Shown piece after piece: positions 1 through 37,159 of a stretch of DNA of 37,159 bases (position 1 is its first letter; the number at the start of each line of letters is the position of its first letter). The stretch is from Akkermansia muciniphila (GTDB taxonomy: Bacteria; Verrucomicrobiota; Verrucomicrobiia; Opitutales; Opitutaceae), in assembly GCA_945898185.1 (NCBI GenBank), contig CAMDHP010000011.1, positions 1-37,159 on the forward strand, read 5' to 3'. Both the position numbers and the translations under genes were made by a program. Below the pieces are notes generated by a model. The model saw only the letters and a program-made list of their open reading frames with translations, was not told where the DNA came from and ran no database searches.

Positions 1-117
1 TCCCTCGGTTTGGATATCCGTCTCAACAAACGCGACGCCCTCGGCAATCTTGTCGAGACGCGCACGCCTTCCGCCGCCACCATTGCCTCCGGCAATCCCC
101 GCGCCACCAGCCTGTAA
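1..117 (+). CDS. rpoB: RNA polymerase beta subunit, C-terminal end (partial)
   Basis: Only the last 38 codons lie in the window, in frame from base 1 to the TAA at 115-117. The translated start SLGLDIRL matches the conserved extreme C-terminus of the beta subunit (SLGLNIEL-type), and rpoC follows 25 bases later, the normal rpoB-rpoC order. The tail after that motif is about 30 residues, rich in Ala/Thr/Ser, longer than in E. coli. The beta subunit forms the catalytic core of RNA polymerase with beta prime. The identification rests on the short motif plus context. Confidence 0.82.
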   Translation, partial: SLGLDIRLNKRDALGNLVETRTPSAATIASGNPRATSL

Positions 118-142
118 TTCAACTCTTTAAAGGTAACACACG

Positions 143-3100
143 ATGAGCATCCAACCCAACGAAGTCGCCGCCGGCGCCCGCGAAGAAGTTCGCGGCACTT
201 TCGGCCTCGATGAGAACCCATTCGACTGCGTCTCGATCACCGTCGCCTCCCCGGAGGTGATCCGAGCTTGGTCGCGCGGCGAGGTTAAGAACCCCGAGAC
301 CATCAATTACCGCACCTTCAAGCCCGAGCCGGGTGGTCTTTTCTGCCAAAAGATTTTCGGCCCTGTCCGCGACTACGAGTGCGCTTGCGGTAAATACAAG
401 CGCATCAAATATAAAGACGTCGTCTGCGATCGTTGTGGCGTCGAGGTGACGGTTTCCCGCGTGCGCCGCGAGCGCATGGGCCACATCGAGCTCGCTGTTC
501 CCGTTACGCACATCTGGTTCCTGAAGAGCATGCCCAGCCGCCTCGGCCTGCTGCTCGACATGACCGCCCGCTCCCTCGAGCGCGTCATCTATTATGAGAA
601 CTACATGGTCATCGATCCGGGCAAGACCCCGCTCGAGCCCAAGCAGCTCCTCACCGATACCGAATACCGTCAGGCCCTCGACGAATACGGTGACGATTCC
701 TTCGTCGCCAAGATGGGTGCCGAAGCCGTGCGCGAGTGCCTCAAACTCATGGATCTCGATGCGACCGTCGCCGAGCTTCAGGAACAGATGCGCGCCACCA
801 AGTCGAAGCAGATTAAAAAGAAGCTCTCGAAGCGTCTCAAGGTCATCCAGGGCTTCATCAATTCTAAGTCCCGCCCCGAGTGGATGGTGCTTGAAGTGCT
901 GCCCGTCATCCCGCCCGACCTGCGTCCTCTCGTTCCTCTCGAAGGCGGCCGTTTCGCCACCTCCGATCTAAACGATCTCTATCGCCGCGTCATTAACCGT
1001 AACAACCGTTTGCGGAACCTGATGCAGCTCAAGACGCCCGACGTCATCATCAACAACGAGAAGCGCATGCTCCAGGAGTCGGTTGACGCCCTTTTCGACA
1101 ACGGCCGCCACGGTCGTCCCGTCACCGGCGCCGGCAACCGTCCCTTAAAGTCTCTCTCCGACATGCTCAAGGGCAAGCAGGGTCGTTTCCGCCAAAACTT
1201 GCTCGGCAAGCGCGTGGACTACTCCGGTCGTTCCGTGATCGTCATCGGTCCCGAGCTCAAACTCAGCCAGTGCGGTCTGCCCAAGAAGATGGCCCTCGTC
1301 CTCTTCGAGCCCTTCATCATCCGCCGCCTCAAAGAGCTCGGCTTCGTGCACACCGTCCGCGGCGCGCGCAAGATGATCGAGAAAAAGTCCCCCGAGGTTT
1401 GGGATATCCTCGAGGAGGTCACCAAGGGTCACCCGGTTCTCCTTAACCGCGCCCCTACGCTCCACCGCCTCTCGATTCAGGCCTTCGAGCCCGTCCTCAT
1501 CGAGGGCGAGGCCATTCGTGTTCACCCCCTCGTCTGCACGGCTTACAACGCCGACTTCGACGGTGACCAGATGGCCGTCCACGTTCCTCTCTCACTTGAA
1601 GCGATCATGGAGTGCAAACTCCTCATGATGGCGACGAGTAACATCTTTTCGCCCTCATCCGGTAAGCCGATCCTCACGCCTTCCCAGGACATCGTTCTCG
1701 GTGCTTACTACCTAACGCTCGAGCCTCGTAAAAAACCGGCCGCCAACGTGCACGTGCCGCTCCTCTCCGGTCTTCAAGAGGTGCTTTACGTCAAAGCCGA
1801 CGGCGCCCTCAAGACCCACGACTGGGTTGACGTTCCCAATCCTGACCACGGCCGCGATACCGTCTATGGTAACAAGGACAAGCGCATCATCCGCACCACG
1901 GTTGGCCGCGTGATCTTCAACCAGATCTGGCCCGCCGGTCTCGGTTTCGTGAACTTCCCTGTGCCCAAGGCCAAGCTCGGCGATCTTATCCTTAACACCA
2001 CCAAGGTGACCACGGATACCATCGTCATCGAGACACTCGATAAACTCAAGGAACTCGGGTTCCAGACCGCCATGCAGGCCGGTATTTCCATCGGCATCGA
2101 CGACATGATCATCCCCGAGTCCAAGAAGGACATCGTGAAGGAGGCTCGTGGTCGGATCACCGAGGTCGAGGCCCAGTTCTCCAAGGGTATCATCACCGAC
2201 GGCGAGCGCTACAACAAGGTAGTCGATATCTGGACTGGTGTCACCGACAAGATCGCCAAGGAGGTGTTCGCCAAGCTCGAAGCCAACGAGGGCAAGACCG
2301 AGGTGAACCCCGTGTTTATCATGATGGACTCCGGCGCCCGCGGTAACAAACAGCAGGTTCGCCAGCTGTGCGGTGCCCGCGGTCTAATGGCCAAGCCCTC
2401 GGGCGAAATCATCGAGCGTCCGATTTTGTCTTCCTTCCGCGAAGGCCTGACCGTTCTCGAATACTTCATCTCGACCCACGGTGCCCGTAAGGGTCTGGCG
2501 GATACGGCACTCAAGACCGCTGACGCTGGCTACCTCACCCGTAAGCTGTGCGACGTCGCCATGGACGTTGTCATCGCCGAGGAGGACTCCGGCGCCCGCG
2601 ATGGTATTTGGAAGAAGGCCATCTTCGAAGGCGACGACGAGATCGTCTCCCTCCGCGATCGCATCGTCGGCCGCTTCACATCCGACGATGTGTTCAATCC
2701 GCTCGCTCCCACAGAGATTTTGGTCGGCGGCGGCGAACTCATCACTGAGGAGCTCGCGACCAAGATCGTCGAGTCCGGCATCGAGCGCATCAAGATCATG
2801 TCGCCGCTAAGCTCCACCAGCCCGCTCGGCATCGACGCGAAGTGCTACGGCATCAACCCCGCCACCAACAAAGTCGCGAAGGTCGGTGACTCGGTCGGCA
2901 TCATCGCCGCCCAATCCATCGGCGAGCCCGGCACTCAGCTCACCATGCGCACGTTCCACATCGGTGGCGTTGCATCCGGCGGTTTCAAGACCCCCGAGAT
3001 CCGCGTCCGCAGCTCCGGTGTCGTCCGCTACAAGGGTCTGCGCCTGGTGCAGACCGCCGAGGGCGCAGCCATCGTGCTTAACAAAACCGGCACTATCAGC

Positions 3101-4276
3101 ATCGTTGATGGCGAAGACCGCGAGGTGGAGACCTACAACATCGTTGTCGGCTCTTTCCTCCATGTCGCTGACGGCAAGACGATTAAGAAGGGCGAAGTTC
3201 TCGCCCAGTGGGATCCCTACAACGTGCCCGTGCTCTCCGAGAAGGGTGGCACGCTCGCGTTCAAGGATATGATTCCCGGCGTCACCGTGAAGCGCGAACT
3301 CGATGAGGCCACCGGTCGCATCGCGATCGTCGTCATCGAGCACAAGGAAGACTTGAATCCTCAGGTCGAGATCCGCGACCGCTCCAACAAGCCTATTGCC
3401 GCCTATTCGATTCCTGTCGGCGCCCAGATCGTTGTTAACGAAAACGACGAGATCCAGCCCGGTGCCTTGCTCGCCAAGACTCCGCGTCAAGCGTCCAAGA
3501 CCAAGGACATCACCGGTGGTCTCCCTCGCGTCGCCGAGCTTTTCGAAGCCCGTCGCCCGAAGGATGCCGCCGAGATGGCCCGCATCGAGGGCATCGTGTC
3601 CTTCGAGGGCACCCTGCGCGGTAAGCGCAAGCTCGTCGTTCGCAATGTGGACACCGCCCAGGAAGAGGAGCACCTCATCCCGGCCGGTAAACATATCATC
3701 GTCCAACCGGGCGACGTTGTGCACAAGGGCCAGCACCTTACGGAAGGCTCTGCCGATCCGCACGAGATCCTCGAGATCCTCGGGCCGGCCGCCCTCTACG
3801 AGTTCCTCATCGGCCAAGTGCAGGAGGTTTACCGTCTGCAAGGCGTGACGATCAACGACAAGCATATTGAGATCATTATCCGCCAGATGCTCCGCAAGGT
3901 CCGTATCACCGATCCGGGCGACAGCGAATACTTCTGGGGCGAGCAGATTGATCGCACCACCTTCCTCGCGGACAACCGACGCATCGAAGAAGCCGGTGGT
4001 AAGCCTGCCGAGGCCGAGCCGATCCTGCTGGGCATCACCAAGGCGTCCCTCGAGACCGAGAGTTTCATCTCGGCTGCGTCCTTCCAAGAGACGACCCGCG
4101 TCCTCACCGATGCCTCGACTCTCGGCAAGATTGATAACCTCCGTGGCTTTAAAGAGAATGTCATCATGGGGCATCTCATCCCTGCCGGCACTGGTCTGCA
4201 CACCTACAAGCGGGTGAAGATCAGCCTTCCCTTTGGCTCCGACGCCGAGGAGCCCGCTGCGGCCACCGCCAGCTAA
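143..4276 (+). CDS. rpoC: DNA-directed RNA polymerase beta prime subunit
   Basis: A 1377-residue beta prime, full length for the family. The N-terminal zinc site is intact (CACGKYK...CDRCGVEV, four Cys near residues 80-98). The catalytic magnesium motif NADFDGD lies at residues 469-475, and the [29 protein letters not shown] bridge-helix/trigger-loop block and the [21 protein letters not shown] block are present. The second zinc site is degenerate: the positions equivalent to E. coli Cys814, 888 and 895 are Ser816, Ser891 and Asp898, and only Cys901 remains. The start ATG follows an AAAGGT ribosome-binding motif and lies 25 bases after rpoB. A hairpin terminator follows the gene, so rpoBC appears to be a separate transcript from rpsL. 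Confidence 0.98.
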
Positions 4277-4306
4277 GCGCGTTCGATCAAAGTCAGTATT
4301 TCAAAA

Positions 4307-4332
4307 CCGCCCTCGAAACCGGGCGGCTTTTT
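4307..4332 (+). terminator. Rho-independent terminator after rpoC
   Basis: A perfect 6-bp GC stem, CCGCCC (4307-4312) with GGGCGG (4321-4326), has an 8-nt loop and is followed directly by CTTTTT. It lies 30 bases after the rpoC stop. Confidence 0.85.
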
Positions 4333-4398
4333 GTTGGTAAGCGTCCGACCGAGGGCCTTGGTCGTTGGGTTGCTAAGCGCCGAGCCGTAAACCAAAAG

Positions 4399-4425
4399 GT
4401 CACCAATTGGATTACCAATGGTGAC
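4399..4425. repeat. Inverted repeat inside IS remnant region
   Basis: GTCACCAATTGG (4399-4410) faces CCAATGGTGAC (4415-4425) across a 4-base ATTA spacer. The 11-bp arms are complementary apart from one bulged A. It lies between the rpoC terminator and the transposase remnant and is flanked by AAAAG and CTTT, so it could be a second hairpin terminator or a protein-binding palindrome. Its function is unknown. Confidence 0.5.
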
Positions 4426-4508
4426 GCTTTCTATTTCCTTATCTTCGCGCTGAGAGCGTTAAGGCCCGAGCCGGCGCCGCAGCGGGTGCTGGCACCACCG
4501 GCGGGCGT

Positions 4509-5143
4509 TCAGTATGAGGGTAGCCGCGCGTTGAGATTGTCTTGGTTGCCCATGCGCGGCAGACGGGTGAGCAGGTCGCGGAGGTAGGCGAGCGGGTCTT
4601 TGCCAAGGCGTTTACTCGAGACCACCAGCGAGTAGAGGAAGGCCGACCGTTAGCCGTCATCGGGGCGGTCAATAGACGGCCAGTTTTTCATGCCCAGCTT
4701 GGCCGAGGCCGATGGTGTCTTCCGCGCAATTGTCGTCGATGCGGGTCTAGCCGTGCTGCAGGTGGACTACCGAGGCGTCCCATTGGTTGAGCAGGTATTG
4801 GTAGGCCAGCCCGAGCCGCGATTTGGGGACCACAGTTTGACGCAGGCCTTCGGCGGTGCAGCGCAACGAAGCGAGCCGCAGCGTCCACTCGGTCTGGCGC
4901 AGTGCCGCGCGCTTTGCTGCATTACTTATCCCGGTTTCGTCCCAACGGCGTTCGTCGGCATAAAGGCTGCCGATCAACTCCAACACGAAGTCGGCCTGCG
5001 CGGGCGCTTCTTCCCGGGCTTCAAAAAACTTTCTTCGAGCGTGCGCCCAGCACGCCACCCAAGTGACGCATTCTTGCTGGCTGGGCGTAGGCGGGGTCGT
5101 GGCGTTTTGGCAGGAGGCTCTGGCGCGCGTGTGGGCCGGGCTT
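4509..5143 (-). pseudogene. IS66-family transposase remnant (TnpC C-terminal half)
   Basis: Reading on the minus strand, the frame contains VACWAHARRKFFEA (IS66 signature GCWAHARRKF), then ELIGSLYADERRWDE and LGLAYQYLLNQW. A TAG stop (bases 4747-4749) is followed by RIDDNCAEDTIGLGQAGHEKL, which corresponds to the IDNNxAERAIRPxxxGRKNW motif with several key residues altered, and then by a TGA. In a shifted frame the end continues as LGKDPLAYLRDLLTRLP and stops at 4509, like the usual IS66 C-terminus. The N-terminal half, including the other catalytic residues, is missing. The copy is clearly dead. Confidence 0.8.
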
Positions 5144-5147
5144 AACA

Positions 5148-5521
5148 ATTGCCTGTATTCGCGCCGACCGTGGTTTTTACCAGAACGCGCTCCCTTTGCT
5201 TCTGGAGCAGATGAAGATTCCTCCCACCGCAGTAGCCCGCGTGACCTCCTTGCCCGGCATCGTTGCACCGGGCTGACCGAAGAGACCGCGCTCGGCTAAA
5301 ACCATGGGGTAGGCGAGGGCTGGCTGAAACTGCACGGTTGTCCTGTGGCGCGCCGTTGGTGGTGCTGCGCGAACGGGTGCGCGAGAGCAAATCGGCGGCT
5401 AACCGCAGGCTGATCGATGTGCCCGGCTACACCTTAAGCATCCTTGTCACCAATCGTCACAAATCCGCCACGATCATCGGGCGGGATCACAATGACCGCG
5501 CTTGTGAGCGGGTATTTTATG
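5148..5521 (+). pseudogene. IS1380/IS4-like DDE transposase remnant
   Basis: The plus strand encodes IRADRGFYQNALPLLLEQM from about 5157, resembling the second catalytic Asp block (IRADSGF) of IS1380/IS4-type transposases. A stop and a frameshift follow. In the next frame come VVLRERVRESKSA, then LIDVPGYTLSILVTN and RDHNDRACERVFY, resembling the VPGYxxxxxVTN and YNGRAxxEN blocks. Neither the N-terminus nor the final ELK-containing catalytic Glu block was found. I infer a heavily decayed fragment; the exact family is less sure than the DDE class. Confidence 0.6.
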
Positions 5522-5852
5522 CCCCCCAAAAAAAGAAGATACGTGTATCCACGAGCACACTACACGGTTTTCGTAGTCGGGTAAACGTTACGAAAAAAGC
5601 ACGGGGATCTTCCTGAGAATCCGCTTGCGTCTGGAGGTTTTGCAGAGATTTCGTCTTGTTTGTAAGCGAAACTTCCGCGCTTTCCCTCCGAAAGTAGCAC
5701 AGTTTCCAACCTTGGTTAACAGTCATTTCCCCTCTCAGGGGTGAAATGAATTTCTCCAAAAGCTGCGATTTCTCGAAAATCTTCTTGCCCAAGATTTCCG
5801 CGAGGCGCAGTTTTGTCATCTTTTCCCTACTTCAACGCCTTTCCTAGCCGTC
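5522..5852 (+). promoter_or_regulatory. Leader region upstream of the str operon
   Basis: This stretch of about 330 bases holds no convincing gene. It must contain or lie near the promoter of rpsL-rpsG-fusA, because rpoC ends in a terminator, but I could not identify clear -35/-10 boxes. A small hairpin, CCCCT (5729-5733) with AGGGG (5737-5741), is the only visible structure. No Shine-Dalgarno motif precedes the rpsL ATG. Confidence 0.4.
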
Positions 5853-6251
5853 ATGCCTACCATCAATCAACTCGTGCGCAAGGGTCGCAACAAGATCCGC
5901 ACCAAGTCCAAGTCACCTGCTTTGGACAGCAATCCTTTCCGCCGCGGCGTCTGCGTGCAGGTCATGACCCGCACGCCAAAGAAGCCGAACTCTGCCATCC
6001 GTAAAGTGGCCAAGGTTCGCCTTACCAACGGAAGCGAGGTGATCTCATATATTCCCGACGAGGGCCACAACCTTCAGGAGCACTCAATCGTTCTCGTTCG
6101 TGGCGGCCGCGTGAAAGATCTTCCCGGCGTTCGCTACCACATCGTTCGCGGAACACTCGATGCCACCGGCGTGGAGAAGCGTCGTCGCAGTCGCTCCAAA
6201 TATGGGGTTAAGCGCCCCAAGGCTGCCAAAGCTGCACCTGTTAAAAAGTAA
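5853..6251 (+). CDS. rpsL: 30S ribosomal protein S12
   Basis: A 132-residue S12 (family usually 123-138). It is a decoding-centre protein of the small subunit. The two conserved loops are intact: [11 protein letters not shown], with Lys43-Lys44, and [13 protein letters not shown], with Lys88-Asp89. These are the positions altered in streptomycin-resistant mutants, so the sequence is wild type there. The C-terminus is a basic [15 protein letters not shown] tail plus a few extra Ala/Lys residues. It is the first gene of the str operon; rpsG follows after 23 bases. Confidence 0.98.
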
Positions 6252-6274
6252 ACCCCTAGAACCTTTCACGCACC

Positions 6275-6748
6275 ATGTCACGCCGTCACAAAGCAACTAA
6301 GCGCCACGTAGAGCCAGATATTCGTTACACCAGCCCGCTGGTCGCGCATCTCGTCAATGTAGTCATGAAGTCGGGCAAGAAGAACCTTGCGGAGCGTATC
6401 GTTTACGGCGCGTTCGAGAAAGTCTCCGAAAAGCTCGAGAAGGGCGATCCCGTCGACCTGCTCATGGGTGCGCTCGAAAACGCACGTCCCCGCCTCGAAG
6501 TTAAGAGCCGCCGCGTCGGTGGCGCGACCTACCAGGTCCCTGTTGAGATTTCCTACGAGCGCCAAGAGAGCCTTGCTCTCCGCTGGATAGTCACAGCGGC
6601 CGGTTCACGCAAGGGTCAGCCCATGAAGGATGCCCTAGCTGCCGAAATCGTTGATGCTTACAACAACACCGGTGGTGTCGTTAAGAAAAAAGAAGACACG
6701 CACAAGATGGCACAGGCCAACCGTGCTTTCGCCCACCTTCGCTGGTAA
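6275..6748 (+). CDS. rpsG: 30S ribosomal protein S7
   Basis: A 157-residue S7, which nucleates assembly of the 30S head and contacts the E-site tRNA. The family signature is seen in [25 protein letters not shown], and the C-terminal block [27 protein letters not shown] ends at the Trp as in short-form S7. There is no Shine-Dalgarno; the start context is GCACCATG. It sits between rpsL and fusA, with fusA beginning 8 bases after its stop. Confidence 0.98.
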
Positions 6749-6756
6749 TTACCACC

Positions 6757-8940
6757 ATGTCCGCATCTCCCGAGATTACCATCGTTACCGAGAAATCAAA
6801 GATTTCGCCGGCAAACTCCAAGGACCGCCCATTCCCTCTCGAGTGGACGCGGAACATTGGCATTGCTGCGCACATTGATGCCGGTAAGACCACGACTTCC
6901 GAGCGCATTCTTTTTTACTCCGGAGCCGTCCACAAGATGGGCGAAGTCCACGAGGGAACTGCTGTCACAGACTGGATGGAGCAGGAGCGTGAGCGCGGTA
7001 TCACAATCACCGCCGCCGCAATTTCTTGTGCATGGAACGCATCGTGCGGGCCGTGGAAGGGAATCAAGCAGCGCATCAACATCATTGACACTCCCGGTCA
7101 CGTTGACTTCACCGCCGAGGTGGAGCGCTCTATGCGTGTTCTCGACGGTGCGGTCGCAGTGTTCTGTGCAGTCGCAGGCGTTCAACCCCAGTCCGAAACT
7201 GTTTGGCGCCAGGCCAATAAATACAATGTTCCCCGAGTCGCTTTCATCAACAAGATGGATCGCACCGGTGCCAACTTCTTCCGTGCGATTGACGAAATGC
7301 GCGACAGACTCAAGGCAAACGCACACGCCCTTTTCCTTCCCATCGGCAATGAGGAGAACTTCTCCGGCGTCGTTGATTTGGTTCAAGAGGTTGCGTATCT
7401 TTTTATAGATCCGATTGATCTCGATCTGGCACCAGTTCTCCATCCTATCCCGGCGAACATGCTCGCGCAGGCGAAAGAATACCGCGAGAAGCTGATCGAG
7501 GCTGTTTCGGACTTCGATGACGGTTTGGCCGAGCGTTATCTCGACGGCCAGAAGATCGAGGCACGCGAACTGATGATTGCGGTTCGGAAAGCGACCGTTT
7601 CCATGAAGTTCACTGGAGTAATCCCCGGTTCTGCTTTTAAGAAGAAGGGCGTCCAGCGCCTCCTCGACTGCGTTGTCAATTATTTGCCATGCCCCTTGGA
7701 TCTCCCTCCAATGGTCGGTCAAAATAGTGACGGCGAGAGTGTTGGTATCATGCCCAACGACAGCGCTAAGCTTGCAGGGTTGGCGTTCAAACTTTGGACC
7801 GACCCATTCGTTGGGAAGCTCGTCTTCTTCCGCGTCTATACCGGTGCGCTGCACAAAGGAACCCCGGTTTATAATCCCCGCACCCGCCGTTCCGAGCGCG
7901 TTTCCCGCCTCGTGCTGATGCGCGCTATGGATCGCGAAGAAATTGATATCGCTTACTCTGGAGATATTTGCGCGATGGTTGGGGTAAAGGAAGTGATCAC
8001 CGGCGACACCCTCTGTCACGAGGACGCCGATATCCGCCTCGAGCCGCCGTCATTCCCCGAACCGGTGATCTCGATGTCCATCGAGCCTAACACTAAGGCC
8101 GACCAAGAACGGCTCGGAACGGCACTGCAGCGTCTTGTCGCTGAGGACCCTACCCTCCGCGTAAAGACCGATCAGGATACGGGGCAAACCATCCTTTCCG
8201 GCATGGGTGAACTCCATCTTGAGATCATTGTTGATCGCATGAAGCGTGAATTCAAGGTCGAGGCAACCTCAGGCAAACCTCAAATCGCCTATCGCGAGAC
8301 GATCACGATGCATGCTGATGGGGAAGGGAAATTCGTTCGTCAGTCCGGCGGTAAGGGTCAATACGGCCATGTCGTCGTCAAAATCGAACCGAATGAGAAA
8401 GGTAAGGGCATCGAGGTCATCAATGAGACTGTCGGTGGCTCTATCCCCAAGGAGTTCATCAAGCCTTCCACGGACGGCATCAACGAGGCTTCAAACAATG
8501 GCGTCGTCGCAGGTTACCCTGTGGTCGATGTCATCGTTCGCATTCTTGACGGGTCATTCCACGAAGTTGACTCGTCTGAAATGGCCTTCAAGATGGCAGG
8601 CATCTTCGCGTTCAAAGACGCGATGAAGAATGCCAAGCCAATCTTACTTGAGCCAATCATGGGTGTCGAGGTAACCACTCCCGAGGAATACCAAGGCGAC
8701 CTGATCGGCGACATTAATCGTCGTCGTGGTCAGATCCAGGGCATGGAGAACAAAAACGGTGCGTGCATTATCACCGCCGCTGTTCCCCTCGAAAACCTCT
8801 TTGGCTACGTGACCGATATTCGGTCCCTTTCAAAGGGTCGAGCCTCGGCCTCGATCACGCCTTCCCACTTTGAGCAGGTTCCCAACCAGCTCCTCACTAA
8901 GATTATCGAGAGCTCTTCCCGCGCTCCCGCTCGCACCTAA
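6757..8940 (+). CDS. fusA: Elongation factor G
   Basis: A 727-residue translational GTPase that drives tRNA-mRNA translocation and, with RRF, recycles ribosomes. GTPase motifs are intact: G1 AHIDAGKTT, switch [11 protein letters not shown]3 DTPGHVDF and G4 NKMD. Domains II-V follow, ending near [13 protein letters not shown]. The N-terminus is about 22 residues longer than in E. coli before [14 protein letters not shown], with no internal Met to give a shorter start. The start context ACCACCATG has no Shine-Dalgarno. The usual next gene, tuf, is absent; rpsJ follows after 20 bases. Confidence 0.97.
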
Positions 8941-8960
8941 ACCCTCGTTCTTTTTACTTC

Positions 8961-9269
8961 ATGAAAGGCCAACGCATCCGCATCAAACTCAAGGGCTACG
9001 ACTATCGTGTTATCGATCAGTCCGCCCTCGAGATCGTCGAGACCGCCAAGCGCTCCGGCGCTCGTGTCTCCGGCCCAATTCCTCTTCCGACTCGCATCGA
9101 GAAGTTGACTGTCAACCGCTCCCCGCACGTCGACAAGAAGTCCATGGAGCAGTTTGAATCGCGCACTCACAAGCGCCTCATAGACATCATCGAACCCACC
9201 GCACAGACGGTTGATGAGCTCAAAAAGCTCAACCTTCCCTCCGGCGTGGATATCACAATCACGGTTTGA
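8961..9269 (+). CDS. rpsJ: 30S ribosomal protein S10
   Basis: A 102-residue S10 of normal length, in the head of the 30S subunit and also the NusE transcription antitermination partner. The conserved regions [47 protein letters not shown] and THKRLIDI are present. It starts the S10 operon but lies only 20 bases after fusA, so str and S10 genes are probably cotranscribed. The larger gap, of 109 bases, comes after it. Confidence 0.98.
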
Positions 9270-9308
9270 TTTAACCACCCAGACCTTTTAGCCAACAGTT
9301 TAGCGGCC

Positions 9309-9327
9309 ACCGGCGGCCTTCGCCGGT
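9309..9327 (+). promoter_or_regulatory. Hairpin in the rpsJ-rplC leader
   Basis: A perfect 7-bp stem, ACCGGCG with CGCCGGT, and a 5-base loop lie in the 109-base gap before rplC. No T-run follows. A second short palindrome, TAGGTTTACCTA, lies at about 9338-9349. This could be an autoregulatory leader of the kind that L4 binds in some S10 operons, but that is speculation. Confidence 0.4.
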
Positions 9328-9378
9328 ATCCCTAATGTAGGTTTACCTAAACGGAAACCCTCCACCTACCACTTAGTC

Positions 9379-10026
9379 ATGATCAACACCCTCATCGGTA
9401 AAAAACTCGGAATGACCCAAGTCTACGACGCTCAAAACGTCTTAGTCCCGGTCACCGTGGTCGAAGCTGGACCCTGTTCTGTGGTCCAAGTTAAGACCGT
9501 AGCAATCGACGGCTACAACGCTGTCCAACTCGGATTCTCAGCCCAAAAGGTTAAGAACTCCTCCAAAGCGGAACTCGCCCACGCGAAGAAGGCCGGCCTC
9601 GAGGTCGCGCCCCGCGTTCTTAGCGAAGTTCGTCTCAACGAAGCCCCGACGCAGAAGGCCGGTGATGTTCTCACTGTCGAGATATTCAAAGAAGGCCAGC
9701 TCATTGACGTCACTGGCGTCACCAAGGGCAAAGGTTTCCAAGGCGTCGTAAAGCGCTTCCGTGTCGGTGGCGGCCCCGCGACCCACGGCTCCATGTTCCA
9801 TCGCCGTATCGGCTCGATCGGGATGCGCCAGACTCCTGGCCGCACATGGAAAAACCAGGCCATGCCTGGCCACATGGGCCAGCTTCAACGCACCATGCAA
9901 AACCTTACCGTCGTTAAGGTGATTGCCGACAAAAACATCATTCTCGTAAAAGGTGCCATCCCTGGCGCAAACGGCGAGGATGTGATCGTTCGCACAGCAA
10001 TCAAGGGTCAACCCAAAGCCCGCTAA
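9379..10026 (+). CDS. rplC: 50S ribosomal protein L3
   Basis: A 215-residue L3, which reaches towards the peptidyl transferase centre and starts 23S rRNA folding. The N-terminus INTLIGKKLGMTQVYD and the central GKGFQGVVKRF...THGSMFHRRIGSIG...TPGRTWKNQAMPGHMG loop are typical. The position that is a methylated Gln in E. coli is His here (PGHMG), a common bacterial variant. It is followed after 14 bases by rplD, whose strong AAGGAGG ribosome-binding site overlaps the rplC stop. Confidence 0.97.
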   Translation: MINTLIGKKLGMTQVYDAQNVLVPVTVVEAGPCSVVQVKTVAIDGYNAVQLGFSAQKVKNSSKAELAHAKKAGLEVAPRVLSEVRLNEAPTQKAGDVLTVEIFKEGQLIDVTGVTKGKGFQGVVKRFRVGGGPATHGSMFHRRIGSIGMRQTPGRTWKNQAMPGHMGQLQRTMQNLTVVKVIADKNIILVKGAIPGANGEDVIVRTAIKGQPKAR

Positions 10027-10040
10027 GGAGGACCATACCC

Positions 10041-10676
10041 ATGAAACTTAAAGTTTACAGCGCAGACGGAAAAACATCCCAAGAGCAGGATTTCACTAAC
10101 ATCCCCGTGTTTGAGGGCGATCGTGGTATCCAGGCACTGAAGGAGGTCATCGTCGCAATTAATGCCAATGCCCGTCTCGGCACCCACTCCACGAAGACTC
10201 GTGGCGAGGTCTCCGGTGGCGGCAAAAAACCCTGGCGTCAAAAGGGCACCGGTCGTGCCCGTGCCGGCTCCATTCGCTCCCCCATCTGGGTCGGTGGTGG
10301 CGTCGTTTTCGGTCCCAAGCCACGCGACTACGACAAGAAGATCAATGCGCAGGTGAAGGCCTTGGCTTTCTCCCGTGCTCTTTTTGATCGCGCTGCCGCT
10401 GGTGAGATTGACGTCATCGAGAAGTGGGTGGCTTCGGCTTCCAAAACCAAGTCCATCAACGAGGTCGTTGGCCGTATCGCTCCGGTAGGCAAGATTCTTA
10501 TTGTTGACGATACCTTCCCCATCGAGGCAGCTCGCGCCGCCCGAAACATTGCCCGCGTCTCGCTCCAAGAAGCGGCCAAACTCAACTCCAAGGATCTGGC
10601 TCAGTATCGCCGCATCATTGTGAGCAGCAAGGGACTCGAGAAGATCATCGCTCGCGTCAATGGAGGTAAAAACTAA
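10041..10676 (+). CDS. rplD: 50S ribosomal protein L4
   Basis: A 211-residue L4, which lines the polypeptide exit tunnel and in E. coli represses its own S10 operon. The extended tunnel loop is recognisable at about residues 50-98 (TKTRGEVSGGGKKPWRQKGTGRARAGS...GPKPRDY). An AAGGAGG motif (10025-10031) sits 9 bases before the ATG, one of the best Shine-Dalgarno sequences here. The stop TAA overlaps the rplW start as TAATG. Confidence 0.97.
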   Translation: MKLKVYSADGKTSQEQDFTNIPVFEGDRGIQALKEVIVAINANARLGTHSTKTRGEVSGGGKKPWRQKGTGRARAGSIRSPIWVGGGVVFGPKPRDYDKKINAQVKALAFSRALFDRAAAGEIDVIEKWVASASKTKSINEVVGRIAPVGKILIVDDTFPIEAARAARNIARVSLQEAAKLNSKDLAQYRRIIVSSKGLEKIIARVNGGKN

Positions 10677-10957
10677 TGAACGCCCTTAAAGTCCTCAACC
10701 ACCTCGTGCTCACCGAGAAGTCTAACCGACTTTCTTCAGAGCTCGGCCAATACACCTTCGAGGTTTCGCCCAAGGCCACTAAGCACACCATTGCTACGGC
10801 CATCGAGCAGACCTTCAAGGTTAAGGTCACCCGCGTGAACACCCAGAATATCGTGGGTAAACCCAAGAAAACCCGCAAGGGACGTCCGATGACCACTTCT
10901 TCATACAAGAAGGCTATCGTAACGCTCAAGGCTGGCGACAAAATCGAGCTCGTCTAA
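10676..10957 (+). CDS. rplW: 50S ribosomal protein L23
   Basis: A 93-residue L23, located at the exit of the peptide tunnel, where trigger factor and SRP dock. It opens with LKVLNHLVLTEKSNRLSS, the usual VLxxPxxTEKS region with Pro replaced by Leu. It continues through YTFEVSPKATKHTIATAIEQTFKVKVTRVNT and the basic KKTRKGRP stretch. The start overlaps the rplD stop by one base and is preceded by GGAGG, consistent with translational coupling. Confidence 0.96.
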   Translation: MNALKVLNHLVLTEKSNRLSSELGQYTFEVSPKATKHTIATAIEQTFKVKVTRVNTQNIVGKPKKTRKGRPMTTSSYKKAIVTLKAGDKIELV

Positions 10958-10987
10958 TTAACGCGCCCCCAACCAGGAACCTACCAC

Positions 10988-11854
10988 ATGGCTCTCAAAA
11001 GTTTTCGCCCGCTCACGCCGTCCCAGCGTTTCACAACGCTGAATAAGGACGAGACGATCACCGCCAAACGTCCGGAACGCGCCCTTGTTTACTCCCAGAG
11101 TAAATCCGGTGGCCGTAACGTCTATGGTCGTATCACCAGTCGCCGCCGAGGCGGTGGCCACAAGCGCCTGCATCGCATTGTCGATTTCAAGCGCAACATC
11201 CTCGACATCCCGGCTAAGGTCCAGGCTATCGAGTATGATCCTAACCGCTCCGCCCGCCTAGCCCTTGTGGCCTACGCGAACGGAGAAAAGCGCTACATCA
11301 TTGCTCCCCTCGGACTGAAGATTGGCGACACAATCGTTACTTCTAACAAGGCCACGACGAATGATTTCATCATCGGGAACAACTTTCCGCTGGCACTCAT
11401 CCCGCCTTCCACCAAGTTGAACTGTGTCGAACTTGTCCCGGGTCGCGGTGCCCAGATGGGGCGCACCGCTGGCACTTTCGTCGAGCTCATCAACGTTGAG
11501 AATGGCTCCGCCCAGCTCAAGATGCCTTCCGGCGAAGTCCGTTTGGTCAACCCGAAGTGCCGCGCCACCATTGGCGAAGTGGGCAACGGTGACCACATGA
11601 ACCAGTCGCTGGGTAAAGCCGGGCGCAACCGCTGGCTCGGCAAGCGTCCCCGCCAGCGCGGTGTCGCGATGAACCCGGTCGATCACCCCAACGGCGGTGG
11701 TCAGGGTAAATCCAAGGGCGGCGGCGGTCGCCAGCATCTCGTATCTCCTTGGGGTCAACTTGCAAAAGGCTTCCCGACCCGCAAGCGTTCCAAGCTCTCC
11801 AACAGCCAGATCCTTGTGCGCCACAATGGCCGCAAGCCCCGCGGCAAGAAGTAA
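10988..11854 (+). CDS. rplB: 50S ribosomal protein L2
   Basis: A 288-residue L2 (family about 275), which binds near the peptidyl transferase centre and joins the subunits. Typical blocks are RRRGGGHKRLHRIVDFKRN (53-70), AIEYDPNRSARLALV and the C-terminal RGVAMNPVDHP with His233, the equivalent of the functionally important E. coli His229. The next motif reads HPNGGGQG instead of the usual HPHGGGEG, so the second His is Asn. A weak AGGAA lies before the ATG. rpsS follows 18 bases later. Confidence 0.97.
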   Translation: MALKSFRPLTPSQRFTTLNKDETITAKRPERALVYSQSKSGGRNVYGRITSRRRGGGHKRLHRIVDFKRNILDIPAKVQAIEYDPNRSARLALVAYANGEKRYIIAPLGLKIGDTIVTSNKATTNDFIIGNNFPLALIPPSTKLNCVELVPGRGAQMGRTAGTFVELINVENGSAQLKMPSGEVRLVNPKCRATIGEVGNGDHMNQSLGKAGRNRWLGKRPRQRGVAMNPVDHPNGGGQGKSKGGGGRQHLVSPWGQLAKGFPTRKRSKLSNSQILVRHNGRKPRGKK

Positions 11855-11872
11855 TCCCATCGCTCAACTACC

Positions 11873-12148
11873 ATGGCTCGTTCCATCAAAAAAGGCTTCT
11901 TTGTTGACTACCACCTCCTCGAGAAGATCGAGAAGGCGGTCAAGTCTCCTACAAGGAAGCCCATCCAAACCTGGTCCCGTCGCTCGACCATCACTCCCGA
12001 TTTCATCGGCCATACCTTCAGTGTGCACAATGGCAAGGCGTTCATCGCCGTCCACGTCACTGAGAATATGGTGGGCCACAAGCTCGGCGAGTTCTCGCCC
12101 ACCCGGACCTTCAAGGCTCACGGTGGTATGACCCGCAAAGAAATGTAA
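11873..12148 (+). CDS. rpsS: 30S ribosomal protein S19
   Basis: A 91-residue S19 of normal length, which pairs with S13 in the 30S head. Family motifs are [19 protein letters not shown] at the start, then [23 protein letters not shown] and [18 protein letters not shown]. The start context ACTACCATG lacks a Shine-Dalgarno. The next gene is not rplV as usual but a small exported protein. Confidence 0.97.
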
Positions 12149-12174
12149 GTGTTGGCGCTTTACCTTTTCCCCCG

Positions 12175-12525
12175 ATGTTTCCTCGTTTTCACCGCTCGCT
12201 TCTTGCTTTGATCATCGCCGTCTCCGGCGCGGGCACGCTTGCGGCCGCAGTGAACATCGATCGGTCCATCGGGGAGGCAAAGATCGCCTTTATCGAAGCA
12301 ACTTCTGCCGCTGATCTGGTCGTTCTTGACGCCGGCTTCGAGGCAGGGCTCCGCCAAAGCATGGTTTGTCAGGTTTCTCGCGCCGGTGAGACACTTGGCA
12401 AAGTCCTCTTGGTTGAGCTTCGGTCAAGTGCATCCACCGCGCTTATCCTAAATCTTACCGCCGGTCGCTCTCTGCAACTCGGAGACGTCGTCACCGTTCA
12501 AACCGTTTCAACACGTAATAACTAA
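12175..12525 (+). CDS. Small exported protein of unknown function inside the S10 operon
   Basis: A 116-residue protein, not recognised as a ribosomal protein. The N-terminus is a signal-peptide-like segment (MFPRFHRSLLALIIAVSGAGTLAAA, cleavage likely after about residue 25), so it is probably periplasmic. The rest is acidic to neutral and hydrophobic, with VVLDAGFEAGLRQSMVCQVSR, LGKVLLVELRSS and GRSLQLGDVVTVQTV. That pattern resembles small beta-barrel domains such as the C-terminal part of FlgT-like proteins, but this is only an impression. It lies 26 bases after rpsS and 65 bases before rplV on the same strand, so it is likely cotranscribed. Confidence 0.8.
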   Translation: MFPRFHRSLLALIIAVSGAGTLAAAVNIDRSIGEAKIAFIEATSAADLVVLDAGFEAGLRQSMVCQVSRAGETLGKVLLVELRSSASTALILNLTAGRSLQLGDVVTVQTVSTRNN

Positions 12526-12590
12526 ACTAAAAGGATAGGGCAGGGGACTCGCTCTCCGGTTACTGTCGCCTCTAAAAGGAATCTTATCTC

Positions 12591-12932
12591 ATGGAAGTCC
12601 AAGCAATCACCCGCTACGCGCGCATGTCCCCTAAAAAGGTGCGTGAAGTAGCTGTTACCATCCAAGGCCGCTCCGCCCCCGATGCGGTAGATCTTCTCTC
12701 GATGATCCCGCGCAAGTCGGCTCAGCTCATCAATAAGACGCTCAAGAGCGCCATCGCAAACGCTGAGAACAACAACAACCTTTCCGCTGATAACCTCACC
12801 GTGAAGAGTGCGATCGTTGATCAGGGTCCGGTCCTCAAGCGCTTCAAGGCTGGAGCTCGCGGCACCGCGATGCCCCGTCGCAAGAAAATGTCCCACATCA
12901 CTATCGTCCTCAGCGACGGCAACTCCAACTAA
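12591..12932 (+). CDS. rplV: 50S ribosomal protein L22
   Basis: A 113-residue L22, whose long beta hairpin lines the exit tunnel at the macrolide-sensitive constriction. It shows the usual ITRYARMSPKKVREVAVTIQGRS start and the hairpin KRFKAGARGTAMPRRKKMSHITIVLSD at the C-terminus. AAAAGGA upstream of the ATG can serve as a ribosome-binding site, which suits a gene placed after an inserted cistron. rpsC begins 9 bases after its stop. Confidence 0.97.
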   Translation: MEVQAITRYARMSPKKVREVAVTIQGRSAPDAVDLLSMIPRKSAQLINKTLKSAIANAENNNNLSADNLTVKSAIVDQGPVLKRFKAGARGTAMPRRKKMSHITIVLSDGNSN

Positions 12933-12941
12933 GACACCACC

Positions 12942-13574
12942 ATGGGCCAAAAAACCAATCCCACCGGCTTCCGTCTCGCCGTCCGCCGCAACTGGCTTTC
13001 CCGCTGGTATGCTCCTAAGAAGGACTTCGCCAAGCTTCTTTACGAGGACCAGATCATTCGTGAGAAGCTGATGGAGAAACTCAAGCAGGCCTCCGTGCCC
13101 CGCATCTTTATCGAGCGCGCTTCAAACCGCGTCCGCGTTAAGATCTTCACCGCTCGTCCCGGTATCGTCATCGGCCGCAAGGGCGCCGAGGTCGAGAACA
13201 TCAAGGCCGAACTCGCAAAGCTCACCGGCAAGGAAATCCTCCTCGATATCCAAGAGGTGAAGAAGCCCGAGACTGAGGCCATGCTCGTCGCAGAAAACGT
13301 TGCTCTCCAGCTCGAGCGTCGCATCGCTTTCCGTCGCGCCATGAAGAAGGCCGTCGAGACCGCGATGAGCCTCGGTGCCGAAGGTATCCGGATCCAGTGC
13401 TCCGGCCGCCTCGGTGGCTCCGACATCGCTCGCCGTGAATGGCAGCGTAAGGGCCGCGTTCCCCTCCACACCCTCCGCGAAAACATCGATTACGGCTTCT
13501 TTGAGGCTCACACCCTTTTCGGCAAAATCGGCGTTAAGTGCTGGATCTGCAAAAAGGAAGAACCCGCCGCCTAA
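12942..13574 (+). CDS. rpsC: 30S ribosomal protein S3
   Basis: A 210-residue S3, part of the mRNA entry channel and helicase of the 30S subunit. It starts [12 protein letters not shown], has a KH domain with the GxxG loop GRKG at 78-81, and a C-terminal S3 domain ([24 protein letters not shown]...[13 protein letters not shown]). The start context ACACCACCATG lacks a Shine-Dalgarno. The stop codon lies in the loop of a hairpin (13558-13585). Confidence 0.97.
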
Positions 13575-13587
13575 GGCAGGTTCTTTT
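13558..13587 (+). terminator. Hairpin spanning the rpsC stop codon
   Basis: AAGAACC (13558-13564) pairs with GGTTCTT (13579-13585), and inside it GCC pairs with GGC around the loop GCCTAA, which contains the TAA stop. A short TTTT follows. The hairpin could be a weak terminator, an attenuator or an RNA processing/stability element, since rplP follows in the same operon. Confidence 0.5.
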
Positions 13588-13618
13588 AAACCAACCACTT
13601 ATCTAGGAGAATCCTCTC

Positions 13619-14044
13619 ATGGCATCCCTCTCACCCGCCCGCACAAAATACCGCAAATCGCAGAAAGGCTCCCTAAAGGGCAATGCGAAGCGTGGTAACA
13701 CCCTCGCCTTCGGCGAATTCGGTCTCCAGTCGCTTTCTCGCGGCCCCATGACCGGTCGCCAGATTGAAGCCGCTCGCGTCTGTATCGCTCGCCACCTTAA
13801 GCGCAAGGGCAAAATCTGGATCCGCGTGTTTCCCCACAAGCCCGTCACCAAGAAGCCCGCCGAAGTTCGAATGGGTTCGGGTAAGGGTGGTGTGGAATAC
13901 TACGTTGCTCAAATCAAGCCCGGCGCCGTGCTGTTCGAGCTCGGTGGCGTCCCGGCCACCATCGCCAAAGAGGCCTTCCGTCTCGCCGATGCCAAGTTGC
14001 CGTTCAAGTGCCGCTTCATTGTCCGCGAGGGCACTGCCGTCTAA
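13619..14044 (+). CDS. rplP: 50S ribosomal protein L16
   Basis: A 141-residue L16, which helps position the aminoacyl-tRNA in the A site of the 50S subunit. Motifs are [23 protein letters not shown], the basic [40 protein letters not shown] segment, and a normal C-terminus. A clear AGGAGA ribosome-binding site precedes the ATG by about 10 bases. rpmC follows after 24 bases. Confidence 0.97.
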
Positions 14045-14068
14045 CCCTCCCCTGGAGAACCCACACTC

Positions 14069-14263
14069 ATGAAAGCCAAGGAAATCAAAGAACTCTCCCA
14101 GGTCGAGATCGACACCAAACTTCGCGAATACCGCGAGAAACTTCTTCACCTGCGTCTGCGCAAGCAGACCGGTCAGGTCGAGAAAACTCACGAACTCCGC
14201 TCTCTCCGCAAGGACATCGCCCGCCTCGAAACCGTCCGCAACCAAAAGCAAGTGGCCGCCTGA
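14069..14263 (+). CDS. rpmC: 50S ribosomal protein L29
   Basis: A 64-residue L29, a helical hairpin protein near the tunnel exit. It begins [56 protein letters not shown], the usual L29 pattern. A GGAGA motif lies upstream of the start. The TGA stop is the loop of a compact hairpin that runs to 14272 and is followed by TTTT. Confidence 0.97.
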
Positions 14264-14276
14264 GGCGCAGCCTTTT
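14254..14276 (+). terminator. Hairpin with the rpmC stop codon as its loop
   Basis: GGC-CGCC (14254-14260) pairs with GGCG (14264-14267) and GCC (14270-14272), leaving a CA bulge. The loop is exactly the TGA stop codon, and TTTT follows. Its small size makes it a possible weak terminator or RNA stability element before rpsQ. Confidence 0.4.
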
Positions 14277-14290
14277 AACGAGTAAACATC

Positions 14291-14608
14291 ATGGCCACTC
14301 CCGCCCGCAATTCCCGCAAAACGCTCATCGGCTTCGTTTCAAGCCGCTCCGGTGACAAGTCAGTCAAGGTCACCGTCCCCTTCAAGGTTCCGCATCCCCG
14401 CTACCAGAAGGTCATCAATCGTAAAACTGTTGTGCACGCTCACGATGAGCAGAATGCCTCCAAAGTCGGCGACAAAGTCGAAATCATGGAGACGCGCCCC
14501 ATTAGTCGCCTCAAGCGTTGGCGTATCATCAAAATCATCGAGGTCGCCCTCACCGCCGACGTCGCCGCCGTGTCCGAACAGGACGTCGTCGCCAGTATCA
14601 AAGCCTAA
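14291..14608 (+). CDS. rpsQ: 30S ribosomal protein S17
   Basis: A 105-residue S17, an OB-fold 16S rRNA-binding protein of early 30S assembly. The core is typical: KTLIGFVSSRSGDKSVKVTV, then RYQKVINRKTVVHAHDEQN and GDKVEIMETRPISRLKRWRI. It has roughly 20 more residues than the E. coli form at the C-terminus (about 86-105, ALTADVAAVSEQDVVASIKA), predicted non-conserved. It lies between rpmC and rplN as expected. Confidence 0.96.
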   Translation: MATPARNSRKTLIGFVSSRSGDKSVKVTVPFKVPHPRYQKVINRKTVVHAHDEQNASKVGDKVEIMETRPISRLKRWRIIKIIEVALTADVAAVSEQDVVASIKA

Positions 14609-14626
14609 CCCTCAGGAGAAACTCAA

Positions 14627-14992
14627 ATGCTACAACTCCGTTCCTTTATTGATATTGCCGACAACACGGGCGCCCGCCGCGCCATGATGATCAGCAAAAA
14701 AGGTCAGAACACCACCACCGCCGGCGTAGGCGACATTATCACTATCCACATCAAGGATAGCGCTACCGATGCCTCCGTTAAGAAAGGTGAAGTCGCCAAG
14801 GCCGTGGTTATTCGCACCAAAGCCCCCGTCCGGCGCTCCGACGGCTCTTACCTTCGTTTTGATTCCAACGCGGTCGTCATCATCGGCGCCGACGGAAATC
14901 CGAAGGGCACCCGTATCTTTGGCCCGGTCGCCCGCGAGCTCCGTGCCAAGAACTTCATGAAGATCATTTCGCTCGCTCCGGAGGTTCTCTAA
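14627..14992 (+). CDS. rplN: 50S ribosomal protein L14
   Basis: A 121-residue L14 (usual 122), which sits at the subunit interface where silencing factor RsfS can bind. The sequence runs [22 protein letters not shown], then [39 protein letters not shown] and [19 protein letters not shown] lies upstream of the ATG. rplX starts one base after the stop, with the GGAGG near the rplN C-terminus acting as its ribosome-binding site. Confidence 0.97.
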
Positions 14993-14993
14993 A

Positions 14994-15266
14994 ATGGCTA
15001 CTAAATACCACGTCAAACGCGGCGAAGAAGTCGTCGTAATCGCCGGCGCTCATAAAGGAAAATCCGGGAAGGTTCTCGAATTCCTTGGCGCCAAACAACG
15101 CGCCCGCGTCGAGGGCGTCGCACTCGTCAAGCGCCACTTGAAGAAGTCGCAGGAGAATCCGAACGGCGCGATCGTCGAACGGGAAGGCTCCGTGCACATC
15201 TCCAATCTCCAATCCAAGACGGCTTACGCTGCTTCCAAGAAGCGTTCCGTCAACGTAAGGGCTTAA
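14994..15266 (+). CDS. rplX: 50S ribosomal protein L24
   Basis: A 90-residue L24, an early assembly initiator protein on 23S rRNA with a KOW motif (HVKRGEEVVVIAGAHKGKSGKVLEF, about residues 5-28). It is on the short side for the family (about 75-105). The C-terminal part contains KRHLKKSQENPNGAIVEREGSVHISNLQ, also typical. The GGAGG used for initiation lies within the end of rplN, implying coupling. A terminator-like hairpin follows at 15290. Confidence 0.97.
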   Translation: MATKYHVKRGEEVVVIAGAHKGKSGKVLEFLGAKQRARVEGVALVKRHLKKSQENPNGAIVEREGSVHISNLQSKTAYAASKKRSVNVRA

Positions 15267-15289
15267 TCTTTCGAGATAATCCTTGCTAA

Positions 15290-15323
15290 GGGTGGGGTTC
15301 CATTCTGTAACCTCACTCTTTTT
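15290..15323 (+). terminator. Terminator-like hairpin between rplX and rplE
   Basis: GGGTGGGGTT (15290-15299) can pair with AACCTCACTC (15309-15318) as a 10-bp stem with two G-U pairs and a 9-base loop. Five T residues follow directly (15319-15323). It lies in a 127-base gap in the middle of the spc operon and is probably an attenuator or partial terminator. Confidence 0.65.
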
Positions 15324-15393
15324 CGTCTCTCCTCCCTAATCAACAAAACACTCAACCGGTCGTCGGGTCGGAAATCCGGCGGTTAAACCATCC

Positions 15394-15993
15394 ATGAGCA
15401 CAAAACGCGTTCCCTTTCTTAAACAGCAGTATCTCGAACAGATCGTTCCCGAATTGATCAAAATTCGCGGCTACAAAAACAAATACGAGGTTCCCGGACT
15501 GACCAAAATCAGCCTCAATACCGGTATTGACGCCGAGGCCGATAAAAACCAAATCGCTGACATCGTTCGCGATCTAGCCGCAATCTCCGGTCAGAAGCCT
15601 GTTTTGGCCAAGTCCAAGAAGGCCATCTCCAATTTCAAGCTTCGCCAAGGTCAGACCGTCGGCGCCTATGTTACCCTCCGTGGCGACGCCATGTGGGATT
15701 TCCTCTATCGCCTCCTTGCAGTTGCACTCCCCACCATTCGCGACTTCCGCGGCGTGCATTCCAAGTTCGACGGTCAGGGTAACTACACCCTCGGTATTTC
15801 CGATTTCACAATCTTCCCGGAGATCGTCGTGGAAAACGTTAAGAAGAGCATGGGCCTTGATATCAATATCGTGACCTCAGCCCTCACCGACGACGAGGGA
15901 CGCGAGTTGCTCAAGCTCCTCGGCATGCCCTTCCGTCGCACCGATGCGCAAATTGCCGCCAGTGCCGCCGCAGCCAAGTCCAACGCAGCATAA
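15394..15993 (+). CDS. rplE: 50S ribosomal protein L5
   Basis: A 199-residue L5 (E. coli 179), which binds 5S rRNA and contacts the P-site tRNA. Conserved blocks are [91 protein letters not shown] and the C-terminal [10 protein letters not shown]. The extra length is about 15 Ala-rich residues at the end and a few at the start. There is no Shine-Dalgarno before the ATG, and the preceding gap holds a terminator-like hairpin. Confidence 0.97.
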
Positions 15994-16004
15994 CTTTTAC
16001 CGCC

Positions 16005-16310
16005 ATGCCCAAGACATCAGCCATCAAACGTAACGAGAAACGTAAGAATCTCGTGGTGAAATTCGCCGCCAAGCGCATCGAGCTCAAAGCCGCTCTCATC
16101 AACCCCGCGTTGACCAACGAAGAATTCTTCGCAGCCTCCAAGGCTCTCCAGAAACTCCCCCGTAATTCTTCGCCAGTTCGGGTGCGGAATCGGTGCAGCC
16201 TAAGCGGACGTCCCCGCGCCTTCATACGTAAATACGGCGTCTCCCGTATCACCTTCCGCGAACTTGCCCTCAACGGGAAGATCCCCGGCGTTACCAAGTC
16301 CTCCTGGTAA
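16005..16310 (+). CDS. rpsN: 30S ribosomal protein S14, zinc-free long form
   Basis: A 101-residue S14 of the long, E. coli-like type, in the 30S head. It lacks the CxxC...CxxC zinc ribbon of the short form; the region reads [32 protein letters not shown] with a single Cys. It starts 11 bases after rplE. An 87-base gap with a small hairpin separates it from rpsH. Confidence 0.97.
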
Positions 16311-16334
16311 ACATTTTCGGTCCTCGGGAGTAGC

Positions 16335-16352
16335 GCGCATTGTAAGATGCGC
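16335..16352 (+). promoter_or_regulatory. Small hairpin between rpsN and rpsH
   Basis: GCGCAT (16335-16340) and ATGCGC (16347-16352) form a perfect 6-bp stem around TGTAAG. No T-run follows, so it is not a terminator. Whether it is a binding site for a ribosomal protein is unknown. Confidence 0.35.
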
Positions 16353-16397
16353 CGGATATGACCCGCGGGCTTACTTAAATCCACAACATCCACCACT

Positions 16398-16790
16398 ATG
16401 ACCGATCCAGTCAGCGACTTCCTCACCCGCCTGCGAAATGCTTCGCGTGCTGGCCAATCCCAAACGAGCGCCCCTCACTCCAAATTGAAGGAGAGTATCG
16501 CCGCCATCCTCAAGAACGAAGGGTTCATCGTGGATTATACAAACGGAGCAGACTCCCAAGGTCACAAGACCCTCGTCGTTACCCTCAAGTATGTTGATAG
16601 CGCGCCCGCGTTCACCAACCTCTCCCGTATTTCGACCCCCGGCCGTCGTCTCTACGTCGGCTACACTGAGATTCCCCGCGTCCTCAATGGTCTCGGCATC
16701 AGCATCCTCTCGACCTCCAAGGGCCTCAAGACCAACTCACAAGCGCGCCGCGAGAAACTCGGCGGCGAGCTCGTCGCCAACGTCTGGTAA
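16398..16790 (+). CDS. rpsH: 30S ribosomal protein S8
   Basis: A 130-residue S8, a central organiser of the 30S platform and, in E. coli, the repressor of the spc operon. It starts MTDPVSDFLTRLRNASRAG and ends with the signature GLGISILSTSKGLKTNSQARREKLGGELVANVW. Length matches the family. There is no clear Shine-Dalgarno. rplF follows 18 bases later. Confidence 0.97.
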   Translation: MTDPVSDFLTRLRNASRAGQSQTSAPHSKLKESIAAILKNEGFIVDYTNGADSQGHKTLVVTLKYVDSAPAFTNLSRISTPGRRLYVGYTEIPRVLNGLGISILSTSKGLKTNSQARREKLGGELVANVW

Positions 16791-16808
16791 CCAAAGGAAC
16801 CATCCATC

Positions 16809-17345
16809 ATGTCACGCGTAGGTAAAATTCCAGTTCCCATTCCCGACAAGGTCAAAGTCGACGTCAACGCCCACACCGTCTCCGTCGAGGGCCCCAAGGG
16901 TAAAACCAGCCGCACTTTCGCGCCGGTCGTTTCCATCACCTTGGCCGACAAAACCATCACCGTCGCCCCGCTCGACGACAGCCGCTTTTCCCGAGCCATG
17001 TTCGGCACCGTTCGTTCGGTGATCGCCGGCATGGTTCAGGGTGCTTCCCAAGGCTACTCCAAGGACCTCGAAATCCAAGGCGTCGGCTTCAAAGCCGCTC
17101 TCAAGGGAAAGCAGCTCGATCTCGCGCTCGGCTACTCCCACCCGATCCTCTACGACATCCCGGAGGGCATCAAAATCACTGTCACCGATCAGACCAAGTT
17201 GAAGGTCGAGGGCGCAGACAAGCAGGTGGTCGGTCAAGTGACTGCCGCTATTCGCTCCTTCTATCCGCCTGAGCCCTACAAGGGCAAGGGCGTTCGTATC
17301 GTCGGCGAACGCGTTCGTCGCAAGGAAGGCAAGACCGTCGCCTAA
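16809..17345 (+). CDS. rplF: 50S ribosomal protein L6
   Basis: A 178-residue L6 with the usual two tandem domains, located near the factor-binding site of the 50S subunit. It begins MSRVGKIPVPIPDKVKVDVN, has VEGPKGKTSRTF, and ends with YPPEPYKGKGVRIVGERVRRKEGKT, the conserved C-terminal rRNA-binding segment. AAAGGA precedes the ATG and can act as a ribosome-binding site. Confidence 0.97.
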   Translation: MSRVGKIPVPIPDKVKVDVNAHTVSVEGPKGKTSRTFAPVVSITLADKTITVAPLDDSRFSRAMFGTVRSVIAGMVQGASQGYSKDLEIQGVGFKAALKGKQLDLALGYSHPILYDIPEGIKITVTDQTKLKVEGADKQVVGQVTAAIRSFYPPEPYKGKGVRIVGERVRRKEGKTVA

Positions 17346-17395
17346 CCGCGATCGTCTTCTTCTCAACCGTAACTTCTACCCAGGCCGATTAAGCC

Positions 17396-17758
17396 ATGAA
17401 TACTATCCGCAAAGCCAGTCTCCTTCAGAAACGCCGCTGGCGCATCCGCAAAAAAGTGACGGGCACCGCCCTTCGCCCCCGTCTTGCTGTGAAATTCAGC
17501 GGCAAGCACATCTATGCCCAAGCGGTGAACGACGAGCTCGGCACCACTTTGGTATTCCTCTCCAGCCTCGACGCCGATCTTCGTGCCAAGAAGCTTTCAG
17601 CCAACGTCTCGGGGGCCAAGTCCCTCGGCGAGGCCTTCGCCGCCATGGCTAAAGCTGCCGGCATCGAGTCCGTCGTTTTCGACCGCTCGGGTGCTCCCTA
17701 TCACGGTAAGGTCAAGGTCTTCGCCGAAGCCGCCCGCGCCAGTGGTCTTAACTTCTGA
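17396..17758 (+). CDS. rplR: 50S ribosomal protein L18
   Basis: A 120-residue L18, one of the 5S rRNA-binding proteins. Typical features are the basic N-terminus ([21 protein letters not shown]), [12 protein letters not shown], and the C-terminal [27 protein letters not shown]. It lies 50 bases after rplF, and rpsE starts 8 bases after its stop. Confidence 0.97.
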
Positions 17759-17766
17759 TCCCCACC

Positions 17767-18288
17767 ATGAGCAATTTTAGCAACAACAACAGCCGCCGCA
17801 ACGATCGTGATCGCGGCTCCGACAATGACGGTCCGTCAATGTTCGAGAAGATCGTCTTCATCAATCGCTGCGCCAAGGTGGTTAAGGGCGGCCGTCGCTT
17901 CAGCTTCGCCGCCTTGTGCGTCGTTGGTGATCGCGCCGGCAACGTCGGCATCGGCTACGGCCGCGCCAACGAGGTTCCCGAGGCAATCAAGAAGTCCACT
18001 GAGGGCGCCAAGAAGCGTCTGGTGAACGTCAAGCTTCGCGGGGACACTATTCCGCACGAGGTTTCCGGCGCTTACGACGGTGGCAAGGTTCTTCTTCGCC
18101 CCGCCACGCCCGGCACTGGCCTTATCGCCGGTGGCGGCGTCCGCGCTGTCCTCGAAGCCGCAGGCATCAAAAATATCCTGACTAAGTCGTCTGGTTCCAG
18201 CAACCACATCGCCATCGTTAACGCGACCCTCGCCGCGCTTCTTCAGTTGAAGACTGCGGAACAATACGCCGCCATCCGCAAGGCTTGA
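17767..18288 (+). CDS. rpsE: 30S ribosomal protein S5
   Basis: A 173-residue S5, at the mRNA entry site and involved in accuracy of decoding. The N-terminus (about 24 residues) is Asn/Asp/Arg-rich and disordered-looking. The S5 N-domain follows with [29 protein letters not shown] and [18 protein letters not shown], then the C-domain with [24 protein letters not shown]. The start context CCCCACCATG lacks a Shine-Dalgarno. rpmD (L30), which usually follows, is absent. Confidence 0.97.
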
Positions 18289-18328
18289 GCGTAGTATCCG
18301 ATAACTCACACTAACAAACAATCCGAGT

Positions 18329-18352
18329 CCCGCCCGCCTAGTGCGCGGCGGG
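18329..18352 (+). promoter_or_regulatory. GC-rich hairpin between rpsE and rplO
   Basis: CCCGCCCGC (18329-18337) pairs with GCG-c-GGCGGG (18343-18352), a 9-bp stem with one bulged C and the loop CTAGT. It occupies the 83-base gap where rpmD would normally be. No T-run follows. Confidence 0.45.
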
Positions 18353-18371
18353 GCGAACCTCCCCAAGGACT

Positions 18372-18818
18372 ATGAAATTACACGAACTTAAGAACGTCGA
18401 AGGCGCGATTCATCGCAAGAAGCGCGTCGGCTGCGGCGAAGGTGGCGGCCACGGAAAGACTTCCGGTCGCGGCGGCAAGGGCCAGACGGCTCGCTCCGGC
18501 AGCTCCATCCGTCCCGGCTTCGAAGGCGGCCAGATGCCCCTTTACCGTAAACTCCCGCATCGTGGCTTCAATCAAGCCTCGTTCCGCGTCGAGATCCCGG
18601 TGGTCAACGTCGGTGATTTTTCGCGTCTCGGCGCAGAGGTTACCGAGGTGAACGCTGCGGTCCTCGCTGCCGCTGGCATCATCCGCGGCCGTGTCACCAC
18701 GGTCAAGGTCTTGGGCGAGGGTGAAATCACCCGCGCCGTCAAGGTCACCGCCGCCAAGTTCACTGAGTCCGCCAAGGCGAAGATCGAAGCCGCCGGTGGC
18801 CAGGCGATCGTTGGCTAA
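18372..18818 (+). CDS. rplO: 50S ribosomal protein L15
   Basis: A 148-residue L15, a late-assembly 50S protein. The Gly-rich N-terminal part GCGEGGGHGKTSGRGGKGQTARSGSSIRPGFEGGQMPLYRKLPHRGF is the family hallmark, and the C-terminal domain ends with IEAAGGQAIV. It lies directly before secY, as usual, but a long hairpin with a nearby T-run separates the two. Confidence 0.97.
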   Translation: MKLHELKNVEGAIHRKKRVGCGEGGGHGKTSGRGGKGQTARSGSSIRPGFEGGQMPLYRKLPHRGFNQASFRVEIPVVNVGDFSRLGAEVTEVNAAVLAAAGIIRGRVTTVKVLGEGEITRAVKVTAAKFTESAKAKIEAAGGQAIVG

Positions 18819-18870
18819 GTGCCGATCATGTCACGTCGCGGTTACATCACCGTAACTTAGCTCTTGATAC

Positions 18871-18915
18871 GGGCGGGTGAGTGCCTTTCGGCACCCCCGC
18901 CCATTCTCGTTTTTT
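18871..18915 (+). terminator. Hairpin with T-run before secY (attenuator or terminator)
   Basis: GGGCGGG (18871-18877) pairs with CCCGCCC (18896-18902), and inside it GTGCC (18881-18885) pairs with GGCAC (18890-18894) around TTTC. Six T residues follow 7 bases later (18910-18915), so it is not a perfect terminator. It lies between the rplO stop and the proposed secY start and argues against a secY start further upstream. Confidence 0.6.
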
Positions 18916-18938
18916 CCGCCTCCGATATTTTACCCAAC

Positions 18939-20441
18939 GTGTTCTCCGCCTTTACCAATTCGCTGAAGATTCCCGAGCTGCGCTCGCGGATCTTTTATAC
19001 TCTCGCGCTTCTCTTTGTAGCTCGCGTGGGCGCGCACATTCCCCTGCCCGGCCTTGACCCGAAGCCCCTTCAGCTCTTCTTCGCCGATCAGGCGGGCGGA
19101 GCCGGCGGCGCGGTCATCGGGCTCTATAATATGTTCACCGGCGGCGCCCTCTTGAAGGGTGCTGTGTTCGCACTCGGCATCATGCCTTACATCAGCGCAT
19201 CTATCATCTTTCAGTTGATGAGCGCCGTGGTCCCCGGTCTGAGCCGCCTCCAGCAAGAAGGCGAGGTTGGCCGCCAGAAGCTCACCCAATACACCCGCTA
19301 CGCGACGGTGCTAATTTGCTTGGTTCAGGGCGCCCTGCTTATCCTGACGCTCGAGAACCCTTCACGGCTCTTCCAGGGCTACGATGTCAACTCCTACGGT
19401 GCCATCGTCATCGCGGATCAGACCCTGTTTCTCTTAACCTCCATGGTCTTCCTCACCGCCGGGACCATGCTCATGATGTGGCTGGGCGAACAGATCACCG
19501 CCCGCGGTATTGGTAACGGGGTATCCTTGCTGATCACGATCGGCATCTTGGCGGACATCCCGGGCGCCGCCCACGCTCTTTGGCAGCTCGTTTTCGCCCC
19601 AGTGGGCGTTAACTCCCTCGGCATGCCGCAGCTGATCGTCATGCTCGCTTTGTTCATTATCGTCACGATGGGAATCATTGCGGTGGTGCAGGGGCAGCGT
19701 AAGATTCCGGTTCAATACGCCAAACGCGTGGTCGGCAACAAAGTGATGGGCGGGCAGAATTCGTTCCTCCCTCTCAAAGTAAACTACTCTGGCGTCATGC
19801 CCGTGATTTTCGCTAGCGCCATCTTGCTCTTTCCGCAGCAGATTCTCTCCCAACTTGGCTCGGCCTTTGACCTCAAGTTCCTCATCGAGTTTTCGAGCAA
19901 CCTTACCCCCGGTCACTGGGTTTATTACCTTACGATGGCGTTCCTGATTTTGTTTTTCAGCTATTTCTGGGTCTCGGTGATGTTCAAGCCCATCCAGATC
20001 GCTGACGACTTGAAAAAATACGGCGGCTACATCCCCGGTGTTCGTCCCGGCGCGCCAACGGCGCAGTTCTTGGATTTCGTGATGACCCGCCTCACCCTCG
20101 CTGGCGCCATTTTCCTGACAGTGATTGCCGTGTTCCCTGATTTGCTGACGAACTCGATCAACGTGCCTCATCGCATCGCGACTTTCTTCGGCGGCACCGG
20201 CATGCTCATCACCGTCGGCGTGATTCTCGACACGATGAAGCAGATCGAGACATTCCTTTTGCAGCGTCATTATGACGGCTTCCTCAAAAAGGGCCGCATT
20301 CGCGCCCGCAACAGCAACGTGGGTTCCGCGTTGAACGAAGCGGCAGACATGCAGACCGTCGGGACGCTTTGGCTGGTGCTCGGCACCATCTTCCTGATCG
20401 GCATCGCTGCGTGGGCGATCAAGTATTTTCAGGGAAATTGA
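18939..20441 (+). CDS. secY: Protein translocase subunit SecY
   Basis: The channel-forming subunit of the Sec translocon in the inner membrane. I chose GTG at 18939 because translation then begins VFSAFTNSLKIPELRSRIFYTL, the normal SecY N-terminus. An ATG at 18864 would place coding sequence across a hairpin and give an unrelated leader. From here the protein is 500 residues. The ten usual membrane helices are visible, with GVMPVIFASAILLFPQQI, KYGGYIPGVRPG and the cytosolic end LLQRHYDGFLKKGRIRAR. After that, about 49 extra residues include a further hydrophobic segment (GTLWLVLGTIFLIGIAAWAI), a possible 11th helix. No clear Shine-Dalgarno. Confidence 0.95.
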   Translation: MFSAFTNSLKIPELRSRIFYTLALLFVARVGAHIPLPGLDPKPLQLFFADQAGGAGGAVIGLYNMFTGGALLKGAVFALGIMPYISASIIFQLMSAVVPGLSRLQQEGEVGRQKLTQYTRYATVLICLVQGALLILTLENPSRLFQGYDVNSYGAIVIADQTLFLLTSMVFLTAGTMLMMWLGEQITARGIGNGVSLLITIGILADIPGAAHALWQLVFAPVGVNSLGMPQLIVMLALFIIVTMGIIAVVQGQRKIPVQYAKRVVGNKVMGGQNSFLPLKVNYSGVMPVIFASAILLFPQQILSQLGSAFDLKFLIEFSSNLTPGHWVYYLTMAFLILFFSYFWVSVMFKPIQIADDLKKYGGYIPGVRPGAPTAQFLDFVMTRLTLAGAIFLTVIAVFPDLLTNSINVPHRIATFFGGTGMLITVGVILDTMKQIETFLLQRHYDGFLKKGRIRARNSNVGSALNEAADMQTVGTLWLVLGTIFLIGIAAWAIKYFQGN

Positions 20442-20465
20442 AAAACCGGCTTTACACGCCGCACA

Positions 20466-20936
20466 GTGTCTGATTGGTCTTCAAATCTTCTCCAGATTGC
20501 GGCCGGCCGTTCCACCAAACTGCTGTTCCTCAATCAATCCGATACTCTCTCTGAGGAATGGATGAATTGGACTCGTTCTTTGCACATTGAGCACGTCTCT
20601 CCAGCCCACTTATTGAGGCAGGAGATTTGTCGCCGCTCGCCTTTGGGCCAAGCCGCCCAACTCGCGCAGCAGCGGGGGACCGACCTCCCCGGTGAGACAC
20701 TGGTATCGCTCATGCGACGCTGGTTTCACGCCCGCAAACCTGATGCGGGATTCGCCTTGTGCGGATTCCCGGCTACGTTGCTCCAAGCTCGTATTATCGC
20801 CGAATGGCTGGACGCTCGCGACGAAAGTTTTGATGTCGTCTTCGCCACTGCCCCCTTCCACGACGGGGCGCTCGCCGATTACTATCGCACCTTTGGGCTG
20901 CTTCAACCGCAGCCCCTCACCGCTCCTCTTCTATGA
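20466..20936 (+). CDS. Degenerate adenylate-kinase-like protein (probable pseudoenzyme)
   Basis: A 156-residue product starting with GTG, in the normal adk position between secY and map. It keeps the adenylate kinase outline: HVSPAHLLRQEI (43-54) matches hISTGDMLRxxI, SPLGQAAQLAQQRG (58-71) and LPGETLVSLM match the following helix, and GFALCGFPATLLQA (95-108) matches GFLLDGFPRTxxQA. The key residues are missing. The Walker A P-loop is replaced by FLNQSDTLSEE (21-31) with no GKGT lysine, DGFPR has become CGFPA so the catalytic Arg is gone, and the LID domain is absent; after DVVFATAP it resumes with GALADYY, like the PLxxYY end. The frame is open and overlaps map by ATGA, so it looks maintained. 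Confidence 0.85.
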   Translation: MSDWSSNLLQIAAGRSTKLLFLNQSDTLSEEWMNWTRSLHIEHVSPAHLLRQEICRRSPLGQAAQLAQQRGTDLPGETLVSLMRRWFHARKPDAGFALCGFPATLLQARIIAEWLDARDESFDVVFATAPFHDGALADYYRTFGLLQPQPLTAPLL

Positions 20937-21709
20937 TTCCGATCAAAGACGACTTCGGCATCGCACGAATGCGCGAGGCCTGCGCGGTTGCCGCCTCCGT
21001 CCTTCATAATTTGAAGGCTCACGTGAAGCCGGGTGTGACGACCTACGACTTGGATCAATTGGCAAAGACGCTGATTGCCGGACATGGCGCCAAGAGCGCT
21101 TGTTTCGGCTATCAGCTTGGCGATCGCCGCTTCCCCGGCCACGCCTGCATCTCGGTTAACGAAGAGGTCGTTCATGGCATCGGTTCACTGAAGCGCGTTT
21201 TGTGCGACGGTGATATCGTAGCGCTGGATATCGTCATCGCCTTCAACGGCTACATTGGCGATAATGCCACCACCGTCCCCGTCGGCGCGATCTCCCCCCG
21301 AGTTCAAGAACTCCTGACCGTTTCACGTCAGGCACTTGACTTGGGTGTTGCCCAGGCCCGCGTCGGTAACCGAATCGGCGATATCTCCCACGCGATCCAG
21401 CACCACTGCGAGAAGCATGGTTTTGGCATCGTTCGCGAAATGGTCGGCCACGGCGTAGGCGTCGCGATGCACGAGGAGCCGCAGATTCCCAACTACGGTC
21501 GCAAGGGTGCCGGGGCCAAAATCTACCCCGGTATGACCCTCGCCATCGAGCCCATGGTCAATCTCGGCACCTATAAAACCAAGACGCTCTCAGATGGTTG
21601 GACTATCGTCACCGCCGACGCCGCTCCTTCCGCTCACTTCGAGTTCACCGTCCTCACCCGCGAGGAGGGCCCCGAAGTTCTCACGGTTCCTCCTACTGGC
21701 ACGCTTTGA
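20933..21709 (+). CDS. map: Methionine aminopeptidase, type I
   Basis: A 258-residue metalloprotease that removes the initiator Met from nascent proteins in the cytosol. Ligand and catalytic residues are all visible: His81 (NEEVVHGIG), Asp99 and Asp110 (DIVALDIVIAFNGYIGDNATT), the His in GHGVGVAMHEEPQIPNY, the Glu in LAIEPMV and the Glu in HFEFTVL. It lacks the N-terminal zinc/SH3-binding extension seen in some forms. The start overlaps the preceding stop (ATGA), indicating coupling. infA and rpmJ, often next, are absent. Confidence 0.97.
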   Translation: MIPIKDDFGIARMREACAVAASVLHNLKAHVKPGVTTYDLDQLAKTLIAGHGAKSACFGYQLGDRRFPGHACISVNEEVVHGIGSLKRVLCDGDIVALDIVIAFNGYIGDNATTVPVGAISPRVQELLTVSRQALDLGVAQARVGNRIGDISHAIQHHCEKHGFGIVREMVGHGVGVAMHEEPQIPNYGRKGAGAKIYPGMTLAIEPMVNLGTYKTKTLSDGWTIVTADAAPSAHFEFTVLTREEGPEVLTVPPTGTL

Positions 21710-21770
21710 TGCGCGGATCACTCCCTTTCCCGTTAGCTTTTAGTATTAATTCTTAACCACAACCCAACCT

Positions 21771-22148
21771 ATGCCTCGTATCCTCGGCGTTGATATTCCC
21801 GCGAAGAAGAAAGTCGCGTTCTCCCTCCGTTACATTTACGGTATCGGTCCCATCCGGGCCGATATTATCGTCAAACAAGTCGGCATTGATCCCGACTCCC
21901 GCGCCGAAGCACTCACGGAGGAGCAGCTCAATAAAATTCTCCACGTCATCACGGAAAACAAGTGGGTCGTCGAAGGCGATCTGCGCCGCGAGCTCATGGG
22001 TAACCTGAAGCGCCTTCAGGCCATCGGTTGCTACCGGGGCATCCGTCATCGCCGCAGCCTGCCCGTCCGCGGTCAACGCACATCCACCAACGCCCGCACT
22101 CGTAAGGGTCCTCGTCGCACCGTCGGCGTGTCCAAAGCGAAGGAATAA
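21771..22148 (+). CDS. rpsM: 30S ribosomal protein S13
   Basis: A 125-residue S13, at the top of the 30S head and part of bridge B1 to the 50S subunit. It starts [40 protein letters not shown] and ends with [32 protein letters not shown], the conserved tail that reaches the P-site tRNA. No Shine-Dalgarno is seen; the leader is AC-rich. It heads the alpha operon set rpsM-rpsK-rpsD-rpoA-rplQ. Confidence 0.97.
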
Positions 22149-22169
22149 TTTTTTAACACACTACACGTT

Positions 22170-22772
22170 ATGGCCGAAGATAAGTCTGCTCCTAAAAAAG
22201 AAAAAGCCCCCAAGAAGGCTGCCGCTGCACCCGCTGCGGAGAAACCCGCCAAGGCTCCTAAGGCCTCCGGCGAGGCCGGCGCTCCCGGCGCTTCTTCTGC
22301 TGCCCCCGCAGCATCTGAGAAACCGGTCGAGTTGATCGGCGGCGTCGCCCGCCAGCCTACTGCTGAAGAGCTTCTGAAGGAGGAGCTGGGTTCTATCAAG
22401 ATCCGCAAGGCAAAGGGCTCCAAGAACGTCACCTCCGGTATCGCCAATATTCTTGCGTCGTTCAATAACACGATCGTCTCGATCACCGACGGCAAGGGTC
22501 AGGTCATCGCTTGGTCCAGCGCCGGCAAGTGCAACTTCCGCGGCTCGCGCAAGTCCACCGCCTACGCCGCCCAGGTCGTCGCCCAAGACGCCGCCCGCAA
22601 CGCCATGTCCCATGGCCTGCGTGATGTGGTGATCAAGGTTTCCGGTCCCGGCCTCGGCCGTGACAGCGCAATCCGCGCCCTCCAGGCCATCGGCCTTGAG
22701 ATCTCCTCAATCATTGATGTCACGCCCGTTCCCCACAACGGCTGCCGTGCACCCAAACGCCGCCGCTGCTAA
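22170..22772 (+). CDS. rpsK: 30S ribosomal protein S11 with long N-terminal extension
   Basis: A 200-residue S11, where the family is about 129 residues. The S11 core begins at about residue 75 ([16 protein letters not shown], then [14 protein letters not shown]) and runs through [22 protein letters not shown] and [16 protein letters not shown] to [18 protein letters not shown]. The first 74 residues are an Ala/Lys/Pro/Glu-rich, low-complexity segment, probably disordered. No internal Met or obvious start codon fits the core, so the extension appears genuine. No Shine-Dalgarno precedes the ATG. Confidence 0.96.
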
Positions 22773-22826
22773 TCGCTTCTGCGCATATCCACTCAACGGA
22801 TTTAACCCACTTAAAGGTTTACTAAA

Positions 22827-23438
22827 ATGGCTCGTTATACTGGTCCTACCACCCGCCTCAGCCGCCGCTTCAATACGCCGCTCTTCGGCGTTACCAAGGC
22901 GTTTGAGCGTCGTCCTTATCCGCCCGGCCAACATGGCCCCAAGCTCCGCCGCAAGTTCTCTGAATACGCGGTCGGCCTGAATGAGAAGCAGAAGCTTCGC
23001 ATGATCTACGGCCTCCTCGAGCGCCAATTCCGCCGCACCTTCGAGGCCGCCAAGAAAGAGCGCGGCGTCACCGGCGAGCGCTTTATCCAGCTCCTCGAGA
23101 CCCGTCTCGACAGCGTGGTCTATCTGCTCGGTTTCGCCCGCTCCCGCGCCGCAGCCCGCCAGATCGTCAACCACGGCCACGTTCGTGTGAACGACCACAA
23201 GGTGGACATCGCGAGCTATAGCCTCCAGGTCGGCGACGAGATCGAGATTCGCAACAATGCGTCTTCCCGCCAGCTCGCCACACGCAATCTGGAGGAGAAT
23301 CGCTCCCGCGCCGTCCCCGGCTGGCTCGCTCTCAGTCCCGAGGCCTTCAAGGCCGTCGTCAACCGTCTCCCCACTCGTGAGGAAATGGCTCCCGAGATCA
23401 ACGAGCAGTTGATCGTCGAGTTTTACTCTCGCTTCTAA
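22827..23438 (+). CDS. rpsD: 30S ribosomal protein S4, zinc-free form
   Basis: A 203-residue S4, a primary 16S rRNA-binding protein and a regulator of the alpha operon in E. coli. It starts MARYTGPTTRLSRRFNTPLFG, lacks the four-Cys zinc motif of C+ forms (no Cys in the whole protein), and has the S4 RNA-binding domain ETRLDSVVYLLGFARSRAAARQIVNHGHVRVN. It ends with NEQLIVEFYSRF. AAAGGT precedes the start. Confidence 0.97.
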   Translation: MARYTGPTTRLSRRFNTPLFGVTKAFERRPYPPGQHGPKLRRKFSEYAVGLNEKQKLRMIYGLLERQFRRTFEAAKKERGVTGERFIQLLETRLDSVVYLLGFARSRAAARQIVNHGHVRVNDHKVDIASYSLQVGDEIEIRNNASSRQLATRNLEENRSRAVPGWLALSPEAFKAVVNRLPTREEMAPEINEQLIVEFYSRF

Positions 23439-23464
23439 AGGTCCGTCTTTAACGGTCTCCTTTT
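23437..23464 (+). promoter_or_regulatory. Hairpin between rpsD and rpoA
   Basis: AAAGG (23437-23441) with CCTTT (23459-23463) and CCGT (23443-23446) with ACGG (23452-23455) make a two-part stem starting inside the rpsD stop codon. A single further T follows. It is a weak structure and its role is unknown. Confidence 0.35.
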
Positions 23465-23491
23465 ACACCCAAGCAACATCTCCTGCCCGCC

Positions 23492-24493
23492 ATGCCCAAA
23501 CGCCTCGGAAAGTTCGAATTGCCCAGCAAGCTCAACAAGGACGAAGCCACGGCGACGTCCACTTACGCCAAGTTCACCGCCGAGCCTTTCGAGGCCGGCT
23601 ACGGTCACACCGTAGGCAACTCCCTGCGCCGCGTCCTCCTCAGCTCCATCGAGGGCTCTGCCATCTCGTCCATCAAAATCGATGGTGTTCAGCACGAGTT
23701 CCAGAGCATTGATGGCGTCGTCGAAGACGTCTCCGACATCGTCCTCAACCTCAAGAAGGTCCTCATCGTTTCCCAGAAGCGCGAGACCATCACTTTGCAA
23801 ATCAAGGTGAACAAAGAGGGTGCGGTCACCGCCGGCGATATCCAAGCCGATGCCAACATCCAGATCGTCAATCCCTCCCAGGTGATCTGCACCCTCGACA
23901 AGGCCCGTCCGTTCCACGCCGAAGTCGAGATCAAGACCGGCCGCGGCTACTACCCCGGCGAGCAGAACAAGAAGGACGAGCAGTCCATCGGCGTCATTCC
24001 GATTGATTCCCTCTTCTCTCCCGTTCGCTTGGTGAAATATTCCGTGGAGGCCACTCGCGTCGGCCAGATCACGGATTACGACAAACTCATCCTTGAGGTC
24101 TGGACCGATGGCCGCATTGATCCCGATGCCGCGCTCAAGCAGTCCGCCTCGATTTTCAAGCATCACCTCGACGTTTTCGATCGCGTCACCGATGAGCTAT
24201 ACGAGTTCGATAGCCAGCAGTCCGAGGTCAGCGAGGAGCAGAATAAACTCCGCAAGCTCCTCAACATGTCGGTTAACGAGATCGAGCTCTCGGTTCGCGC
24301 CGCCAACTGCTTGAACAACGCCAATATCACCACCGTCGGCGAACTCGCCATGAAGACCGAGCAAGAGATGCTAAAATATCGTAACTTCGGCAAAAAGTCC
24401 CTCAACGAAATCAAGGATAAGCTCGAACAGCTCGGTCTATCCCTCGGCATGAAATTCGACGAGCGTCTCCTCGACGCCAAGAAGGAAGCCTAA
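23492..24493 (+). CDS. rpoA: DNA-directed RNA polymerase alpha subunit
   Basis: A 333-residue alpha subunit, the assembly platform of RNA polymerase. The N-terminal dimerisation domain has GYGHTVGNSLRRVLLSS (36-52). The C-terminal domain, after about residue 255, has IELSVRAANCLNNANITTVGEL and GKKSLNEIKDKLEQLGLSLGM. Arg269 and Asn272, equivalent to the E. coli UP-element DNA-contact residues 265 and 268, are present. No Shine-Dalgarno. A 201-base gap with a large foldback separates it from rplQ. Confidence 0.98.
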   Translation: MPKRLGKFELPSKLNKDEATATSTYAKFTAEPFEAGYGHTVGNSLRRVLLSSIEGSAISSIKIDGVQHEFQSIDGVVEDVSDIVLNLKKVLIVSQKRETITLQIKVNKEGAVTAGDIQADANIQIVNPSQVICTLDKARPFHAEVEIKTGRGYYPGEQNKKDEQSIGVIPIDSLFSPVRLVKYSVEATRVGQITDYDKLILEVWTDGRIDPDAALKQSASIFKHHLDVFDRVTDELYEFDSQQSEVSEEQNKLRKLLNMSVNEIELSVRAANCLNNANITTVGELAMKTEQEMLKYRNFGKKSLNEIKDKLEQLGLSLGMKFDERLLDAKKEA

Positions 24494-24511
24494 GACCGCG
24501 ACACCCGCGGA

Positions 24512-24600
24512 AATCCCAGATCCCAAGGGATCAACCCCCGACAGGTTACGGCGGCCCGCCGCACTAACCCTCGGGATTTGTAGCCCTAGGATTTGGGATT
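24512..24600 (+). repeat. Nested foldback element between rpoA and rplQ
   Basis: The outer arms AATCCCAGATCC (24512-24523) and GGATTTGGGATT (24589-24600) are complementary at 11 of 12 positions. Inside is a second stem built from CCCGA/TCGGG (24537-24541 / 24571-24575), GGTTA/TAACC (24544-24548 / 24565-24569) and CGGCG/CGCCG (24549-24553 / 24557-24561). The unit of about 89 bases is followed by a short T-run near 24607. It could be a structured RNA, a terminator or a small mobile foldback repeat. Confidence 0.6.
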
Positions 24601-24694
24601 CCACCATTTTTGTCTCTCGCGCCGCCGGCTCGCCCCACGCTGCGTTCAGGTCGCCGATCGGGAGACGTAACCAGAAACTCACTACACCAATACT

Positions 24695-25156
24695 ATGCGT
24701 CACAAAAAACAACGCGCCTCCTTGGGCGTCACTAAAGAGCACCGCGCCGCGATGCTCTCAAACATGGCCGCTTCGCTTATTGAGCACGGCCGCATCACCA
24801 CCACTCTCACGAAGGCAAAAGCCCTTCGTCCCTTTATCGAGAAGGTTATCACTAAGGCTAAGAAGGCGGCCCTCGCCGCCGAGAAGAAAGATGCCATCCA
24901 TCATCGCCGTATGGCCATGAGGGATGTGCGTGATGAGAACGCCATCACCGCTCTCTTCAACGAGAAGCATAAAGAGTTCACCAATCGCGTCGGTGGCTAC
25001 ACCCGCATCTACAAGCTCGGTCCCCGTCAGGGCGACGCCGCTCACATGGCGATCATCGAGTTCGTAAAGGCCGATGACCAAGGCTATAAGAAGCCCACCA
25101 AGCGCGCTTCTGCGGCCAAGACCGCTCCCGCCGCTGAGGTTGTTCCTCAGGCCTAA
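24695..25156 (+). CDS. rplQ: 50S ribosomal protein L17
   Basis: A 153-residue L17, at the tunnel exit side of the 50S subunit. It starts MRHKKQRASLGVTKEHRAAMLSNMAASLIEHGRITTTLTKAKALRPFIEKVIT, the family signature, and includes GGYTRIYKLGPRQGDAAHMAIIEFV. The last 25 or so residues are an Ala/Lys/Pro-rich tail. The stop TAA is in the loop of a perfect 11-bp hairpin. It is the last gene of the ribosomal supercluster. Confidence 0.97.
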   Translation: MRHKKQRASLGVTKEHRAAMLSNMAASLIEHGRITTTLTKAKALRPFIEKVITKAKKAALAAEKKDAIHHRRMAMRDVRDENAITALFNEKHKEFTNRVGGYTRIYKLGPRQGDAAHMAIIEFVKADDQGYKKPTKRASAAKTAPAAEVVPQA

Positions 25157-25167
25157 GCCTGAGGAAC
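25142..25167 (+). repeat. Perfect hairpin across the rplQ stop codon
   Basis: GTTCCTCAGGC (25142-25152) and GCCTGAGGAAC (25157-25167) are exact inverted repeats around CTAA, which holds the TAA stop. No T-run follows directly; the real terminator is 28 bases on. Confidence 0.75.
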
Positions 25168-25194
25168 CGGCCTTTACCGGCTGGGACTACAATT

Positions 25195-25231
25195 GGCGCC
25201 GGCCCCTTCGGGAGCCGGCGCCTTTTGTTTT
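25195..25231 (+). terminator. Strong terminator of the ribosomal protein cluster
   Basis: GGCGCCGGCCCC (25195-25206) and GGG-a-GCCGGCGCC (25210-25222) form a 12-bp GC stem with one bulged A and the loop TTC, followed by TTTTGTTTT. This is a classic rho-independent terminator after rplQ. Confidence 0.9.
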
Positions 25232-25263
25232 ACCGTCATTCAAGCATCCTTTTTTCGCAATAA

Positions 25264-25488
25264 ATGGACCTCGTTGCCGCCACCTTGGCCTATTGCTTCC
25301 TTGTCGCGGGCCTTTTCCTCGGGCTGTGGATTTATTACGACCGCCGCGACCACGCCCGGTTTGAATCAGAACGGCGCCAAGCGTCTTTCCATTGTGCCCG
25401 TTGCGGTCATCTTTACGGGCCGAAGGGTGAGACTGATCGTTCGAACTGCCCGCGTTGCGGGCAGGAAAACGCGCGGGTCTCTCTCTAA
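25264..25488 (+). CDS. Small membrane protein with zinc ribbon
   Basis: A 74-residue protein of unknown function. Residues 4-25 form one hydrophobic helix (VAATLAYCFLVAGLFLGLWIYY). A charged stretch and a zinc-ribbon pair follow: Cys44-x2-Cys47 (HCARCGHLYG) and Cys62-x2-Cys65 (NCPRCGQEN). It is probably anchored in the inner membrane with the ribbon in the cytosol (positive residues follow the helix). It lies between the rplQ terminator and a foldback element that starts immediately after its stop codon. Confidence 0.75.
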   Translation: MDLVAATLAYCFLVAGLFLGLWIYYDRRDHARFESERRQASFHCARCGHLYGPKGETDRSNCPRCGQENARVSL

Positions 25489-25602
25489 TACCAACGTCCT
25501 TTGATCTCTAGACTTAACCGATACGGGCAAGGTGCCCGTGTTATGTGGCTTGGGCACCTTGCCCGTGTCGGGGATGAGTCTGATTATCACGGGACGTTGG
25601 TA
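25489..25602. repeat. MITE-like foldback element flanked by TAA repeats
   Basis: The unit begins TACCAACGTCC (25489-25499) and ends with the exact reverse complement GGACGTTGGTA (25592-25602). Inside, GATACGGGCAAGGTGCCC (25520-25537) faces GGGCACCTTGCCCGTGTC (25552-25569), an 18-bp pairing with one non-Watson-Crick position. The whole 114 bases can fold as one long hairpin. TAA occurs directly on both sides (25486-25488 and 25603-25605), which may be a 3-bp target duplication; the left TAA is the stop of the upstream gene. It contains no coding potential. Confidence 0.7.
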
Positions 25603-25707
25603 TAATCAGTCGTCCCGCCGCTCGCCCTTCAAGTCTGCCCTCCCCGCCGTCCCCGCAATCGCTCTTGCCCCGCGAGCGTTCCGTCCGCTTTTCTGTCTTT
25701 TACGCCC

Positions 25708-27246
25708 ATGTCCCAGATCATCGCAGTCATAGATTTCGGCTCCCAATACACGCAGGTCATCGCCCGCCGCATTCGCGAGTGTCAGGTGCTGTCCAAGATC
25801 TATCATTTCTCCACCCCCGCCGCCCAGTTGAGAGCGGACGGCGTGGTCGGCATCATTCTTTCCGGCGGCCCGAGCAGCGTCTTCGCAAAGGACGCTCCGA
25901 TGCCGGACAAGGCTCTTTTCGAACTCGGCGTGCCCGTCCTCGGCATCTGTTACGGCATCCAGCTTCAGGGCCACTTGCTCGGCGGCAAGGTCTCCAAGAG
26001 CACTCACCGCGAATATGGCCACGGGGTGCTCACCTTGCAAAAGCCCGGGCGTCTCTTCAGGGGCATGCCGAAAAAACTCAAGGTCTGGAACTCCCATGGC
26101 GATCGCCTCATCGCCCTGCCGCCAGGCTACACCGCCATCGGCACGACCGAGAACTCCGAGTTCGCGGTCATCGAGGACCGGAAGCGTAACTTCTACGGCA
26201 TCCAGTTTCACCCCGAGGTTTTCCACTCCGAGCGCGGCATCGAGGTGATCAGTAATTTCCTCCTCGGTATCTGCAGCGCAAAGCAGGATTGGACGACGAA
26301 GGACTACATCATTCACTCCGTCGCTGATATCAAAGCCAAGGTGGGCAAAGAGCGTGTGCTGCTTGGCCTATCTGGGGGCGTGGATAGCTCCGTCGCCGCT
26401 GCACTCATTCACAAGGCCATCGGTAAACAGCTCACCTGCGTATTTGTGGACAACGGTCTCCTCCGCGCTGGCGAGCGCGAGCAGGTCGAGAAGCTCTACG
26501 CCGACCATTTCCGTATAGACCTCCGCGTCGTTGACGCCTCCAAACTTTTCCTCGGTCGCCTCAAGGGCGTCTCCGAGCCCGAGGCCAAGCGCAAGATCAT
26601 CGGCAATACCTTCGTCGAGGTATTTGAAAAATCCTTACGCTCGATCGGTGGCGCCAAATGGCTGGCCCAGGGCACCCTTTATCCCGACGTTATCGAGTCC
26701 GTGGCCATTGCCGGCAACCCCGCCGCGTTGATCAAATCTCACCACAATGTCGGCGGGCTGCCCGCGCGCATGAAGCTCAAGCTCCTCGAGCCCTTGCGGG
26801 AACTCTTTAAGGACGAGGTTCGCGCCGTCGGCGAAGCGTGCGGTCTCCCGCGCGAGGTCGTCTGGCGCCAGCCGTTCCCCGGTCCCGGTCTCGGCGTGCG
26901 CGTCGCGGGCGACATCACCAAGGCCAGGCTCGACGTGCTGAGGGCCGCCGACGCCATCTTGCAGGATGAAATGATGAAGAGCGGCTATTACTGGAAGGTC
27001 TGGCAATCCTTCGCCGTTTACCTGCCCGTCAAATCCGTCGGCGTCATCGGCGATGAGCGCAACTACGCCGATGTCATTTCCCTCCGCATCGTTGAAAGCC
27101 GTGATGCCATGACGGCCGATTGGGCCCGGTTGCCCTACGATCTGCTCGCAAAGATTTCCTCCCGCATCACCAACGAGGTGCGCGGCGTTTCCCGAGTGCT
27201 GCTTGATATCAGCTCCAAGCCTCCCGCAACCATCGAGTGGGAGTGA
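25708..27246 (+). CDS. guaA: GMP synthase (glutamine-hydrolysing)
   Basis: A 512-residue enzyme converting XMP, glutamine and ATP to GMP, the last step of guanine nucleotide synthesis. The class I glutamine amidotransferase domain has Cys81 (LGICYG) and the His168/Glu170 pair (FHPEV). The ATP pyrophosphatase domain has the PP-loop SGGVDSS at 222-228. The C-terminal dimerisation domain ends in KPPATIEWE, the usual end. It is a stand-alone gene preceded by the foldback element; no guaB is nearby. Confidence 0.97.
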
Positions 27247-27349
27247 TTCGACGCCGGCCCTAAGCTCGCCCGCCTTGTGGCGGCGACGCTCCGGTCACGG
27301 GATGGAACCCTTTGTCTTTTGCGCTTTCCTAGAATTCATCGCTCTCACA

Positions 27350-28102
27350 ATGGTTTCGCTTACCCGCGCTTTTCCGGTGTTATTGGCTTTGCTGTTGGTC
27401 GGTCCCGGTCACGTGCGCGCGGATGAAGCGGCCATAGCCCGGGCTCGCGCCTACGTGGGCAGTGAGGCCGATCTTGCCGCCGTCCGCTCCCTGCTTTTCA
27501 AGGGTGAGTTATCGGTCGTTGGCCGTCAGGGCGGCACTCCTATTACGGCTCGACTCGAGATCGCTTTTCAAAAGCCTGACCGCCAACTGATCACTGCCAC
27601 CGCGCCGGATAAAATCGAGACCACTGCGCTCAACGGTTATGAGGCGTGGCAGCGTGATATTGACCCCTCCAACCCATCACTTACGCGGGTCGGTCTGTTG
27701 GGCCGGGATCCGATCAAGCGGCTCCGGGCCAACACGTTTGAAAACCTATCGTTCTACCGAGGTATCGAGGGCGTCGGCGGCAGGGTCGAGGACCGTGGCA
27801 TGGTAACGATTGATGGCGTAGAGTGCGTAAAACTCGCCTTTATCCACGCCGCTGACGTCGTGTTCATCCGTAGTTTTGATCGCGCCACCGGCCGCCTGGT
27901 CCAGACCGAGACCGACAACGGCGGGCTGATCCGCGAAGAGGGCGAAATTCTCTCCGGCGGGCTGCGCTTCCCCCGGCGCACCACTACGACTAATACCCTG
28001 CCGGATGGCTCGGTTCGCGCCATCTCGATTACCTTCAGCGAGGTGCTCGTTAATCCCGTCCTGCCCGACGAACTGTTCGTGATTCCGGCGCAAATACCCT
28101 GA
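27350..28102 (+). CDS. Exported protein, LolA/outer-membrane lipoprotein-sorting-like fold (tentative)
   Basis: A 250-residue protein if started at ATG 27350, which gives a clean signal peptide (MVSLTRAFPVLLALLLVGPGHVRA, then DEA). Starts at 27203 or 27302 would overlap guaA or add a non-signal leader. The mature part resembles LolA/RseB-type beta-sheet proteins: a substrate-like repeat FQKPDRQLITATAPDKIETTALNGYEAWQ, then GVECVKLAFIH, VVFIRSFDRATGRLVQTETDNGG and an FPRRTTTTNTLPDGS strand pair. It is probably periplasmic. The family assignment is by pattern only. Confidence 0.7.
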   Translation: MVSLTRAFPVLLALLLVGPGHVRADEAAIARARAYVGSEADLAAVRSLLFKGELSVVGRQGGTPITARLEIAFQKPDRQLITATAPDKIETTALNGYEAWQRDIDPSNPSLTRVGLLGRDPIKRLRANTFENLSFYRGIEGVGGRVEDRGMVTIDGVECVKLAFIHAADVVFIRSFDRATGRLVQTETDNGGLIREEGEILSGGLRFPRRTTTTNTLPDGSVRAISITFSEVLVNPVLPDELFVIPAQIP

Positions 28103-28243
28103 TTTCGCCGGCGCCCGCCCTGCCAACACCGCCTCGCCTTGGCATAAGGAGCCTCCCTTTTTTACGGCTCGCAGGATGCGGCGGTTTGGCTAAGCTCTGC
28201 GCTTCTCCGTCACAGAGACTTTTGTTCTAACGACCCTACTGCC

Positions 28244-29539
28244 GTGCGCGTTCTCCAGTCTGTTTCTAAAACCTTCGAGTCTGAAATTGCCGTATTCTGC
28301 CGCGGCTCCATGGTGCCCAAGGAGATTCACGACAGCGTTGCGGCGATCCTCGCCGATGTGAGCCACCGGGGTGATGAAGCAGTGGGTTATTACGCCGCCA
28401 AGTTCGATGGCGCCAAACTGCGCGCCCGCGATTTCCGGATCAAGCCCGCCGACCTCGCCGCCGCCGCCAAACGTCTTTCCGCCGCCGACCTGAAGGCGCT
28501 CAAGGCCGCTCATGCCAGTATCGTTGCCTTTCACGAAAAGAGCCTGCCAAAGGATTGGCAGTGTAAAAATCCGCATGGCGCCACGGTCGGCGAGTTGAAT
28601 TATCCGATCCGGCGCGTCGGGCTTTATGTGCCGGGTGGCGAGGTTCCTCTCGTATCAACGGTGCTCATGACCGCCACCTTGGCTAAACTCGCGGGCTGCC
28701 CGCAGATCGCAGTCTTCACGCCGTCAAATTCATCGGGTAAAGTCGCGGACGGAACCCTCGCCGCTTTGCACCTCGTCGGCATAGACGAGGTTTACTGCAT
28801 CGGAGGCGTGCAGGCCATCGCCGCCGCCGCTTACGGCACCTTGAGTATCCCGCCGGTCGATAAAATCTTTGGCCCGGGTAATGCTTACGTCTGCGAGGCT
28901 AAACGTCAGGTCTTCGGCACCGTCGGCGTGGACTCGCTGCCCGGCCCGAGCGAGCTCATGGTGGTGTGCGACGAATCAGCAAACATCGCCTTTGCCGCCG
29001 CCGACCTTATCGCCCAGGCCGAGCACGGCTCCGGCCGCGAAAAAGTTTACCTCGTCGCCACCACCGTCGAGTTGCTGGAGGAAGTGCGCGTCGAGGTGCA
29101 AGCCCAGCTCAAGTTCGTCTCCCGCGCGGAAAAGATCCACACGGTCCTCGCCTCTGGCTGGGTGGGCATCGTCGCGAAAAACGCCGAGGAGATTGCTCAT
29201 GCCGCCAATTTCGTCGCGCCCGAGCATCTCGAGTTGCTCGTAAAGGAGCCGCTGCAAAAGACCCTCCTCAAAACCATAACCACTGCCGGAGCGATCATGC
29301 TGGGCAACCACACTCCGACCGCCGTCGGCGATTTTACCGCCGGCCCCAGCCACGTCTTGCCCACGGGTGGCGCGGGACGCTTTTTTAGTGGCCTGCGTAT
29401 CGCCGACTTCATGCGCCGCACCAGCCTGATCAAATACGACAAGGCCTCGATCAAGAAGGCCGCCCCGATCGTAGCCGCCTTCGCCGCCATGGAGCGTCTC
29501 GACGCTCATGGGCGCAGCGTCAAGATCCGCGCCCTCTGA
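28244..29539 (+). CDS. hisD: Histidinol dehydrogenase
   Basis: A 431-residue zinc enzyme that oxidises L-histidinol to L-histidine with two NAD, the last two steps of histidine synthesis. Zinc ligands equivalent to E. coli Gln259, His262, Asp360 and His419 are Gln258, His261, Asp363 and His422. The catalytic Glu327-His328 pair lies in VAPEHLE. It starts with GTG; no ATG is better placed. hisC follows after a palindromic repeat, so the two probably form a short his unit. Confidence 0.96.
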   Translation: MRVLQSVSKTFESEIAVFCRGSMVPKEIHDSVAAILADVSHRGDEAVGYYAAKFDGAKLRARDFRIKPADLAAAAKRLSAADLKALKAAHASIVAFHEKSLPKDWQCKNPHGATVGELNYPIRRVGLYVPGGEVPLVSTVLMTATLAKLAGCPQIAVFTPSNSSGKVADGTLAALHLVGIDEVYCIGGVQAIAAAAYGTLSIPPVDKIFGPGNAYVCEAKRQVFGTVGVDSLPGPSELMVVCDESANIAFAAADLIAQAEHGSGREKVYLVATTVELLEEVRVEVQAQLKFVSRAEKIHTVLASGWVGIVAKNAEEIAHAANFVAPEHLELLVKEPLQKTLLKTITTAGAIMLGNHTPTAVGDFTAGPSHVLPTGGAGRFFSGLRIADFMRRTSLIKYDKASIKKAAPIVAAFAAMERLDAHGRSVKIRAL

Positions 29540-29565
29540 TCGAGGATTTCGGCTCAATTTCGTTC

Positions 29566-29639
29566 TCATTCTCGTCCTCATTCTCCTTCTCGGGTTTGAG
29601 GTTTTCCGAGAATGGGAACGAGTAAGAGAACGAGAATGA
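29566..29639. repeat. Palindromic simple-repeat element between hisD and hisC
   Basis: The left arm is built of TTCTC/GTTCTC units and the right arm of their complements. TCATTCTCGT (29566-29575) and ACGAGAATGA (29630-29639) are exact inverted repeats, as are TTCTCGG (29587-29593) and CCGAGAA (29606-29612), around the loop GTTTGAGGTTTT. The middle of the arms pairs imperfectly. It fills most of the hisD-hisC gap and contains ATGs that could be mistaken for the hisC start. Confidence 0.75.
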
Positions 29640-29647
29640 TTTTACCG

Positions 29648-30754
29648 ATGCCTTCCGACCTCTCCTCCCTAGCCGTCCCGCACGTCGCGGCCACGCACGC
29701 CTACACGCCCGGCCTGCAGCCAACCGAATCCGGTTGGGTAAAGCTCAATACCAACGAGTGCCCCTATCCGCCCAGCCCCCGCGCCGCCGCCGCCATCGCG
29801 GTTGAGGTGGCCGACGCGGGCGAGAAGCTCCGCCTCTATCCTAACCCCAAGGCGGCCCCGCTGCGCCAGCTCGTTGCCCGCCTCCATGGCCACGGTCTCA
29901 CCGAGGAAAATGTGCTCATCGGCAACGGCTCCGACGATGTGCTTAACCTCCTGGTCCGCGTCTTCGGCGGCCCCGACGCGCCCACGTCGTTCACGCTCCC
30001 GAGCTACTCGCTCTATCCCGTGCTCATCGCGATTCAGGACGGCCGCTCCGTGCCCGTCGCTTTCGACCGTTCGATGAAGCTCCCGATTGACGCGCTCGCC
30101 GCCACGCCCGCCCGCGCCTGTTTCCTCACTTCGCCCAACGCGCCCACCGGTATCGGCTTTTCCAATACCGAGATCGCTGCTTTGCTCGCACGTTTCCCCG
30201 GTGTGCTCGTGCTCGACGAGACCTACGCGCCGTTCGCCCGTGAGAACGCAGTCGCCCTGCTCGCCGCGCACCCGCGGCTGGTTATCACCCGCTCGCTCTC
30301 CAAGGCCCAGGGGCTCGCCGGCCTGCGCGTTGGCTACTGTCTGGCGCACCCCGAGGCCATCGGGCTGCTCGATCGGGTGCGCGACAGCTACAATGTCAAC
30401 CGGCTTAGCCAGGCTGGCGCCTATGCCGCACTTTCCGATGGCTGCTACTACGACGCCATCATCGGCAAGATCATCCGCACCCGGGATTACTGGTTCGGCG
30501 AGTTCACTGGCACGCGCGGCTGGTTTACCTACGAGAGCCAGGCCAACTTCCTCTTCACCGAGCCAAAAAACGCCCGGGGCGAGACTGGCCCCGCCGTCGC
30601 CACGTCGCTCTACGATTTCTTTGTCTCGCACCGCATTCTGGTCCGCGCATTTCCTCATAACCCGCTGACCGCCAGCTTTCTGCGTATCAGCATCGGCACC
30701 GATGAGGAGATGCTCGCAGTCAATGAGGCTATCGACGCTTGGTTGAAGACTTAA
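29648..30754 (+). CDS. hisC: Histidinol-phosphate aminotransferase
   Basis: A 368-residue PLP enzyme making histidinol phosphate from imidazole acetol phosphate. It has LNTNECPYPPSP, YPNPKAAPLRQLVA, GNGSDDVL, Asn164 (SPNAPTG), Asp190 (VLDETYAPF), the PLP-binding Lys219 (SLSKAQGLAGLRVGY) and Arg227, and ends with FLRISIGTDEEM. I chose ATG 29648 because the upstream ATGs at 29612 and 29636 fall inside the palindromic repeat. The second His step here, hisD, is upstream; other his genes are not in the window. Confidence 0.95.
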   Translation: MPSDLSSLAVPHVAATHAYTPGLQPTESGWVKLNTNECPYPPSPRAAAAIAVEVADAGEKLRLYPNPKAAPLRQLVARLHGHGLTEENVLIGNGSDDVLNLLVRVFGGPDAPTSFTLPSYSLYPVLIAIQDGRSVPVAFDRSMKLPIDALAATPARACFLTSPNAPTGIGFSNTEIAALLARFPGVLVLDETYAPFARENAVALLAAHPRLVITRSLSKAQGLAGLRVGYCLAHPEAIGLLDRVRDSYNVNRLSQAGAYAALSDGCYYDAIIGKIIRTRDYWFGEFTGTRGWFTYESQANFLFTEPKNARGETGPAVATSLYDFFVSHRILVRAFPHNPLTASFLRISIGTDEEMLAVNEAIDAWLKT

Positions 30755-31117
30755 TGGAACGGCCCAATGAGAGCGAAATTTTCTAAGTCATAGTTTCTAA
30801 CGCGTGGAATTTATATGATTCGTTCCGCTCTGCGGGATCCTGGGTGAATCTAACGGCGGTTTTTAGGTCCAGATATCCCTAACCGCGAAGGCTCCCGAAG
30901 TTGCGCGAAGCTAAACCTCGAGGCCACCGTCCGTCTGCTCGTGCCTTCGACCGATCTTCGCGTTCGTTTAGATCGTCATCGCAGTCACAAAATTCGTTAG
31001 GCGGGGTCCAGACTGCCCGCTCCTCTCAGCTTAAAAACCGTATCGGAAAGCGCGGACCGCGCGAATGGACGCGCATGCCAGAAGGTGGCTAAATTGAACC
31101 ATCCACCCCGTTTCGCC
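30755..31117. other. Intergenic region between hisC and the lactonase, no gene supported
   Basis: These 363 bases lie between the convergent ends of hisC and the minus-strand lactonase. A short AT-rich patch (about 30776-30823) has two TTTCTAA copies, and GCGCGGACCGCGC near 31050 is a small palindrome. A 63-residue frame at 30901 starts with a non-ATG codon and looks like chance. I see no clear terminator for either gene and no homology. Confidence 0.5.
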
Positions 31118-32227
31118 TCAAAACCGCACACACATCGGCTTCGACGTGGCGAGGAATTCCCCCGTCGGGGTGAGCGCCCCGGTCTGCGCGTCCACTGCGA
31201 AAACATCCACCCGGTCCGCATCGCGTCCTGCGACGAGCAGCCAGCGCGAATCCGGACTGAGCGCAAAGTGCCTCGGATGGGCGGGCACCGGCACGTTCGC
31301 GGTGAGCGTGAGCCGTCCGGTGTCTTGGTCTCGGGCGAAAACCGCCAGCGAATCGTGTCCGCGATTCGATCCATACACGGCGCGTCCGTTCGGATGCACC
31401 GCCACCTCGGCGGTTGTGGTTTTGCCGGCGAAGCCACCCGCCGGCAAGGTGCTGACCGCTTCGATGAGATTCAGCGTCCCGGCGGCCGCATCAAAGGCCG
31501 CGACCGCGAGAGTATTATCCAGTTCGTTGATGATGTAGAGCTGCCGTCCGTCGGGCGAAAACTGGGCGTGGCGCGGACCGGCTCCTGCGGCCATTTCCAG
31601 CCAGGCTTGCGCCGGGTTGGGACTAATCGTGCCCGCGCCAACGTCGCACGCATAGAGGTATATGCGCCCGCCGCCGAGGTCGGGCACCAGCAGCAGGCGT
31701 CCATCCGGCGACCAGGTTATGCCGTGAGCGTGAGCCGATTCCTGCCGGGTCGGGTGCGCTTTCGAAGCGTAGGTGTGTTGAAAAAACGCGGCCTGCTCAC
31801 CGAGCGAACCGTCTTCGGCGCGATGGTAAACCACCACGCTTCCGCCGCTGTAGTTCGCCGCCGCCACCCATTTCACGTCCGGCGAGAGCGCGACATCGCA
31901 AGGGCCCTTGCCGCCGCTTGTCCGGCTGTTCAGCGCGGTCAAGGTTCCGTCTGCCCCAACCGCGAAGGAGTGGAGCGAGCCGCCTTCGTTTTCTGCGACT
32001 GAGTAGAGAAACTTTCCGTCCGCAGAGCGCGCCAGAAATGTGGCCTTCGACAGCTCGGCAACCGGCCGTGGCAAACCTAAGCGTCCGGAAGCGGAGTCGA
32101 AGTCCGCCATCTGGATAGCGCTCCCGTTGGTTCCGAAGAAAACGGGCGATGCAAGAAGAGGCGAAAGCATGGCGCTCATAATGAAAACGGCCAAAAAACG
32201 GCCATTGCAAGGAGGGTGGGTGGGCAT
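31118..32227 (-). CDS. Exported seven-bladed beta-propeller lactonase (6-phosphogluconolactonase-like)
   Basis: A 369-residue protein from the chosen ATG (complement of 32225-32227), giving a signal-like N-terminus (MPTHPPCNGRFLAVFIMSAMLSPLLA, then SPVFFGTN). The lactonase propeller family pattern is clear: ARSADGKFLYSVAE, GPCDVALSPDVKWVAAANYSGGSVVVY, HPTRQESAHAHGITWSPDGRLLLVPDLGGGRIYLY, GAGPRHAQFSPDGRQLYIINELDNTLAV and HPRHFALSPDSRWLLVAGRDADRV. Family members hydrolyse 6-phosphogluconolactone in the cytosol; a signal peptide would suggest another, periplasmic lactone. A longer start at 32287 would overlap the divergent ABC-F gene. Confidence 0.88.
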   Translation of the reverse strand: MPTHPPCNGRFLAVFIMSAMLSPLLASPVFFGTNGSAIQMADFDSASGRLGLPRPVAELSKATFLARSADGKFLYSVAENEGGSLHSFAVGADGTLTALNSRTSGGKGPCDVALSPDVKWVAAANYSGGSVVVYHRAEDGSLGEQAAFFQHTYASKAHPTRQESAHAHGITWSPDGRLLLVPDLGGGRIYLYACDVGAGTISPNPAQAWLEMAAGAGPRHAQFSPDGRQLYIINELDNTLAVAAFDAAAGTLNLIEAVSTLPAGGFAGKTTTAEVAVHPNGRAVYGSNRGHDSLAVFARDQDTGRLTLTANVPVPAHPRHFALSPDSRWLLVAGRDADRVDVFAVDAQTGALTPTGEFLATSKPMCVRF

Positions 32228-32299
32228 CGCGGGGAAAAATGACTCTGTGCGCCGTGGAGGGTTGCATGCAAGCTGATGGATTTTCAAGGTGGGCCGTTC

Positions 32300-34135
32300 A
32301 TGGCCCTATTCAGTCTCCTCGATCTCTCCCACGCCTTCGGTGGCGCTCCCGTTCTCGACCACGTCAATTTCCAAGTGGATCCGGGCGAACGCGTGTGTCT
32401 GGTCGGCCGCAACGGTGCGGGCAAATCCACCCTCATGAAACTGATAGCCGGCGACATGAAGCCCGATACCGGCCAGGTCTTCCGCCAGCCCGGCGCCCAT
32501 TTCGCCCGCCTCGTGCAGGAGGTGCCGCAAGATCTCGTTGGCAACGTCCATGACCTCGTTGCCAGCGGGGTGCGTCGCGATGTTGCCGGCCATGAAGAGG
32601 ACTGGGAGATTGACGTGCGCATCGAGGATCTCATCGCCCGCCTTCAACTCAATCCGCTCGCCGAATTCTCCACTCTTTCCGGCGGCCTCAAGCGCCGCGT
32701 CCTCCTCGGCCGCGCCATCGCCAGCAAGCCGGATCTCCTCCTGCTCGACGAGCCGACCAACCATCTCGACATCGAGAGCATCCTTTGGCTCGAAGAGTTT
32801 CTCATCACCGAGAAGGTCGCCCTTTTCTTCGTCACTCACGATCGCGCCTTCCTGCAAAAACTCGCCACGCGTATCGTCGAACTCGACCGCGGCTCGCTCA
32901 CTAACTGGGCCTGCGCCTACGATGTTTTTCTCCAACGCCGCGCTGATCGCCTTGAAGCCGAGGAGCGCCAGCGTGCCGCCGCCGATAAAAAACTCGCTCA
33001 AGAGGAGGAGTGGATCCGCCGCGGCGTGCGCGCCCAGCGCAAACGCGCAGGCAACCGCATCGAGGCCCTTTACGCCCTTCGCGCCGAACGTCGCGCCCGC
33101 CGCGAACAGGCGGGCAACGCCACCATTAAGGTCACCGTCGCCGACGAATCCGGCGTCAAGGTCATCGAGGCCATCGACGTCACCTTCGCTTATCCCGGCG
33201 CCACCGAGCCGCTCGTGCGTGATTTCTCCAGCATCATCATCCGGGGCGATAAGATCGGCCTCATCGGCCCCAATGGCGCGGGCAAGACGACCTTCCTCAA
33301 ACTTCTGCTCGGCCAGCTCCAGCCCACCGGCGGTCTCCTCAAACATGGCACCAAGCTCGAGGTCGTATATTTCGATCAGCTCCGCGCCCAGATCGATGAC
33401 AACAAGACCGTCGCTGAAAACGTCTCCGATGGTAATACCCACATCTCCATAGACGGCCGTTCGAAGCACGTCATCAGCTACCTCCAGGATTTCCTCTTCG
33501 AGCCCGATCGCGCCCGCACTCCCGCCCGCGTGCTCTCCGGCGGAGAGCGCAATCGTCTCCTGCTCGCCCGCCTCTTTATCAAGCCCGCCAATGTGCTCGT
33601 GCTCGACGAGCCCACCAACGATCTCGACGCCGAGACGCTCGATCTGCTCGAGAATTTGCTGGTCGAGTTCGAGGGTACCGTGCTCGTCGTGAGCCACGAT
33701 CGCAAGTTCCTCGACGAGGTCGTCACCGGCACCTTCATCTTCGACGGCAAGGGCGGCATCGAGGAATTCATCGGCGGCTACACCGACTGGGTGACCGAAA
33801 AAGCCAAGCAGTCCAAAACCCCGATCGTCGCGACCAAGGCCAGCTCCCGCGCCATCGCCACACCCGCTTCCGCGCCCGTCGCGGCTCCGGCCAAGGCCGC
33901 CGCCCGCAAACTCAACAACCGCGAGCAGCGCGAGCTTGCCGAGCTGCCCGCGCGTATCGAGAAACTGGAGACCGAGCAGTCCGAGCTGGCCGCCAAGCTC
34001 GGGGATCCGAAGTTTTTCAAGCAAGAAGCCGTCGTCGTCCGCGCCACCGAGGCCCGCCTCCACGAGATCGAGCAGGAACACGCCGTCGCCTTCGCTCGCT
34101 GGGAGGCGCTGGAGGCGGCCTCCGGTGGAGCCTGA
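32300..34135 (+). CDS. uup: ABC-F ATPase, Uup-like
   Basis: A 611-residue soluble protein with two ABC cassettes and no membrane domain. Cassette 1 has Walker A GRNGAGKST (36-44), signature LSGG (about 126-129) and LLLLDEPTNHLD. Cassette 2 has GPNGAGKTT (323-331), LSGGERNR (412-419) and VLVLDEPTNDLD. The linker between them (about 210-275) is charged and helical, and the C-terminus (about 530-605) is an Ala-rich stretch then a coiled coil, typical of Uup. Uup-type proteins act on the ribosome and in DNA stability. I start at ATG 32300 (MALFSLLDLSHAFGG); an upstream ATG adds eight non-conserved residues. Confidence 0.9.
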   Translation: MALFSLLDLSHAFGGAPVLDHVNFQVDPGERVCLVGRNGAGKSTLMKLIAGDMKPDTGQVFRQPGAHFARLVQEVPQDLVGNVHDLVASGVRRDVAGHEEDWEIDVRIEDLIARLQLNPLAEFSTLSGGLKRRVLLGRAIASKPDLLLLDEPTNHLDIESILWLEEFLITEKVALFFVTHDRAFLQKLATRIVELDRGSLTNWACAYDVFLQRRADRLEAEERQRAAADKKLAQEEEWIRRGVRAQRKRAGNRIEALYALRAERRARREQAGNATIKVTVADESGVKVIEAIDVTFAYPGATEPLVRDFSSIIIRGDKIGLIGPNGAGKTTFLKLLLGQLQPTGGLLKHGTKLEVVYFDQLRAQIDDNKTVAENVSDGNTHISIDGRSKHVISYLQDFLFEPDRARTPARVLSGGERNRLLLARLFIKPANVLVLDEPTNDLDAETLDLLENLLVEFEGTVLVVSHDRKFLDEVVTGTFIFDGKGGIEEFIGGYTDWVTEKAKQSKTPIVATKASSRAIATPASAPVAAPAKAAARKLNNREQRELAELPARIEKLETEQSELAAKLGDPKFFKQEAVVVRATEARLHEIEQEHAVAFARWEALEAASGGA

Positions 34136-34171
34136 GCCCGTCTGAGTGGGAAAAATTCCCCCGCGGTGTTT

Positions 34172-35539
34172 TCAGCCCGCCGCCCGCGCTTGGGTTCCCT
34201 GGCCGAGTTTGGTCTCCATCGCGCGTAGGCCTTCAAGCATGGCCTGCGTGCGGTTGATTTCCGCCGCGCTGAGGTTCGGGAGGGGGCGTTTCAAAATATC
34301 CTGCCGCGTCTGCGCCAGCACCTGCAGCGCCAACTGCGCCCGAGGACCTTGCGGGTCACCGGCGTGCTCGCTCAGGAACTCCGCCAAGAACTGAGGCTGC
34401 TGGGTGCGATAGAGCCATGCGCCAAATTCAAACAAACGCAGTCCCATATCCGGGCAACCGATCAGTCCTTCTTCGCCGCGCCCGGCCCAGATTGCCGCGA
34501 TCGCCAGACCGTCCTCGGCCAGATCGCCGGCCTCGGCGCGTAAATCCGCCGCGCCCGCTCCCGCACTGTCCGCCGCCAGTCGCGCGCCGAGGATGACGCA
34601 CACGGCGTGGCGTCCCTGCAAACCGAGCACCGCCGCCGGCACCTCGTCCCGTTCGTCTGCCGCCACGAGTTTTAGGACTTCTCGCAGTTCACGCAAAGCC
34701 CCGTCCGCGTCGCCCGCCTGCGCCCGCGCTTGCCCGAGTTTAAAGATAATTCTTCCGAAATCCCAAGGCTCCAGGCCTTGGCCAGTGCGCTCGTTCCATG
34801 ACCGCAAGTTGCCGAGTGCCTCTTTGTGCGAACGCACCGCTTCGGCGGGCTCGCCGAGCGCCAGCTTCGCTTCGCCACGAGCTTCCCATGCAGTGATCAC
34901 ATTGGGCATCGCGGAGGGGCTCGACGTCGCGAGTTGCTGGAACAAGCCAAGCGCCTGCTCGAAGGACTTCAGCGCTTCGGTCCAGCGCTCCGGTTTTCCG
35001 AACTGGCGCAGGGCCGCTCCTCGGTTCATCCACGCCGCGCCCAGCGCACTCGCGAGCTCGGCGTTTACCTGGCCTTTCTCCGACAGTGAACCGAGCCAGC
35101 CGATCGCTTGGTCGTAGCATCTCACCGCATCGGACCAGGCGCGTTCGTCGCGGAAGCGTTGCAGCACGTTGCCCCGGTTCATCCAAGCGATGGCGCGACC
35201 CATTTTGGGTCCCGTCCCCGGCTCGCCTTCCAAAGCCGCGATCGCACGCCCGTAGGATTCCAAGGCTTGGCCGGCGGCTTCGCCAGTGCCTATCGCCTCA
35301 AGCAGGTGGCCACGTTTCAACCAAAGCGTGGAGCGTGCCCCCGCCTTAGGATCCAGCGCGCGTTCCACTGTGCCGTCAGCTGTGGCTGGCACCGGTTCCC
35401 CGAGCGCGGCAATCACTCGATCACACTCTTGCATTGCCGCCTGAGTTTGCGCGGGCTGCCCCGACTTGCGGGCGGCATCAAGGGCCGCGATCACCGATTC
35501 GATTTCATGCTGCAGGGCCGGGTCCAAAGAGAGGGTCAT
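34172..35539 (-). CDS. TPR-repeat protein of unknown function
   Basis: A 455-residue cytosolic-looking protein with several tetratricopeptide-type helix pairs: STLWLKRGHLLEAIG, AIAWMNRGNVLQRF, GAAWMNRGAALRQFGKPERWTEALKSFEQALGLFQ, VITAWEARGEAKLALGEPAEAVRSHKEAL and IIFKLGQARAQAGDADGALRELREVLKLV. These scaffold domains bind other proteins; no catalytic domain is seen. The start MTLSLDPALQHEIES (complement of 35537-35539) is preferred over an upstream ATG at 35584. It is convergent with uup, the two stops being 36 bases apart. Confidence 0.85.
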   Translation of the reverse strand: MTLSLDPALQHEIESVIAALDAARKSGQPAQTQAAMQECDRVIAALGEPVPATADGTVERALDPKAGARSTLWLKRGHLLEAIGTGEAAGQALESYGRAIAALEGEPGTGPKMGRAIAWMNRGNVLQRFRDERAWSDAVRCYDQAIGWLGSLSEKGQVNAELASALGAAWMNRGAALRQFGKPERWTEALKSFEQALGLFQQLATSSPSAMPNVITAWEARGEAKLALGEPAEAVRSHKEALGNLRSWNERTGQGLEPWDFGRIIFKLGQARAQAGDADGALRELREVLKLVAADERDEVPAAVLGLQGRHAVCVILGARLAADSAGAGAADLRAEAGDLAEDGLAIAAIWAGRGEEGLIGCPDMGLRLFEFGAWLYRTQQPQFLAEFLSEHAGDPQGPRAQLALQVLAQTRQDILKRPLPNLSAAEINRTQAMLEGLRAMETKLGQGTQARAAG

Positions 35540-35669
35540 AGTCGTGAAGGTCTCAGCGTAAAGGTCCGTGCGAGCGAAAGACACGTTCCGAATGGCACAT
35601 TTTCAATAGCCGTGGCACGAACGGATTATACCCCCGCTTGACGCATCTGTTAAGGTCTAAAGTCGTCCA

Positions 35670-36065
35670 ATGGTGATTAAAAACTCCAACGCCCGCCCGC
35701 CCTCGGTGAGCACTGCGCAAGGCGCTGGTGCGGGGTTTCTGGCGCTTCTTTTGTTGGTGCTAAATTTAATCGCGTTCGCTCCTGCAGCCCACGCCTGGCT
35801 ACACCAGTCTGCCTGTTCCGCGCCGTCCTCGGTTTGCCCGGAATCCGGAACACCTGCTAACCCCTCGCCCCCAGTCCCGGTTCATTACGATGACGCCTGC
35901 GCGGTCATGCTTTTTTCCCAAGGCATTGATGTCGCACCCTCCGTCCTCGCCAACCTCGCTCCGGCGCAGCTGCCCTTCACAACGCCCTCACCCGCGAAGG
36001 CGGATATACTGGTTTCTGATCCGCAGCACCGTCTGCCCGCCAGTCAGGCTCCGCCGATTGGTTAA
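35670..36065 (+). CDS. Small exported Cys/His protein next to a TonB receptor
   Basis: A 131-residue product with a signal segment (about 20-42, FLALLLLVLNLIAFAPAAHA, cleavage after AHA). The mature part is Pro/Ser/Ala-rich with His45, Cys49, Cys56, His72 and Cys77, so it could bind a metal. It resembles, loosely, the small DUF2946-type secreted proteins often found by metal-related TonB receptors. The receptor starts 128 bases downstream on the same strand. The function is not established. Confidence 0.65.
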   Translation: MVIKNSNARPPSVSTAQGAGAGFLALLLLVLNLIAFAPAAHAWLHQSACSAPSSVCPESGTPANPSPPVPVHYDDACAVMLFSQGIDVAPSVLANLAPAQLPFTTPSPAKADILVSDPQHRLPASQAPPIG

Positions 36066-36128
36066 GCGCTCCTGCGTCTTGGTCGGTGTCCTCCGCGTCC
36101 GGTTCTTCATCCGGTGCGTTATGTATTT

Positions 36129-36141
36129 GTATTTTAAATAC
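36129..36141. promoter_or_regulatory. Palindrome upstream of the TonB receptor (candidate operator)
   Basis: GTATTTTAAATAC is a perfect inverted repeat of 6-bp arms around one base, in an AT-rich patch 52 bases before the receptor ATG. It could be a metal-regulator site (a Fur/Zur-like role would fit the neighbours), but it does not match a consensus I can name. Confidence 0.4.
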
Positions 36142-36193
36142 GCAATCGCCTGCGCGCGATGCGTTCCATTTCGTATTCAATCTTGTTGTCATC

Positions 36194-37159
36194 ATGTCCT
36201 TTTCCCGTCTTCACGCGCCGCTGCTCGCCGCGCTTACCTACTTGGCTCCGCTCCCTGGCTTCGCCGCCGAATCCAGCGACGAAAGCACTTACCTGCTCGA
36301 CCGTCTCGTCGTCACTGCCTCGCCCTTCGCCCGCACCCAGGCGGAGCTTACCAGCGCCACCACGGTGCTTGGTGGGCAGGCACTGGCCCTGCGCCAGCAA
36401 GCCACCCTCGGCGAAACCCTCGCCGGTCTGCCTGGCGTCAGCTCCAGCTATTTTGGCCCCGGCGCGAGTAGGCCGGTTATTCGCGGTCTCGACGCCAACC
36501 GAGTGCGCATCCTGCAAAACAGTCTCGATACCATTGACGCCTCGGCCACCAGCCCCGACCACGCGGTAAGCGTGGAGCCGTTTCTCGTCAAACGCATCGA
36601 GGTTGTGCGCGGCCCCGCGTCCCTCCTCTACGGCTCCGCCGCCGTCGGCGGCGTCGTGAACGTCATCGACCACCGCATCGAGAGCGAGCTGCCCGCCCGC
36701 ACCGTCGCCGGCACCCTAGAATCCCGCTACGATACCAACACCGAGGGCTATGTCACCGGAGGCAGTGTGGATGTTGCCCTCGCGCCCGACCGTGAGAAAA
36801 ACTCCGGCTTCGTCGTTCATCTCGACGGTTTTCGCCGCGAGGCCAACGACACCCGCGTCCCCGGTCGCGCCGACGCCGCCGATCCCACCACAGACGGCGT
36901 GATTCCAAATACCGCCCTCGACAGCAGCGGCGGCTCGGTGGGCCTCTCCTACGTCAGCACCGGCTTCAATGCTGGCGTTAACTACAACGGCTTCGCCACC
37001 ACCTACGGCGTGCCCAACGAGGGCACCGTAGCGATTGATCTCCGCCAGCGCCGCTGGGATTTCGCCGCCGATGTCACCCGCGATTTCGGCATCTTCACCA
37101 GTGCGCGCGCCAAGTTCGGTCTCGCCGACTACGAGCATGTCGAGCTCGAGGGCGGCGCG
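36194..37159 (+). CDS. TonB-dependent outer-membrane receptor, ZnuD-like (3' end outside window)
   Basis: 322 codons are visible; the gene runs off the end. A signal peptide (MSFSRLHAPLLAALTYLAPLPGFAA) is followed by a TonB-box-like region (LDRLVVTAS) and the plug domain: ASRPVIRGLDANRVRILQNSLDTID, then SPDHAVSVEPFLVKRIEVVRGPASLLYGSAAVGGVVNVID. The RGLDxxRVRxLQN and SPDHAVxVxP patterns are those of the ZnuD-type receptors that import zinc (or copper/haem) in other bacteria. The barrel begins after about residue 170. Zinc is inferred from family resemblance only. Confidence 0.88.
   Translation, partial: MSFSRLHAPLLAALTYLAPLPGFAAESSDESTYLLDRLVVTASPFARTQAELTSATTVLGGQALALRQQATLGETLAGLPGVSSSYFGPGASRPVIRGLDANRVRILQNSLDTIDASATSPDHAVSVEPFLVKRIEVVRGPASLLYGSAAVGGVVNVIDHRIESELPARTVAGTLESRYDTNTEGYVTGGSVDVALAPDREKNSGFVVHLDGFRREANDTRVPGRADAADPTTDGVIPNTALDSSGGSVGLSYVSTGFNAGVNYNGFATTYGVPNEGTVAIDLRQRRWDFAADVTRDFGIFTSARAKFGLADYEHVELEGGA

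Follow-up and report, generated by a model that had tools for sequence, protein, structure and literature searches.

The DNA analysed here (the window, 37,159 nt of contig CAMDHP010000011.1) contains a single cluster of about 19 kb, rpsL-rpsG-fusA-rpsJ-...-secY-pAdk-map-rpsM-rpsK-rpsD-rpoA-rplQ, in which gene names were assigned by inspection of the sequences; rpsJ, which encodes S10, is found at nt 8961. The gene secY (nt 18864–20441 from the first TTG, the true start being probably near 18936; + strand, as are all features below) is followed by an ORF denoted pAdk (pseudo-adenylate kinase, nt 20466–20936) and then by map (methionine aminopeptidase, nt 20933–21709), after which come rpsM, rpsK, rpsD, rpoA and rplQ. 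The ORF starts with GTG at nt 20466 and ends with TGA at 20934–20936, giving 156 codons with no internal stop, and its end shares the sequence ATGA (at nt 20933) with the start of map, so the open frame and the overlap are as originally described. A conserved hexamer, CTTTAC (nt 20450–20455), precedes the start of pAdk; it occurs in 76 of 80 relatives, 116–131 nt upstream of the boxA-like motif described below. The same hexamer is over-represented across the window (19 copies, 8.6 expected).

The original prediction recognised the order of adenylate kinase motifs in this ORF, and this is supported by matches to Pfam ADK (PF00406; limited to residues 36–127, E 1.9e-10), by NCBIfam and PDB matches over the same part, nearly all of them to adenylate kinases, and by the 'PLxxYY-like' end, ADYYRTFGLL. 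Structure prediction, which had been suggested as a check, gave an AlphaFold2 model (pLDDT 86) with the Adk core fold, for which the best Foldseek matches are all NMP kinases. Alignment of orthologues likewise confirms the catalytic losses that had been noted. The Walker A P-loop, GxPGxGKGT, is absent in the aligned orthologues (the window reads FLNQSDTLSEE), and DGFPR has become CGFPA, removing the equivalents of Asp84 and Arg88; the arginine is replaced by alanine in 106 of 108 aligned orthologues, while the aspartate position is occupied by T, E, S, A or C. The LID domain with its catalytic arginines is deleted, and the C-terminal strand, the last part of the fold, is also missing. Compared with bacterial adenylate kinases (PF00406), pAdk shares the genomic slot, the core fold and the sequence of the NMP-binding and core region, but lacks the P-loop, Asp84, Arg88, the LID and the LID arginines. 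These comparisons support the view that pAdk is probably a catalytically dead relative of Adk, maintained by selection in the adk slot.

A scan of a genome collection returned 163 relatives, of which 80 were kept for neighbour counts; among these, secY lies upstream of pAdk in 80/80 and map downstream in 79/80. In a search across the family, 127 of 150 Opitutaceae genomes (37 of 40 genera) gave a match, and since about seven matches are other ADK proteins, some 120 of the 150 genomes carry the slot gene. Conservation of pAdk in this slot is far beyond chance, and the gene is fixed across Opitutaceae. The nearest named genome is that of Verrucomicrobia bacterium IMCC26134 (81% identity). Synonymous divergence of secY (nt 18936–20441) between that strain and the window is about 2.4, much above that of map, rpsM or pAdk. 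Two public MAG contigs titled Akkermansia muciniphila (L093, L095) carry the Opitutaceae pAdk locus and are probably misnamed. Four genera of the same family (g9, g13, g20 and g127) are without pAdk, and without the RNA described below, and have map away from secY. The correlated loss of pAdk and of map linkage was considered as a clue to function, and dropped, because these genera branch apart, as a clade of their own, in the map tree, and the displacement of map therefore tells little about function.

That the protein is kept by selection, as had been proposed from the open frame, is borne out by comparison of orthologues: pN/pS is 0.22 for residues 108–127 (p 6e-24, 27 independent pairs) and 0.34 for residues 136–147, both downstream of the RNA. 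What had not been foreseen is that an RNA lying within the ORF is the target of a large share of the selection.

In other parts of the phylum, the gene directly 5' of map is a canonical adk in 30/30 loci, and the full order rplO-secY-adk-map is found in the same class (L221–L223); in most other Opitutales families secY leads straight into map. A sister family within Opitutales, f61, has an intact Adk in the slot (three genomes, G307, G322 and G334), complete with GxPGAGKGT, DGFPRT and LID, and this protein already carries the KWFWxRK and FDEWxExR segments of pAdk. Genome G194 has a full-length dead Adk that retains the LID but has lost the P-loop (GPQGALHRR) and the arginines (GFPEN), while G024, G027 and G200 carry truncated intermediates. 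In the map tree, the genomes with the RNA cluster together (95/84), joined next by G024 and then by G194 and G027; G200 is without a place in this tree. With an intact Adk in the sister family and intermediates in basal genomes, stepwise descent is visible, and pAdk descends from the slot adk through a graded series from the three f61 genomes by way of G194 and G024 to the family. The possibility raised at the outset, that relatives have a normal P-loop here and this copy is merely decaying, fails within Opitutaceae; the intact slot Adk of f61 does exist, and gives the ancestry.

A true adk had been predicted elsewhere in the genome, and a candidate was found. The genome to which the window belongs has one further ADK match, a divergent P-loop protein of about 420 aa on contig C80, with GAPGSGKGT and DGFPRT and with arginines that align with catalytic positions. 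The protein has homologues throughout the order, and complete genomes, G010 and G018 among them, contain no other ADK protein besides it and the slot gene; this kinase would presumably supply adenylate kinase activity. It also appears to be the sole P-loop ADK in many complete Opitutales genomes. This kinase (C80:6431–6700) and its homologues L228, L233 and L234 have a conserved C-terminal part of about 130 aa, which has no Pfam match. A tandem double-ADK protein of about 415–510 aa is present in several Opitutaceae genera (L031, L032, L034–L038, L040); in its second domain, GYPGSGRGS replaces the P-loop lysine motif.

Much of what is conserved in pAdk is its nucleotide sequence. Among its invariant residues, 14 of 33 use one frozen codon, compared with 0/93 in map, 2/245 in secY and 2/68 in rpsM at the same loci. 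The frozen codons fall in blocks (CGT TCT TTG; GAG CAC GTC TCT; GAG ATT; AAA CCY GAT GCG; CCG GCT ACG YTG CTC CAA), within which synonymous divergence is halved (pS 0.105 and 0.124, against about 0.25 outside; 27 independent pairs). An antisense-coding or second reading frame was rejected by inspection, since all three codon positions are frozen and an overlapping frame is no explanation for this. The strongly conserved residues were at first taken to mark a protein interface, a view given up for those inside the blocks. The alanine that replaces the catalytic arginine itself sits in a frozen block, CCGGCTACG; several apparent signature residues of the protein, this alanine included, are held by RNA.

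Taken together, the blocks form a sense-strand RNA of about 210 nt, made up of a boxA and four helical elements: one that closes the structure, a hairpin showing compensatory changes, and two others. The boxA-like motif (nt 20575–20584) reads GTTCTTTGCA, in relatives mostly GTTCTTTGAA, and its codons are frozen in more than 80 relatives. In the closing helix, P0, the 5' strand GAGCACGU (nt 20589–20596) pairs with ACGYUGCUC (nt 20775–20783, Y bulged), as indicated by frozen codons, pair counts and folding; it is paired in 75/75 sequences, and invariant. Hairpin P1 (nt 20598–20625) has the form UCUCCxGCC...GGCxGGAGA, and five of its nine pairs have changed on both sides. P2 (nt 20626–20738) joins UUU (20626–20628) to AAA (20736–20738) and nt 20631–20632 to 20733–20734, enclosing a variable insert; its pairs are invariant, so the evidence for it is weaker than for P1. 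The joining sequence AACCYGAUG (nt 20737–20745) covers the frozen codons of K91, D93 and A94 and is retained in G225, where the ORF is broken. P4 (nt 20746–20771) has an invariant CGGG/CCCG stem and a varying extension (20755–20756/20763–20764), in which pair 20755:20764 is UA in 35 sequences, CG in 20, UG in 17 and other in 3.

Across 75 sequences, 95.0% of cells pair, compared with 92.1% after shuffling and at most 55% when the structure is slid along the alignment; the covariation score is 0.103, against 0.062 for shuffles (0/500) and no more than 0.062 for slid structures, and seven pairs change on both sides. Compensatory changes above control are confined to P1 and to the extension of P4; P0 is constant, as are P2 and P4 almost throughout, and such pairs are uninformative for covariation. 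When folded without constraints, the window and two loci with broken ORFs all yield P0 and P1 (z -2.9, -2.2 and -3.4). The G-U pairs place the RNA on the sense strand; an antisense RNA has a similar alifold energy, yet the G-U pattern favours sense. Rfam gave no match up to E 10 in nt 20380–21000, the alpha-operon leader included, and none at the gathering threshold across the window. A covariance-model search found a single copy in each genome, invariably in the slot, with no free-standing copies and no RNA blocks outside the family; three weaker matches in f61 proved to be intact adk genes.

The same invariant blocks, by themselves, would fit DNA or RNA alike, and CTTTAC together with GTTCTTTG could be promoter-like. 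A DNA signal (a promoter or protein site), or the source of a processed trans-acting sRNA, is nevertheless quite improbable, as P1 covaries and has been re-formed with new sequence where the ORF is broken, and the G-U pairs suit the sense strand only.

Nature has separated the RNA from the protein in two genomes, G225 and G215, in which pAdk is wrecked and its core motifs lost (with a frameshift and a stop in G215), while the ORF is intact in their respective sister genomes, G163 and G032. In G225, 65 of 77 element sites are kept but only 2 of 24 protein-only sites (Fisher 1e-11), and in G215 the figures are 64/77 and 13/24 (Fisher 0.006). Both loci (L217, L218) have P1 rebuilt with different bases. 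Their covariance-model scores are 85 and 133 bits, both being among the sequences from which the model was built. This comparative evidence shows that the predicted RNA is selected independently of the protein, and the case is firmest for the core of the RNA and for its separation from the protein.

A pseudoenzyme acting only as a protein, for instance in a regulatory partnership with SecY, MetAP, the ribosome or the kinase of about 420 aa, would be consistent with the conserved fold, the purifying selection and the fixed slot, and would make the nucleotide conservation incidental. It is strongly disfavoured as the whole story, and very improbable, given codons frozen at specific positions here and not in map, secY or rpsM, RNA blocks that outlive the protein in G225 and G215, and compensatory base changes within a stretch of variable residues. 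The converse, an RNA locus whose ORF is a passenger kept open just for the passage of ribosomes to map, gains from the two genomes that retain the RNA without a meaningful protein and from the coupling suggested by the ATGA overlap. This too is improbable, if less so, as it conflicts with the low pN/pS of residues 108–127 and 136–147, which lie outside the RNA, with an ORF that is intact in nearly all genomes, and with the good predicted fold. The RNA blocks, the selection on protein downstream of them and the confident fold together indicate that the locus is very probably dual-coding.

As to what the RNA does, the 8-mer GTTCTTTG at its 5' side is the boxA of Opitutaceae rRNA operons. The form GTTCTTTGA is identical in the rrn operons of two Opitutaceae genera (G016, G024), before the 23S rRNA and in the rrn leader; the comparison is based on these two genera because most rRNA operons were missed by the genome search. 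The copies read GTTCTTTGAAAG before the G016 23S, CGTTCTTTGACAG in G024 and GCTCTTTGAAA in the G016 16S leader, and the boxA of the window genus, GTTCTTTGCACA, is one base (the ninth) off the rrn form. Two other Opitutales families (G046/L068, G051/L081) also have the 8-mer, in a short spacer between secY and map with no adk remnant. In gammaproteobacteria, boxA-dependent regulation has been reported outside rrn; rpsJ is among the predicted targets, and of the functions linked to boxA about a quarter are tied to translation (PMC5725501).

The most economical reading is of a cis element that loads NusB-S10. The slot adk lost its catalytic parts in Opitutaceae, leaving an Adk-fold protein of 145–175 aa still under purifying selection. 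The RNA would be a cis-acting part of the long str-S10-spc-alpha transcript. In this reading NusB-S10 is predicted to bind boxA ahead of the alpha block, and the neighbouring fold, by itself or together with another factor, may alter elongation, termination or translation of map-rpsM-rpsK-rpsD-rpoA-rplQ. The element could provide antitermination or feedback, possibly by S10, the gene for which lies in the same cluster. The open ORF would convey ribosomes to map through the ATGA overlap, and its product may have a further, non-catalytic role. Against this best explanation, an ordinary boxA works without a 200-nt fold, and translating ribosomes would unfold the RNA, so that timing or weak translation has to be assumed.

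The main rival is a feedback site for a ribosomal protein, such as S4 from the downstream rpsD. Ribosomal proteins commonly bind their own mRNA, and the RNA is placed before rpsM-rpsK-rpsD. This is unlikely, although it deserves more weight than the other alternatives: the Rfam comparison includes the alpha-operon leader and gave no match, similarity of the RNA to a 16S rRNA operon (rRNA mimicry) is not above chance, and the boxA points to NusB-S10 instead. A Nus-type mechanism, judged from sequence, comes close to an even call. The combined statement, of a dead kinase ORF overlapping a cis-acting, Nus-type RNA upstream of the alpha block, is favoured with some confidence. The fuller history, in which adk died within the ribosomal operon, its codons were recruited into a new class of boxA-linked RNA controlling the alpha block of ribosomal protein and RNA polymerase genes, and the dead protein was kept, possibly as partner of the RNA, is plausible but more tentative than either of these.

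The locus would be a clear bacterial example of how an enzyme gene becomes a gene for both protein and RNA, with its stages still living, from an intact Adk through a dead Adk of full length and a truncated dead one accompanied by the RNA to the RNA with a broken ORF. The most conserved bacterial operon would gain an unlisted structured RNA, and alpha-block control in Verrucomicrobiota would be linked to Nus factors; the locus also cautions that 'invariant residues' of pseudoenzymes can reflect RNA constraints. In being a cis RNA within a ribosomal protein operon, the element resembles ribosomal protein mRNA leaders such as the S4 site of the alpha operon, but it has no Rfam match, is embedded in an ORF and lies two genes upstream of rpsM. 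The processive antitermination RNAs lambda nut, put and EAR employ structured RNA and/or boxA and act on long operons; the pAdk RNA, its function putative, is likened to them by structure and boxA, their sequences having been compared via Rfam only. With rrn boxA and the suhB and rpsJ leaders it shares a boxA like that of the family's own rrn operons, and a translation-related operon; it differs in having its boxA within a coding sequence and joined to a conserved fold of about 210 nt, and in its place inside the operon, before the alpha block.
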